DNA of 64,000 nt from Phoenix dactylifera (lineage: Eukaryota; Streptophyta; Magnoliopsida; Arecales; Arecaceae): contig NW_024067908.1 in assembly GCF_009389715.1 (NCBI RefSeq), forward strand, positions 124,001 to 188,000. Reading direction: 5' to 3'. Under the pieces are notes generated by a model. It ran no database searches. It saw only the letters and a list, made by a program, of their open reading frames with translations, and was not told the DNA's origin. Of the stretch, positions 1 to 64,000 are shown piece by piece. Each line of letters begins with the position of its first letter. The stretch's first letter is position 1. Position numbers and translations under genes: made by a program.

Positions 1-422
1 TTCAATCTTTCTTGTCAAGTCAAATGCCATTGCTTCTTTGGGAAGTTGAACGTTGTTGGAAATGTTTAGGGTTGAAAATGAGGATTCATAGGTTTCTTGT
101 CCAATGGCAAACTGTTTGGGTGTATTTAGTTTTCAATAAAATCAATGCCTTGATGGCAGTGGAAGTTCACATTATGCATCTTGCATATTGGTCAAACATG
201 GTTCAATTTGATAGAACTGTTTTTTTTTCTAGTTCAGACATATGGGCCATAAAACAGTGTGCAGAATAATTCCTTATATCCTTGTGTGATCCTCTGAAAC
301 AATCTTTTTTTTCTTTCTTTGCAGTTGTTTTGAAACTAATAGAATTGTGTATAGTGTAGAGTTGCTAAGGTTTCATTACTGATTGAACATTAAGAATGAA
401 CCTGTAATAACTTTCTTTCTAG

Positions 423-3400
423 CTTGTACTAGATCCCTTAACAGAAAAGTTGCTGTTGCATACAGTTCTTACTGAGTTTTATACTACTTTATCATCTGCC
501 ATTGGGTATGGGAGCTCTCTATTATTTCTTCCGATCAGTTTGAAACCAATGTATGTTCTTGTCACATATGATTGCAAGCTGTTTGAATCAAATGTTTGAT
601 ATGCCATCAATCATTGTCTCCTTTTTTGCATGTAGCTCCATCAAGAGGCTCTAAATGCACGTGAAGAGGCTAGAGTGGCGCATGAACAAGAAGTATCTCC
701 TTGCCTATCTGTAATTTTATGTTATATTCTAGAGTGGCACATGAACAACAAGTATCTCATTGCCTATCTGTAATTTTATGTTATATTCATACCATCAAAT
801 GATTAATTTTTACTTGTTTTATTTATTAAACCCTTATGAATTCTTCAAATATCTTCATAAAATTGTGCTTTTTTTTTGTTGGGATATGTATACTTCATAA
901 GATTGTTTCAAGGTTCTTATTGGATGAAACTTTTATTCACATGGCATGTTTCAGGAAAGTAAAGTTGATTCATCCAGTAAGATTTCAATGGAAATCCAAG
1001 ATATAGCATTGCAAGTTGATCATTCAAGAAACATGGATGATAATATTGCATCCATTGTTGAAGAACTCCTGCAAAACTTCTCCATCCTATCAAAATTTTT
1101 ACTGGTAACATGTAATTCTAGTTGCTGTCTCAGTCTATTATACACGCATACACACCACGCGCAAGCACACATGCACATGCACACATATTCAAGTTCTTCC
1201 ATTTGAAATTGTTGGAATCAGAAGAGTGGATATATGTTCTGTCAATAAAATAAGGTACAGATAGCTGCCTTTGCCTTAATATGAAATCGACTCCAAATGC
1301 TGAAATTTTGAGCGCTTTATCTTGTCTAATGATTTACATTTTGTCGAGGGCGGGCCTTGCTGCAACTGCAAGGTTGCTCCATTATGTTCTTAGTGTCATG
1401 CAAGGTACGCGGTACCGAACGTACCGACATACCGGTCGGCTTTGGCAACGGTACGGTACCGGTGCTGAATTGAACCGATACTGTACCGATGGGGCTGGTT
1501 CGGTCTGGTTTCGACCCCATCGTCGTTTTTTTTTGTGTGGAGTTCTCTCACTTGTGGATATTTTTTTGATGTTTCTATGTTTATGTTTAAGGTTAAAACT
1601 AGATGATGCAACTTATTACTTCCAAATGATTCAAATAATGAGATGAAGAACATAAAATATCTTCAAATTAAGATACAATCAATTACATACATTTAAAGCA
1701 CTCGCAGATATCTAAAATCGGGTCGAGTGGCGATGCTTCTCGTCGATATCTGGATCATCAACATAATATGGAGGCAGATCAACCCATCCCTCTAACCAAG
1801 CGGCGTTGTAGTCTTGTATGCTCAATTCTCGAGGAATGCACGTCGGATCATAAGAACTCTCGGATCTCTCGCTGAAGCTCTGGCTCTGAGAGATGTTTTG
1901 ATAATATGGCTGTGAAGGGGCCCATCTGAATATGCCGTCACCAAAATCCGATCCGTAAGATCCTTCGGGCTGCGCAGGGTAGTAGCTACCGGAAGATGAC
2001 TCTGATGCACCATATTTATAGGCTGGCTGAGGCTGCGGATAATAGGAAGACTTGGAACTTGATACATCAATGGATCCGACTCCACATGGGAGGTCATCTG
2101 CAGCTGCATCTTGGCCTCCTGAACGACCTCGAGGAGCCCTTCTTTGATATGCGATGGTATCCGACCGGCCTATATCAGACGGTCTACCGTATTCCGTATC
2201 TTATGTAGCATGCGTAAACTGAGACTCATCGGTGTATCGAAAACCTTCCTCCGGCTATGTCTCATAAGTAGTACCATACTGTCCTCCATTCCCTCCATGG
2301 CTAGTAGATCCATCACCATCAGAACTTTCATCGCTGCTGATCCGAGTCTCCTCGATACTCTTCATTGGAGCCCTTTCATTTTCTTTTCTCGTTTGCTGGG
2401 ATTGACGCCCTCCTGATCGAGTCGACTGGGTGCTAGAGCATCCTCGTCCTCGCATGAGAGGATCATCTCTCTGAACGGGAGCGTCGTACCAGTCATGCGG
2501 TGACTGGCTCCCCTCTAGCCACGTCCTATCAGCTGTAGGAGTGTGTGGAATGTTGCGCTCAGGCCATTGCTGTGGATCGACCATAGCCTCGGTGGCTATG
2601 ATGTTGGCTGGTCGTCGAGGCGATCCTAGCTCATCAAGCTCGGGCTCTTGCTGCTGGGCCTAAAGCCAGTCGAGCATAGGATTATCATCGTCATATGTAA
2701 AAGTCTTATAGATGGGATCTACATACTTGAGCTCCACTTCCTCCTGAATGCATTTTAGCTAGCCTCAACCGCAGATTGTAGTGCACATAAACTAGGTTAT
2801 TGAGGCGCTTTTATGTCAAATGGTTCCTCTGTTTGCTGTGGATGAGGGCGAAGGTGGATCAGTTGCACTCACAGCCACTCGAGGAGACCGTTTGGGAGAG
2901 GATCCGGATAGCTATCCGCTTAAGATTTTTTGCGGATCCGCCAAAATGAATCCACCATTCAGCTGCAAAAATATTGAAGATAATTATATTTTACATATAT
3001 GATGGCCTCATAGTTGAAGATAATTCAGCTGCAAAAATGTCTTGCAGATTTGTATTGTAGCTGGATTTATAGTTGTCTTGCTCACGACAGCTGGTCATTG
3101 TCCAAAGCTGTGGCTGCCCTCTCTAAATAATTTGATCTGTGAAAAGAAGCTTGTTGTAGTATGTTAATAATATAAGATCCGATATATCTACATATGCTAC
3201 TAAATCATAGTTACTTCTTCTATACATGACGCGGCGACTTCTGGATCAGGCTCCATCTTATAAATAACATTATGCAAAGCATCAAAAGTTCATTATCTAT
3301 ACCAATTCCACTCTCGTACTGGAATTGGAGATTCAGGTAGTATGCTGCACATCGATGACACCATCTTAGTATAATTATACAAATATATCAATCAGTATAA

Positions 3401-6400
3401 TTATCAATATTATCGCTTACTTGCTAGATGCAATTCCCTATCCATTTGGGCTTCCCACCGCCGCTCAATGATGTTGATGTACTCGTGGGCATGGGCTACA
3501 TTTGCCTCCATGATCTGAGCCTTTGCCTTCTCCATCATGTGATACAAAAAGCCCATCTGAGGGTACCTCTCGCTATCCATGGCCCGCAGCACTTCATATA
3601 ATGGTTTGATAGCCTTGACTATCGCATTGGCCTGCTGCCAGAATGACTGTCTGCTTACCAAGTCTTCCATCCTGCTTCCTTCAGTGCTGGCCTGGGCATA
3701 TCTACTTTTCTGCCACTCGGAACTGACAAACATCTGACGTAGGGCTCCTTTTTTCTCGATAAGGCTATTAAGTGCAATGTAGTTCGTAGCAAACCGTGTG
3801 ACTCCTGGTCTAAAAATCTCTTTTCATGTATACTTTCTTATTAATGAAAGAACCCAAGTATGGCTATAAATATACCTGGTGATGCGTTGGGCTATCTTCA
3901 CTATATGTTGCATCCTACGGATCTTTCCAATATCCATCAGGATGAGGTCGATGCAATGTATAGCACATGGGGTCCAGAAAATTTGTGGTCCCCGCTCCAT
4001 CAAGACCTCCCCAGCCAACTTATATTGCGGCCCATTGTCAGTGACGACCTGCACGACATTCTCCTTTCCAATCTGATCAATCACCTCCTCCATAAGTCTG
4101 AGGATGTATGAGGCGTTGTGCACCTTATCCGAAGCATCAACTGACTTGTGGAAGAAGGTCTCCGTATCACAGTATGTCAGAAAGTTGATGATGGCCCGCT
4201 TTGTCGGACCGGTCCAACCATCACACATCGGAGTAAGCCCACATGTGGGCCACTTGCTCTTATATGAGCCAATTCAATTCTGTAGCTCTTCCTTATTGTT
4301 GTCCAAAAGCTCACCGTAGATGTCTTCGGGTCTGGAGGATCGACACCAGGACCGGCAGACTGTATGGCGGAAATGGCAGACTTGTATGTATTGTCTGCAG
4401 CATTCGCTGGGATGTGGCTGAAGTGGAACCAAGATCCAATAGCTCGCCGCATATCCTTCTTCTTCTCCTTCTTCCACATTGTGTCTATCCTTTGCTGCTT
4501 CGAATCTCTCCTGGGGAAGGCATGCAGTTCTACATCATGGATTGACGCTCCTGGTGGAATCCCTCCAGAAGACTTCTTTCGGCTACCAAAACCATGCAGG
4601 ATAGATGCAATCCGGCCACGTCCTCTGCCCTCGCCCTCCCTGATTGAGGTTGTCTTTTGAAACTTTGGATCTTGTTTGCTTCTACCAGAACCGGCACCTG
4701 ACTCGAAAAACGAGGGCCCAAATCGAGCCCGATGCCTCGCCACCTCCTCCTGCTGCCACCGATCATCCAGACTCGCCCGCATGGCAGCCTGGATCTGTGC
4801 CTCCTCCTTATCTGGACCCTCGACCTCCTGTGATTCCATGAAGTGATAGGAAGGTGCTTCTGCAGCTTGGCGTTCCACCTCCGCTTTCTCCTTCGCAGCC
4901 CTCTCCTTGGTTGCTTTGATCTCAGCGAAATTTTTCCTCATCAGCTGACGGATGTTCGGTGGGCACTCCGAGCACGCAGATATCTCACGAGAATTATCGG
5001 CTAAGTGCTGCTTTAATCTGGTTACCTCTCATCCCTTAAAGCACTTGTGGCAATAATTGTACTGGAACTGGTGCCGTTTATTGAGCATCTTCCCATGCTC
5101 CCAACCAATATTACGCTCTTGGAGTTGCCCTCTCCTTGATGGCTCCATTCCTACGACCACATTAATTTTTTTTAAATTTTAAATTATTTTTAATAAAAAA
5201 TTAATTTGAAATTTTTTTAATTAAATTATAAATTATATTAATTCTGTAAAAATAAAAGTTAATGTCACCATTAACATCGTTCATATATCGACAACATATA
5301 AAAAATTCAAGACGAAATGGAATCATTTAATCATTTCCTATTTTTTGGCAATTTTTGACTTAATTTTTTTAAGCAATTTAAATGAAATATTAAAAAAACA
5401 ATGTAGGGGAAAGAAATTTTACCTTATTTAGTTTTTGCTGGATTTTTCTTGAAGAAAAACGACGTTCTCTGACCTTTCTAAATTTTTTTCACGCCTTTGT
5501 CTTTGCCTTTCTCTTCTTTTCCTCCTCCTTTGTCTCTGCCTTTCCTTTCATCTTATTTCTGGCTTTGGCTGATGAATTGTTCGGCTTTTATAGCCGAACA
5601 AATGCTAAGATAACCACGCTACGGGTGAAGTAAATGGCCAGCGCTGTGGCACTTTTGAAAGTGCCAAAGCGTATGGCACTTTCAAATGCCGCCATTTACT
5701 CTTCGCTGTGGCACTTTTGATGGTGCCACAGCGTGTGGCAGGGTGGAAATCATCCGAAAAAACCACCCGTTAAGGCACTGTGGCACTTTCGAAAGTGCCA
5801 CAGCGCTGGCACTTAGTGCGTGGCTACGGCCATGCGCTGCTCCCTATTGCCTCGAATAGCCATGCGCTGCCCCCCATTGCCTCGAACCGGTGCGAACCGC
5901 TCGGTTCGCACCGGTACGAGGCAAAAACCGACCGGTTCCGACCCAATTTGGGTCGGAACCGATTTCCACCCCCGTACCGGACCGATGCCGACTGGCACCG
6001 GTCCGATACGGGCTGAACCGACCGGTACAGGTCGGTTCAGCAAACACTGGTGTCATGGGTTCAAAACACGGAAACAATTTCTGCGCACATGAGGGTAATG
6101 TTGCATACATTTGTCCCTTCTTAGACCCTGCAATTGTGGGGGTCCCGTGCATTGAGACGCTCTTTAATAATTTACATTTCTCGCCCTCCCTTGAAGCTAA
6201 TGTTTTTGACCCATAATTTATTGTTTTAAAAATACTATCATTAATCATTTGAAAAATGTAGATATGCTTAATCAGTCTTTAGTTTTCACTCCTCAAAATG
6301 ATACCTTCTTTTTATACTCATGATGCTAGGGTATCTGGGATATGTTTCTATTGACATGTTTGCTGGATTAGTTGTAGTTCATAATTTTATTATGTTTTGT

Positions 6401-9400
6401 GTTAAATTTATTTTGGAGGTCTCAAAGGGACACATCTCTAGGATATATGGTGGCCATCATACCAGGAGTTGAATCCAATCTTCTTCCGACTTTTAATTAT
6501 GAAATGGTGCAGCCCTTTATGAAAGAGTTGCATGGTGGGATACTCTTAAAACTCTTAAACCACCCGTTGAGGCATTGTGTATCCTAGGCACACATTATGA
6601 GAAGTTTGTGAGAGTACCCATTTTGTCCCACTGATATTAGGCTTTTTCTTTGTACTATTTATATAAGCATTTGTGCTTGACTAGATAAAGTTCACCCTTG
6701 ATTTGTATTATTAAAGTGCACATTAAGGCTATCTGGAACTAGTTCGTTTTATCTTGGGTTCAAAACCGGTAAACCACCACAAAATTGTCTGCACTAAGCT
6801 AGGGTGAAACATTTACTCTAAAGAGAATGTCCTCTATAATGTGCCTTAAATTTGGTGACATTTTTCTGATTTTTGTTATGCAGAAAATATGAAATACATT
6901 TTAGTTAGTTGTATTTGAGTTAGCAAAGATGAATTTCCTAATTCAGGGTTTCTCATTCCCTCTCCCATATCCTTTCTACAATTATCTTAATCTAAGGTTA
7001 GGGTCCTGAGTTTTTTTTTTGATGCAAGATTAAGGGTTTTAACACCAAGAATTTACATTTCTTGTTATTCCATGCAGGCATGAAAAGAGATTGCAAGTAA
7101 TCGGGTTAAAATTACCTCAACCGTCATCTAGTGGTCGACTCATGGTTGACCAATGATCGAACCCTGGACTCATGACCTGGAAACTAGAATTGTTTAAACT
7201 TGGTCAACGAGGTCAAAATACCAATTTATTTTTTCATTTTAAATGAGATTACAAATCTTTAAAAGAGGCACGTTCCAATAGCCTGTATAATACCACTACA
7301 ACAGTCTTCGAATGTGATTTTTCTAAATTGCCTGATGAAGTTAAAGGTAAAGAGTCGAGAAAGATGACATATGTAGTTCTTAATGACAGCTGATATGATG
7401 TTTCCAGTGTAATATCTTAGGTATGCTATTGGAGGAAGCTCATTCTTTAACCAACGTAGGGAAGTCATTAACAGCTGAGAAATGATATTGGCATGTGCAA
7501 TGTAGCTATGGAGATCGTAGTTGGCATAGAGGCTTGGACTTGCCCAGAAGGGTCCATAAAGAGGAGGAGGATGTGATAAAACTTTTATGCAACATTATGG
7601 CTAGGATTTGAAGAATTTTTTTCCCCTGTTCTAAAAGAATGCAAATAATTATGCTTGAAGCTGGTGTCTTGTCAGTAGGACAAGGTTTGTTGGTTATATT
7701 TCAGTATTTTACCAGTCATTTGCTGCCATAATGCAAGTTTGCTTGTTACTGGTGTTTTCAATAGGTCATTGAAGGCAACAATTTCTAGTGTCAAGGTGTT
7801 TCATTCTAGATTGATCAAAATGGTTTATAAATCATTCTTACCATTTAGCTTTGTGCTATGACTTCCTATGGAGAACTAGCTTTCAAGCTGCTTTTTTCTT
7901 TTTTGTCTTTTCTTTTTTTTTTTTTTTGGGGGGGGGGGGGGGGGGTTCTTGAATGCTTCTTAATATATTCAAAATTTTCAACTGTCCCCTGATGTTAATG
8001 TACGTAATGGTACGGATCTCTTATCTTGCAGTGTGATCAGAAGAAACACCATGAAAATAAATCACAAAAGAAACGAGAAACTAATTGGAAGTAAAAAATG
8101 CAAAATCAATGAATAAAAGTAATGTATTTTTAGGATTTTATAAATAAACTAATGATTCAAGATAATTGAAGGCATCGGATCTCACATCCTATTGAACCTT
8201 CAATGTCACACCTTAGGTCTTCATAGCGCTTTGTTCAAAGTTATCTGGCATTGTACCAAGCTCCCCTTTTTGACTCCATATGCACCATGAATTTATCATG
8301 CAGCATCACGTAGTGCAAGAGATTTGAGAAGAACTAAGGAGAAGAAAATTATTGATGTGTAAAAATATGAAGAGTACATGTGCATTCATTGGCTGTAGGA
8401 CCATTTACATTGAGATTGATGGGTGCTTTCAAACTCTTCCTTAAGTTTTAACTTTTGAAATAACATGAGGAGGAAATTCTACTTCGAAACAAATTTCCGG
8501 GACTAAGCACTATGGCAGATTCGGGTTTCTGATCATAGAATCAGGTTTATGATCATATAACTTGCGCTGTTAGAAATTTTACATGGCAAGGAAAGTCTTG
8601 TCAGATTTACTAATTCTTCTCCTAATGGGCTTGCTCTTCATCCGCAACTTGTTGCTGTACTTTTGTTTCTGATGGTGGAAAGGGGCACCATTTGGATATT
8701 TTGATGGCTGGTCATCCATCATCAGTTGTTTTGGCATTGAATTTGCGCTATTTCCTGACAAACACTGATGCTGGCATGCGGATCAACTTCTGGATGGCTA
8801 GCTCAGTGCCATCTGAAGGTTCAGACATCTGGAACCTGCTGTCAGCTCTCTCTCTCTTTCTCTTCTCTTTTCTCTCTCTGTCTCTGTCTCCCTCCCTCTC
8901 TCCCTCGCTCCCTTCCTGGTGCCTTTGCACCACATCAGATGTGCTGAGGACGTTTTTCTTTTGGAGATTCTAATGATTGATAACTCTTCAAGTTTGATCC
9001 TGATGTTTAAGAAACATCTTGAATTGTAGTTACCCTCTTGTTTTTTTTTTAATAATAGGTACTAGCTCTTACATGCTTACCTTTATATTTCTGTTGCTCA
9101 GATCAACTAAGAGGCCAAATTGTTAACATCATTGGACATTGTAGCTTTTGTTCTGTGCTAGTTCTGGTTTTCTAATTTTCATTACTGCTACTAAATTTGG
9201 GAAAATCTGTTGAACATGCTGTTTTAACTTGTGTTGATACATAAGATTACATATATGACGCATGTTGATTAACATTGTTATCTTCTAGGAGGTGCACAAT
9301 TCTGATCATGCATAAGAATAAATGGTTTGGTACAAAATTGTGAGTTAATGGTTTGAGGTCTTATCAAGAGAGAGCAGTGGTTTAGAACATGCATGTCCCT

Positions 9401-12400
9401 GTTAGGGCACAGTGATTGACTTCTGTGATCCTAGATGTAATTAAGTTGCATACAACTGTTCCTGCTAAGAGAAATATAGTTGCTTTCTTTCTCCATGTTC
9501 TTAGCTTCATGACAGAAGCTGGCATTGCTTTCTTCATAAGCTTCTCAAAGGTTTGTGTTGTTTATGGCATGAACTTTTCAATATAGTCCACCTAATCTTT
9601 GTGTTCCCCCTGTCATTCCCAGTTTACCTTTTCTTGTCTATAGCTTCACATTATCAATATAGCCAATTTGGTTGTGTTAGCTATCTAAAAATTTCTTAGA
9701 GGTCTATCTTGCATGCTTTTCCAGGTTTTATGTTTATCTTAACCTTGTTCATGTTATGAAGGAACTCAAGTCATTTGCTAGTGAAGATGTGGTGCGGTTC
9801 AAGTCCATCATTAGCGGGCATGAGAAAGTATGCAGATTTATGAGGAAAAGAATTGATGAACTTGAGCTAGAAAAGGTGTAATTGAAATATCTCGAGATTT
9901 GGCTCATTACTTGTTAAACGAAATTTTTAGGTCTTGACACAATGATTTGGCTCAATGCAGAACCTCTTGCACAATCAATCTGTTGATCAACAGAAACAAA
10001 TCCAGGAGCTTAAATCTGATCTGGATAACCGCGAGAAGGCTATGGCTGTTAGTGACTATCTATTTATCCTCATTTCTTTTCTTTGAGAAAATTGTGCTAT
10101 GGTAAGGTTTTTGATGATTTGTCAGGAGCATGGTCTTCAACATGATTTGGAGAAGGATGAGCTCCTCTGTCGAGTCCTTGGTCTCCAGAAAGAAGTATCA
10201 TGTTTATCATCTTCTTGTTTAACAAAGGAAAAGGAAAGCCTGCGAAAGGAGCTTGAGAAGACCAAAATGAAGTTGAAAGACACAGAGTCCAAGCTCAAGA
10301 ATGCCATCAAGGATAAAATAAAACTTGAGGTTTTTTAGCCCCTGCCGTTTCTCTCTACTCCTTTTCCAATCATTTGCTTGGTGTTGACCTGTTTATGTTG
10401 CCAAAAAAAAATCTGTCCACAGAGTGAGAAAGCACAAGCTGAACGGGAGATAAAACACTTGCAATGTCAGAGGGCTATTCTTGATCGTGATATTCGGAAG
10501 CGTGATTCTCTCATTGATAGAAGGCGTGAGTCAAAATCAACTGATTTTACTAAGCCAAAAGGAGTTAACAGTGCAGTCGAGCAAGCTCTCCAGGTGAGGT
10601 TTACTGATCTCGAATGGTAGGACTGAATCTTGAAATTGTTCTATAGGTTTGTGATCTGTCATTTTACATATGAAATGGTACATTAGTCCAATATTTTTGT
10701 TCACCCAGCAAAAGACTTGTTGAGCTTGTTGGGCAAGGCTACCCAAATTCATTTTGCAACAGATTTGTAATTTAATCATGATCTGTTTCTCAAAATAGTA
10801 CAAAACATATCAAGCGTAAAGGCTAGCTAGTTGGTATATTCTCCAGCAGTATATATTATTTCAGCTGTTGTGGCTGTTGGAACTCACTTATGTTCCTTAT
10901 ATTGTTTGAGTAGATTTTCTTGAAAGTAATAAGTAATTTAATGTTCAACGCATCAAAATGAAACAGATAGTGTTGTTTTCAGTCAGACTTTGTTAATTAT
11001 GTTCTCTAAGAACAAGAGTTAAGTATAAATATAAATATCAGCTGCTTTGGAGGCCAACAACCCAAATTTATATCCATCATCTGTACAAAACGACCGGTGT
11101 AAGCATTTTATAATAAAAAATTTAGATTATGGATATGATATACATGTATTTCCCTTTTTCACTTCTGTTCAAATAAGGACAATAGACTGAGGGTTTGCTG
11201 AGGAAGAAGCTATTTGAGTATTGTAGGTTTATGTGATGAAGTTCCCTTTTTGTGTTTTGAAGTATTCTAATATTAAGGTTTATTTTGGTCAGCTCTGAAA
11301 GCTTTAACCTGATATACCTTCTATGATGTTACAGAAGTTACTACTAATTTCTTCCCGCAGTTTTTAAAAGTGCCATGATGGCTTTTGGTGGTACTCATTA
11401 TTGGAGTAACCTAAGGCTATCTGACAATATCCGAGCACCCTAGTCTATTGCCAGCAACTGCCCCGGAAACATAATACAGTCACCAGATCATCTTTGACTT
11501 CATTTGTATTATCAATATCATAAGATGTCTCGAGGTACACATGGTGTACATTTTGTTCAAGTGCTCACTGACAATTAGGAACGCTTCAACTGTATATTAT
11601 AACCTACAAAATCTATACCAAACTCAGTAAAGTATATACTGAAGTCATAAATAAAACATAAAAAATAAAAAATGCATATCATTGTTGTTTTAACTCCAAT
11701 AGTAGAAATTGTTGAGCTTCCATGGTTGTTCAGCTTACTGAAAGGCTTGAGATTGGGTATAGCATTTTGAATAAAATAACCTTTTGGGAACAATTATTCA
11801 ATATTTTATAGTTCAATTTGATTTTTTGAGAAGGTGCAGTTGATATATCCCACTTCCACATTAGCATCGGCATGTTTTTTATATGAGAAGTATAAGAAAA
11901 TTATATTTTATGTTAGGATCCTGTGGTATGTTTGATAGTGGAGTTATGATTTTTTGTATTTTAATGGATGTGCGTCATGGTTTGTACATACATCTGATTT
12001 TAGATTGGTGCAAGTCTCATGGCCCCATCATGTTATAAGGATCTGGCTGCATAGATTTTAATCTTGAACCAATATCGAAGTTTGTAGTGTTTGTGTGTGG
12101 GAAACCATTCATGGTGGCCTCAGATACGTCTAGTGTCCAAGCACACAGCCACCATGACAAGGTTGATGAGAACTATTAGTGATGGTTATTTTTGTAAATG
12201 AACACTCAGGATGAGGCTTGCTTATCTTGGTTGATTGTGGAGCCTCGGTCTTTCTGCTAATACTCATGCTTGCTCCCTTGTATTCATGCAATCTATCTTC
12301 AGTCAAAATTTTAATCAATATTTTTTTGGACATTTCATGTTGAGCTTTTAGGAAGACTACCAAAAGCTCGAAGTGCACGCTTTTGAGATGGAGGCTGAAA

Positions 12401-15400
12401 TTGCTTCTTTAAAAGAAGCTTTGATAAGTGCAATTGGAGAAAAGGAAGAAGCCTTTGCAAGCAATGACTTCTTGAACGCAGAACTAGAATCTTTTTCTGA
12501 CAAATGGAATGAAGCAGATAGCAAAATTAAATTGTTAAACGAGGAGGTCGCTGTTGTGGTATGCTTGATTGTATCTCCTCAAATTTATTGGAGCAAAGCT
12601 TCTTCATTCTTATTATTGTCAGTGTGCTTTTTTCTCAATTAGTTTTTCTTTTTCATGCAAATAATTCATAGGCTACATTTTGCAGACACAAAGGTTGCAT
12701 GAATCTGAATCCTTTTCCAAGAAATTGGAAGCTTCTCTTGATTCACTGTACAAAGAGAAAGAAGAGATGGCAATGGTGATCAGATCCTTCCAAGTACCTC
12801 AGAGAGGAATGCTGCTTTCATATATTTTTATATAGCGCCTAACTATTCTCATTTGATATGCAGCAACTTACAGATGCCCTTCTCGAAGTGGAGGCTGAAA
12901 AGTCAACATGGTCAGCCAAGGAGAAAGCTTTCACTGAGGCCAATGAGAGATTAAAGATATCCAATGATGAGATTTTCAAGTTATCAGAAAAACTATCAAA
13001 GGTATTCTTAGATATGACTTATGAGCATCACCTTAAGCCCTGGTCCATCAAATTTGTTTCACTCTAGGGTCAAGTATAGTAAATCTATTAGCTTGAGTTA
13101 GCTTTGTTGAGCAAGCAAGAACATTCTTAATGCTGAAATAGAATGGGAACTGTAGCTTCACTGTAGCTGTGGAATACAAAATGGATATTCTATTAACTAT
13201 TGGGATATCATTGTGAAATCTATTAAAAGATTAAGGGACATTTTAATTAATTTATCATTTTTGTCCATAGGAGAACAACGGGAAAGCTTCTAAAACAAAA
13301 AAAATGGAACATGAGAGTAACATGTCTACTGTGTAAAATTTATCCTCCTGAACTAAAGATATTCTATCTCAAAGCTAAACTTTATTTATAACATTATAGT
13401 TCAAGTGAAGACACAAGCAATGATCACTTTGTGTATTGGAAATAATTATTTGAAGACCCATGGCACGATCACTTCGTATATCTTCCTGAAGGAAGAAAGA
13501 AAATTTTCTAGAACATGGGTTCTTGTCATTCTTCTCTGTTTTCCTAATACTTCCACTAAATTTCAAGTGATCTCTTTGTATCATTGAGGTTAATCTTCCA
13601 ATAGATCATTTTGCACCAATATGTTTCTTTGACCTTGTCTCATTAAATATTATACTTCAACTCTTTATGATAGTTAACTAAAATCTATTGCTGCAGGTTA
13701 TAGATGGATGGTCTCTCTTTTTTTTAAACATGAAAAAAGAACATGTTTGAAATTGACAAATATAGAATATAGAGTGAAAACCATGGTCTGCCGAACCGGT
13801 CCGGCCTGAAACCGGTACCCAGACAGCGTGGATACCGGTTCTAGCTGTTCGGGTACCGGTTCCAACTATTTTTGGGCTGGTATCGATCGGTACGCATACG
13901 TACCAGCTGCGTACCGGTCTTGTACCGGCCCGTACCGGCCGGTTCGTACCGATACCTTTTTTTTTTACCATAGCACGTGCTGTGGTGTGAGAGCGCGTGG
14001 CCCGAAAGCACTCCCTCGGGGCAGAGCACCCGCATGAGGTTCCCCCCATGTTTTTCTGTGCGCGGTTCAACCGCGCGCGGCGCGCTTTCACGGCATGCGG
14101 ACTCGATTCCCCACGCTGGGAATCGCCCCGTGCACGATTTCCCCGCCTCGCGCGGGCCACAAATGCCGCTAGCTCTGGCGCGTCCGCGCGGACGCGAACC
14201 AAAAAAAAAATAAACAAAAACAGAGACTGGTTCATACCGGACCGGTTTCGGTACAAACCGGTCTCGAACCGGTCCGGTAGGCTATCGATACGTCTACCAG
14301 TATCGGTTTAGCGTACCTTGGGGAAAACACTTTATTCAAATTGATGCACATGATTTCTTTTTTCCTAATGTGAAAGTGTAAGTTCTATTCCTATTATTTT
14401 TCAAGAGATGTGCAAAATTGATAGATACGCCATTTGCAGATAATATGTTGTCACTGTTCGATCAAGAGTGTTAAACATGAAACTAAAGTATGGGAAAGCT
14501 TTGAAAAAAGCCTAAACTTAAGTAAACTAATTACAATGTAATATTAGTGGAGATATTGACAACAATGAGGGTTTGGTCAAATTTGATAGCCAAGAAGCAC
14601 TTGAGTAAAATCATTTTCTTTAGCTGGCAAGGGTTCAAAGAATCAGGTTTTACAAAATTGGTATAATAACTTTCACAATCACATTGTTGATTCAGCTTTG
14701 GCAGACTATGTTGGATATATGTACCAGATTGTAATACGACTTGCCAAGGAAAGTCCTTTTGTTATCTTGGATCTATGAGACATAAGAATGGAGAAACGAG
14801 CAGACAGATTTAGTAGTATCAGAGTAAAGTGGATGTAGTGGAGAGTTGCTTCTTGTGGTGTTTGAAAGTTCACACTTAAGGCTGAATGAAATATTCTATA
14901 AAGCAACTGCAAGGCCTGCAATATGTATTCATTAAGAATGGGCATTTAAGAGGGTCCAAATGTATAAAATGAAGTAGAATGAACAGGTTGATGTGACTTA
15001 GGAAAAAGGATGCATGTTAGCAGAAATAATTGAGGATAAAGTGTGTGACATGGTTTTTAGTATGGACCTGGAATCCTTTGAGCAACCACCATGCAATTAT
15101 TTGTCATTTCACAGAAATCTATAGTCAACCTTTTGATCAGTTTTGGCTTCGATGAGTGTTTGAAGCATGTATATAGTGTTTGATGACTGTAATTAGTAAT
15201 GATCTTAACTCTTAAGTTTTGTGGGCAACCTAGGAATGCGTCACAATGAGTGGAAGTATGTGTTGTGAGGCCTTTAAGGCATGCATAGATAACTACATAG
15301 TTTTTGCCTCAGTTACAGCATTAAACTTGATATGGTGACAATCCAAAAGTAGCAATACCCTGATGGTAAGAAATACTCTAAAACCTAATAGTTTTCAGAG

Positions 15401-18400
15401 AATTTCCTTGCTTATCTTTAGCATATCTAATGGCATATACATAAAGGACTAGCTGGTCTTAACTGCTGAGAGACAAAAGTGTTTTTTCTCTCTACTGGTC
15501 CTCGAGTACACATATCTATTACTGATCCTTTGCAAGATCAGGATGAGACCTTTCTGAATTGCTAATCCATGTTAGGTCAACATCAAGAAGAGATGGGCCG
15601 TGGTGGTCCCTTTTGGACTGCCCGGATCTCATAATTGAATACAAAGTTAGATCTACATTGGGTATCACCTGAATCCCCCCGTCTATCCTCCTGAGGATAA
15701 GTTTGGTTTCAAACTCCGATTCGAGCAGGAGTACGCCACGCTCATTTGGCGGAAAGAAAGCCTATATGGCTGGTTACCTTTTCTCAGTGTCAAGCAAGAA
15801 TGCTGGTTGAAGAGAATATTCCCGATCATCGCATAAGCTGAGCTGGGAATTCAGCATTAGATCATCGGCTAGCTGACCCCAGGGCTTTGGATATTCTGTA
15901 TCTATCAACTCACCATGTTGATGGAGTATTAAATTTAACTTTATAGCTGACAGTTTGTATATCTTTGAAGAGACATCAATTTGCTACATTGAACCTGATA
16001 TTTTCTGCAGCAGTGGAGGCTTTGGAGTTTGGAGGGATGAAAATTTTCTGATGAGCAAGTAGTCAGGAACTACAAACACATTTTTATTGTTCTCCGCAAT
16101 AATTTCTTTTTGAACTTTGAATCTGAAACCTATTGGAATCACATTAGAGGTGGAGACCTAAGAGAAGATCCTAGGATTCATGTTTTCGTTATATTCATTC
16201 TTTATGGTCTAGAACAAGGTTGGCGGAACCGTCTCAAACCACCCTGTTCGGAGCTTTCTGAGCCGTACCGGCGGCTTACCGGGATGGTTCTGGCAAAGAA
16301 ACTGAAACGCCGTCGTTGGAGAAGGAGAAGGAGAAGGAAAGAGAAGAAAAGAGAGAGCGAGCGGGGGAGGGAGGGAGAGGAAGGGAGGCCGGCGGACTTC
16401 ACTTAAGAATCATGAAAACCAGCGCCGGCCTCCTTCCTTCTCCCTCTCCCTCCCCCGCTCTCTCTCTCTTTTCTTCTCTTCCAGGTCTCCTGTGTCAATA
16501 CAGGCTTGGCATGGCATGGCATGGCGCAGGCCCGTACCGACTCATGCCATCGGGCAATCGGTACGGTGCCCGGTACCAGCACAACAGATCCTAGTCTAAC
16601 AGATCTTAGTTTATGTACTCCTAATAGTCTATAAGAGTAGTCATACTGATCTTAAAGGCAATTTTTTATTCTGTTCACTCACAGCTGTTAACACCTGTTC
16701 TTATCTCTTTAACAATTGGATCCTGATTAATGGCAATCTTTGTAGGATTAAAATAGTGGAAGTCACTTTTGACACCTGGAACCATAACTTCTAATTAAGA
16801 AATTTTTTCATATTTGATTTTTATCCTAATAATATGGCCTCCATGAGAGATGCAATATGTTTGTTCATGGTCATATATGGAAAGATTAATCTTCGTGGTG
16901 AATACTATTGCTTTTTCTGAGGTTAACATTTTGCACTGGTATCATGAATGTAGCTGTTGTTGTTTGCCTATCAACTCTTAGGGAAATGATACAGTTCATT
17001 AGCAAGATCATTTTTAACTGGGATCATAGTAGAAAACCCCTTTTGACAAACAGATACAAGCAATGAACAATTAAAATCATAATGGTCTGGTGGAGGTGCT
17101 GTGGCAGGCAAGTTACTATAGCTTGTTTGTGCAGTAATGTTAAATTCTACGGTCAACTAGTGGTAATGGGGTCTGGTGAAGGTTGACTCTAAGAAGAATT
17201 GGCTATCGCTTGGAGGAATAGACTTGTTGGATGGATTATCACTGTAGTTAATTTAATGTTTTTTTGGCTTCTGGAGGTGCTTGTTCTATCAGATTGAATA
17301 GGCAGGTCGTTGAGATTATGCATCTCATTTGTTGCCATCTCCTTCTTGAAACAACAGCTTTTGGACTCTTTTCATATCTATGTATGTGTACATTCATCCT
17401 TATATTTTATATACAGAATCCATGTGAAGTTGCCAATTCAAAAGTCTTGATGCAGATAAGAATATTAACCTTGTTGGCTTTTCATCAAGTAAATGGTGGT
17501 TTGCTAATAGTTTGGGGTGTGTATTTGTGTGCAGCTCACTGTCATTGTGTACCTGAATCACTGCTAATCAACTAGTAATGTTTCAGTGGTTGAATTTAGC
17601 AACTGACCCTTTGATACTTTTATGTCTACACTGACTCAGTTTGCTTATGCATGTTTCTTCTATGTAACAATTCTAGGATTATGTCATTCTTTAGATTTTG
17701 GCATCCATGTTATTTCTCTTTTAACATAATAAATAACAGATGCAAGATTTGCTTGATTGACTGTGAACTTACAGTAGACATTTCTAGACATTATTCTTAT
17801 CATGGCAATTCTAAAATATAGGTGAAACATGAATTGGAGTCTTGCAGAGAACAATGTGGGGTATTAAGGGAAAGATTGGTTATTTCTGAGGAAAATGCAG
17901 AAAAAGAGAGAGAGTGCAGGTTAGTCAGCTTTTAATCTGTACCTTTTGCAGGAAATGCAGCCTACATTATCTGAAATATAACCATGTAACTGGTTTTTAT
18001 ATGCACATACATTACTTGATTCAAATACTTGGCAATAATTTATTGTTACCATTTGGAACTGGCATGCATAGAATTCTGGCCATTTCCTATTATGCTTTCA
18101 GTAAAAAGTTCTGTTCTTTTTGTAATGCAAAAAAAATCATGTTCATTTTGCCAATCTGGTCTATAGCTGGTTGTAAAGATCTATTCAATCCTTCCATGGG
18201 GCATCCTCAAGTCTGACCCCATATCTTAAGGAAGGTCATGGATTTTGTGATGATCATTAGTACATGCTCTTATTTGTTCTCTGTTTAATCATAACTATTT
18301 ATGTCCGTGCTGCTACTTATTTAGATCACTCTATAGTTTTGTGGATCATCTATCAAGGAAAAGAGAACAATTCACTGAATGAAAACAGAATCAGCTTCTG

Positions 18401-21400
18401 AAAATTCCAGTAAATGGGCAAGGATTTTTTTTTTCTTTTTTCCTTTTTGTGAACTTGCTTCTTTCAAGAGCGAGATAAAGTAGTGAAGTCTAGGAGCGTT
18501 ATATTCCTGGCAACTGGCCACAATAAATTTGCTTTATAATTTATTCTACTTCAGATTCAACTTATTAGGTTTCCTTATTAACCTATTTTCTTCCCAATGA
18601 AGCTCCTAGTCTGAGTTAGCATTTCATTATAGGACTTCAGTATATATGCAATCTTTAGTTGTTTTCACCCACTTAATCAACTTAAAATGGAACTCAGTTT
18701 CATTACTGCTCCTACTAATAATGGAAGAGCTCTCTATAAACTGACAAAACTACCACCACAAGGCCTTAAATGTACAAATTACTTTCATCTTGTTGAAAGT
18801 TGCCACATGATTTCCATACATTTACATGCACAATGACATGAATGTCTTAGTGGAGATATATCAGTGAATGGGGAGATGCATTCTAATATATGGCCGCAAT
18901 AGTGCAGTTGCAGAGAACCTCCACTATTGCAGCATTAGTTTCCGTCAAGACTCAGTCATGCACTTAGACTGTCAATAAAACTTCCAGAAGCAGCACTAGA
19001 GGAGGAAAAGGGAAGGCTTCAAGGAATGATCTGGGTCCTAACCTGTAAGCATGCTTGGATGATTTGGAGCACTGTAGCTGGTGGCTGAGATGGGGAAGAA
19101 ATAATATTGGGGTCAACCTTTGAAGTTCCCAAGATTTGGTAGCCAACCTAAATGTCCTAAGTAATGGCCAAATCTTGATGCCTTACTATCAAGATCAGGC
19201 ATTCTAAATGTATGGATGCGCGTGTAGAAAATATGTGACCTCCAATGCAGGGATAGCACCTCTTAAGAAGAATCTATGGGGTGAAAATGGTACTTGCAAG
19301 TTCATCCGTCATGCCTTACAACCTTTGCAGCTAGTTGACTTTGCTAGACAATTTCATTGCAGGTCATTTTGTTAGCCATAATACTTTGTCACCAGTCTTG
19401 GCGGAATTTAGTTTTAAGTGTTTATTTGATCATTTCATAGGTTTATTTAGTACTTCGGTATCGTCTCTTAAGGCTTGCTTCAATACCAGACCACACTGCT
19501 AGTGACTTCTCTTAGGTCTCCTATGGGCTATGAGATAGTATAAGCAGCTTCTGTGGTTACTAATCATTTTGTGGATTGCTTCTCTTGGTAAGATACATGC
19601 TCAACTGCATATATGCCGTCACCCTGTCTCACATCCTCGATGTTACTCATTGGCTGTAGTAATCTCCAATGTTCAAGGTCTTTCATCAATGCTTGGCTAT
19701 CCTCAAAAATCTCCATAGATTAGCTTTTATACTAAAGTTTGAAGTTTCCGAGGAAATTGAACATCCAATGTGGATAGGATTTAGCTGGCAGTGGCAAAAA
19801 TTGACTCTATTTTATAGTTTTAGCTTTCATCATGGAAACTTTAAAAACCATTCATAAAAAATTCTGACCAAGACAAAGTACTTGAAATTTAAGTGATATA
19901 TGCTATCTTGGCTTGGTTTATTTTTATTTTTGTATTTTTGTATATTATTTCAAGTTTTGACTAAATTGCTGAAACTTTATCTGAAAGTGACCTTTTATTG
20001 TTGTAGTACATTTTTAGGCTTTCCTTTTCCTAGTAGTGGTCTGTTATATTCTGCAGTTGTTATAATAGTTGGACTTTGGAGTATGACCCACCATAATTTT
20101 GTGAACGGGAATGGTAGGGAGGGGTGTGGTGGAGGTAGGAAGATGTACCTTGTGTTTTCCAAAGTCACAACTTCATTCTTTTGCTCTTGAACTGCAAATA
20201 GACAAAAAAGGGTCCTTATATGCAGTTAGTCTATAGAGGGTGGCATGGCACGCCATGCCAAACCGAACCGATGGTACAAGGCATACTGTACAAGTTCAGT
20301 ACCAATGCATGGTATGGGGAATGTCTCGACACTTGGTACGCTGTAATGTCTGTGCTTTATAATTTTTGGTATTCTTTTCTCTTATATGATCATGCATTAC
20401 ACTATTGCATTAATACACATGCATACTTCTTGCATGATGTGCCCTCGGTAGGTTGGCCCTTACACTAGCAACAAATGAGGCCTATCTGTTCATCATTGCT
20501 CACTATATCCCTCTTTGACCAGCAATTTTTGAACGTGCTTCCAAACGTCGATGAGGGTCAGCCAGTTTTTCAAAAGCCTTTACAATATTCTGATAGTTGA
20601 AGCTTTCTATTCAAAGAACTAAAATTTATTTACTTGTTAATTCGCTGTCCAGGCATGTATAGTGGTGTCTGCTTTGCTATTCTATATATTTATCCATCAA
20701 TAGATATGTCATTGATTTTTAATGCATTAGCATATGATTTTTCTCTGTTACACAGCACAGTAAAGCCTCCAGAGATTGCTCAGTTAAGAATTGAGCTTAA
20801 ACAATGCGTATCTGGCAGTGCTGAAGATGAAAATGTGAGTCTTTCTGCATCCAACTTGTTTTACTTCCAATTTCAGGTAAATTTATATAACTTTTGATAC
20901 ACATTCAGTTAAAGTCAAAATTTGAGCTGCTGTCATCGGAATACCATCATGCTTATGGAGAGGTGCAGAGATTGCAAGAGCAATTGATCATCCTTACGAG
21001 AGAAAGAGATAAATTATCTCTTCAAGTCGAGGAGAAGGATACAGGATCTTTTTTGTTAGAAGATTACCAGGTTTCACCTGTCTTAACCCATACACAGGAT
21101 CTTTTTTGTTAGAAGATCTTTCTTGTACACTTGTTACAATAACCATGAAAAGAAAAAACTTTCCAATTTCTTAATCTCAGTCCTGCTTATGCTGGTTTCA
21201 TGATACACCACATAACATTGTCTGACTGGACAGAATCTTAAGAGTCAGCTTCTCATGGTGACAAGTGAAAGAGATGATTTGACGTCTAAAAATGAAGAGC
21301 TGAACACAGTAATAGTTGAAGCAGAAGTTCTTAGGAAAAAATATGATGACATGGTAAATCATCTGGTTTTTCCTTCAAGTATGAGCTTGGCTTATTTTCG

Positions 21401-23639
21401 CTAATTGCTTCCCAATACTGCATTTCTTTTGTCTTCAGTTGCTGAAAGCTAGAAGAGACTCAGATGAATTTGCAAGAAGGATCTCCAGTACGGAAGTCAA
21501 GATGCATACTGTGAGCTCTCTTTTTCTCTTTCATGTTGACATGTATGAAAGTGTTATGACAATAATTGTGTTAGCACAAGTAAATTAATGTTTTCTTTTC
21601 TCAGAGCACACAAGCATATTAATGTTATGTAGTCTTAGTGCACTTGTTATTTGCAGATTTGCCTGAGCGAGAATTATATTTTCCTGTTGTTTCATAATAT
21701 AACTTGAGAAGTATGAAAAGTACACCTGACAGGCTATTTTCTTTGATGTACTTCCACAACATGAAGCAGAAGTAACTAGTGATTTCCTACTCATAGTCAT
21801 TTTTTAATCTTGATCAATTTTATAGTTGATAACACTATGGATGTTTGTTTGTTATCTTTGAAATGGAGAATTTAATTTTCTTTTATTATTTTACAACATG
21901 TGTTCGTAGCTGGAATAATTTATGTTGATTTATGTATTTGTTGCATGAACGAAACTCACTAAGGGTTGCTGCTAGCTGTTAAAGAAGATTATAACTTACT
22001 GAGTAGAAATAAATTGAACTTGCTCTAGCATACCACTATAACTTGGTTGATACTCAAGACATGCCTGAGCTACTCAGGCATTCTCTGTTCTTAATTAATA
22101 GCACAAGTCTTTGTGCAGTTGCTGTTTTAGTTTTCATTGACTGATGATCCATTTATACTTTTTATCCATGTTTTCTTAGCCAACAAGTTTTGTATGGATG
22201 GCTATTGCCAATCATTTGCTTGCTTAAGTTATCATCATACATCAATATCTATACAGATATAAACAACTTATTGTAATTTAGATGTTGCATCAGAATATCA
22301 TTACAATAACTAACATATCTTAAGACATTTATTTCAGCATTTATTCCTATCAGGGACTCTGTCCTCAGATAGCATAATGTTTCTTGTGTCAGCTCACACA
22401 AATTCCATAAGTGTTTCCGTAGGTCTATCTATCCTAACGTTTCCTACCAGTATCAGCTCATTTCTTTCCCAAAGCTCCTCAATTCGTAAGTTATACATGC
22501 CCATCCTACCTCATCCAATGCTTAAGCATTTTACCCATTTAGTGGTCCAGCTTTTAAACTGTTTTGTCTCACTCGGTTTCAATTATTGAAAGAAGACCTT
22601 TATATTTTAGTCACATCCATCTCAGCAATCTTATCTTTACTGTCCTGATTTGTTATACCCTCCAACTAAGTTCGAGGAAAAGGAAAAGTAAAGATTCGTA
22701 CCTCTTTTGGCTTGTTACCAAGTGGTGCTGAGCTGTATTGACCCATGTGCTGAATGGTAAGACCGGCACTATTTTACACCAAGTAGCTCACCAGTAGTTG
22801 ATAGACCTAATGCGACTGCTGGTATTGGCCTGGCACAGGTTGATAGTTAAATCCATCTTACAAATAGCCACATTCCAAGTGTGATATGTTTCCATTTTTG
22901 AAAATATAAAGTATGCTTGAACAAATGTCCTTCATTGAATGTAACATAATACTCAAGTCATTACTTCTAACAAATTCCTAGTTCCATATCACAAAATTGA
23001 GGGTATGGATTTTATCATTTTCCCATTTGTTTAGGACAAGTTTTCTTTACTTACAAATACTGTCATATTAATCCTTTTAAATTTTATCAGCTTGTAACTG
23101 TGTACCACGTCAAACAACATGTCAAACAAATTCTATTTGTCTTTAAGGATTTCTGATGGCCATTACTTCTAACAAATTCCTAGTTCCATATCATGGAACT
23201 GAGGGTAAGGATTTTATCATTTTCCCTCCCATTTGTTTGGGACAAGTTTTCTTTACTCTACAAATATTGTCATATTAATCTTTTTAAACTTTATCAGCTT
23301 GTAACTGTGTACAACATCGAACTCACGTCAAACAAATTCTATCTGTCTTTAAGGATTTCTTATAACTGAACTATGTCAGCTAGTTTTCATGAATTCAACT
23401 CAAATTCGTATTTACAGGAAGCTTTGAACTACAATAAAGAGAGGACGAAGCTCAGAATGCGGCTTCGCTCAATGCAGGCAAAGTTAGATGCACTCCGTGT
23501 CAGGTACAATGAGGTGATGGATGAGATGGGTCTCATGAACAAGAAATTTGAAGAAGCATCCACCAAGTTAAAGAAGCAACTTGCCTCCTATGGAGTTGAA
23601 ATACTTCGCCTAAAGAAGCAGCTTTCAACTGATGACTGA
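423..23639 (+). CDS. KIN-7O: KIN-7O-like (CENP-E-like) kinesin, C-terminal coiled-coil part, 16 exons seen, 5' end outside window
   Basis: Exons with GT-AG borders: 423-505, 636-692, 955-1104, 9762-9875, 9961-10047, 10126-10329, 10423-10593, 12352-12558, 12686-12775, 12864-13001, 17822-17919, 20756-20834, 20909-21070, 21234-21353, 21439-21510, 23418-23639 (TGA 23637-23639). They encode about 680 residues of almost uninterrupted heptad-rich, Lys/Glu-rich coiled coil, as in the stalk of a CENP-E-type mitotic kinesin. No motor motif is present; the motor would lie upstream. The last exon (starting EALNYNKERTKLRMRLRSMQ) resembles the conserved C-terminus I recall for plant KIN-7O. Phases agree across the 17919/20756 junction (codon AG|C). 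The 505/636 junction does not keep frame, so a microexon or error probably lies between, and exons may be missing in the 8.7-kb intron 1105-9761. Family role: chromosome or spindle microtubule motor. Coiled-coil gene: sure; kinesin identity: moderate. Confidence 0.7.
670..787 (+). repeat. 59-bp tandem duplication across an exon-intron border
   Basis: Units 670-728 and 729-787 are near-identical. The unit contains the last 23 bases of the exon 636-692, its GT donor (693-694) and intron sequence, so a second copy of exon end plus donor (GAACAACAAGTATCTC) sits inside the intron. Confidence 0.9.
2255..5145 (-). pseudogene. hAT transposase pseudogene (BED finger, DUF659, hAT dimerisation domain)
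   Basis: Read on the minus strand from 5145. A BED-type zinc finger (GWEHGKMLNKRHQFQYNYCH, then KCFKG) is cut by TGA near 5030. A Lys/Glu-rich linker follows (4941-4330), with a frameshift near 4320. The DUF659 catalytic region (4228-3824) has MCDGWTGPTKRAIINF, VTDNGPQYKLAG and TPCAIHCIDLIL. The hAT core continues through 3733-3410. A hAT C-terminal dimerisation block with SSSGCE and STFALIHSKQRNHL at about 2960-2790 is broken by several stops. The Ser/Asp-rich tail begins VDPQQWPERN (2584-2255). The family cuts and pastes DNA with 8-bp duplications. Multiple stops and frameshifts mean this copy cannot make transposase. Confidence 0.88.
5640..5820. repeat. Subterminal palindromic repeats of the hAT element
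   Basis: The word GTGGCACTTT and its complement AAAGTGCCA recur several times, including the near-perfect palindrome GTGGCACTTTCGAAAGTGCC near 5780-5800 and related copies near 5646-5668 and 5707-5733. Subterminal arrays of this kind bind transposase in other hAT elements; that role is inferred here. Confidence 0.75.
6058..9761. other. Intron DNA of the kinesin gene, no feature identified
   Basis: AT-rich with no convincing exon. It contains a T run followed by 18 G (7912-7945) and a CT-rich stretch (8845-8915). Reading frames here are short and not conserved-looking. Confidence 0.6.
7912..7945 (+). repeat. Homopolymer T then G(18) tract
   Basis: A run of T is followed by 18 consecutive G (7928-7945). 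It could form a G-quadruplex and is a likely place for length error in assembly. Confidence 0.9.
13782..14320. mobile_element. Non-autonomous hAT element (539 bp) in kinesin intron
   Basis: The ends CATGGTCTGCCGAACC and (reverse complement) CAAGGTACGCTAAACC match the family of the 1401-6049 element. The flanking 8-mers GTGAAAAC (13774-13781) and GGGAAAAC (14321-14328) match at 7 of 8 bases. The ends are rich in ACCGGT and GTACCG; the interior is GC-rich with no transposase. Confidence 0.82.
16215..16593. mobile_element. Non-autonomous hAT-family element (379 bp) in kinesin intron
   Basis: It starts CAAGGTTGGCGGAACCG. It is the reverse complement, in diverged form, of the outer element at 54930-55637: shared parts include the GAGCCGTACCGGCGG block, the purine-rich GAGAAGG block and the GGTACCAGCACAACAG end. 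The flanking duplication is imperfect (GTCTAGAA against GTCTAACA), so the right border is approximate. Confidence 0.65.
20234..20345. mobile_element. Relic of the same GTACC-rich hAT family
   Basis: About 110 bp with CATGGCACGCCATGCC at the left, GGTAC words inside and ACTTGGTACGCTGTAATG at the right. No clear target duplication remains, so this is a degraded or truncated copy. Confidence 0.4.
22959..23361 (+). repeat. 202-bp tandem duplication just upstream of the last kinesin exon
   Basis: Copy 1 (22959-23160) and copy 2 (23161-23361) both run from CATTACTTCTAACAAATTCC to TCTTTAAGGATTTCT with scattered differences and small indels. The second copy ends 56 bp before the exon at 23418. Confidence 0.88.
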
Positions 23640-24279
23640 GTTTTGGTAGGCATCATTATATGGAAGAATAGGATCCCTAATCTTGAAGCAATCCTTATAG
23701 ACTTGTGCAAAATATTTTCGGTGGTTTTTGTCATGGCTACAAGTGGGTATAAGTGCCTGGGTAATTTTACAATATGTGCATTCTGCCAACACTAATTTTA
23801 AGCCTTGTGCTTATCAGCGTTTTGCTTGTGCATTTTCTGTTTTTTTTCCACCAGGTGTCTTTTCTATTATATGAACTATAAATATCGTCAATGTCATTCT
23901 CAAAAAGCATCTCCAGTTCAAATATTTTTCCTTGGCGGATGATTCTCCAAACTATTTTTACTCGAATAGGTTGTTCACAGACTTTCAACTACACAATTAG
24001 CATCATGAATCTCTCTGAACTTGTTCATGAAATACTTGCGGGTTGTTAGTTGATGATGCCATCTGTCCAGATGGATGTTGCTATTATTCTGTTACCGACT
24101 CTCCCTTGCCTATTCTTTGGCGAGCTTTATAATTTTGTTCTGAAAACTTCGTCCACCTCACATTGCAAAGTAATGCAACAGGGCCCAAACCTGGTCCCGA
24201 GATTTTTTTTTGGGGAACTTGCTCGGCGGTTCATTTATTGACCGAACTTTAACATTAAATCCCTGTTGACCGGTTGTTT
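23640..24279 (+). other. 3' untranslated and downstream region of the kinesin gene
   Basis: It follows the stop at 23639. AT-rich, with no further coding pattern. A convincing poly(A) signal could not be fixed. Confidence 0.45.
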
Positions 24280-24705
24280 AACAACCGGTCCATATATATT
24301 TTAACATTGCTTTATGGGACAAAAATGCCCCCGCCTCTCCCATTCCCACCGAAGAAGGAGAAGAAAAAGGCAGTCGCCGGCCACGGCCCACCCCCTCCCG
24401 CGCCTGCCGCCGGCCACAGCCCGCCCCCACCCGCACCCGCTGCCCCCTTCCGCGTCGCCGGAAATACCTCCGCCCCCACGGTGGGGAGGTGCCAAAGAAG
24501 AGGAGCCGATGCCCCCCCCCCCCCCCTCGGTGGCCCCATCCTGCGGCCGCCACCGTCCGACCCCCTTCCGTAGCTGCCGGCCTCGCGAGAGGAGAAGAAA
24601 GAAGAAAGAAGGAGAAGGGAAGAAGAGAAGAAAAAAAAAGAAAAAGAAAAGAAAAAAAAGAAAATGAAAGAAAAAGAAGAAAAGAAAATAAAATAAAAAT
24701 AAAAA

Positions 24706-27700
24706 TAAAGTTAACTGTGTTCCTAGACAAGTTAACTGTGTTCACAGACAACTTAACTGTGTTCACAGACCTGGAGTCGACCCCTTAACAGCACGAGTCG
24801 ACCTCTGCTCACCAGGAGTCGACTCTCAGGCTTTCATAGACAAGTTAACTGTGTTCACAAACAAGTTAACTGTGTTCCTAGATAACTTAACTATGTACCT
24901 AGACAACTGTGTTCCTAGACAAGTTAACTGTGTTCCCAAACAACTGAACTGTGTTCCTAGACAACTGTGTTCCTAGACAAGTTAACTGTGTTCCCAAACA
25001 ACTTAACTGTGTTCCTATACAACTGTGTTCCTAGACAAATTAACTGTGTTCCTAGACAAGTTAACTGTGTTCCCAAACAACTTAACTGTATTCTTAGATA
25101 ACTGTGTTCCTAAACAACTTAACTGTGTTCACAGACAACTTAACTGTGTTCCTAGACAACTGTGTTCCTAAACAAGTTAACTGTGTTCCTAGACAAGTTA
25201 ACTGTGTTCCCAAACAATTTAACTGTGTTCCTAAACAACTGTGTTCCTAGACAAGTTAACTGTGTTCCTAGACAACTTAACTGTGTTCCCAGACAAGTTA
25301 ACTGTGTTCCTAGACAACTTAATTGTGTTCCCAGACAAGTTAACTGTGTTCCCAAACAACTTAACTGTGTTCCTAGACAACTGTGTTCCTAGACAAATTA
25401 ACTGTGTTCCTAGACAAGTTAACTGTGTTCCCAAACAACTTAACTGTATTCTTAGATAACTGTGTTCCTAAACAACTTAACTGTGTTCACAGACAACTTA
25501 ACTGTGTTCCTAGACAACTGTGTTCCTAGACAAATTAACTGTGTTCCTAGACAAGTTAACTGTGTTCCCAAACAACTTAACTGTATTTTTAGATAACTGT
25601 GTTCCTAAACAACTTAACTGTGTTCACAGACAACTTAACTGTGTTCCTAGACAACGTGTTCCTAGACAACTTAACTGTGTTCCTAGACAAGTTAACTATG
25701 TTCCCAAACAATTTAACTGTGTTCCTAAACAACTGTGTTCCTAGACAAGTTAACTATGTTCCTAGACAAGTTAACTGTGTTCCCAAACAACTTAACTGTA
25801 TTCTTAGATAACTGTGTTCCTAAACAACTTAACTGTGTTCACAGACAACTTAACTGTGTTCCTAGACAACTGTGTTCCTAGACAAGTTAACTGTGTTCCT
25901 AGACAAGTTAACTGTGTTCCCAAACAATTTAACTGTGTTCCTAAATAACTGTGTTCCTAGACAAGTTAACTGTGTTCCTAGACAAATTAACTGTGTTCCT
26001 AGACAACTTAACTGTGTTCCTAGACAAGTTAACTGTGTTCCCAAACAACTTAACTGTGTTCCTAGACAAATTAACTGTGTTCCTAAACAAGTTAACTGTG
26101 TTTCTAAACAAGTTAACTGTGTTCCCAAACAACTTAACTGTATTATTAGATAACTGTGTTCCTAAACAACTTAACTGTGTTCACAGACAACTTAACTGTG
26201 TTCCTAGACAACCGTGTTCCTAGACAAGTTAACTGTGTTCCTAGACAAGTTAACTGTGTTCCCAAACAATTTAACTGTGTTCCTAAACAACTGTGTTCCT
26301 AGACAAGTTAACTGTGTTCCTAGACAAGTTAACTGTGTTCCCAAACAACTTAACTGTATTCTTAGATAACTGTGTTCCTAAACAACTTAACTGTGTTCAC
26401 AGACAACTTAACTGTGTTCCTAGACAACTGTGTTCCTAGACAAGTTAACTGTGTTCCTAGACAAGTTAACTGTGTTCCCAAACAATTTAACTGTGTTCCT
26501 AAACAACTGTGTTCCTAGACAAGTTAACTGTGTTCCTAGACAAATTAACTGTGTTCCTAGACAACTTAACTGTGTTCCTAGACAAGTTAACTGTGTTCCC
26601 AAACAACTTAACTGTGTTCCTAGACAACTGTGTTCCTAGACAAATTAACTGTGTTCCTAAACAAGTTAACTGTGTTCCTAGACAAGTTAACTATGTTCCC
26701 AAACAACTTAACTGTATTCTTAGATAACTGTGTTCCTAAACAACTTAACTGTGTTCACAGACAACTTAACTGTGTTCCTAGATAACTGTGTTCCTAGACA
26801 AGTTAACTGTGTTCCTAAACAAGTTAACTGTGTTCCCAAACAATTTAACTGTGTTCCTAAACAACTGTGTTCCTAGACAAGTTAACTGTGTTCCCAAATA
26901 ATTTAACTGTGTTCCTAAACAACTGTGTTCCTAGACAAGTTAACTGTGTTCCTAGACAAATTAACTGTGTTCCTAGACAACTTAACTGTGTTCCCAGACA
27001 AGTTAACTGTGTTCCCAAACAACTTAACTGTGTTCCTAGACAACTGTGTTCCTAGACAAATTAACTGTGTTCCTAGACAAGTTAACTGTGTTCCCAAACA
27101 ACTTAACTGTATTCTTAGATAACTGTGTTCCTAAACAACTTAACTGTGTTCACAGACAACTTAACTGTATTCCTAGACAACTTAACTGTGTTCCTAGACA
27201 AGTTAACTGTGTTCCCAAACAATTTAACTGTGTTCCTAAATAACTGTGTTCCTAGACAAGTTAACTGTGTTCCTAGACAAGTTAACTGTGTTCCCAAACA
27301 ACTTAACTGTATTCTTAGATAACTGTGTTCCTAAACAACTTAACTGTGTTCACAGACAACTTAACTGTGTTCCTAGACAACTGTGTTCCTAGACAAGTTA
27401 ACTGTGTTCCTAGACAAGTTAACTGTGTTCCCAAATAATTTAACTGTGTTCCTAAACAACTGTGTTCCTAGACAAGTTAACTGTGTTCCTAGACAAATTA
27501 ACTGTGTTCCTAGACAACTTAACTGTGTTTCCAGACAAGTTAACTGTGTTCCCAAACAACTTAACTGTGTTCCTAGACAACTGTGTTCCTAGACAAATTA
27601 ACTGTGTTCCTAGACAAGTTAACTGTGTTCCCAAACAACTTAACTGTATTCTTAGATAACTGTGTTCCTAAACAACTTAGCTGTGTTCACAGACAACTTA

Positions 27701-28350
27701 ACTGTGTTCCTAGACAACTGTGTTCCTAGACAACTTAACTGTGTTCCTAGACAAGTTAACTGTGTTCCCAAACAATTTAACTGTGTTCCTAAACAACTGT
27801 GTTCCTAGACAAGTTAACTGTGTTCCCAAACAATTTAACTGTGTTCCTAAACAACTGTGTTCCTAGACAAGTTAACTGTGTTCCTAGACAACTTAACTGT
27901 GTTCCCAGACAAGTTAACTGTGTTCCCAAACAACTTAACTGTGTTCCTAGACAACTGTGTTCCTAGACAAATTAACTGTCTTCCTAGACAAGTTAACTGT
28001 GTTCCCAAACAACTTAACTGTATTTTTAGATAACTGTGTTCCTAAACAACTTAACTGTGTTCACAGACAACTTAACTGTGTTCCTAGACAAGTTAACTGT
28101 GTTCCTAGACAAGTTAACTGTCTTCCCAAACAATTTAACTGTGTTCCTAAACAACTGTGTTCCTAGACAAGTTAACTGTATTCCTAGACAAATTAACTGT
28201 GTTCCTAGACAACTTAACTGTGTTCCCAGACAAGTTAACTGTGTTCCCAAACAACTTAACTGTGTTCCTAAACAACTGTGTTCCTAGACAAGTTAACTGT
28301 GTTCCTAGACAAGTTAACTGTGTTCACAGACAACTTAACTGTGTTCACAG
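24706..28350 (+). repeat. Minisatellite: 21-bp unit CTGTGTTCCTAGACAAGTTAA with 79-bp and longer higher-order structure
   Basis: About 3.6 kb of tandem units, roughly 170. Variants swap CCTAGACAA for CCCAAACAA, CCTAAACAA or CACAGACAA, and GTTAA for CTTAA, ATTAA or TTTAA. A 16-bp short unit (CTGTGTTCCTAGACAA) recurs and gives 3x21+16=79-bp blocks. A marker TATTCTTAGATAACTG recurs at irregular intervals of roughly 140-400 bp, showing larger segmental duplications. Because 21 is a multiple of 3, four of six frames stay open as heptapeptide repeats (for example CVPRQVN, FLDKLTV); these are not genes. GTCGAC-rich blocks flank the array (24774-24826, 28352-28460). Confidence 0.93.
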
Positions 28351-28835
28351 ACCTGGGGTCGACCCCTGCTCACCTGGAGTCGACTCTCTCAGGCTTTCCA
28401 GAGAGCTGTTTTTCTGCCTGATTTCAGGGGTCGACTCCAGCTCTTTAGGGGTCGACCCCAGCTCAGCATAAGTCTACAATAATTTTCTAATAACACTTAA
28501 CTGTGTGCACAGTCGAAATAACTGTGTTCTGGGGTAGAATAAGTGTGTTCTGGGATGATTTAAATATGTTCCAAGCTTATTTAACCGTGTGTCATGTTAG
28601 ATTAAGTGTGTTCCAAACTTATTTAATTGTTCCAAGCTTATTTAACTTTATTTTTATTTTTTCCTTTTTTTTCTTTTTTTTCTTTTTTTTTCTTCTCTTC
28701 TTCCCTTCTTCTTCTTCTTTTTCTTTTTTCTCCTTCCGCGAGCTGGCGGCACACAGTTAAGTTGTCTGCGAACACAGTTAACAGGACTGTGCACACAGTT
28801 AAGTGTTCTTAGAAAATTGTTGTAGAAGTGAGCGA

Positions 28836-29290
28836 GTCGACCCAAGATTCTCACGAGTCGACCCCAGCAGAGCAGGAGTCGACCCCAGTTCAAACTTTTT
28901 CTTTTCTTTTTCTTTTTTTTCTTCTCTTCTTCCCTTCTTCTTCTTTCTTCTCTTCCCGCGAGGCCGGCGGCGCCGGAAAGGGGCTGGGCCACGGCGGACG
29001 CTGGAGGAGGGCGGGCCGTGGCCGGCGACAGCCGCAGGACGCGGGACGACGCCCTTCTTCCTCTTCTTCGGCACCTTCCCATCATGGGGGCAGGGGCGGA
29101 GGCATTCCCGGCGGCGCGGCCACGGGAGGGGGCTCGGGAGGAGGCGAGCCGGGCCGCCGGCGGCCGCAGGAGGGGGCAGGCCGCGGTCGGCAGCAGCCGC
29201 GGCTGGGAGATTACAGTTTGGAAAGTCTCTGAAATTCCTCTTCTTCGGAAGGATGGGAGATCATGAGGGAAGGGGCATTTTCGGTATCTT
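28836..29290. repeat. Right inverted arm of the foldback element
   Basis: GTCGACCC-rich entry, then a pyrimidine run, then about 330 bp of very GC-rich sequence that is an inverted, diverged copy of 24305-24700. A second partial copy of the pyrimidine-run and CGCGAG junction lies at 28650-28750, so the right arm is partly duplicated. Confidence 0.7.
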
Positions 29291-29355
29291 ATTTCGAAAT
29301 AAAAGGGGCTCAGGGACCGGGAATTACAGTTTGGAAAGTTTCTGGACCGGTTGTT

Positions 29356-29766
29356 TTAGATTTAATTAACAAGTACTTTTTATTACAGTAGAGTCTTTAG
29401 AGGGATGGGAAAGTCAATTACCCTTTTTTTTTTTTTTTTTTTACTTGCATGCCATGTGACGGTATTCACACGTAACTGGCCTCTGTTTTCTTTTTTCGTT
29501 TTTTTTTTTGTGCGTTTGGGTTTTGGTGTTGTGTTGAGTCCCAAAGCATTTTCATTGAGGGAAATGGTTAAAAACCCGTCGGTAGTTTTCTCCTTGTATA
29601 TATCATGCAGAGCTGCTTTGTTTTTCCTTGTCAAAATAAAACCCTGAAAATTTCGAAAATAAAGTAACATTACAAAGTTTAATTTGCATAAATTCCTCCA
29701 TCCTCAACTCATAGACCATAGTAGTACAAAATGTATGTCAGATAATTTACGGGAACTATTTGATTT
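29356..29766. other. Intergenic, nothing recognised
   Basis: AT-rich with T runs at 29410-29442 and 29490-29508. No coding pattern. Confidence 0.6.
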
Positions 29767-29960
29767 TTTTTTTTTTTTTTTGCTAAAAGCGGGTTTTCAT
29801 ACAAAACGTGTACGAATACATCCAATAAAGTCAAAAAATACTAACTCACGGAGAGCCAGAGGCAGCTCCCCCTTCCCCACCCACAGGGTGTATCCTGAAT
29901 GATGAGCCGCGAAGGTAGCCACCCAGTTGGCTGCCCCATTGGCTTCTCAAAAGAGCGGAA
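29767..29960 (-). mobile_element. 5'-truncated LINE tail, same family as 44008-46570
   Basis: On the minus strand it reads ANWVATFAAHHSGYTLW and ELPLALRELVFFD, which matches the 3' end of the 44-46.5 kb LINE (WVAAYAAHHSGYVLWA, ELPLALREIVYFD after frame correction), including the tail before the A run. The T run at its left edge is the poly(A) tail. Everything upstream of the RNase H end is missing. Confidence 0.75.
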
Positions 29961-30615
29961 AAGCGGAAACGTTTGACAGCAGCTTGTCGCGAGAAAGAGC
30001 TCCGGCAGAATACGAGATGGAGAAAATGCCTGAAGACAGATTGGGAGAAATGCGGTCTTCTCAAAGGATCAAATTTTACTCGAAATGACTCTGACTCCCT
30101 TCTCATAATTGGCCAATGCATCCCTACGGAAACCTTGAAAGAGCGCTGCATAGTGCAGAAGACCAAGCAGACGTCCGAATCATCCAGATTTTGTAGAAGC
30201 TGACATGACCAATATAGGTCCTAGCAGCAGTGGGCTTACCGAATCTGCCAGGCCGTACAAATTCCTATCAAATTATTAACCAGAGCAGCCACCATGTATC
30301 ACCGAATTCTAGTTTCATCATCAAACCTCTCTCTATAACACTTTTTATCTGGTTTTCCAGATCTTATTCCAACATCTGCTCCCAAACCATGACCTCGATT
30401 ACGGATACAGCAGCTTCAGCTCGGCGGTAGTTATTCAACTGTGTACAACCCCATCTGGACACAGCTCCAATTGTAGCTGCAAACTGTCGTCTCTCAAGAG
30501 TCAAAGTAGATGATATCCCAACTAGAACAGAATAGTAAGGGCAAACCATCAATCTTTCTTTTTGAGATGAGCAAGCAAATGAGAGAGGAATCCAACGCCA
30601 TGTTCGAATTTTCAA

Positions 30616-31827
30616 CTAATCATGAGGCTGGCAGAGCCAATGCAGCCCATCCAGCAAATCGGAGTACATTCTCCGGTTCATCGCCCCCCTCCTCCCCAAT
30701 TCCTCGAGCAGCTCGAACGCCTCCTCCGTCCTCCCTTCCCTGCACAAGCCCTCGAGCAGGGTCCTGTATGTCAACATATCGGGGGCCATCGAATTCGCGA
30801 GCATATCGAACAACACCTTGATCGCCTCCTCGAACCTCCTCTCCAGTGCCAGACTGCTGACCAGTGCCATGTAGACGCTGCTGCTCGGCACCAATCCCTT
30901 CTCCCTCATCTCTTTGAAGTACCCCATTCCTCCATCGATCCTCCCTTTCTCGCACAACCCTTTGGTAATGTAGCCGTAGGTGAACTCGTTGGCCTCGCAC
31001 CCGTAGAGGCCCATCTCCTTGAAGACCCGGATGGCCTCGTCCATCTCCAAGCACCTGGAGTAGGCCTTGATGATCAGGTTCATGGCGAAGGTGTCGGGGA
31101 TGACCCCCGAGGCCTTCATCTGCCGGACCAGCGACCGGACCGCGTGGAGGTAGACGTAGGAGACCGGGGGCTTGTTGAACCGCCGGAGGATGGCGCCGAG
31201 GAGCATCGAGTAGGTCTGGAGGTTGGGGCGGCAGCAGGCGGCGGCGGAGGCATCGCGGTGGCGCTGCTGCATCTTCTTGAAGACGTCGAAGGCGCGGGAG
31301 AAGAGGTGGCGGCGGGAGCAGCAGAAGTGGATGGCGGCGTTGAAGAGGGCGAGGTCGGGGGGGCAGGCGCCGGCGAGGATCTCGTCGACGAGGGCCTCGG
31401 CCTGGGAGAAGCGGCGGCTGGTGACGGCGATGTGGAGCATGGCGAGGTAGACGGAAGGGGTGTGGCGGTAGCCGCGCTGGAGGGCGGTCCACCGGAAGAG
31501 GTCGAGGGCGAGGTCGGGGTCCGACTGGGCACGGAGGGCGGCCTCCACGTCGTCGGCGGCGAAGCCCGGGCGAAGGCGCTCCACCCAGCTCTCGAATTGC
31601 TTCTCCAGTGGGGTGCGGGTCCGACGGCTAGGGTTAGGGTTTCCGTCTGGGTTCGGGTTTGGAGGGGCAGGGTTTTGCTCTTCTGAGGAGGGGGCGGAGC
31701 AAAGGGCGCGGGAGGATCCGAGGAACGAGATGGGATTAAGGCAAGGAGGGCTAGGCGTTTGGGCTAAGAGGCGTCGTTTGGTCTCGGATAAAATGGGAGA
31801 GAGGAAGCGGTAGGAGCCGACACCCAT
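30616..31827 (-). CDS. Pentatricopeptide repeat (PPR) protein, P-type, probably organelle-targeted
   Basis: Single-exon gene, 403 aa. The N-terminus (1-45) is Arg/Ser/Leu-rich with no acidic residue until Glu15, as in a mitochondrial or plastid targeting peptide. A Pro-rich linker (48-75) precedes a conserved block FESWVERLRPGF (78-89) and QSDPDLALDLFRWTALQRGY (101-120). PPR motifs follow from about 125 to 395, best seen at 244-278 (PDTFAMNLIIKAYSRCLEMD), 279-313, 314-348 and 349-383. P-type PPR proteins bind organellar RNA. The first block resembles what I recall of the group of Arabidopsis At3g25210; this is tentative. The start is the first ATG of the open frame. GC content rises toward the 5' end, which leaves a long false antisense frame. 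It is divergently oriented to the gene at 33664. Confidence 0.85.
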   Translation of the reverse strand: MGVGSYRFLSPILSETKRRLLAQTPSPPCLNPISFLGSSRALCSAPSSEEQNPAPPNPNPDGNPNPSRRTRTPLEKQFESWVERLRPGFAADDVEAALRAQSDPDLALDLFRWTALQRGYRHTPSVYLAMLHIAVTSRRFSQAEALVDEILAGACPPDLALFNAAIHFCCSRRHLFSRAFDVFKKMQQRHRDASAAACCRPNLQTYSMLLGAILRRFNKPPVSYVYLHAVRSLVRQMKASGVIPDTFAMNLIIKAYSRCLEMDEAIRVFKEMGLYGCEANEFTYGYITKGLCEKGRIDGGMGYFKEMREKGLVPSSSVYMALVSSLALERRFEEAIKVLFDMLANSMAPDMLTYRTLLEGLCREGRTEEAFELLEELGRRGAMNRRMYSDLLDGLHWLCQPHD

Positions 31828-32560
31828 TGGCTACGAGTTGGAGAAGACGACCCAGCTGGTTCGTTACGCGACCCCAGGGAAGACTGAAGAGCGGCGAGGG
31901 AAATATATATTGGAAATCCTAACTGGGCTTGGCCCAGTCGCGCACGGCCTATTTCGTTGCGTTACATAACATGGCTTATAAGAATGCGAATGAGAGTACG
32001 CCAGACTTCAGTCACCAATACTGGGTATAAAATGATTTGAGTCCCTGCAGGATGTGAGGTAAGAATGTCCAGGTTGCATTCAAAGGCATTCTAGATAAAG
32101 GAACGAGATCTTATCTTATTTCCGCTTCCAATAAACCAATGAAATTGACCATCCAATTTCTTCCCCACATTGACTAATGCTTCCCATGGTGGAGAGGAGC
32201 TGATAGGGAGGGAGTAAGAGGATCGATCACCATCAAATTTGTACTGAGTAAGAGAAAGGGTTGATAAGCTATCGTCCCTTCTCCCATCACATTGTTATTT
32301 TCTTCAAAGTTTTTCACTCTTGTGAATGAGTAATACCGAGTGCCAACAGCAGTCCACAACTCTGACACAGATCCGTGAAAGCAGCATTCACGCCTTTCTC
32401 GTATGTGGAATGGGTTGGTGCTGTCGATCCATCTCCCAATCCGCTGCTCTATGTTTATCTCGGCCCATCAAGAACAATTGTGGGCTGGATGCATGCCGCT
32501 GAACTGTTCGGAGTCGGATCTCCGGGTAAACATTCTCGTGAATCCGACCCGTTACTATCC
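31828..32560. promoter_or_regulatory. Divergent intergenic promoter region between the PPR and CX3C-protein genes
   Basis: About 730 bp separates the PPR start (minus) from the likely leader of the plus-strand gene. It probably holds both promoters. No specific element could be assigned. Confidence 0.35.
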
Positions 32561-33644
32561 CAGAACGAAAGCACCGTAAAAACCCTAGTTTTGCGGCTCG
32601 CCTCCAGAAGTCTTTCGTTTTTCTAGATTTCTTGAGCTTTTGTGGGTTGATCCTATCAGCGAATCGAGGAATTTCGAATTCGAGGTGATTTTGTTTCCTA
32701 ATATAAGAACTTGATCTCTTCCAGCATTTGATAAGCATGTCCGCGTCAATACTTGAAGTTGGAGTGTTTATTTAGTTGAATCAAAATTGCAGCGTTTTCA
32801 TCTAGAGGACATTGTGGGGTTTATTTGAAAATTAGTTTTCTTTTTTCACGCGCCGGTGGAATTATATGATTTTGATCTAAGATTTTTTTTTTTTTGACAA
32901 AGTTACTTTTCTTATTGCTTCATATTGTGGAGGATTTAGGTTGCACCATGAGTTTAGAGGAGATTGAATTCATGGACTCGTCCTTATATGGTCTTAGATA
33001 TTTGAGATTTTGTTTAATTTTACTATTGAAAGCTGGTGATTATGATTCCTTTGATCTGTTTTGTCGATACAATTAGTGTTTCAGGCAAACAAGGCTTGCT
33101 TTGAGTTGATGGAATTGCTTTATTTTCCCCTTTTTCTAGCAAATTTACGTAAAAAGGCATCTCGATTCTTTTCTGTTTTCTTCCACTATTTTGTTCGGTC
33201 CCACATTTACCGATTCATCATGCTGTTGTTTGTTGTAGTTTGAAAATTGTAATCTTTCTACATTGCCAAACTAAATTTTGTGTTCGTTGTTTTAATGTAT
33301 TTCTTTCCAAATGCTGTCATATCCATCAGAGGTCGCAGTGCTTCTCTGTTTCTCTGGTTGCATGCAATAGCTTTTTCCCCACCAAATACCTATGCGCTTA
33401 CAAATACATATATCACAACTCACATTTGTTTCCTTTTGTTAGTCATTATTATGTCCAAATGATACTTCCAAATCTTTCTTAAGTTCTCCATTTAGCGACT
33501 TTCTTAGAACCTACTTTGCCATTCCAATCAGGGGGATTATAGTAATCTAATCGCTGGAAGATAGGCAAAATGGAATTTCAGTAACATTCCTTGTTTTCTT
33601 ATTCTTTATCATTGACTAGTGGAGAGGTGGAAGTGGATGAACAG
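32561..33644 (+). other. Probable 5' untranslated exon and leader intron of the gene at 33664
   Basis: AAAAACCCTAG (32579-32589) is a motif typical of plant leaders. A donor GAG|GTGATT near 32681 and an acceptor GAACAG at 33639-33644 would remove about 960 bp, leaving a short leader of 19 bp before the ATG. Inferred from splice-like words only. Confidence 0.4.
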
Positions 33645-33663
33645 CTGAAGCCTTGTTACAAAA

Positions 33664-34044
33664 ATGGTGGATATTTGGTGGTCCTTGTTTGGGGCTGCCA
33701 TTCCAGCTGTTGTATTTGGGCAAGCCATTAGAGTGAAGAGAAGACGAGCCGAGGAACAAAGGCTTAAGAGTGCTCGAAGGCGAGAGAAGAACTCCGATGA
33801 CATCTTTGTCTGTGAGAGAGTTTGTACTTCAAAGAGGATGCTGAATAAAGTCGGTGCATTCTCTAAAGACCCAACTCCTGATGCATGTGTTACTGTTTGT
33901 GGTGTTTCTGAGCTTGATGCTTGTGCCGATGCTTGTGCACAGACTGTTTGTGTTCACCAACACCAAGTGCCCAATTGGAATGACATCTGCCTTAAACAGT
34001 GCCAAAGTGAATGCCTCAAGCTTTCTTCATCATTGACTCTTTAG
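33664..34044 (+). CDS. Small conserved plant membrane protein with repeated CX3C motifs, function unknown
   Basis: 126 aa in one exon. Residues 5-22 (WWSLFGAAIPAVVFGQAI) form one hydrophobic segment, followed by a strongly basic stretch (RVKRRRAEEQRLKSARRR, 23-40). The rest has ten cysteines, mostly in CX3C pairs: 50/54, 75/79, 87/91, 109/113 and 113/117, plus Cys96. The sequence looks like a conserved plant protein I have no name for. Paired CX3C motifs are known from mitochondrial intermembrane-space helical-hairpin proteins, but the spacing here does not fit that family neatly, so no function is assigned. The ATG is the first in frame after a plausible leader acceptor. Confidence 0.8.
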   Translation: MVDIWWSLFGAAIPAVVFGQAIRVKRRRAEEQRLKSARRREKNSDDIFVCERVCTSKRMLNKVGAFSKDPTPDACVTVCGVSELDACADACAQTVCVHQHQVPNWNDICLKQCQSECLKLSSSLTL

Positions 34045-34367
34045 AGCATATTTATTGTCGAAACGGAACCTTCATGATTTTACTATCCCAAGAGAAAAAT
34101 GTTAATCTGCAATGTATATTTTCTTCTTTCTTGTGGATTTAATTAGTGGATCATGGAATTTGTTGCTTGTTTGTTATTTTTGGCTGGTGCTATCGTCTTC
34201 TAATGCTTTTTGGAGCACTTTGTATTTTTTTGATAGCTTAAATGTAATTCTAGTTAGATCTTTTAATGGATATTTTAACTTATTTAGTTTATTTTTTGCT
34301 CAGTGTGTTCTTCTAGGGTGTTACCGCTTTGGACCTTGTTACGTACATGTGTGTATGTATCAAGAGA

Positions 34368-34390
34368 GGGGGAGAGAGAGAGAGAGAGAG
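34368..34390 (+). repeat. GA microsatellite
   Basis: A run of GA units immediately before the foldback MITE. Confidence 0.9.
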
Positions 34391-34799
34391 CTTGACTTAG
34401 CTACACTCAAGTGCATCTCCACTCAGATTCGGTCAGATCTAGATTAGATAATGAAGGTTCCACTTCGATGATCTAAGTTGTTGGATGATCTAAGTTGTTG
34501 GATATGATCTACTACCTCAAAACTTTTTATACACCAAAAATTATATGATTTATAGACTCCTTGCTTATGCATTAAGTGGTGAAAAAATTGGATAGTTTAA
34601 ATCGTACGATACAATGCATGTTTTTTTACTACTTATGGATAGGTTAGGAGTCTTCAAATCAAATGATTTTTGGTTTGTAAGTAGCTTAAAAGTAATAGAC
34701 CACGTCTAACAGCTCGGATCATCGATATGGGATCTCTATCGTCTAATTTAGACTTGATCGAATCGGAGTGAAGGTCCACTCAAGTGTAGCCAAGCCTAA
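34391..34799. mobile_element. Foldback MITE of about 409 bp
   Basis: The left end (CTTAGCTACACTCAAGTG...) and the reversed right end (CTTGGCTACACTTGAGTG...) pair over roughly 55 bp, continuing through ATTCGGTCAGATCTAGATTAGA against ATTCGATCAAGTCTAAATTAGA. Inner sequence also pairs (TGCATTAAGTGGT against ACTACTTATGGATAGG). A 17-bp direct duplication GATGATCTAAGTTGTTG lies near the left end. No protein; the superfamily is not determined. Confidence 0.72.
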
Positions 34800-36470
34800 C
34801 TATATGTGTATATATGTGTTTGATGCATCCATGCCATTTTAGGAGTGGGGCTTGTTTATTCTTATTATGTCGTCTAAACTCAGTTTTTGAAAGTACTTGC
34901 TAAGCAATAGATATAGTACATGCATTATTGTACTAGTTGTTTGTTGATTTTCTTCTTTTTTTTTGGTCTGAACTACATGATTCTGTACTGGAATGCATGC
35001 TGATTGTCTTCATCCCGTAGATATTGTGTTATGTTTGAGAGCACATTTAGAATTTTTCCCCAAATATTTAATTAATGAAGTGACCACTATATTTAGTTTG
35101 TAATCTTAATTTTTAGCTTAAGGTGGAAATGTCGTCATTGGAACTGTACATTTTGCTTGTAATTTGGATCCAGAACCATGGGTTTCTTTTGCCTACCATG
35201 GGATTTCTTTCACATACTATCTGGTCATTGGTGGTTTGTAATTTGTGAGGTTGCAAAGAAATAAAGTGATATAAGGTCATGGCATTTGTCATAGTTGGTA
35301 ATTTGCACATAATCTTGGTATTTTCTAGTGATTTCATGTTCATATTGAGGATTGACCATAAGAAATGGCTGTATTGCATATATTATACCTTATGTAAGTA
35401 AAAGCATTACTGTAACCTTGTCCAAATTACTTTCGATAAAACTTGGGTAACTGCAACAATCAAACCTTATGTCCTTGTCCTAATTTTTCAGAATGTTTTT
35501 CTTTTTGAGTCCATCTAGAACTATTTCCAAGTGTCTTGGCAGTTGTTCCAATTTGTTTTCTTGACTTCCATACCCTCTCCTCAACTCTGGCATGGATTCA
35601 ATTGCCTCTCTTTACCAGTGTCCCCTTGAATGTTGGTATTATCTTAATTGATGTTCGGCAGATACTTATCATCTTGTTTGTTGTCTACTATTTTATTTTC
35701 ACATGGTGCTGCTCTATTGCCTCTCCTAATAAATTCATTTCTCACCTTATCAATCATAATTTTAACTTGGCATTCAACTAAATGTTCGCCTCTGTTATCC
35801 ATCTTGTTTGCTTTACTGCCTTGCATTCTTTATCTTATTACATTGCCGCCCTTATTGCCATCCTTTAGGTTTTTCCTTTGCTATTTTATGATGCCCTAGA
35901 AGTAATCCCTCTTCATCCTCTCAGCTTGGATTCTTTTAGATATCTTCATCAATTTGTTCATTCTTCAATGTACCTTTTCTGGTAGTAACTGCATTTCCTA
36001 TTCTTTCTTTCCTGAATTCATTTCTTGAAGTGGCATGCGTTGTGCTGTTTATATTATTGTCATTCGGGACAATGTTCCTTGGGTACTGAAGCAAATGCCT
36101 GATAAGTTACTTTTGTGTGTAAAGAAGTTGTTCGGCAACATGTATTGAATGGTAGGTTCTCTTAAATTGAATTGAGGCATTTGGTGGTGAATTTCAGTAT
36201 TTGCCAATCAATTTAATGACTTCATAATGTCTTATGGTCTTCATCTTTGCAAGGGTAAAGAACATTTTTTTATTGATGTCGTATTTCCTTGTTTCCTCTA
36301 TAATCCCCAATGTTGCATTGTTAATTCATTTGGTATGAGGTTTGCATTGATTAATAAATTAGAAACTTTGTTACTCTCAACAGTACCTTGTTATGGGGAT
36401 TCTTTACTTTTACTTGTTTTGGTTTTTATTTATTTATTTACTATTGGTTAACCTGTAGGGTTTTTTAATT
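34800..36470. other. Intergenic AT-rich DNA, nothing recognised
   Basis: No conserved reading frame, no clear repeat ends. Confidence 0.6.
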
Positions 36471-37213
36471 TATGCTTGCTTGCTTGCCGAGCCTATGGGT
36501 TATTTTATAGTGGACTTCAACCATAAAGAAAATTCTTAGTTAGCACCAATCTTTCTTGCATCATTCGTGAAACTTGCTACAAGGATATGTATGGTCATGT
36601 GTTTAGTGCTACATCAGTTATGCACTAAGTAGATTTTGGATACTTGCCAAAGAACTTAAATTATAGCTTTCACTAGTTTTTTAGGTAAGATTTTGAATTG
36701 TTATAAATAGTATCAGAGCAAACTTGGCTCATGATCCATATGGACTAGGGAATATTGCAATATAGGTCCATTTGGATTATCCATGAGTTGGTCATCTTGT
36801 TTATAATTGGATTTGTGGTACTTGAATGGATTTAGATCCTTAACCTGGTGAGGATATTAGAGCTTAAATAGTGTGAGTATGTGTGAATCTATAAAAGACA
36901 TGTGTTTAGTTCCTTATCGGCTATGCATTAAGTAGATTTGGATACTAATATAGAGTTAGAAATTTAAATAATATCTTTTGATTAACTTTTTTAAGACATG
37001 GATTTGGGTTGCAATTTTTTTTCTTGTAAAAAAGGAAAACCCATCTCTTTTGTTTGGAAACTTGCAATCTTTTCTTGGGAAAGAAAGAAATATGCAATCT
37101 TGGGTTGCTTGTTTGAAGAGCCTACGAGTTGCTAGTACTTTGTAATTTATTCCAGCCATGAAGAAGGATCTCAGTTAGCACCTGTCTTTCTTGCATCATT
37201 TGTGAAACTTGGA
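36471..37213 (+). repeat. Direct repeat of about 100 bp flanking a TRIM element
   Basis: 36471-36574 and 37103-37213 share GAGCCTA, CCATRAAGAA and TCTTTCTTGCATCATT plus GTGAAACTTG. The two copies bracket the small LTR element at 36599-37013. Confidence 0.65.
36599..37013 (+). mobile_element. TRIM-like miniature LTR retrotransposon
   Basis: Two diverged direct repeats of about 110 bp (36599-36704 and 36901-37013) both begin TGTGTTTAGT and share TATGCAYTAAGTAGATTT. Right after the first comes TAGTATCAGAGC (36708-36719), one base from the tRNA-Met primer-binding word TGGTATCAGAGC. No coding capacity. A related copy is at 41636-42030. Confidence 0.6.
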
Positions 37214-37712
37214 CTCTTTTCTGCTAGGTGTTGGAATACTTGTGATTTAGGTTCAATTCTGCCTTCATGAGGGTATGTGTGTGTTTAGGGTTGGGCTCTT
37301 CCCGGGCAAGAGGGTTGTAATTAATGTGCTATTGTAAAAGGCATGCCACTATTTTGTCATTGAACTTAAATTTCTATGCTAGCCGAATAGGATATATTTT
37401 ACTGTATAGATATTTAGTATGATGTATTTTACTTTATGAATCGTATTCCAGTAAAGGAATGTTTTTCAATTATACAAACTAATAATAATCATTGCAATAG
37501 CCATAACTTTATTCCTCCAATACCGAGATGGTAGCACGATGGAAACGGGGTTTTGATTCAACCGGAGTGGCCTAGGTTTGAAACGCGCGGGCGTCGATTA
37601 AATGCGGGGACTAGATGCCTCCTACTTGATTTGTTCGGTGGAGTCGCTAGCTGGTCCGCCGTTACTTAGGTGGTGCTGGTGTGATGTACTCATAAAGGGA
37701 TAGGGCTGCCAC
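37214..37712. other. Intergenic, with a possible SINE interrupted by the hAT element at 37713
   Basis: 37526-37600 contains GATGGTAGCACGATGG and, about 50 bp later, AGGTTTGAAACGC, which resemble pol III A and B boxes. GGTTCAATTCTGCC at 37249 is another B-box-like word. Suggestive only. Confidence 0.3.
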
Positions 37713-38941
37713 TAGGGCTGGAAGTGGGCCGGGCCGGGCCAAACCCCTACCCAAGCCCGGCCCGAAATTTTTTTCCGGGCTTCGGGTCGGGCCGGGCCCC
37801 GAATAATTTTAAAGGAATGAGGCCCGAGCCCGGCCCGAGCCTGGCCCGAGCCCATTTGGGCCGGCCCGTTTGGGCAGGGTGCTCGGGCCATCGTCACCGA
37901 TGGGCGGCCTTCGCTCTTCAGCCACCGCAGTTGCTTCCCAGTTAAGCCTTGGACCATCGATGACGATGGCCCGAGCACCCTGCCAACCCTTTCCAAATAG
38001 ATTTATCAAATAGACTTCCAAGTACTGGATCTCTAATAAACCAATAAATCTGGAAGCAAGAACTATCTTAGACGATGGAAGTGCAGAACAAACAATGCTC
38101 AGTGATGGCACTAATGAAGAGGAAACCATGAATGGAGAAGTTGAAGATGCCAGTTCCTTGTCCAAAGTCCACCTTTCTGATTCTAATGATGGATCCACTG
38201 GAAGGGAAAATGATGCTGCAGAGGTTGATCAAAAAACCCTAACCTGAGAGCCGACTAGAGCCGATGCAGCTCAAGTGACGATCAATTTTGGCGGTGAGGG
38301 GGTGGAGCCTGGAGGAGAAGGGAGATGAGGGCGACGATCCGAGACGATTGGCACTCGGCGAGTCGGCGACGACGACGATCAGCGCCACAGAGGAAGGAGG
38401 AGAACAGCAAAATCGGAAGTAGGGAGCCTAACCTAAGAGCCGCCGACGACGAGCCGCCGACGACGAGCGGAGAAACCCTAGCACAGTAGCACTCGAAAAC
38501 CACCGCCGACGAGCCTCCCCCGCTCTCGTCTCGCCTCTGCACTCGACGAGCCGATGACGACGAGCCGCCGCCGCCGACGATGACGAGCCTCCACCGAACC
38601 GTAGACGACAACGACGACGATGACGACGGTCTCCTCCGGGCTGGCCCTCTGCAAATCCCCAAATCGGCAACGGCAAATAGTGAAATAGGGAAATCGCGAT
38701 TCGGCAAGGGGCAAGGGCTATTGCCTTCTGGAATTCGGGCTTGGTTCGGGCTGGCACTGGGCTCGGGCCCGGGCCGGGCCAATGGGAAACCCGAGCCCGG
38801 CCCGATAAAAATTTGGGTTTAAGTTTCCAGCCCGAGCCCGGCCCGATAAAAATTTGGGTTTCATTTTCTAGCCCATAGCCCGGCCCACGGGCGGCCCGAC
38901 CCGATGGGCTTCGGGCCAGCCCGAGCCCACTTCCAGCCCTA
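37713..38941. mobile_element. Non-autonomous hAT-like element (1.23 kb) of a second family
   Basis: The inverted ends TAGGGCTGGAAGTGGGC and GCCCACTTCCAGCCCTA are perfect over 17 bp and continue into GGGCCGGGCC-rich sequence on both sides. The exact 8-bp duplication GCTGCCAC is at 37705-37712 and 38942-38949. No transposase. The interior has a 23-bp perfect inverted repeat (37873-37895 with 37962-37984) and a protein-like stretch at 38014-38247. Confidence 0.88.
38014..38247 (+). pseudogene. Possible captured host gene fragment inside the hAT-like element
   Basis: Open frame of 77 codons up to TGA 38245-38247, with no start of its own. It is acidic and Ser/Asn-rich (for example LDDGSAEQTMLSDGTNEEE). 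Its base composition is near 43% GC, against the very GC-rich element around it, and it looks like exon sequence of a normal gene. The source gene was not recognised. Confidence 0.45.
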
Positions 38942-38949
38942 GCTGCCAC

Positions 38950-40070
38950 GCTGGTAGGGCTCTGCCACGGGTGGGGAAGGTATGAGTAAAAAATGTTCTA
39001 CCTGCATCGAACACTCTCTAGCAGGGAGGGGGTCCAGTAGCGGTTGCTACGTGGGTGAGATTCTTCTCACCCTCCTCTTCCTTTTTTTTATAGCAAAAAA
39101 AGAAAAAGAAAAAAAAATGAGGCTCATTGAAAAGTAGGGAGAGCAATACCAAAAGCAAAACATAACTTCAAGTACAAATATATTGGCAGCAATATCATTT
39201 TCTTTGAAGACTGTTTCTTGAAAAAAGTTGTGAGCAACTGACCAGTTCATGTTTCATTTGATTATTATGCATAATTGAAGAATTATTTGGCTAAAGAAAG
39301 TTATCATGAATGAAAAAGAAAACACCACCTTCTTTTCCTTCCATATATTCCAAAAAATGAAACAAATCAAAATTTCAATTAATAAATTTTAATATAAATC
39401 AATTTAATAACTTTTTTGCAAAGAAAACGTCAGATATTTTTCTATTTAACACAACGGTACACATTTGGAGGTCTTCCAACAAATTTTTCATGATATCTAA
39501 ATATGAAACCAATAATAGTCTAAATATATATTGTATATTTAAAAAATCTTTCACAAAAAAGATCATCCATTAGTTACTTTGAGACCTACACAAGTAGAAA
39601 ATGCTTTGATCTGTGACTAGATGATTCACCGAAGCAAAGTGAATCCTTCTTTGGTGTGACGGATAGAACTACCGTCCATAAGCAAAACTGTTCAAGAATC
39701 TAAACAAGTAATATTTTTATAAACAAATAATAATTAAATAAATTTATATACAATTTTATTTTTAATTTCTGTACGAATTGGAGTAAAATATGAAGAGCAT
39801 GCAAAACACTTTTTTTTTGGACCTTTGTATTTCAGCGGCATGATAACACCGGCCGATGATAAAAAGCTGCTTCTTAAACAAAAAGTAAAAATAAAAATAA
39901 AAAAAAAAATGAAAAGCTGCCGAATTCCCGACCGTTATGACCCCGACAAAAGAATGGGTCCCATGGGAAACGGTCGCTGGAGAGCAGCCCAAAAAAGTGG
40001 GCCGCCTCCTGTTGCAACGAAGGCCCTAACCAAGCTACCCGATCTTTTCCAACGGCTAGTTTTCCCTTGC
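38950..40070. other. Intergenic upstream region of the early nodulin-like gene
   Basis: AT-rich with A runs. No coding pattern. Confidence 0.5.
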
Positions 40071-40077
40071 CCCCCAG

Positions 40078-40087
40078 TTTAAATAGA
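40078..40087 (+). promoter_or_regulatory. TATA-like box of the early nodulin-like gene
   Basis: TTTAAATAGA lies about 130 bp before the ATG at 40215. The sequence between is CT-rich, as expected for a plant leader. Confidence 0.6.
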
Positions 40088-40214
40088 GCCTAATGCCTTC
40101 GTCTCTCCCCAACCTCAGATCACCTCCAAAAGCCACAGAAGCCCTTTAACTAAGCCTTCTCTCCCTCCTTTGGCTACTACTCGGACACTTTTCTTCCTAT
40201 CCATCCATCCATCC

Positions 40215-40843
40215 ATGGCCTCGCTGCTCTCCTCTACGCTCCTATCCCTTGCGCTTCTTCTCATCGTCAGCAGCTCTGAAGCTAAGGACTTCTTGGTTGG
40301 AGGCGACACCGAGGCATGGAAAATCCCCTCGTCTAAATCAGAAACCCTCAACCGGTGGGCTGAGGCACACCGCTTCCAAGTCGGGGATTCCCTCGGTAAA
40401 TTTCGATCCTTTCCTCTCCTCTCGACCATAAAGATTCAAGACCAAAGCTAACATTTTTGGCTCTTCTTAACCCAGTCTGGAAGTATGACGGCACGAAGGA
40501 TTCGGTGCTGGAGGTGAGGAGGGAGGACTACCTGAGCTGCAACACATCGAGCCCGATCGCCGAGCACAAGGACGGGAACACGACGGTGAGTCTCCCACGA
40601 TCTGGGCCGTACTATTTCATCAGTGGAGCAGCGGGGGCCTGCGAGAAGGGGGAGAAGATGATCGTGGTCGTGATGTCGAAGAGGCAACGCTGGTCTGGTG
40701 GGATCTCCCCTGCGCCTTCCCCTGTGGAGTACGATGGTCCGGCGATGGCTCCGGTGAGCGGCGGTCGGAAGTTGGCTGTGCGGATTAAAGGGGGCTTGGT
40801 GGGTGCTCTGACGCTCATGGGTTTGGTGGGAATGATTCTGTGA
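40215..40843 (+). CDS. Early nodulin-like protein (phytocyanin domain, GPI-anchored type)
   Basis: Two exons, 40215-40395 and 40476-40843, joined in phase 1 (CTC G|TC TGG), the usual phytocyanin intron position. 182 aa. Residues 1-23 are a signal peptide. The plastocyanin-like domain is 25-130 (FLVGGDTEAWKIP, NRWAEAHRFQVGDSLVWKYD, EDYLSCNTSSPI, GPYYFISGAAGACEKGEKM). Cys82 and Cys116 can form the fold's disulfide. The copper ligands are gone: the first His position is Asp69 in KDSV and the second is Ala115 in GACEKG, so it should not bind type I copper. NTS83-85-like and NTT95-97 sequons are present. A Pro/Ser-rich spacer (138-155) and a hydrophobic C-terminus (167-182) fit a GPI anchor and an arabinogalactan-type surface protein. 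Confidence 0.9.
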
Positions 40844-41635
40844 GGGATTGTTTGATATGAATTTTGGTTATTTTTGGGGAAGGGGATTGGATTTTTTTTT
40901 TTTTTTTTTCATTTTATTTATATAGGTTTCAGGTTTCATAGAGCCGAGAATGCTTATGATTGTGCTTCTTTCGATGGTATTCAATTTATATATATAGTCC
41001 CTCATTGTTTTGAGCATTGCTTCCATATATTAGCATAATTTGTTTTGTTTATGAAAAGATAGGGATTTCCTAACTATCCATTTAATGAGAGCATGAAACG
41101 ATATACAAGGAACGAGCACAAAACAGAGAAGGAATTGTAATCAGAACATGACAAGAATACCGAAAACAAGTTTATCTAAAAAACTCGTATCTTATTGTAG
41201 CTTGGAAGAGAGGCTCATGGGGGGCCCCAACTTGGGTCTAGAAAATTTCTCTTCTTCCACTCTTTCCAAATTCTCCATCACCCAATCTGTTTGAAATTTC
41301 TTCTTTGCCTTCCATTTTCTTCCTGGTAAGCAAATGGATCCCTACGAATGCAATGTGCCGCGGGTGCTGGCGGTTTTTTTATCTGTGGGGCGCAGATGGG
41401 TGAAACATTGCTTGCCTTTCTGAATTTTAGTTCAAACAAAATTTGCATCCCATGCTTTTGGAAGAAAGCGAGAGGATAACAAATGTGTGGTTATTTGGAG
41501 GGCTGTACTCACATTCGAGCTATATGAGATGAGTAGCCGTTTTACCAAAAAAAAAAAAAAAAAAAAAGAAGAAGAAGAAGAAGAAGAAGAAGAAGAGGAG
41601 GATAACAAATGTGTGGTTATTTAAGTAGGAAGAAT
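40844..41635. other. 3' region and intergenic DNA after the early nodulin-like gene
   Basis: It includes a T run (40891-40909) and an A run followed by a GAA microsatellite (41548-41598). No coding pattern. Confidence 0.55.
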
Positions 41636-42030
41636 GGCGTATATGTGTAATACCATATCAGTTATACATTGGGTAAATCTTGAATATATTTATATATATA
41701 TATATATATATATAGGGTCAAGAAACTATATAATACATTTTAGTGAGTTTTTTAAATGAAGTCGTGGGTTATAACAAATGCTATTGGGGTAAAATCCGAC
41801 CCATGGCTTATATGAACTAGGAGACATAGACCCATTGAGACACTGACCATGAGTCGATTATGGTGCTTGTTATTGGAATTTAATTTTTTAATCTGACGAA
41901 GACGCCATGGTTAAACGGGAGGAATATGTCAAAATCCATGCAGAATTGTGGATTGTGATAGTACCAAAGAACCTAAATGATATCTTCCAGTTAAATTTTT
42001 TGGATGAAATTATGGACTGTGATGGTGTAA
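41636..42030 (+). mobile_element. Decayed TRIM-like element related to 36599-37013
   Basis: It shares the LTR words (ATATCAGTTATACATTGGGTA, GTGAGTTTTTTAAATGAAGT, GGGTTATAACAAATG) and internal CCATGGCTTATATGAACTAGG and GACCATGAGT, in the same order as the first copy. A second LTR-like part begins near 41957 (AGTACCAAAGAACCTAAATG). A TA microsatellite (41690-41714) expanded inside the first LTR. Confidence 0.5.
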
Positions 42031-42302
42031 CAGCCGAAATGGATGCTGGGAGCAAATAGGACAATGGACATGGGTGCATGGAGTATGAGTAGACTATGAA
42101 TTCGTTAGGACACTAAAGAAAATGAATTAAGTAATTTTTAAATCTACTATTAGATGCTAAAAACTCCAGTACCACAGATTTATTTTTCGAAACGGTTCGG
42201 TTGGCAACTGCAGATCAAAACATCTCGCTGTATGTGGGCGTCCCGCATACCTAAATCGTTTCCTTCGCTTTTGCACTGCAAATCAAACACAAATACAAGA
42301 TG

Positions 42303-43050
42303 TGATGGGGGACAAAATGGATCGTTCAACCTATAACAAAAGGGCCACACAATTTCGGCCCAATAAGCACCGATGCCAATCGAATGTATCCTCGGTTCGG
42401 CCCAGAATCAGCCAGACCTCGAACTCCGCCGAAAGCTCTCCCAACCTCCTGTATTCGTCGACTTGCCCGACCAAGTTCGGGGCGCCCTCCTCAGCAATAT
42501 GCTAACTACAGCACCCGTCAAGCCGACCCCATCGAATGCATGATGCGGCCTCTCGACATGCTTGGCCTTGCCAACGGCTGCATCCATGTGCGCGCCCACG
42601 TTGTACATTGCAATACTACTACGCCACGCTTCACTAGCTGGTCCACAACAGTCAAAGGACGGCTCCATGACTACTTCGACCATACCCTGAGACGACTGTC
42701 AACACCTTATCGTTCTCAGGAATGGGGATACCGCACGCTACCAACCAGCTCTAGTTGCACGCCATCCGGCTCAGAGCCATCCCCCCTCATGATGAAAGCG
42801 GGTAATGTCTCCGCCACTTGGGCCTCTCTATCAGGACTATAAATAGCCCCGTCAAGTAACACCAAAGGGACCTTCTTTTTTGGCAAAACTAAATATATAC
42901 TTCCCTAACTTGATGGTCGGAAGATCCTCACCAGTGTTTGTGCAGGTACTCCAGCGTGCGGGCGGCAGATCTCGCCTTCTTCCCCGACATCTCGACGGCT
43001 TTCTCGACTCCTCCGGTGTAGCCACCCTCGGTCAGATTTGAACCACAAGA
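42303..43050 (+). mobile_element. Solo LTR (LTR retrotransposon) upstream of the 43399 gene
   Basis: It starts TGATGGGGGACAAAATGG and ends near TTTGAACCACA. It is homologous along its length to the LTR at 49873-50803 (shared TGATGYGGCCTCTC, TATAAATAGCCCC, TGTGCAGGTAC, TTTGAACMACAA). AGATG occurs on both sides (42298-42302 and 43051-43055), a likely 5-bp duplication, though the right end is then not a clean CA. No internal region or second LTR adjoins it. Confidence 0.7.
42837..42846 (+). promoter_or_regulatory. TATA box of the solo LTR
   Basis: CTATAAATAG, followed by CCCCGTCAAGTAAC. The equivalent CTATAGATAG CCCCC is at 50585 in the sister LTR. It lies about 555 bp upstream of the ATG at 43399 and on the same strand. 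Confidence 0.65.
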
Positions 43051-43398
43051 AGATGTTTTCGTAAACTGGAAGATTTGTGGTGGGGCGAAACCTGGCGACA
43101 AGGTCTGGCTCTGCCACTGGTAGGCAAGAAGACCGATTTTTTTTTTGCTTGGATTGGCCGCAAATGCCGTCTATTTCTCTCGAGATTTACGTTGTTTTAC
43201 GTGGTGTGTCTCCAGAAGATTTGAGGCCGCGTCTAAATGCGGGTCGGGTGGAGATCTCGTATTATTCATGGCCAATTCATATGATGATGCCACGTGTCAC
43301 GAAGAACATGTCAAACAGCAGTGTTTAAGATGACCGGGTTCTCGATCGGCGTGCAAGCAAACCTTTCTCTCCAGTTTCTGATCCACGCACGAAGAGAG

Positions 43399-43629
43399 AT
43401 GACGAGGCACGCGGCGGGGGAGTCGAAGCAGCCACCGAGGCCGCTGACCGGCGATGTGCTGCACCAGCGGCGGAGCTTGCCCAAGTGCCCGGCGGCCATG
43501 GCCGTGGGAGGATTCCTCATGGTGGCCACGCTCGGCTACTTCACCCTCGTCGCCAAGTCCAAGCCCAACGGCACCCCAAGCGAGGTCGCCAAGGTCATCG
43601 CCGGCGGTGGAGATGGCAGCGCTCGGTGA
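43399..43629 (+). CDS. Small conserved plant protein with one membrane segment, function unknown
   Basis: 76 aa, single exon, GC-rich. It starts MTRHAAGESKQPPRPLTGDV and carries LHQRRSLPKCP (21-31), then one hydrophobic segment 33-52 (AAMAVGGFLMVATLGYFTLV) and a short polar tail. This layout looks like a conserved short plant protein, possibly organellar or endomembrane, that I cannot name. Two upstream in-frame ATGs (43294, 43330) exist, but the sequence before 43399 is not conserved-looking, so the shorter start is preferred. The nearest plus-strand promoter visible is the solo LTR TATA at 42837. Confidence 0.65.
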   Translation: MTRHAAGESKQPPRPLTGDVLHQRRSLPKCPAAMAVGGFLMVATLGYFTLVAKSKPNGTPSEVAKVIAGGGDGSAR

Positions 43630-44007
43630 TCCGGCTAATGACTCATGACGTGATGCGGGTGCCAGCTTTTAACGAGCTGAGGAAGGTTGCGTTCATGTTG
43701 GAGTTTCCTGTTTTCCCCTCTTGTCACAATTCTTTTTATGTTAGTATTTGGTAACTTATATATAGCAAATCCATGGATGTTGCGAGAAAGCTCGGTTTGG
43801 CTTTCCACAAGGCCTTGGATTTCCTAGCTAGTTGATTAAAAGAAGACGGGAAAAAAAAGCAATTAGCAGCTTTTATAATTAAATTGTGATGATGCCTTCC
43901 TGTAATGAAGATTTCTTTAGTGTTGATGTGAAATTGCTCTTTTCGGTTAAAAGCTTTTTTTAAAAAAAAAATCTGCGATAATGCATGAGTTGGATTTTTA
44001 AAGCAAT
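43630..44007. other. 3' region of the small membrane protein gene
   Basis: AT-rich with an A run (43961-43970) just before the LINE. No coding pattern. Confidence 0.5.
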
Positions 44008-46570
44008 ATGGAAGCTAACTTTATGGCAATGTTCCGCATTCTACTGAAAGAAAAGAACCTATTTGTGCCGGTCATGAATGCGATACAATGTTATGTTGGC
44101 CCAGAAGATGATCTTCAGCAAGCATCGAAGCGACGCAGCTTGATGGTAGTCAAGCTGGATATGGAGAGGGCATATGACAGGATCAGGTGGAGTTTTCTTT
44201 GGAGGGCACTAGAGGCCTACGGCTTCCACAGGCGATGGATTGGATGGGTCCTAGGGTGTATCCAGGGGCCAAAGTTCTCTATTTTGGTCAACGACATACC
44301 GTCGGGTTTTTTTGAGTCCACTATGGGGCTGCGGCAGGGATGTCCCTTATCCCCTTACTTATTCATTATTTGTTCTGATATCTTGTCTCGTGCCTTGCAG
44401 GGTGCGTGTACTAGCCGGGAGCTGGAGGCCTATGTCCCAGCACTGGGGGTAGGACCTATCTCTCACTTACTTTTTGCTGACGATTGTCTTCTTTTGACTA
44501 GGGCGCGGGTTTCTGATGCACGGATACTTCGCAGAGTGCTGGCAGGTTACTGTGCGGCGTCCGGACAAAGAGTAAACTTCGTGAAGTCAGCCATTCAGTT
44601 CAGCCCTAGCAAGGAGACCAGAGTCAGACTGGAGATCAGGAGGATTCTGCAGATACCAGAGCAGGAGGGGACATTGGTCTACTTGGGAGTCCCTATCACA
44701 GGCCGGAGACTACGGGTGACAGAGTGCTCGGGGCTGGTACAGCGGGTCGAGAGTAGGCTGGAGGGATGGATGGCATCATCTGTATCCATGATGGGGAGCC
44801 TGACACTAGTCAGATCGGTGTTAGGATCTATGCCGGTATATCTCATGGCCAACACTGTGGTCCCAAAGACGACTCTGTTGAAGATTGAACGTCTTCTCCG
44901 GAGCTTCTTGCATGTGGGGGTCTCACGGTGGGGGCCATGGGGTACATCTGGTGGCCTGGGAGCAGGTCTGCCTTCCCATCAGCGAGGGTAGCCTGGGAGT
45001 GCAGTCCCTCCTGAAGCGGCGTGAGGCCCTTATTGCTCGGCACGCAGCCCGTTTCTTGTTAGAGCCATAGGGGCTTTGGAGCCGGGTGATGGCAGCCAGA
45101 TATGGCCGAGGGGGTTCTGAGGTGGCATGGAGAGGCCGCCGAATCTCCTTTATGTGGCGCGAGATTGGGAGGTATCTGCCGACTGTGTCGGCTAATACCA
45201 GGTGGCTGATAGGCGATGGACGGAGCATTGATGTGACCGGTGATCCGTGGGTGGATACTTTTCCTTTGAGATGTTGACCGACGATGGTGGATACTGAGGC
45301 AGCAGAGGGGCTCCGGGTGTGCGACCTCCTAGCACCAGGGAGGACAGAGTGGGACGACTCCAGACTACATCAGTTGTTTGGGGCACATCTTGCTGAGAGG
45401 ATCCGATCCCTTCCAGTACCAGGATGCAAGGGACCAGACGTCAGGGTCTGGGACACCTCATGCAGGGCCAGTGTTAGGCTGGGTGATCTGTCCCGGGTTA
45501 TCCAGCGGGGACAAGACTGCGCCTGGATTTGGAGGTCCGGGCTCCATCCGAGGGCAGCACTCTTCTTATGGAAGGTGATGTGGGACCGCCTTCCGACGAG
45601 AGCAGTGCTGAGTCGGCGTGGTTTGGGGATCCCTGCAGAGTGCGGGGCTTGCGGTGCAGATGAGTCTGTGGATCATGTATTATTTCGGTGCACTTGGGCG
45701 AGGTCGACATGGCAGTGGACAGGTATCCCGGAGGAGGTGTGGCAGGAGAGGAGACTTTTCCTGCAGCTGATACGACAGTGGTTAGCCAGTCCCGGGACAT
45801 GTCAGGAGGCCATCCGAGCAACTTGCACAGCCCATCAGATCTGGCTGGCAAGGAACGCTCGCACTTTCGGCGAGCGCAGGATGTCGCCGAGGTTTGTTGC
45901 GGAGTCTGCTCGAGCACTGGCGATGGAGTCCAGACTCCCCACCCCATCAGACATACCCTTGATAGCTCGGGACACCTGGGGTTCCTTCTCTGCTCAGGCA
46001 GCTTCTCGGACGGTGTTCTTCACCTGAGAGCCCCCACCCCCGAGTTTCCTCAAGATAAATTTTGACGGGTCGGTGTTGGATGGAGGTACGCGAGGCGGGG
46101 CTGGCTTCGTCATACGGGACCCTCAATCCAGGGTAGTGGCAGCGAGCGGTTGCCGGTTGTTCGACATATCAGTTCCAGGGGCAGAGTTGCGAGCTGCCTG
46201 GACAGGTCTTCGCCATGCCCGTCAGGTGCTGCGGGCCAGCTCAATCATCCTGGAGGGCGACTCGGCTACAGTTATTGGATGGATCCGGCGGGGACCGAGT
46301 GGTGAGAGCACTGACCACCCTCTGATCCGGGATATTAGGATGATGGTGAGGGATGGCGTGGCCTTTGAGGCAAGCATGTATTCAGAGAGGCCAACGAGGC
46401 GGCTGACTGGGTGGCTGCATACGCGGCCCACCATTCCGGATACGTCCTGTGGGCAGGAGAGAGAGAGAGAGAGCTGCCATTGGCACTACGTGAGATTGTG
46501 TATTTTGATTTTCTTGCGTGTATTCGGACACGCGTTGTCTGAGACCCGTTTAAAGAAAAAAAAAAAAAAG
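44008..46570 (+). pseudogene. 5'-truncated, frameshifted LINE (reverse transcriptase, zf-RVT, RNase H)
   Basis: Reverse transcriptase: VVKLDMERAYDRIRWSFLW, GLRQGCPLSPYLFIICSDIL and the catalytic LLFADDCLLL (FADD codons at 44473-44484). A frameshift near 44930 continues as LVAWEQVCLPISEGSLGVQS; a TAG follows near 45068; the frame then resumes (MWREIGRYLPTVSANTRWLI, stop near 45275). The zf-RVT part is in 45284-46027 (LFLWKVMWDRLPTRAVL, ECGACGADESVDHVLFRC). RNase H follows in another frame from about 46050 (NFDGSVLDGGTRGGAGFVIR, then LEGDSATVIGW). It ends in a 3' tail and an A run (46552-46569). The endonuclease and start are missing, so the copy is dead. A second tail of this family is at 29767. 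Confidence 0.9.
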
Positions 46571-46949
46571 GGTGACAACGTGGCAAGCTTCTTCAAGGGT
46601 TCATTAAAAACAAAACTAAATAAGAATGATGTCAAATATAGTTAGTGCTTGCATTTGTACCCGGTGGGAAACTACTGTTTTGTTGTTCCATGGGAAGGAA
46701 AAATACAAAGTGAATTAAACTGAATTAGTTCCTTGGCTGATCTAGCAAGCCAAGGAGAACGGTCCAGTGCGATGGCCTGGTCCACTTGACCGGCCCAACT
46801 AGAGCTTGGCTCAGCACAAGCTTCCATCGAAAAAAAATGGAAAGAGTCAGAACAGAGAATCGCGATCCCCTGCCTGAACGGCTCAAACGGTCTCCACTGA
46901 GGCACAATTGGTGCGAACTCTCCGGTCTGGTGTGAATGGGTAGCGGCCG
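46571..46949. other. Intergenic, nothing recognised
   Basis: No coding pattern or repeat ends. Confidence 0.5.
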
Positions 46950-49290
46950 TTGGGGGCTGTTGTAATCGGCGAATGGCCGATCGGTGCCATCATTCGTCCG
47001 AGCTTATCCCCCTCCCAAGGATCCTATTTAAATCCCTCTTTCCCTCAGTCAACCCATTGCCGCTCACCTCCCCAGCTTCTTCCTTCTTCCTCCTTCTCCA
47101 GTGGTCGGCGAACCACCATGATCGACTACCACCGCCCTTTTTTTCTCTTTCTTCCTCTTTTCTCGCTTTAGAATTGCAGCAGCTTGTTACTGTGCTCACC
47201 GGAAATCAAGGCTGGCAACATCATCCGAGCCAAGGTAATGTTATAGCATTCTTTTCCTTTATCCTCTCTTCCTTCCACGGCCTCAAACCACCACTGTGGG
47301 CAAAGAAATTGGCCAAAAATCAGCTGAACTCCACTTCCTCTATTTTCTAATTTGTTTCTTCTTTTTTCCATCTATCTCCGTCGCCGGCGTTCATCGCCTA
47401 AGCCCAAGACCGATCCCTCATGTTGGTCTCTTGCCGGAGCTAGACCCCCAGTCGCTGGCAAACTAGTTGGGATCCGAGTACAACCGAGCCAAGTATCACT
47501 TCTCGGCCCTGTATTTAGGTTGAATTCGGCTGGCTGGCCGCCGCCGGCTACTCTTTGCTGCCGCCACCCCCACCTGCTGTCGCCTTGCTGGGCCACCATG
47601 GCCAGCCATCATCCACTCCCTTCCTTTCCTGTTTACCAAAAAAGAAAGAAAGAAAGAAGAAGAGAAGAACAAGAAGGGGAGGAGGAGAGAGAGCCCATCT
47701 CTCTCTTTTTTTTCTCTTTTCTCTCGCTTATTTCTCTCTCATCTCCATGTTTTTCTCCCTAAATAGATCTATGAATTCCAGTACGGGTCCGTCCACCTAT
47801 TTTATGGACTTGAGTCGACCCTCAAAGAGGCCCTGAATTGCACGGGTACTCGGGTAGCCTGTCGGACCGACCACCCCAGCTCGGTAGAGTGTTCCTAAAA
47901 CCTACTGATGATGAACCTTGTTGAACGATCTTGATCTTAATCGAGTTCATGCCCTATGATTCATTGTTCGATTCACCTAGGCCTGACCCACCTGGACCGT
48001 CGAGCGCCATCATCTAACTAATCGTCTATATTTCTTATTATTTTTAATTACATTCAAGTCATTGAATGAAAATTAATTTTATTTTTAATATTTTAAATAG
48101 GTCTAGCTAGGAGTCGCCTAGCGAAGTCTGACAATCTAAGATAAAAAAGGTAAGTAGACCTTATACTCCTTATTTTTCAAATTATCATGTTTTCTACGCA
48201 TAAAATTTATCCTCAAAAATATCATATTTTTCTTAAAATTATAGATCAGCATATATGTTATGATAATTATGTTTTATTATAAAAAAAAGTTCTATGAATG
48301 TCTTAATGAAAAAACTTTTTTATAAAATATGGATATGATTATTCCATTTAGTATTTTTCATCTATTTATGTGTATGTTTTAAGAAAAAAAGATATAAATT
48401 TTTTAAAGGCTCTCAAATAGCTATATATGATTTCTAGAATTGGGAAGATCGACTCCTGGAGCTAGCATCCATATGAGTACAAGCCCTGCTAGTGGGTATA
48501 AAGTTGTCATACGAAATATGAATCTATATCTATTGCAAACATGGGTACTGTCACAGGTATAAAGAGACCGTAGTACGAACATCTATGAGCAATATTTTGA
48601 ACTATGATATGCTAAATGGCAAAAAAATAATTTAAAAATTTATTTGCAAAATGAACTTATAAACATATTTATGAAATATGGATAATTTGTTCATGCATGA
48701 TCTGTTTTATGACTTATTTGATATATTGTACCATGAAATACATTATTATTGCTATAACTGCTATTTTTTTTAAATAATGCATTGACATCGAAAAACTTAT
48801 GCTTGATCCGATAAAGTAGTGTAAGATTTATTTACTAAGTTGTATTGTTCACATATCTATATTTTTTTTTCCAGGCGAGTAGGATTAGGATGGTCTAAGC
48901 TTAGAGTGCACTAGCAAGCTTGGCGATTTGTAGCAGAATATTTATTCTTTAGTTGGTTGTTAATTGTAGCTTAGTAATTTTTTAAATATTTGGATTTAGG
49001 TGCTCTGAACCGATGTTGAATGTTGAATTTGTTATCTAATAAATGATAAAATTGATTTTTTTATCTATTATATTTTATTGGAATTAGATTTGGAAGCTAA
49101 GATATAATGGTTGGCTTTATATCATTGTGAGAAGTACTTTTTGATGGTATAGCCATGTTATATTCTGAATTTGTAGCTTAACATCCACTTTGGCAACTCT
49201 CGCTAGTATACTCTTGGACTAGGATGGGGGCCGAAAGAGGAGCCAAAATGGCTTGTCAATGTCTCCGTAGCATTTGTTATTTATATTATT
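46950..49290 (+). mobile_element. Probable long LTR-type noncoding repeat
   Basis: About 2.3 kb without a conserved frame. It has a TATA-like CTATTTAAATCC (47025-47036), a CT-rich leader-like stretch and splice-like GT sites. It then turns into AT-rich sequence of a kind I recall from long Gypsy LTRs of palms (GGTATAAAGAGACC at 48557). Ends and duplications were not found, so the class is tentative; a noncoding transcript remains possible. Confidence 0.35.
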
Positions 49291-49867
49291 TAATAAATAC
49301 TTCTTTTTTCGAGATTAGGAAATATTAATTCTAACATTCTGTTTTATACCCATCTCACCTTTCGCTCAAACCGAAACCAAATCCCCACCACCTTACCCAA
49401 ATACCAAGAACGGATACAAACCCGAACAAACACTTGTGATATTTGATAACTATATTCTCACTTTTTGATTCCTCTAGGTTGCTGAATTTAGAACGTGAAC
49501 TAAGAGGTACTTCCATTAAAAATGCTATAAAGAAAGATTTAAAAGGATTTCAGGAAAGTGGGGCCAGATGAAAGGCTTCACATTGCAAGACTGGGCGTAG
49601 AGCGTCGACAAAAGGAAAGTCTTCCGCAATGAATTTAGCAGCCAGCAGTATATCTAAAACAAGTGTCAAGCACAGGTCCTTGGTTAGGTTTCCGGCATCA
49701 GATCTTGAGAACGAACGCAATATACATTAAATATTAATCATAATATATAGTATATTTTTAATCAGTCAAATATTGCACAAGATAACTATATTTATAATCT
49801 ATATATGGTCCATGAAATCATATATTATTTACATGTACAATTATTTTATACAATATAATACATCATT
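49291..49867. other. Intergenic AT-rich DNA, nothing recognised
   Basis: No coding pattern. Confidence 0.5.
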
Positions 49868-49872
49868 ATGAT

Positions 49873-50803
49873 TGATAGGGGGCAAAATGGATTGTCCTGC
49901 ACAAGGCAAGGGATCGTCCCATCCCGACCGGGCAGACCACAACACCGACCGGGTCATCCCATTCCGACCGAGGTCTTGCCCAGAACCAGCCCGATCTCGG
50001 ACTCCGCCGAAGGCCCAGTCGACCTCGGTCGGGCTCCTCCGCCGCTACGACCCGCAGCAACCTCTTCTGGTGCCTATAATGACGTTCCAGGCCTGAGCTC
50101 GGAATACCTTGTTGTGTCAACTGCGAGTCAAGAACTCCTTCGACCGCAAGAATATTCGCCCATAGTCGGGGCGCCCTTATATTCACCGACGCGCCTCGAC
50201 CGCCCTACCGAGCGAACCTCGGAATCAGGAAAGCGAGGCCGACCTCAGCACCCGCCAAGCCGACCTTGCCAAATATATGATGTGGCCTCTCATCGAGCTC
50301 AGCCTCACCCACGACTGCATCTACGTGCGTGCCTAAGCCCGCCTACATGGCCGTACATTACCACGTCACCACGTCATGCTTTGCTTGCTGGCCAACGACA
50401 GCCAAGGATAACGCCATGCAGCTCCAACCTAATCCGTCACACCTATCAACGCCTTACCGTCCACAGGAACAGTCTACACCGTGCGCCTCAAGCAAGCTCT
50501 AACTACGCGCCATCTATCTAAAATCCATCTCCTCCTATGATGAGAACGGGCCATACTTCTGCCACCTAAACATCTCTACAGAGACTATAGATAGCCCCCA
50601 TCAAGTAACGCAAGGGGGACCCTTTTTCGGGGACCAACTAAAATCCACTCTAACTTGTGCAGGTACACTATCGCGCGGGGGGTGGTGAAACTTTGTGCAG
50701 GTACACCGTCGCGCGGGAGGTGGCTCTCCTTCCTCTGCTCCAGCCGGCAGCTCCCTTGACTCCCCCGGCGTGGTCACCCTCGCGCCAAATTTGAACAACA
50801 ACA
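49873..50803 (+). mobile_element. Solo LTR with exact 5-bp target duplication
   Basis: 931 bp from TGATAGGGGGCAAAATGG to TTTGAACAACAACA (TG...CA). ATGAT flanks it at 49868-49872 and 50804-50808. TATA-like CTATAGATAG is at 50585-50594. No internal region adjoins. A 39-bp tandem duplication (TTGTGCAGGTACAC...GTCGCGCGGG) lies at about 50655-50730. Same family as 42303-43050, diverged. Confidence 0.88.
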
Positions 50804-50808
50804 ATGAT

Positions 50809-52080
50809 TATTATTATATCTAAACTTATAGTATATAAGTATAATAATTTATATAAATAAATATAAAATATGAGTGATCTCTTTCTGATATCACTATCTA
50901 ACAATAGGAAAGCGTCTCCTCTTGAGTACTGCTTTGTTTTGAGAATTCATGACAGACAAAAGTCCAGGAGAGTTGCAGCATGGTTTTGCTATGAAGTTTG
51001 CAGCCAACAGCTCATCATGGACCTAGAACATGTCAGACTTTGGCACCACAACATTGCGAACAGCTGCAGCGAAAAAGTTAAGCGAACTTGGAGGTTATGC
51101 TAGTTAAGCCTACAAAGCGCGAAGCTACATGGAAGCCGTCAGGATGATTAAAGGTCAGATATCAAGTTTTGCAAGGGAAGGACGCCTAAACTTACAAGTT
51201 GTTTATGATTTTGCAGTAACTGAATGCTGTCTATAACCTTCCAAATGAGTTCTGAGAACAAAGCATAAAATCATAAAAACCACTTTGTAGCTTTTTGAAA
51301 GGTTTTGACAACAAAATTGTCAACAGTTCAGCAGCAGTTAGACTATAACTTGTATCGGCAGGAAAATGACATACAACAGACCATTATCTCGCTAAAATGT
51401 CCAAAAGTTTTTTCCTCGTTTGTTGCTGCACTATGTTGGTAACTATGCTGTTATGGCAAGAAATACTGTTACACCAAGAAATAATGAATAACAGCAGTAA
51501 GATAAATACTAGATAGTAGCTATTGTGGGAAAATATGGTATCACCATAAAAAAATATAACAGTTACATAACAAACGACGGGCATAAATTTTCTTGTTATA
51601 ATTTCACATTATTATAGAATATTCTTAAATGAGTTCAAAAATAGCCATTACAACTTTATAACACTTGGTCACCAACCCACCTTGTATGTACAATGCATCT
51701 TCATATTATGTAACCATCATATCTACATAATGTAGAAAGGCGCACAGAACTGCAGACTGCTATAGGATTATGAGTACCATAATTTAAAAGCATGAGAGAA
51801 GACATTTTCTGGCTTCAGATAATAAATGGCACATTTTAGAGTTCTGTGATCAAAGAGCAAAGCAAAAAAAAGGCTAAAATTCTAAAATTGAGAAGGGCTA
51901 CAAATATGTCATATTCACAATAGAAATTGTTTTAGTTCGAAAGAATAACCCAACAAACTATTCCACTTATGAAGTTTTGAGGTAGCAATATAGCTCAAGC
52001 AACAACAATGCTCGATACCACCAGCTTCAAAAGAATTCAATAGCCATGTATCAATGTAAGGCCATACTATCAAAAACCAT
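50809..52080. other. Downstream flank of the ABCC13 gene, nothing recognised
   Basis: AT-rich, no conserved frame. Confidence 0.5.
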
Positions 52081-52084
52081 ATCT

Positions 52085-52310
52085 AAGGGTTCAAAAAGTG
52101 CAAGAACAACTCTATCAAGTCACAAAAACAAAAAAATATAGTTGCAGCATGTGAAAGACAGAAATTTCAGAACAGTTTAGATACTAAATGGTGGCATTTG
52201 AAGTACCATACAGATATCATAGTGGAGGCATTTGCTTCCAAAATCATTTTGCATTCGCATTGTAGATGTCCGAAGCTTGGATATCTAGAGATAAGCCTCA
52301 GAAGAAGAAT
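52085..52310 (-). pseudogene. Decayed duplicate of the last ABCC13 exon and its 3' flank
   Basis: The stretch repeats 52525-52850: both contain CTATCAAGTCACAAA, then TACAGRWAWCATAGTGGA, then CATTGTAGATG, then ATCTAGAG and a TCAGAAGAA. The part equal to the real last exon is at about 52258-52310, but its frame and stop codon are lost (GCATTGT instead of TCACATTGT). Confidence 0.75.
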
Positions 52311-52766
52311 CCAATAGCCATGTTGCATTCAATGGACAAGCTCCATTGGTTCCCAATTTTTCATCCTAAAGTTTCAATTATATTGCAGAACTCGAAGCTT
52401 TGGGACACCTTTTATAGAAACAAACTGTGGTCTCACCTATTCTCCTCGCATGTTGACAATATTCAATCTATAAAGTTCACTTTTGAGAGTACAGCTCGGA
52501 TTAACAAGCATATCAATGGATTAAAAAGAGCACAGGAACAACCCTATCAAGTCACAAACACAAAAGAATATAATTGCAACATGACAGAAATTTCAATATA
52601 GTCTAAATGAGACTGATCCAAGCAGTAACATATCTTCATTACATCATCTATGATCTTTCAGGTGGTAAATTGATGCAGCAATCTCGTCTTAGTGACAAAA
52701 CCTTAGCATTTAAAAGACCATACAGGAAACATAGTGGATGCATTAGCTTCAAAAATCATTTCTCAT

Positions 52767-55056
52767 TCACATTGTAGATGCTCGAGCAAAGCTCGAAAAT
52801 CTAGAGTATTCATCTTTCAGAAGAACTTGTGGGTTTCCTTGTTCAACCTACAAAGAGATCAACAATACAATAATTAAAAAGAAAAGAAAGGAAAAAAGGG
52901 CTTTCAATTGATATCATATCAAATAAATCATGTTAGCGTTCACAAAGCAGATATAGGCAACAACTACGTGATCACATATAACAAATATCAACTTAGATGC
53001 AATTATAGACAATAGTAGTTATGATAAAGCATCAGTGTGAACAATGGGACATCAATTATATCATCCATTTTGTCGCACAGGGGTTTGAACATTAACATAA
53101 TTGATATTCATAATATAGATGTATGTACATCTATATTATGAATATACCCAATTGTGTCCCTTTGTTGTGTATGCATGTTGTTGTTTTGGTCAGGTGAGGG
53201 CATGGGGTGGGAGGTGGGCTGCTTGTATGAACCTTTTTCTCCTCCTTTTCAACCCTTTTTCCTCTTACAAGTTTTTTGGGTTTCCTTGTTATCTTTTATT
53301 TTCCACCACACTGTTCCTTTCTGACATTGTTCTTTTGTTTCATGTTTGTTTTAACCATTGAGCTCTTTCCCATCTCAGCATTGTTTGATGATCTTTGAGA
53401 AGCCTCTCGCTGACTTCTGCATCAACCACTGGTTCTTCAAATATTCCTTGTTGGTTTGATTCTTTAAGATCAATCTTTCTTTTACTGTCGGAAGCTCTAA
53501 CTCCACTCATTTTGACTGCCCTTTATCACCTCCGTTATGCCTCTCGGATGCTTCATGAGAATATCTATCTCCTATACTATTCAGCTCAATAGCAGACACC
53601 AACTACTTTGGGATTAAGACTTAGTTGAGTCTTAAAAATAAAGTTATACAGTTATCTAGAAAACTCCATGAATATGGAGAGGCAGAATACAATAATACCA
53701 TTAGAAAATGAATATAGAAAAAACAAACATAGAATAGTACTTATAAAAGATACAATTAGACAAAAAAGCCAAAAAGTTCTAAAAATTTCTCTTAGAAAAT
53801 GGGGCAATAAAGGGGCTCATGTATGACCTAAGAGTTTGAGAATAGCATGGGAAGACAATAGAAGTCCAGGATGGAGCAAGTGAAAAAGAACTTGAAGTGT
53901 CCCTTGTGATGGAACTTATGACCTTAGGCAAGGATGAATGCTTAAAAACAATGTGCACCAACTTCATCGAATAAATGAAATTAGGTTACTGGTTATGATC
54001 AGTATTCTAATATTTAGCTATAAACCTACAGATTCTTGTCAAATAACAATAATGATTAAAATATTTGAGCAGAACTTTCTCCCTCTCTCTCTATATACAT
54101 AAATTGGATATACATATGAAAATTGGTTTAATCTTACCAGGTTCCCATGGTCAAGAATTAAAATCTCGTCCATGCTCAACACCGTAGAAATGCGATGTGC
54201 TATTGTCAAAACTGTCATGCCGTTACATTCATTGGAAATTGTATTTTGTAGTATCATTGCTGTCTGAGTGTCAACATTGGCTGTGCACTCATCCAAACAA
54301 AGTATCTGCATTAAAAAAAGTGGTCTGTTAAGCAAGATTTTAATTGAATTTTCCTAGCTATGGTTAAAAAATAACCTGCAAGACGAAGAATAGCAATGTT
54401 TGAGTTAGATATATAATGCAACTTAAGTTACTCTTAAGCCTTAACAATATTGATTGATAACCATTTGTGAGACACTAATGAATTCTTGTATAAAAAAATA
54501 ATCTGATGCTAACTATTGTTTTCAATCATTGATTATCAGCATGCTTTTCAAGCACCATGCCACAATATTGTGATCAGATGAGTACATAAAAAAAGAAAAC
54601 TTTTTGAGAATAAAATATATAAAATTGTAAAACAGGGTCTATGCTGAAAATTATAAAGTACACAAGACAGAATCAAACTTTCAATTTTGTAAAGAACAAT
54701 CTATGCGGAAAATCCTGGTTCAGAAGTATAAATATCAAACATCTATATAATAACCACCATACTCTAAAACTTAGTCTTATGTTTGAGATACCTTATCTGC
54801 TATTTTCAGCCATTGGGCCAGTTGATTTCAATGGTATAGGCATATAGCATATATGTTGCACTTAAGATCACAAATTCATCAATCAGTCATTGGGGCATTA
54901 TCCAAATGAGAAGAAAAAGATGAGCATAGCAACGTCTGCTGTGCCGGTACCAGGCCCCGTACCGGTTGCCCGGCGGCACGGGTTAGTATGGCCCTGCGCC
55001 ATGTTGTGTCGGCTCTGTACCGACACAGTGGAGGCGGGAGAGAGGAAGAACGGAAA

Positions 55057-55092
<36 letters not shown>

Positions 55093-58000
55093 TGCAAGGG
55101 AGGGAGAGAGAGGAAGAGGGAGGAGAGAAGATGGTCGGGGCCAGCCGGCGAAGGCCGGGGAGCCTCCACGCGGGGCCATCCTGCGAAGGCCGGGGAGCAT
55201 GGTATGCTGTACCGATCGGTACAGGTCGGTACCGGGCGTACCGTACCCGTACCGATGGATACCGGTATCGGTACGCCAGTGTCGGTACGCCTGACGTACC
55301 GCGTACCGTACCGTACCGACATTCGGTACGCTTATGCTAGTGCGGCGCCGGTACGGGGTTCGGTACCGGCACGGCGAACCTTGCCGGGGAGCCTCCGCCT
55401 CCTCTGCGCGGAGACTCCCCGGCCTTCGCTGGACGGTTGGCCTCTCTCCTCCTTCCTCTCCCTCCCTCCTCCGCTCTCTTTTCCTCTTTTTCCTTCTCCT
55501 TCTCCCCCTCCGGCGATGGGTCTCGGTTTCATTGCCAGAACCATCCCGGTCCACCGCCGGTACGGCTCTGGACGCCCCAACCCGGACGGTTCGGGACGCT
55601 CCGAACCGGGCAGTTCAGGATGGTTCCGCCGACTGTGGAGCATAGATTGATTTGAATAGCAGGAGAGTATGCATGTGTGCATGCACACACGATCTATGCT
55701 TGAAATCTTGGATCGCATTTTGGCATTATAAATATCAAACATCTATATCAGATATGGTATAAGCATATAGTATATACATTTTACTTTAGATCACAAACTC
55801 AAATTGGTGATTGATGCATTATCCAATTGAAAAGGAAAAAAAACTGCAGATAAATTGACTTGTGATGGCATGAGAAGTTGGATGTGTCCTCCTTGTTTAA
55901 GAACCAAGACTTCTTATGCCACTTCAATATATTTAAGAATACCATTGGAGATACGTATTCTATGCACAAGTATGCATGCACACTCAGACACAAACAACAT
56001 ATGAGCAATGATAACCATACTCTGAAACTTACTCTTCTGTTTGAAGTCAGCATATACATTGTATTAAGAACACGAACTTATCAATTGTTGATGGATGCAT
56101 TATCAATTGAGAAGAGGAAAAAACACATATAAATTGACCATCATGGCATGAGAGCGAGCATGTGCGCCCCTTGCTTAAGAACTGAAACTTTTCCGCCACA
56201 TATAGAATATTTAAGAAAATTGTTGGAGACAGAACATGGAAGGTTATAGCCTTTGTAATTATATATGTAGGGCATTTTTCCACAATAGTGGATTTTCTTG
56301 CAAACAATGCGGCCTTGCATCTACAAACTTCATGGTGTAAAGCAATAGAATTACCTTCCAAGCTTGATACAGATTCAGACTTCGTATTGGAGATTGACAA
56401 ATCTGATGTCAATTTGTGTCATTGGTTTCTACCTGTGTGACCTCAGGTCTGCATGATTTCAGTCAATGGCAACATCTACCATATAGTGGTCAAAATCTTG
56501 CAACATGATCACTGACTGGCATGAAGTATTCATGCCAGGTAGCCTACCATCCACATGACCCACTTGATTGTCATATTCCACAACAAGGAGTAAGAATCAC
56601 ATCTGTTGTGTCATATTCCACAACAATGGCAACATCCTCATCCGCCCACTACATGTTGCAACATGCACAATAGTCACTGGTTCTGCAGAAAGTGCACTAT
56701 TATGATGAAACCACATTTTGCTCAACAGCTGTTTTTGGCAACACTCTTCATAGCTTAAATGTTGGTTTGACTGAACTTCATTACATCCACATTGGTAAGC
56801 TAAATAGACAAATAATTATGCAAAATAAAGTAAAACAGCTACAGCCTTCCAGGAAATAAGTAGCCATAGGAAAGGCAAGAATTAACTTTAATTAAATTTG
56901 GTTGTCCTTTCAGGTGAAATATATATTGATCTCACTACCTCAGTCTTTATTTTCCCCTGTTTACTGTTTAATCCCACAGCCAACACCCAATCACTATAAT
57001 TTTCGCCATAAATTAAACTAGAAACTCTCAGCAATAGTCTACACATCCTACTAAAACAACTGCTCAAAAAAATAAATCTAGAAGTCGGAAGAGTCCTATC
57101 AACCAAAGTAGTAGAAGCTCCATCATGTTATTCATTTCGCTGCAGCAAAATTATCTCGGAAATTTGAGAACATATGCTCCCAGGTTTAATATCCCATATA
57201 ATATTTTGTTAAAGCTAATAGCAAACATAAACTCCTGCCCACATTCCTAGGAAATTATACTGGTCAACAATTGAGGAACACAGCTTTGGGAAGTTCCCTA
57301 TGTTGTACTTTTTTTAATCTAAACAAATCCAGATTTATCTGTCACATAGCTAAACAGGTACAGGCATATGTACGCATAGCACAGTATAATGAAGCAAATA
57401 AGAAACTATTCCCAAACAGGAGAAAATGTTTACAAAACCCATTGTTAGTATTAGCAGCACCAGTATAACAACTAAACCATATCCAAAGAGGAGAAACTAA
57501 TGTCAAACACAAAATAATGTGTGCTCTGTTCAGAAGCTATACTGGTCAATGGCTTTGTGGAGGATGTTTATGTTGTACTAATTCATATATAAACAGACCC
57601 AGGCAAATCAATTAATAATGCCAGTATAATTGAGAAACAATAAGCAAACAGGAGAAAATGTTGATTTAGGAACTTCCTGTGGTTGCATTTAGGTGAAGGC
57701 ATGCATACTACAGCTGTTCATATGTATTATATTTCTATACAGACAGAATACATTAAATACCTACAAAGTTACAATTCTTAATTTCTTATGCATGATAAGT
57801 CATATTGGAGTGTCTTACCTTAGAAGACTTAACAATTGCCCGTGCAAGGCATATAAGCTGCCGCTGACCAACTGAAAATGATGTGCCGCTTTCTTTTACA
57901 GGAAGGTCAAGTCCACCAGCTAATTCTATCTCAGCTTTAATATGGCATTTCTGAAGAGCTTCCCAGATTTTTTCATCTGTTGTCATACCAGATGGGTCTA

Positions 58001-61000
58001 GGTTTTCCCTAGGACATGCGGAAGACAAAATTAAAAACCTTGCATGCTTAAAATTAAATACATGAAATAGGAAGTACATGGTACATGTTATGTACTAAAA
58101 TCCCATGCATTAAAGAGACTACAAACATGTTAATTTGAGAAACATAGAAAAAAAGAAAAACTAATCTTTTAGAGGGATCATAATACAAACTTCATTGCTT
58201 GGAGGTACCTTAGAGAGCCTTCGAATAAGAATGGGCTTTGGGGAACCACTGCAAAATGTCCACGAAGATTCCTGACAGAAATATCAGCCACATCAACGCC
58301 ATCAACTAAAATGTGCCCATTACAAATGGGAGTAAGGCGAAAGAGTGCATTAAGTAAACTGGATTTTCCAGCTCCTGTCCTTCCAACAACTCCGACCTAG
58401 CATGGTATAATAAACAATGGTCAGAAAAGATACTGCAAACAATCTCAAAAGCAAGTGCAATAACACCTGAAGCACTGATCAGATAACATGCATCCATAGT
58501 GCAATCTATCAACTAAATTGATGTTTGCATTTCTGTAACAGATCTCCACAATGCACTGACCTGCATGCCTGCTGCAATATAAAATGAAACATCATTTAGA
58601 GCAGCTGGCAATGATGGCTTATATCTAAGAGTAACATGTTCAAATTCAATCTGTCCTTGCATAGGCCATTCTGGATGCACAGATCGTGATCCCTGAAGTC
58701 CTTCTTGAGGAATATCCATGTACTACAAAAAGTAGAAAATGCATCAGTGATAGGTCAACATTTGAATGAACCATATAAAGATTATCAATTCACCTCAACC
58801 ACTCTCTCAACAGAAACCATTTCCTTCTCTGTCTCTGTGAAACTAGTAAGAAAACTGCTCAACAATGAGACAACTGGCGCTGCATAAGACAGGGCCAAGC
58901 CTACCTGCAGTCAATCAAACTATCCCTAAGTTTTAGACAGGCATAAGTTTGAGATGACCTCTACAAATATCGACTTTGCTCATTTGCTGAAATTAAGACC
59001 TAAAGAATGTGGCTTTTAACAGTCAAGAATATGTTTCATGGGAAAACTTACCAGTCCAGGTGTACCAAAGCTAAGTGGAAAATTGCCACGGCAGCCAACA
59101 ACAGCCATCACGGCAATGAATAAAATAACAAATGCTGCCAGCAACTAAAACATTTCTCTGGTCATTGCAACAAATATGACTCTTGAAAACAACCACTATT
59201 AGTGACGAAAGCTAAATATCCTATACAACCAGCTGCTTCAAGTGGCTGATTATATGCAAGGGAGTTCAATAGTACAGAATGAATATGTACTGCTAAAAAT
59301 AATAAAAAAGAAAGAACCATACTTGGAGTCGCAGAGAGAGCCACAAACTTGCTGTTAGTTCGGAATAGGAAGTTTGCTGATACAATGTGATATGCTCCAT
59401 GAATCTAGCCAGGAAAAATTCCTGTCCATTTACCTCATTAGGTGAAAAATTTATGTCTCAAAATAGAAGTTCTGAAAGTTTTATTAAAATTTGGAAGTCA
59501 AAACGAAATTATTGGAAGTATTAAAAATTATGCTAAAGCAAGCTGCAGGCCTTCAAATCGACTTCACAAGAAAGATATCTATCATTCATGCCATCCTAAA
59601 TTTGCATAATTAAACTCTTCACATGCTTGATATTACTTATAGCCATGGTATGCCGTACCATACCAGACGGTACCGGACATACAATACTGTACCAATTTGA
59701 TACCGGTACGGGCTGCGTACTGACCCTTGGTATGCCAAAAAAATTCCTACCGTATCGTACCGTACCAACACTATGCTAGTGTGGCACCGATACGGGGTCC
59801 GGTATTGGTACGGCGAACCTTGCTTATAGCTATTGAGAACTCACACCATTTGAAATCAAAACTGTAAGTTCTAGGAACTCTCACCCATTATAAGAGGACA
59901 TGATTATGTGATGAATTTGCTAGGCTACTTTCATGTTCTCTTTACAGTGTGGGAGGTAATGCCTGGATATAGTAATGCTTGGATGGTGCTTAAATATCAT
60001 AACCGTGGTAAAAGATGAACAAATTCATTTACTTGACCACTATTAATATAATATGATATCTGCACAGCTCATCACAAATACATGCAACTGTTAAAATATG
60101 TACATGTCATATATAACTAATATTTAGATATTTGCCAATATAGACCCTGCTGGTGCCAACATAAATATTGGGTGTGTTACTAGGGATTCAATTTTTCCCT
60201 AAAAAGTACATGCAGATTCAAGAATGTTCAAAAGAAAATTAGGCCTAAAAAATTTTTAAGTTTCATTAGATGCTTGTAGATAATTTTTAATATCACCTTT
60301 TTTCTTATACATTGATTATAATGCTCTTCCTCCATTCACCAGGTATCTTATCATTCTCTAAAATTTTATCAAATAAATTTGTCAACAAAGTTAGTCCCAC
60401 ATCACTAAACACTTCCAAACTTGAATATGGATTCCATCAGATCCAGCCATTTTTCTTATTTTCATCCATTTCATGCCTCATTTACCTCAGATACTCTAAT
60501 TCTACATATAACTTAACATTTCTATCCTCAATGGAACTAGTAAGGTATCCTAAATTGTCTTAACTTCCATTACATAGCTTATCAAAATAACCTCTCCATC
60601 TTTCTTTGGTCCACCTTCCTTTACGAAAACTCTTTGCTCCTCATCTTTGATGCATTTAACCTGAGTCAAGTCTCTAGTTTTCCTTTCTCTTAGTCTTGCA
60701 ATCTTATAGGAATCTTTTCCCCCAAATTTAGTTTCTAACTTATATAACTCTTCATGCATCTTGAACCTACCTTCTCGTACCACTTTCTTAATTCCTTCTT
60801 AGCCACCTCATAGGCTCATAGCCTTCATATGTGCCTCCACTCCTCCATTTAGATAGTCTTCTACAGCATTCTCTTTTTGCCTTAACCGCCAATGTAATCA
60901 TCCCATCTATATTAAATTATTTTAAGTTTCATTAGAGGCTTGTAGATAATTTTTAATAGCAACGTAACCATCTCATCTATACTAGAGTAACTATTGTGAA

Positions 61001-62459
61001 TGCATTGCACAATATTTCTTGTGACAGGTTTTAGGATTGTTGATAATGTCATAAAACATGAATCAGTGTCTGAACATGGTCCTCTATTTGCAGAGTCTTG
61101 GGCAATCAGGGAGGCCATGCAAATTGCCATTGTACAGGGATACAAAGATTCAGAACCATAACAGATTTGCTCACCCTTCTTTCTATACTGCATCAAGGTG
61201 ACCAAATCCCTTGGATGATACGACTTATCATAGAGGACATTTTGATACTTTTGTAGCTTTTGAAGAAGTCAAGATAGAGAATATATGTAGAGAAGTTAAT
61301 GGAATTAATTGGTCTTTTTCTTTTTTATGTGATGTAGCTGACTGACTTCCCAACTAGGGACAGTGCCAAGGCATAAATATGGATTGGTCTTCAAAATCTT
61401 ATTATCGGTTCATGTAACTCAACTAACGTATATGGATATCTCAGCCACCCTGAGGGATTGTCTTAGATAGGGGTTCTAATGACCATTTTTCTTAAAAAAA
61501 AAAAAACATCAACCAAAATCACATGATTTAGCAACATACTGCAATAAGATATGCCTAATAGAGAGTAACAATAGATAATAAATAATAAAATGACTAAATT
61601 TGATAATGAGGTTGCCCGAACGAAACTAGGATACCATATTTTACCTCTTTTCTGAACGCCCTTATAGTTGATGAGCCATCCAATGTTTCCGTGAAACATG
61701 AATAGATAGGTGAGCGAGAAACACTATCAAGCCGCCTCAGTTCACGTGACGTGGACCTATAGTAGAACTGTACAACAATCATGACAATTAAACTATCCCT
61801 CAGCTCTTTATATGACTACATACAGTGAATATTTTTCCTTTTTCAAGTCCAAAACTTGAAACAAGTTCAAAAAATAATATATCATTTTGCAAAAAACAAA
61901 TTATTTTGTCATTAATGTCCATTACTTAACATTAAAATGGCAAACAACAGTCCAATATTTCATTCTGATAAAAACCAGTTAGGCTGGACCCTGTTATTTC
62001 CATTGCAATAGTAAATTACATTTTAGGAGGAGGGTCTGTTCTTTAGAGGATATCGGCATTTGAAAGCTTGCCATAACGTTAATTGACCTTAAAAAATAAA
62101 TAGAAGGTACAAATTGTTGGGGAATAGCAATAGTCCCACATCGAATAGGTAAAGGACCTTTGTTGGTATTAACCTACTAGCTTAAGCCTTTGGTCAAATA
62201 ATTTAATATGGTATGAGGGCCAAGTGGCCAACTGTCCAACTGTCTTCCTTGTCTACCAACATCTCCATGCTCCCACTTACGAATCCACATGTCCATCCTT
62301 CCAAACTCAACACATGAGAGGGGGTGTTAGTCATGTTGGAGAATGGGAATAGTCCCAGATTGGATAGGCAAAGTACCTTTGATGGCATAAAATACTCATA
62401 GGCCTCTCCACCTGCTAACTTAAGCCTTTGGGTTGGACGTTAATAAAATATTATTTAGA

Positions 62460-62528
<69 letters not shown>

Positions 62529-63901
62529 AAAATATAGGCCTTTATCAGTTTGACACTATCTTATAGAAACTAGGAAATGAAATAGCTTATGACAATCAGA
62601 AGAAAAACGTGGGAGGATAAGTACCTGCAATTTTCTGTAAACATACCACAATGGAAACAACAAAAGCAAGAAAATTATCTGCACAATGTTATGTAAGGAT
62701 GACAAGCAGAGTTAATTTGATGCAAAATTTTTGGTAATGGAGAATAATATCAAATTTGATGTTGTATCTATATAACAAAGAGTTATGTTACCTGCACATA
62801 GGACAAAACCACCACAATGCCCAATAGACTATAGAAATTGGCTAGGAGGATGTTGAGAATAAAAGGAAGAGAATCATCAAGTGTGTACAAATCTGAGGAC
62901 AATCTGCATAGAATAATAGAATTTGTTGAGTAGGAATTTTTGAACAGCAAGAAGCTTTTAAAAAACCATACTAATCATAACCTGTTGAGTATTCGCCCAC
63001 TAGGATTCTGATCAAAAAAATGTACAGGTGCATCGACAAGCTTATTCAGAAGCTTGGTATGCACCTGAACTGCAGCACGTAGACCACCGTATGAAAATGA
63101 GAATGCCCTTGCTAAAGTGAAAAGGGAATTCACCAAGCCAAAGATGGAGAGAATAACCTATAGAAACAATCAAAACTCAACTACTATGCTATGTAAGAAT
63201 ATGTGTTCCTTCCATCAAGTAGATTTTCAACATATAAACAACATATTATTACAACATTTTCATAGATGGCATAACCAGCTCTTGATAGCAAGTTGGATGA
63301 ATGAAAAGATGCAAACCTTACCAGATAAAATCTTGTGTTCTCAGTTCCAGTGGTATTATCAACCCAGTGTGATAGCCAGAGATCATTTCCATTGCGAGAT
63401 GCTTGCATAAAAAATGCTGAAACACATATGACAAAAACAACAGGCCAGCTGGCAAAGGTAGCATAACTCCTGTTGAAGTGAAGACAATGACTTTTCAGTC
63501 ATACAAGGAAAAAGTTGAGAGAACAAACCAATAAATTTCACTGGCATAATAATATATAACAATTTAGATATTTTGGTTTAAACTGGCACAAACTTTAATG
63601 AAATAATCACTCACTTATAAACACTAAGTTCAACTCTTCCCTCTTTTCTAAACTCTGTTTCAGCAGTCTCTTGTGCTTCCTCAGAAGTTGCTACGAAACC
63701 ACTCTCTAGCAGAACATTAGACCTCAATTCATCAGAAGCACATATCATGCTTTCTTTTCCTAACAATTGAGATGATGGGAACTTTGAATTATTTGGTACA
63801 TAAGTTGCCAAATATGGTGACACTAAGAAATTGGCTGACATTCCAGCCCACTTTACATGTCCTCTATCCATGATCACAATCATATCTGCAGAAGAAATTG
63901 C
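52767..63901 (-). CDS. ABCC13: ABC transporter C family member 13-like (MRP type), 3' half: TMD2 and NBD2, 14 exons
   Basis: Exons, 5' to 3' on the minus strand: 63615-63901, 63322-63469, 62982-63157, 62792-62903, 62625-62678, 61645-61767, 59323-59421, 59052-59144, 58794-58904, 58561-58722, 58209-58398, 57819-58008, 54138-54305, 52767-52847 (stop 52767-52769). All have GT-AG borders and continuous phase; together about 664 residues. First exon: end of NBD1 (AISSADMIVIMDRGHVKW) and linker. Next come TMD2 (DLWLSHWVDN, HFFDQNPSGRILNR, SRSPIYSCFTETLDGSSTIR). NBD2: Walker A GRTGAGKSS, Q-loop VVPQSPFLFEGSL, signature GTSFSVGQRQL, Walker B ILCLDECTANVD with the catalytic Glu, H-loop TIAHRIST, ending VEQGNPQVLL...FSSFARASTM. 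All ATPase motifs are intact. The full-size family pumps glutathione conjugates and other organic anions at the tonoplast; this member's substrate is unknown. LDECTANVD and the end match the ABCC13/MRP11 group as I recall it. Confidence 0.92.
53104..53145. repeat. Perfect 20-bp-arm palindrome with 2-base loop
   Basis: Arms 53104-53123 and 53126-53145 are exact reverse complements around TG. It lies in the last intron of ABCC13 and may mark the edge of an inserted sequence at 53146-53640. Confidence 0.9.
53146..53640 (+). mobile_element. Possible LINE 3' fragment in the last ABCC13 intron
   Basis: Pyrimidine-rich and unlike the flanking intron. It ends ACTACTTTGGGATTAAGACT then TAGTTGAGTC, which resembles the 3' terminus of plant RTE-type LINEs as I recall it. 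No RT motif is visible. Confidence 0.3.
54930..55637. mobile_element. hAT-family element (708 bp) with exact 8-bp duplication, hosting a nested element
   Basis: GAGCATAG flanks it at 54922-54929 and 55638-55645. It starts CAACGTCTGCTGTGCCGGTA and ends GGTTCCGCCGACTGTG. It is homologous in inverted orientation to 16215-16593. It includes a GA run (55066-55092) and the nested element 55198-55383. Confidence 0.88.
55198..55383. mobile_element. Nested hAT MITE (186 bp)
   Basis: It starts CATGGTATGCTGTACCG and ends CACGGCGAACCTTG. An exact 8-bp duplication CCGGGGAG is at 55190-55197 and 55384-55391. Its right half matches 59760-59822 closely (ATGCTAGTGYGGCRCCG, TACGGGGTYCGGTA). Confidence 0.9.
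59644..59822. mobile_element. hAT MITE (179 bp) in ABCC13 intron
   Basis: The ends CATGGTATGCCGTACC and, reversed, CAAGGTTCGCCGTACC form 16-bp inverted repeats with 3 mismatches. An exact 8-bp duplication CTTATAGC is at 59636-59643 and 59823-59830. Same subfamily as the nested element at 55198. Confidence 0.92.
60297..60922 (-). pseudogene. RTE-type LINE fragment between long direct repeats
   Basis: The minus strand encodes the linker before reverse transcriptase (LYKLETKFGGKDSYKIARLR, then ERKTRDLTQVKCIKDEEQRV) and RWRGYFDKLCNG, then in broken frames the start of the RT domain (LFDKILENDKIPGEWRKS). The catalytic YADD part is absent. A 39-bp repeat (AAGTTTCATTAGAKGCTTGT...) is at 60257-60296 and 60923-60962 on either side. 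Confidence 0.75.
61010..61260 (+). pseudogene. Possible RNase H-like LINE fragment
   Basis: Plus-strand frames read LFAESWAIREAMQIAIVQGY and, after a shift, PWMIRLIIEDILIL, similar to the middle of retroelement RNase H domains. Broken by frameshifts. Confidence 0.4.
62115..62447 (+). mobile_element. TRIM element with LTRs, primer-binding site and polypurine tract
   Basis: LTR1 (62115 to about 62205) and LTR2 (62334 to about 62447) both start TGTTGGRGAATRG and share ATAGTCCCA, ACCTTTG and CTTAAGCCTTTGG. After LTR1 comes TGGTATGAGGGC (62209-62220), close to the tRNA-Met primer-binding word. GAGAGGGGG (62316-62324) precedes LTR2. No coding sequence. It lies in an ABCC13 intron. Confidence 0.78.
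62464..62526. repeat. TA microsatellite
   Basis: About 30 TA units directly after the TRIM element. Confidence 0.95.
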
Positions 63902-64000
63902 CTGTATAAAGACAGAAAAAAGTAATTTTTTCCTTCATCTGTTTCATAGCAGAAAAATTTAATGTTATCGACCATCTTCAGGAGACTATTAATATTATTA

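Follow-up and report, generated by a model that had tools for sequence, protein, structure and literature searches.

The stretch of date palm (Phoenix dactylifera) DNA analysed here, 64,000 nucleotides long and referred to below as the window, contains an insertion of 5,212 bp, in which a 21-bp minisatellite lies between two inverted arms and which is flanked by a 9-bp, A/T-rich target-site duplication. Its parts, with the basis for each in brackets, are as follows (L051, named in one line, is a related locus described below).

24203-24211, no strand: left 9-bp target-site duplication, TTTTTTTTT (the empty site on C1 has a single T9)
24212-29423, + strand: whole element, 5,212 bp (ends of 38 copies, end patterns, empty site)
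24212-24375, + strand: left terminal region, starting GGGGAACTTGCTCGGCGG (comparison of copies, end patterns)
24376-24656, + strand: left arm, GC-rich and polypurine, an inverted copy of the right arm at 71% (arm alignment)
24708-24836, + strand: first 21-bp units and left GTCGAC run at 24776, 24797 and 24818 (self-comparison)
24847-28358, + strand: main array, 174 units in loose blocks of about 17 units (unit decomposition, periodicity)
28358-28456, + strand: right GTCGAC runs at 28358 and 28379, and at 28430 and 28451 (motif positions)
28480-28645, + strand: degenerate 21-bp units resembling the L051 array (comparison by eye)
28748-28826, - strand: three inverted 21-bp units, with the core at 28748, 28769 and 28790 (self-comparison)
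28836-28883, - strand: inverted GTCGAC run at 28836, 28857 and 28878 (motif positions)
28896-29191, - strand: right arm, polypyrimidine and GC-rich, an inverted copy of 24376-24656 (arm alignment)
29192-29423, + strand: right terminal region, finishing GGGATGGGAAAGTCAATTACCC (comparison of copies, end patterns)
29424-29432, no strand: right 9-bp target-site duplication, TTTTTTTTT (as for the left copy)

A preliminary description of this DNA had placed the ends at 24280 and 29355, but both positions are internal, as all 38 copies fetched from the same genome match farther out on both sides, and their outward matching stops no more than a few bases from 24212 and 29423. The ends given here follow from this loss of similarity together with the 9-bp duplications and an empty site (C1:11322094-11322674), which aligns to the joined flanks of the window element over positions 1-600 and keeps one T9. 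Since this element-free locus, 96% identical to the element's flanks, has a single T9, the insertion is real. An exact 9-bp duplication, with an A/T content of 95%, borders 27 of the 38 copies, and 35 have one with at most one mismatch (the other three show four or five mismatches); control comparisons at offset positions gave 0 in 1,862. The family thus shows the 8-11 bp, mostly 9-bp, target-site duplications of Mutator-like elements (MULEs), and also their terminal inverted repeats, represented by the arms (71% over about 300 bp). At the extreme ends, copies ending in CCCC pair GGGGAACTTGCT with reversed GGGGAATTTACT at 10 of 12 positions by eye; the corresponding match is weaker in the window copy.

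The inverted GC-rich arms and the GTCGAC-rich blocks of the preliminary description are both borne out. Positions 24376-24656 align to inverted 28896-29191 with an E value of 1.8e-35, and the gapped arm-to-arm score of 112.5 exceeds every one of 200 block shuffles (mean 50.2, s.d. 5.6, maximum 68). The 10 GTCGAC sites form four runs, each with a spacing of 21 bp, and the segment 24708-24806 recurs as a direct copy at 28290-28389 (92%). The long inverted repeats and internal tandem repeats that mark foldback elements are both present, with units on either side, although in very unequal numbers here: core matches number 179 forward and 3 reverse, and with arms at 71% the foldback symmetry of the window copy is partial.

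The main array decomposes into 133 units of 21 bp, 39 of 16 bp, one of 36 and one of 37, counted by a fixed rule that undercounts broken arrays. At the base level its strongest periods are 79, 21, 58 and 100 bp, with 337 bp ranking eighth, in agreement with the nested order of 21-bp units and 79-bp blocks first proposed. Larger irregular segments marked by a particular sequence had also been noted, correctly for this copy: the marker occurs 12 times with at most two mismatches, at gaps of 358, 137, 215, 342, 216, 358, 58, 337, 200, 337 and 374 bp. A regular 337-bp repeat was dropped as a description of the window copy's segments, the gaps being irregular and 337 bp commonest only family-wide, where it accounts for 41 of 177 gaps in the 38 copies (96 lie between 290 and 360 bp). 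Across the family, the marker, present in 37 of 38 copies, is part of a loose higher-order repeat of about 17 units, or 337 bp. The autocorrelation of unit types at a lag of 17 averages 0.215 in the 38 copies against 0.082 after shuffling, lag 17 ranks first in 10 of them, and in the window copy it comes second (0.185) to lag 48 (0.190). One string of unit types, BCEABIJD, was found in 18 of 38 copies, and the smallest array holds at least 49 units by the undercounting rule. Three copies (L032, L043 and L046) include several 20- and 22-bp units, which may be uncorrected assembly errors.

The arms enclose the array in all 38 copies, which are the best 38 of 557 candidates rather than a random sample. 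Whether arms and array travel together elsewhere in the genome had been suggested as a check, and they do: 167 of the 186 exact marker copies in the genome lie within the 38 elements. Among 100 listed marker places (of the 186), 90 fall in the 38 elements, seven in other two-ended elements and three in spans inferred from one end or from a long interval; none of these 100 is clearly outside an element (nine unlisted places were not located), and no arrays apart from the element, of the kind known for Tetris, were seen among them, in a search that used one exact marker and that arrays without it would escape. The left-end pattern was found at 76 places genome-wide (control, 0), 57 of which have a same-strand right end within 8 kb, with a single opposite-strand pairing; without the C2 satellite cluster the figure is 48 of 66. 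One of the 57 pairs is a 178-bp remnant and some span more than one unit of the C2 cluster; pairs may also be missed, as the pairing took 76 of 107 right-end places and left out most weaker two-mismatch and unlisted ones.

Relatives of the family suggest a possible source of transposase. A full-size sibling, L054, encodes MuDR DNA-binding (PF03108), MULE (PF10551) and SWIM domains in a Pfam scan, with PB1 below the cut-off, and its likeness to the family is confined to the termini (right 40 bp, 87.5%, E 5e-6; left 120 bp, 67%, E 0.003). Behind the ends of the family itself no transposase gene turned up, the left ends C570, C522 and C1:15717448 being among those unread, and a PF10551 search that scored 150 of 452 candidates did not find an autonomous partner of the exact subfamily. 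Another locus, L051, has related ends that enclose a diverged 21-bp array of this kind, with symmetric core matches (23 forward, 23 reverse). At that one locus, and with the anchor placed inside the core, 56 units agree with the window consensus at 86% in the 13-bp core and 39% in the 8-bp linker. L054 was considered as a carrier of the motif, which its single core-like match in 7.4 kb (null mean 0.23) does not support, and the motif was absent from L052 and the L050 unit; with the core nearly or wholly absent there, these three siblings do not use it.

The element is best explained, with a probability of about 0.85, as a member of a non-autonomous MULE family of the foldback type that has recently been active, with an internal repeat that was amplified and blocks that change in register. 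The family would move by cut-and-paste, using transposase from full-size MULE relatives with which it has termini in common. Both arms of the ancestor may have contained inverted 21-bp units, a state seen in L051, one side then being amplified, and the block of about 17 units (21- and 16-mers, 337 bp) probably became the common unit of amplification before the family spread. Changes in array length are illustrated by L013 and L014, which occupy a common site with the same duplication and flanks of 98.1% and 99.8% identity. They share their first 1,520 bp and last 727 bp and differ in length by 1,353 bp, with 167 and 99 units, a difference of 68, or 4 x 17; at this one site the array has shifted by whole blocks while flanks and arms are unchanged. 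Rather than being alleles, the two could have arisen by recent duplication or be affected by assembly errors. Unequal exchange or slippage would account for such changes.

A second reading is compatible with this one, and both could hold together. Each 21-bp unit, with its core TTAACTGTGTTCC, would be a putative site for a transposon-encoded protein, either an additional transposase site as in Galileo or a target of an anti-silencing factor resembling VANC, with selection expanding and keeping the sites. We consider this possible but on balance improbable, in either variant. At least 49 units are retained in every one of the 38 copies, the L051 comparison favours core over linker, and units and GTCGAC runs are both spaced at 21 bp, near two helical turns; precedents, as far as the consulted portions of the sources go, are VANC targets, which are arranged as tandem repeats and vary from one related element to the next (PMC5735166), and THAP sites in the tandem repeats of Galileo (PMC3688188). 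Against it, core-versus-linker constraint within the family is not significant (6/6 common versus 56/31 private changes, p 0.36), and L054, L052 and the L050 unit nearly or wholly lack the core. A type-level version of the constraint test (p 1.3e-5) was not used, as it recounts combinations of a few variable sites. Somewhat more doubtful still is a wider form, in which plant MULEs of this lineage would repeatedly build 21-bp-phased arrays of the TTAACTGTGTTCC core as a selected binding platform recruiting an element-encoded anti-silencing or transposase protein, the blocks of about 17 units being what selection amplifies; if true, the array would be comparable to a centromeric satellite that moves, with replicates at dozens of insertion sites.

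The preliminary description had left a choice between a transposon that amplified a subterminal repeat, now supported by the inverted alignment of the arms and the joint presence of arms and array in 38 of 38 copies, and a satellite seed captured by a transposon and then spread. The array does resemble a satellite with a higher-order repeat, but capture of a pre-existing genomic satellite appears very improbable, given that 97 of the 100 listed marker places lie in two-ended elements (the other three in inferred spans), that the 38 elements hold most exact marker copies, and that L051, whose ends are related, carries a diverged, symmetric array of its own, likewise of the 21-bp type. Tandem arrays are prone to assembly error, and the odd 20- and 22-bp units of L032, L043 and L046 are a case in point, so that single array lengths may still be wrong, but misassembly, or a tandem expansion that arose by chance next to unrelated inverted sequence, is ruled out as a general explanation by a plan common to all 38 separately placed copies (L013 and L014 at one site), by the 9-bp duplications of most copies and by the empty site.

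Plant foldback MULEs and MULE-related elements with long modular inverted repeats include FARE, SoFT and Tnr8. Tandem repeats in or beside inverted repeats are known from the animal elements Tetris, Tm1, Galileo and Rehavkus, and tandem motif repeats from the plant VANDAL elements; limited literature searches are consistent with the earlier statement that no plant element with exactly this plan has been described. The comparisons that follow draw on parts of the cited reports. Tetris of Drosophila virilis is likewise a non-autonomous foldback element with 8-10 bp duplications and a variable number of internal tandem repeats, the arrays differing in length between two allelic copies, but its repeats are 220 bp long, lie in the inverted repeats and also form arrays apart from the element, and no transposase-bearing relative was found (PMC4079207). 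The palm family, in contrast, has 21-bp units in a loose 17-unit order, none seen outside elements among the listed places, and a transposase-bearing sibling. The Mutator/Foldback element Tm1 of root-knot nematodes shares 9-bp duplications and composite inverted repeats with variable tandem repeats of about 14 bp, and some of its members encode transposase; it differs in its animal host and in having repeats in both inverted repeats, and the portion of the report consulted mentions no nested order (PMC3169594). Rehavkus, with 9-bp duplications and a minisatellite before the 3' inverted repeat, and the aphid Phantom MULEs, with a minisatellite after the transposase gene, are again from animals, and the Rehavkus transposase has a PHD finger (PMC6446971). 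The palm array has the corresponding position, between left and right arm, in a plant, non-autonomous family whose relative encodes MuDR DNA-binding and SWIM domains; none of the nine frames scanned in L054, the one relative so tested, had a PHD finger. MuTAnT of Medicago resembles the family as a plant MULE-related element with long modular inverted repeats and A/T-rich targets, but these targets are TA microsatellites, and the available part of its description mentions no kilobase array with a higher-order repeat (PMC4486113). VANDAL elements, a plant MULE group, have short motifs repeated in tandem in their non-coding DNA, with differences from one related element to another; there binding of VANC to the motif has been demonstrated, whereas for the palm motif binding is hypothetical (PMC5735166). 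The Pfam scan of L054 frames, which was not aimed at VANC itself, named no VANC-like protein.

Among foldback and Mutator-like elements that contain internal tandem repeats, most of those found described are from animals, the plant cases being VANDAL motifs; the palm family is a plant addition with arrays of kilobase length, and it has a recognisable transposase-bearing relative. With this family, the question of whether such arrays serve as protein-binding platforms becomes directly testable. In each insertion the array is placed separately and its flanks and duplication are known, and unit types and their order are common to the arrays, so that the family offers a natural replicate experiment on the expansion, contraction and homogenisation of higher-order repeats, a study that is hard at centromeres. 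Block identity is 97.9% within a copy, 97.0% between copies of a subfamily and 94.7% between subfamilies. Array distances correlate with arm distances (Mantel r 0.51 left and 0.42 right, p 0.0005), and left- with right-arm distances weakly (r 0.28, p 0.048), these p values being indicative as the copies are non-independent.

The foldback structure with an internal array, as put forward in the preliminary description, is real: the two arms (24376-24656 and 28896-29191) give an inverted alignment at 71% with a score of 112.5, far above that of shuffled sequences (mean 50.2, s.d. 5.6, maximum 68, n=200), and overlapping 21-, 58- and 79-bp periods are found by Tandem Repeats Finder from about 24833 to 28352. 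Its ends, however, had been placed at 24280 and 29355, and the true edges are 24212 and 29423. GTCGAC occurs 10 times within the element, in four runs whose members are spaced by 21 bp, and blocks and units thus have one common spacing. The repeats comprise:

24847-28358: main array, 174 units by our unit rule (133 of 21 bp, 39 of 16 bp, one of 36 bp and one of 37 bp).
28748-28826: three inverted 21-bp units within the right arm.

With the left arm as query, 557 candidate places turned up in the 773-Mb genome from which the window comes; the best 38 of them, namely the window copy and 37 others matching at 87-97% over nearly the full query length, were scored and all 38 fetched for comparison. 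In the 37 other copies, the match starts at most 11 bases from 24212 and ends between 4 bases before and 19 bases after 29423, the overruns on the right leading mostly into A/T runs. The flanking 9-bp duplication is exact in 27 of the 38 copies (these 27 being 95% A/T), has one mismatch in eight, and four or five mismatches in three, L011 (a composite locus), L022 and L043, the last of which agrees at all nine bases once its left junction is shifted by one base; at offset positions, used as a control, 0 of 1,862 were duplicated. Both flanks of the window copy, joined with one duplication into a 600-base query, produced one contiguous match at C1:11322094-11322674 (600 of 600 bases, 96%, or 98.6% without gaps), which has exactly one T9. 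The window element is therefore a real insertion, missing from a second, near-identical copy of the region.

Genome-wide, the left-end pattern is present in 76 places with two mismatches allowed (control 0) and the right-end pattern in 107 (control 11), 76 of which were taken into the pairing of ends. For 57 of the 76 left ends, a same-strand right end lies within 8 kb as a partner, and there is one opposite-strand pairing; a tandem cluster on C2 supplies 10 of these left ends and nine of the pairs, and pairing without it is 48 of 66. Element length in the 38 copies runs from 2,733 to 6,101 bp around a middle value of 4,216, and the longest unbroken run is 49-214 units, counts that are too low in L019, L027, L029, L031 and L034, where runs are broken and 105-151 core matches are present. 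The same plan is seen in three further places, each read partially (L047, L048 and L049), and in the partially read L055, an older relative that is 83% alike.

The units, when coded as letters, recur in an order of approximately BCEABIJDCAAKFAEGH, that is, 17 units or 337 bp. Across the 38 copies, the mean autocorrelation of unit type is highest at lag 17 (0.215 versus 0.082 when shuffled), which is the single best lag in 10 of them. The exact marker, a fixed array sequence tracing this higher-order repeat, is present in 37 of the 38; with two mismatches allowed, 41 of 177 marker gaps measure exactly 337 bp and 96 fall within 290-360 bp. The window copy itself scores highest at unit lags 48 (0.190) and 17 (0.185), and its marker gaps are irregular, with only 2 of 11 at 337 bp, so that ‘larger irregular segments’ describes it fairly. 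Another set of copies, in most of which the right end is AATTCCCC, has a related unit order. Comparing 96 blocks of 290-360 bp from 34 copies (between-copy pairs sampled at random to 35%, L013-L014 pairs excluded), identity is 97.9% within a copy (123 pairs), 97.0% between copies of a set (822 pairs) and 94.7% between sets (676 pairs). Array distance tracks arm distance (Mantel r 0.51 left, 0.42 right, p 0.0005), and left and right arm distances correlate weakly (r 0.28, p 0.048), all p-values being indicative only because the copies are related.

Two copies at one site, L013 and L014, have a common duplication, flanks alike at 98.1% over 932 bp and 99.8% over 577 bp, and the element's first 1,520 bp and last 727 bp in common. 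Their arrays differ by 1,353 bp (167 versus 99 units), a difference of 68, or four times 17, units, and so whole blocks have been gained or lost after insertion, be the pair alleles or a recent duplication. The length difference may alternatively be an assembly collapse; a gain or loss of blocks would result from either unequal exchange or slippage.

Two relatives have 9-bp repeats identified by eye:

L051, G000:C2:12881900-12885600, 215-2360: 9-bp repeat TATTTTATT at both ends.
L052, G000:C5:10181500-10185200: sibling element of about 1.56 kb, 9-bp repeat TATTTAATA.

L051 (about 2.15 kb, end variant GCTTAGCGG) has a left arm that is 82-84% alike; its array is a different one, of 21-bp units standing head-to-head with 23 core matches in each direction. 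Compared over 56 units with the window consensus, agreement is 86% in the 13-bp core and 39% in the remaining 8 bp, and this symmetric array of diverged units has nested periods of 42, 82, 84, 105 and 147 bp. The simplest history would start from an ancestor whose two arms both held units, inverted relative to each other, with amplification of one side taking place in the window subfamily. L052 is apparently an internal deletion fusing the start of a PB1-like transposase to a subterminal stretch. L054, a 7.4-kb element with TAAAAAAAA on either side, is related to the window element at its termini (87.5% over the right 40 bp, E 5e-6; 67% over the left 120 bp, E 0.003) and encodes, in separate frames, MuDR DNA-binding (8e-13), MULE (2e-12) and SWIM (5e-5) domains and a PB1 match below its cut-off. 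The opposite strand gives an Ulp1 peptidase match (4e-7) and, short of the cut-off, one to the plant mobile domain (3e-5). The 21-bp array is absent from L054, and an element of this type would supply the transposase to the window family. Among the 150 MULE-domain places listed by a PF10551 search, an identical 394-aa open frame with near-equal scores recurs dozens of times, which suggests that a single MULE family, or a gene family derived from MULEs, has recently been amplified.

It is conceivable, if rather unlikely, that the array is a platform of putative binding sites for an element-encoded protein: the core shared with L051 and the 21-bp spacing are compatible with it, but a test of sites within the family gives a non-significant result (p 0.36) and L054 is without the motif. 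By the cited accounts, extra transposase sites of Galileo sit in tandem repeats (PMC3688188), and an anti-silencing protein of VANDAL elements targets tandem motifs (PMC5735166). The exact marker occurs in 186 places genome-wide (control 0), 167 of them inside the 38 copies. Among the 100 places listed, 90 are in these copies, seven in further two-ended elements and three in inferred spans (one with a left end only, one with 15.5 kb between two ends); none of the 100 is clearly outside elements, nine of the unlisted ones being unplaced. For marker-holding arrays, this distribution counts against a free satellite captured by a transposon.

Among plants, FARE is reportedly a foldback MULE. MuTAnT is also described as one (PMC4486113), and tandem motifs are described in plant VANDAL elements (PMC5735166); among animals, foldback or Mutator-like elements with internal tandem repeats are, by the accounts cited, Tetris (PMC4079207), Tm1 (PMC3169594), and Rehavkus and aphid Phantom (PMC6446971). 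Going by descriptions in the open-access literature searched, no plant MULE with a kilobase-sized minisatellite in a higher-order repeat was found, and we therefore take the window family as a novel variation on an already known type of element.

Several other loci have composite or repeated structures. L050 (G000:C2:19255000-19259500, with matches over C2:19254762-19276038) is a satellite of tandem units that repeat every 1,357 bp or so and are 93-96% alike; each unit looks like a whole sibling Mutator-like element, right end joined to left with about 6 bp between. In L011 (G000:C1:35799700-35806500, window orientation, 761-946), a 178-bp deletion remnant, in which 159 bp from the left are fused to some 20 bp from the right end, sits upstream of a full element at a distance of 7 bp. 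The 9-bp repeat AAATAAAAA borders this pair on both sides (by eye), as though the two had moved or inserted together. In L019 (G000:C4:6642700-6649606, window orientation, 881-945), some 55 bp left over from a right end are followed by T9, a full element and T9, the full element being an insertion beside the end of an older copy. Within the window, 16230-16384 matches 55451-55598 in inverted orientation (79% over 155 bp) at a separation of about 39 kb, and the two may be copies of some other dispersed repeat. Upstream of the element, at 22959-23363, a stretch of about 206 bp is duplicated in tandem, its two copies being 89% alike.
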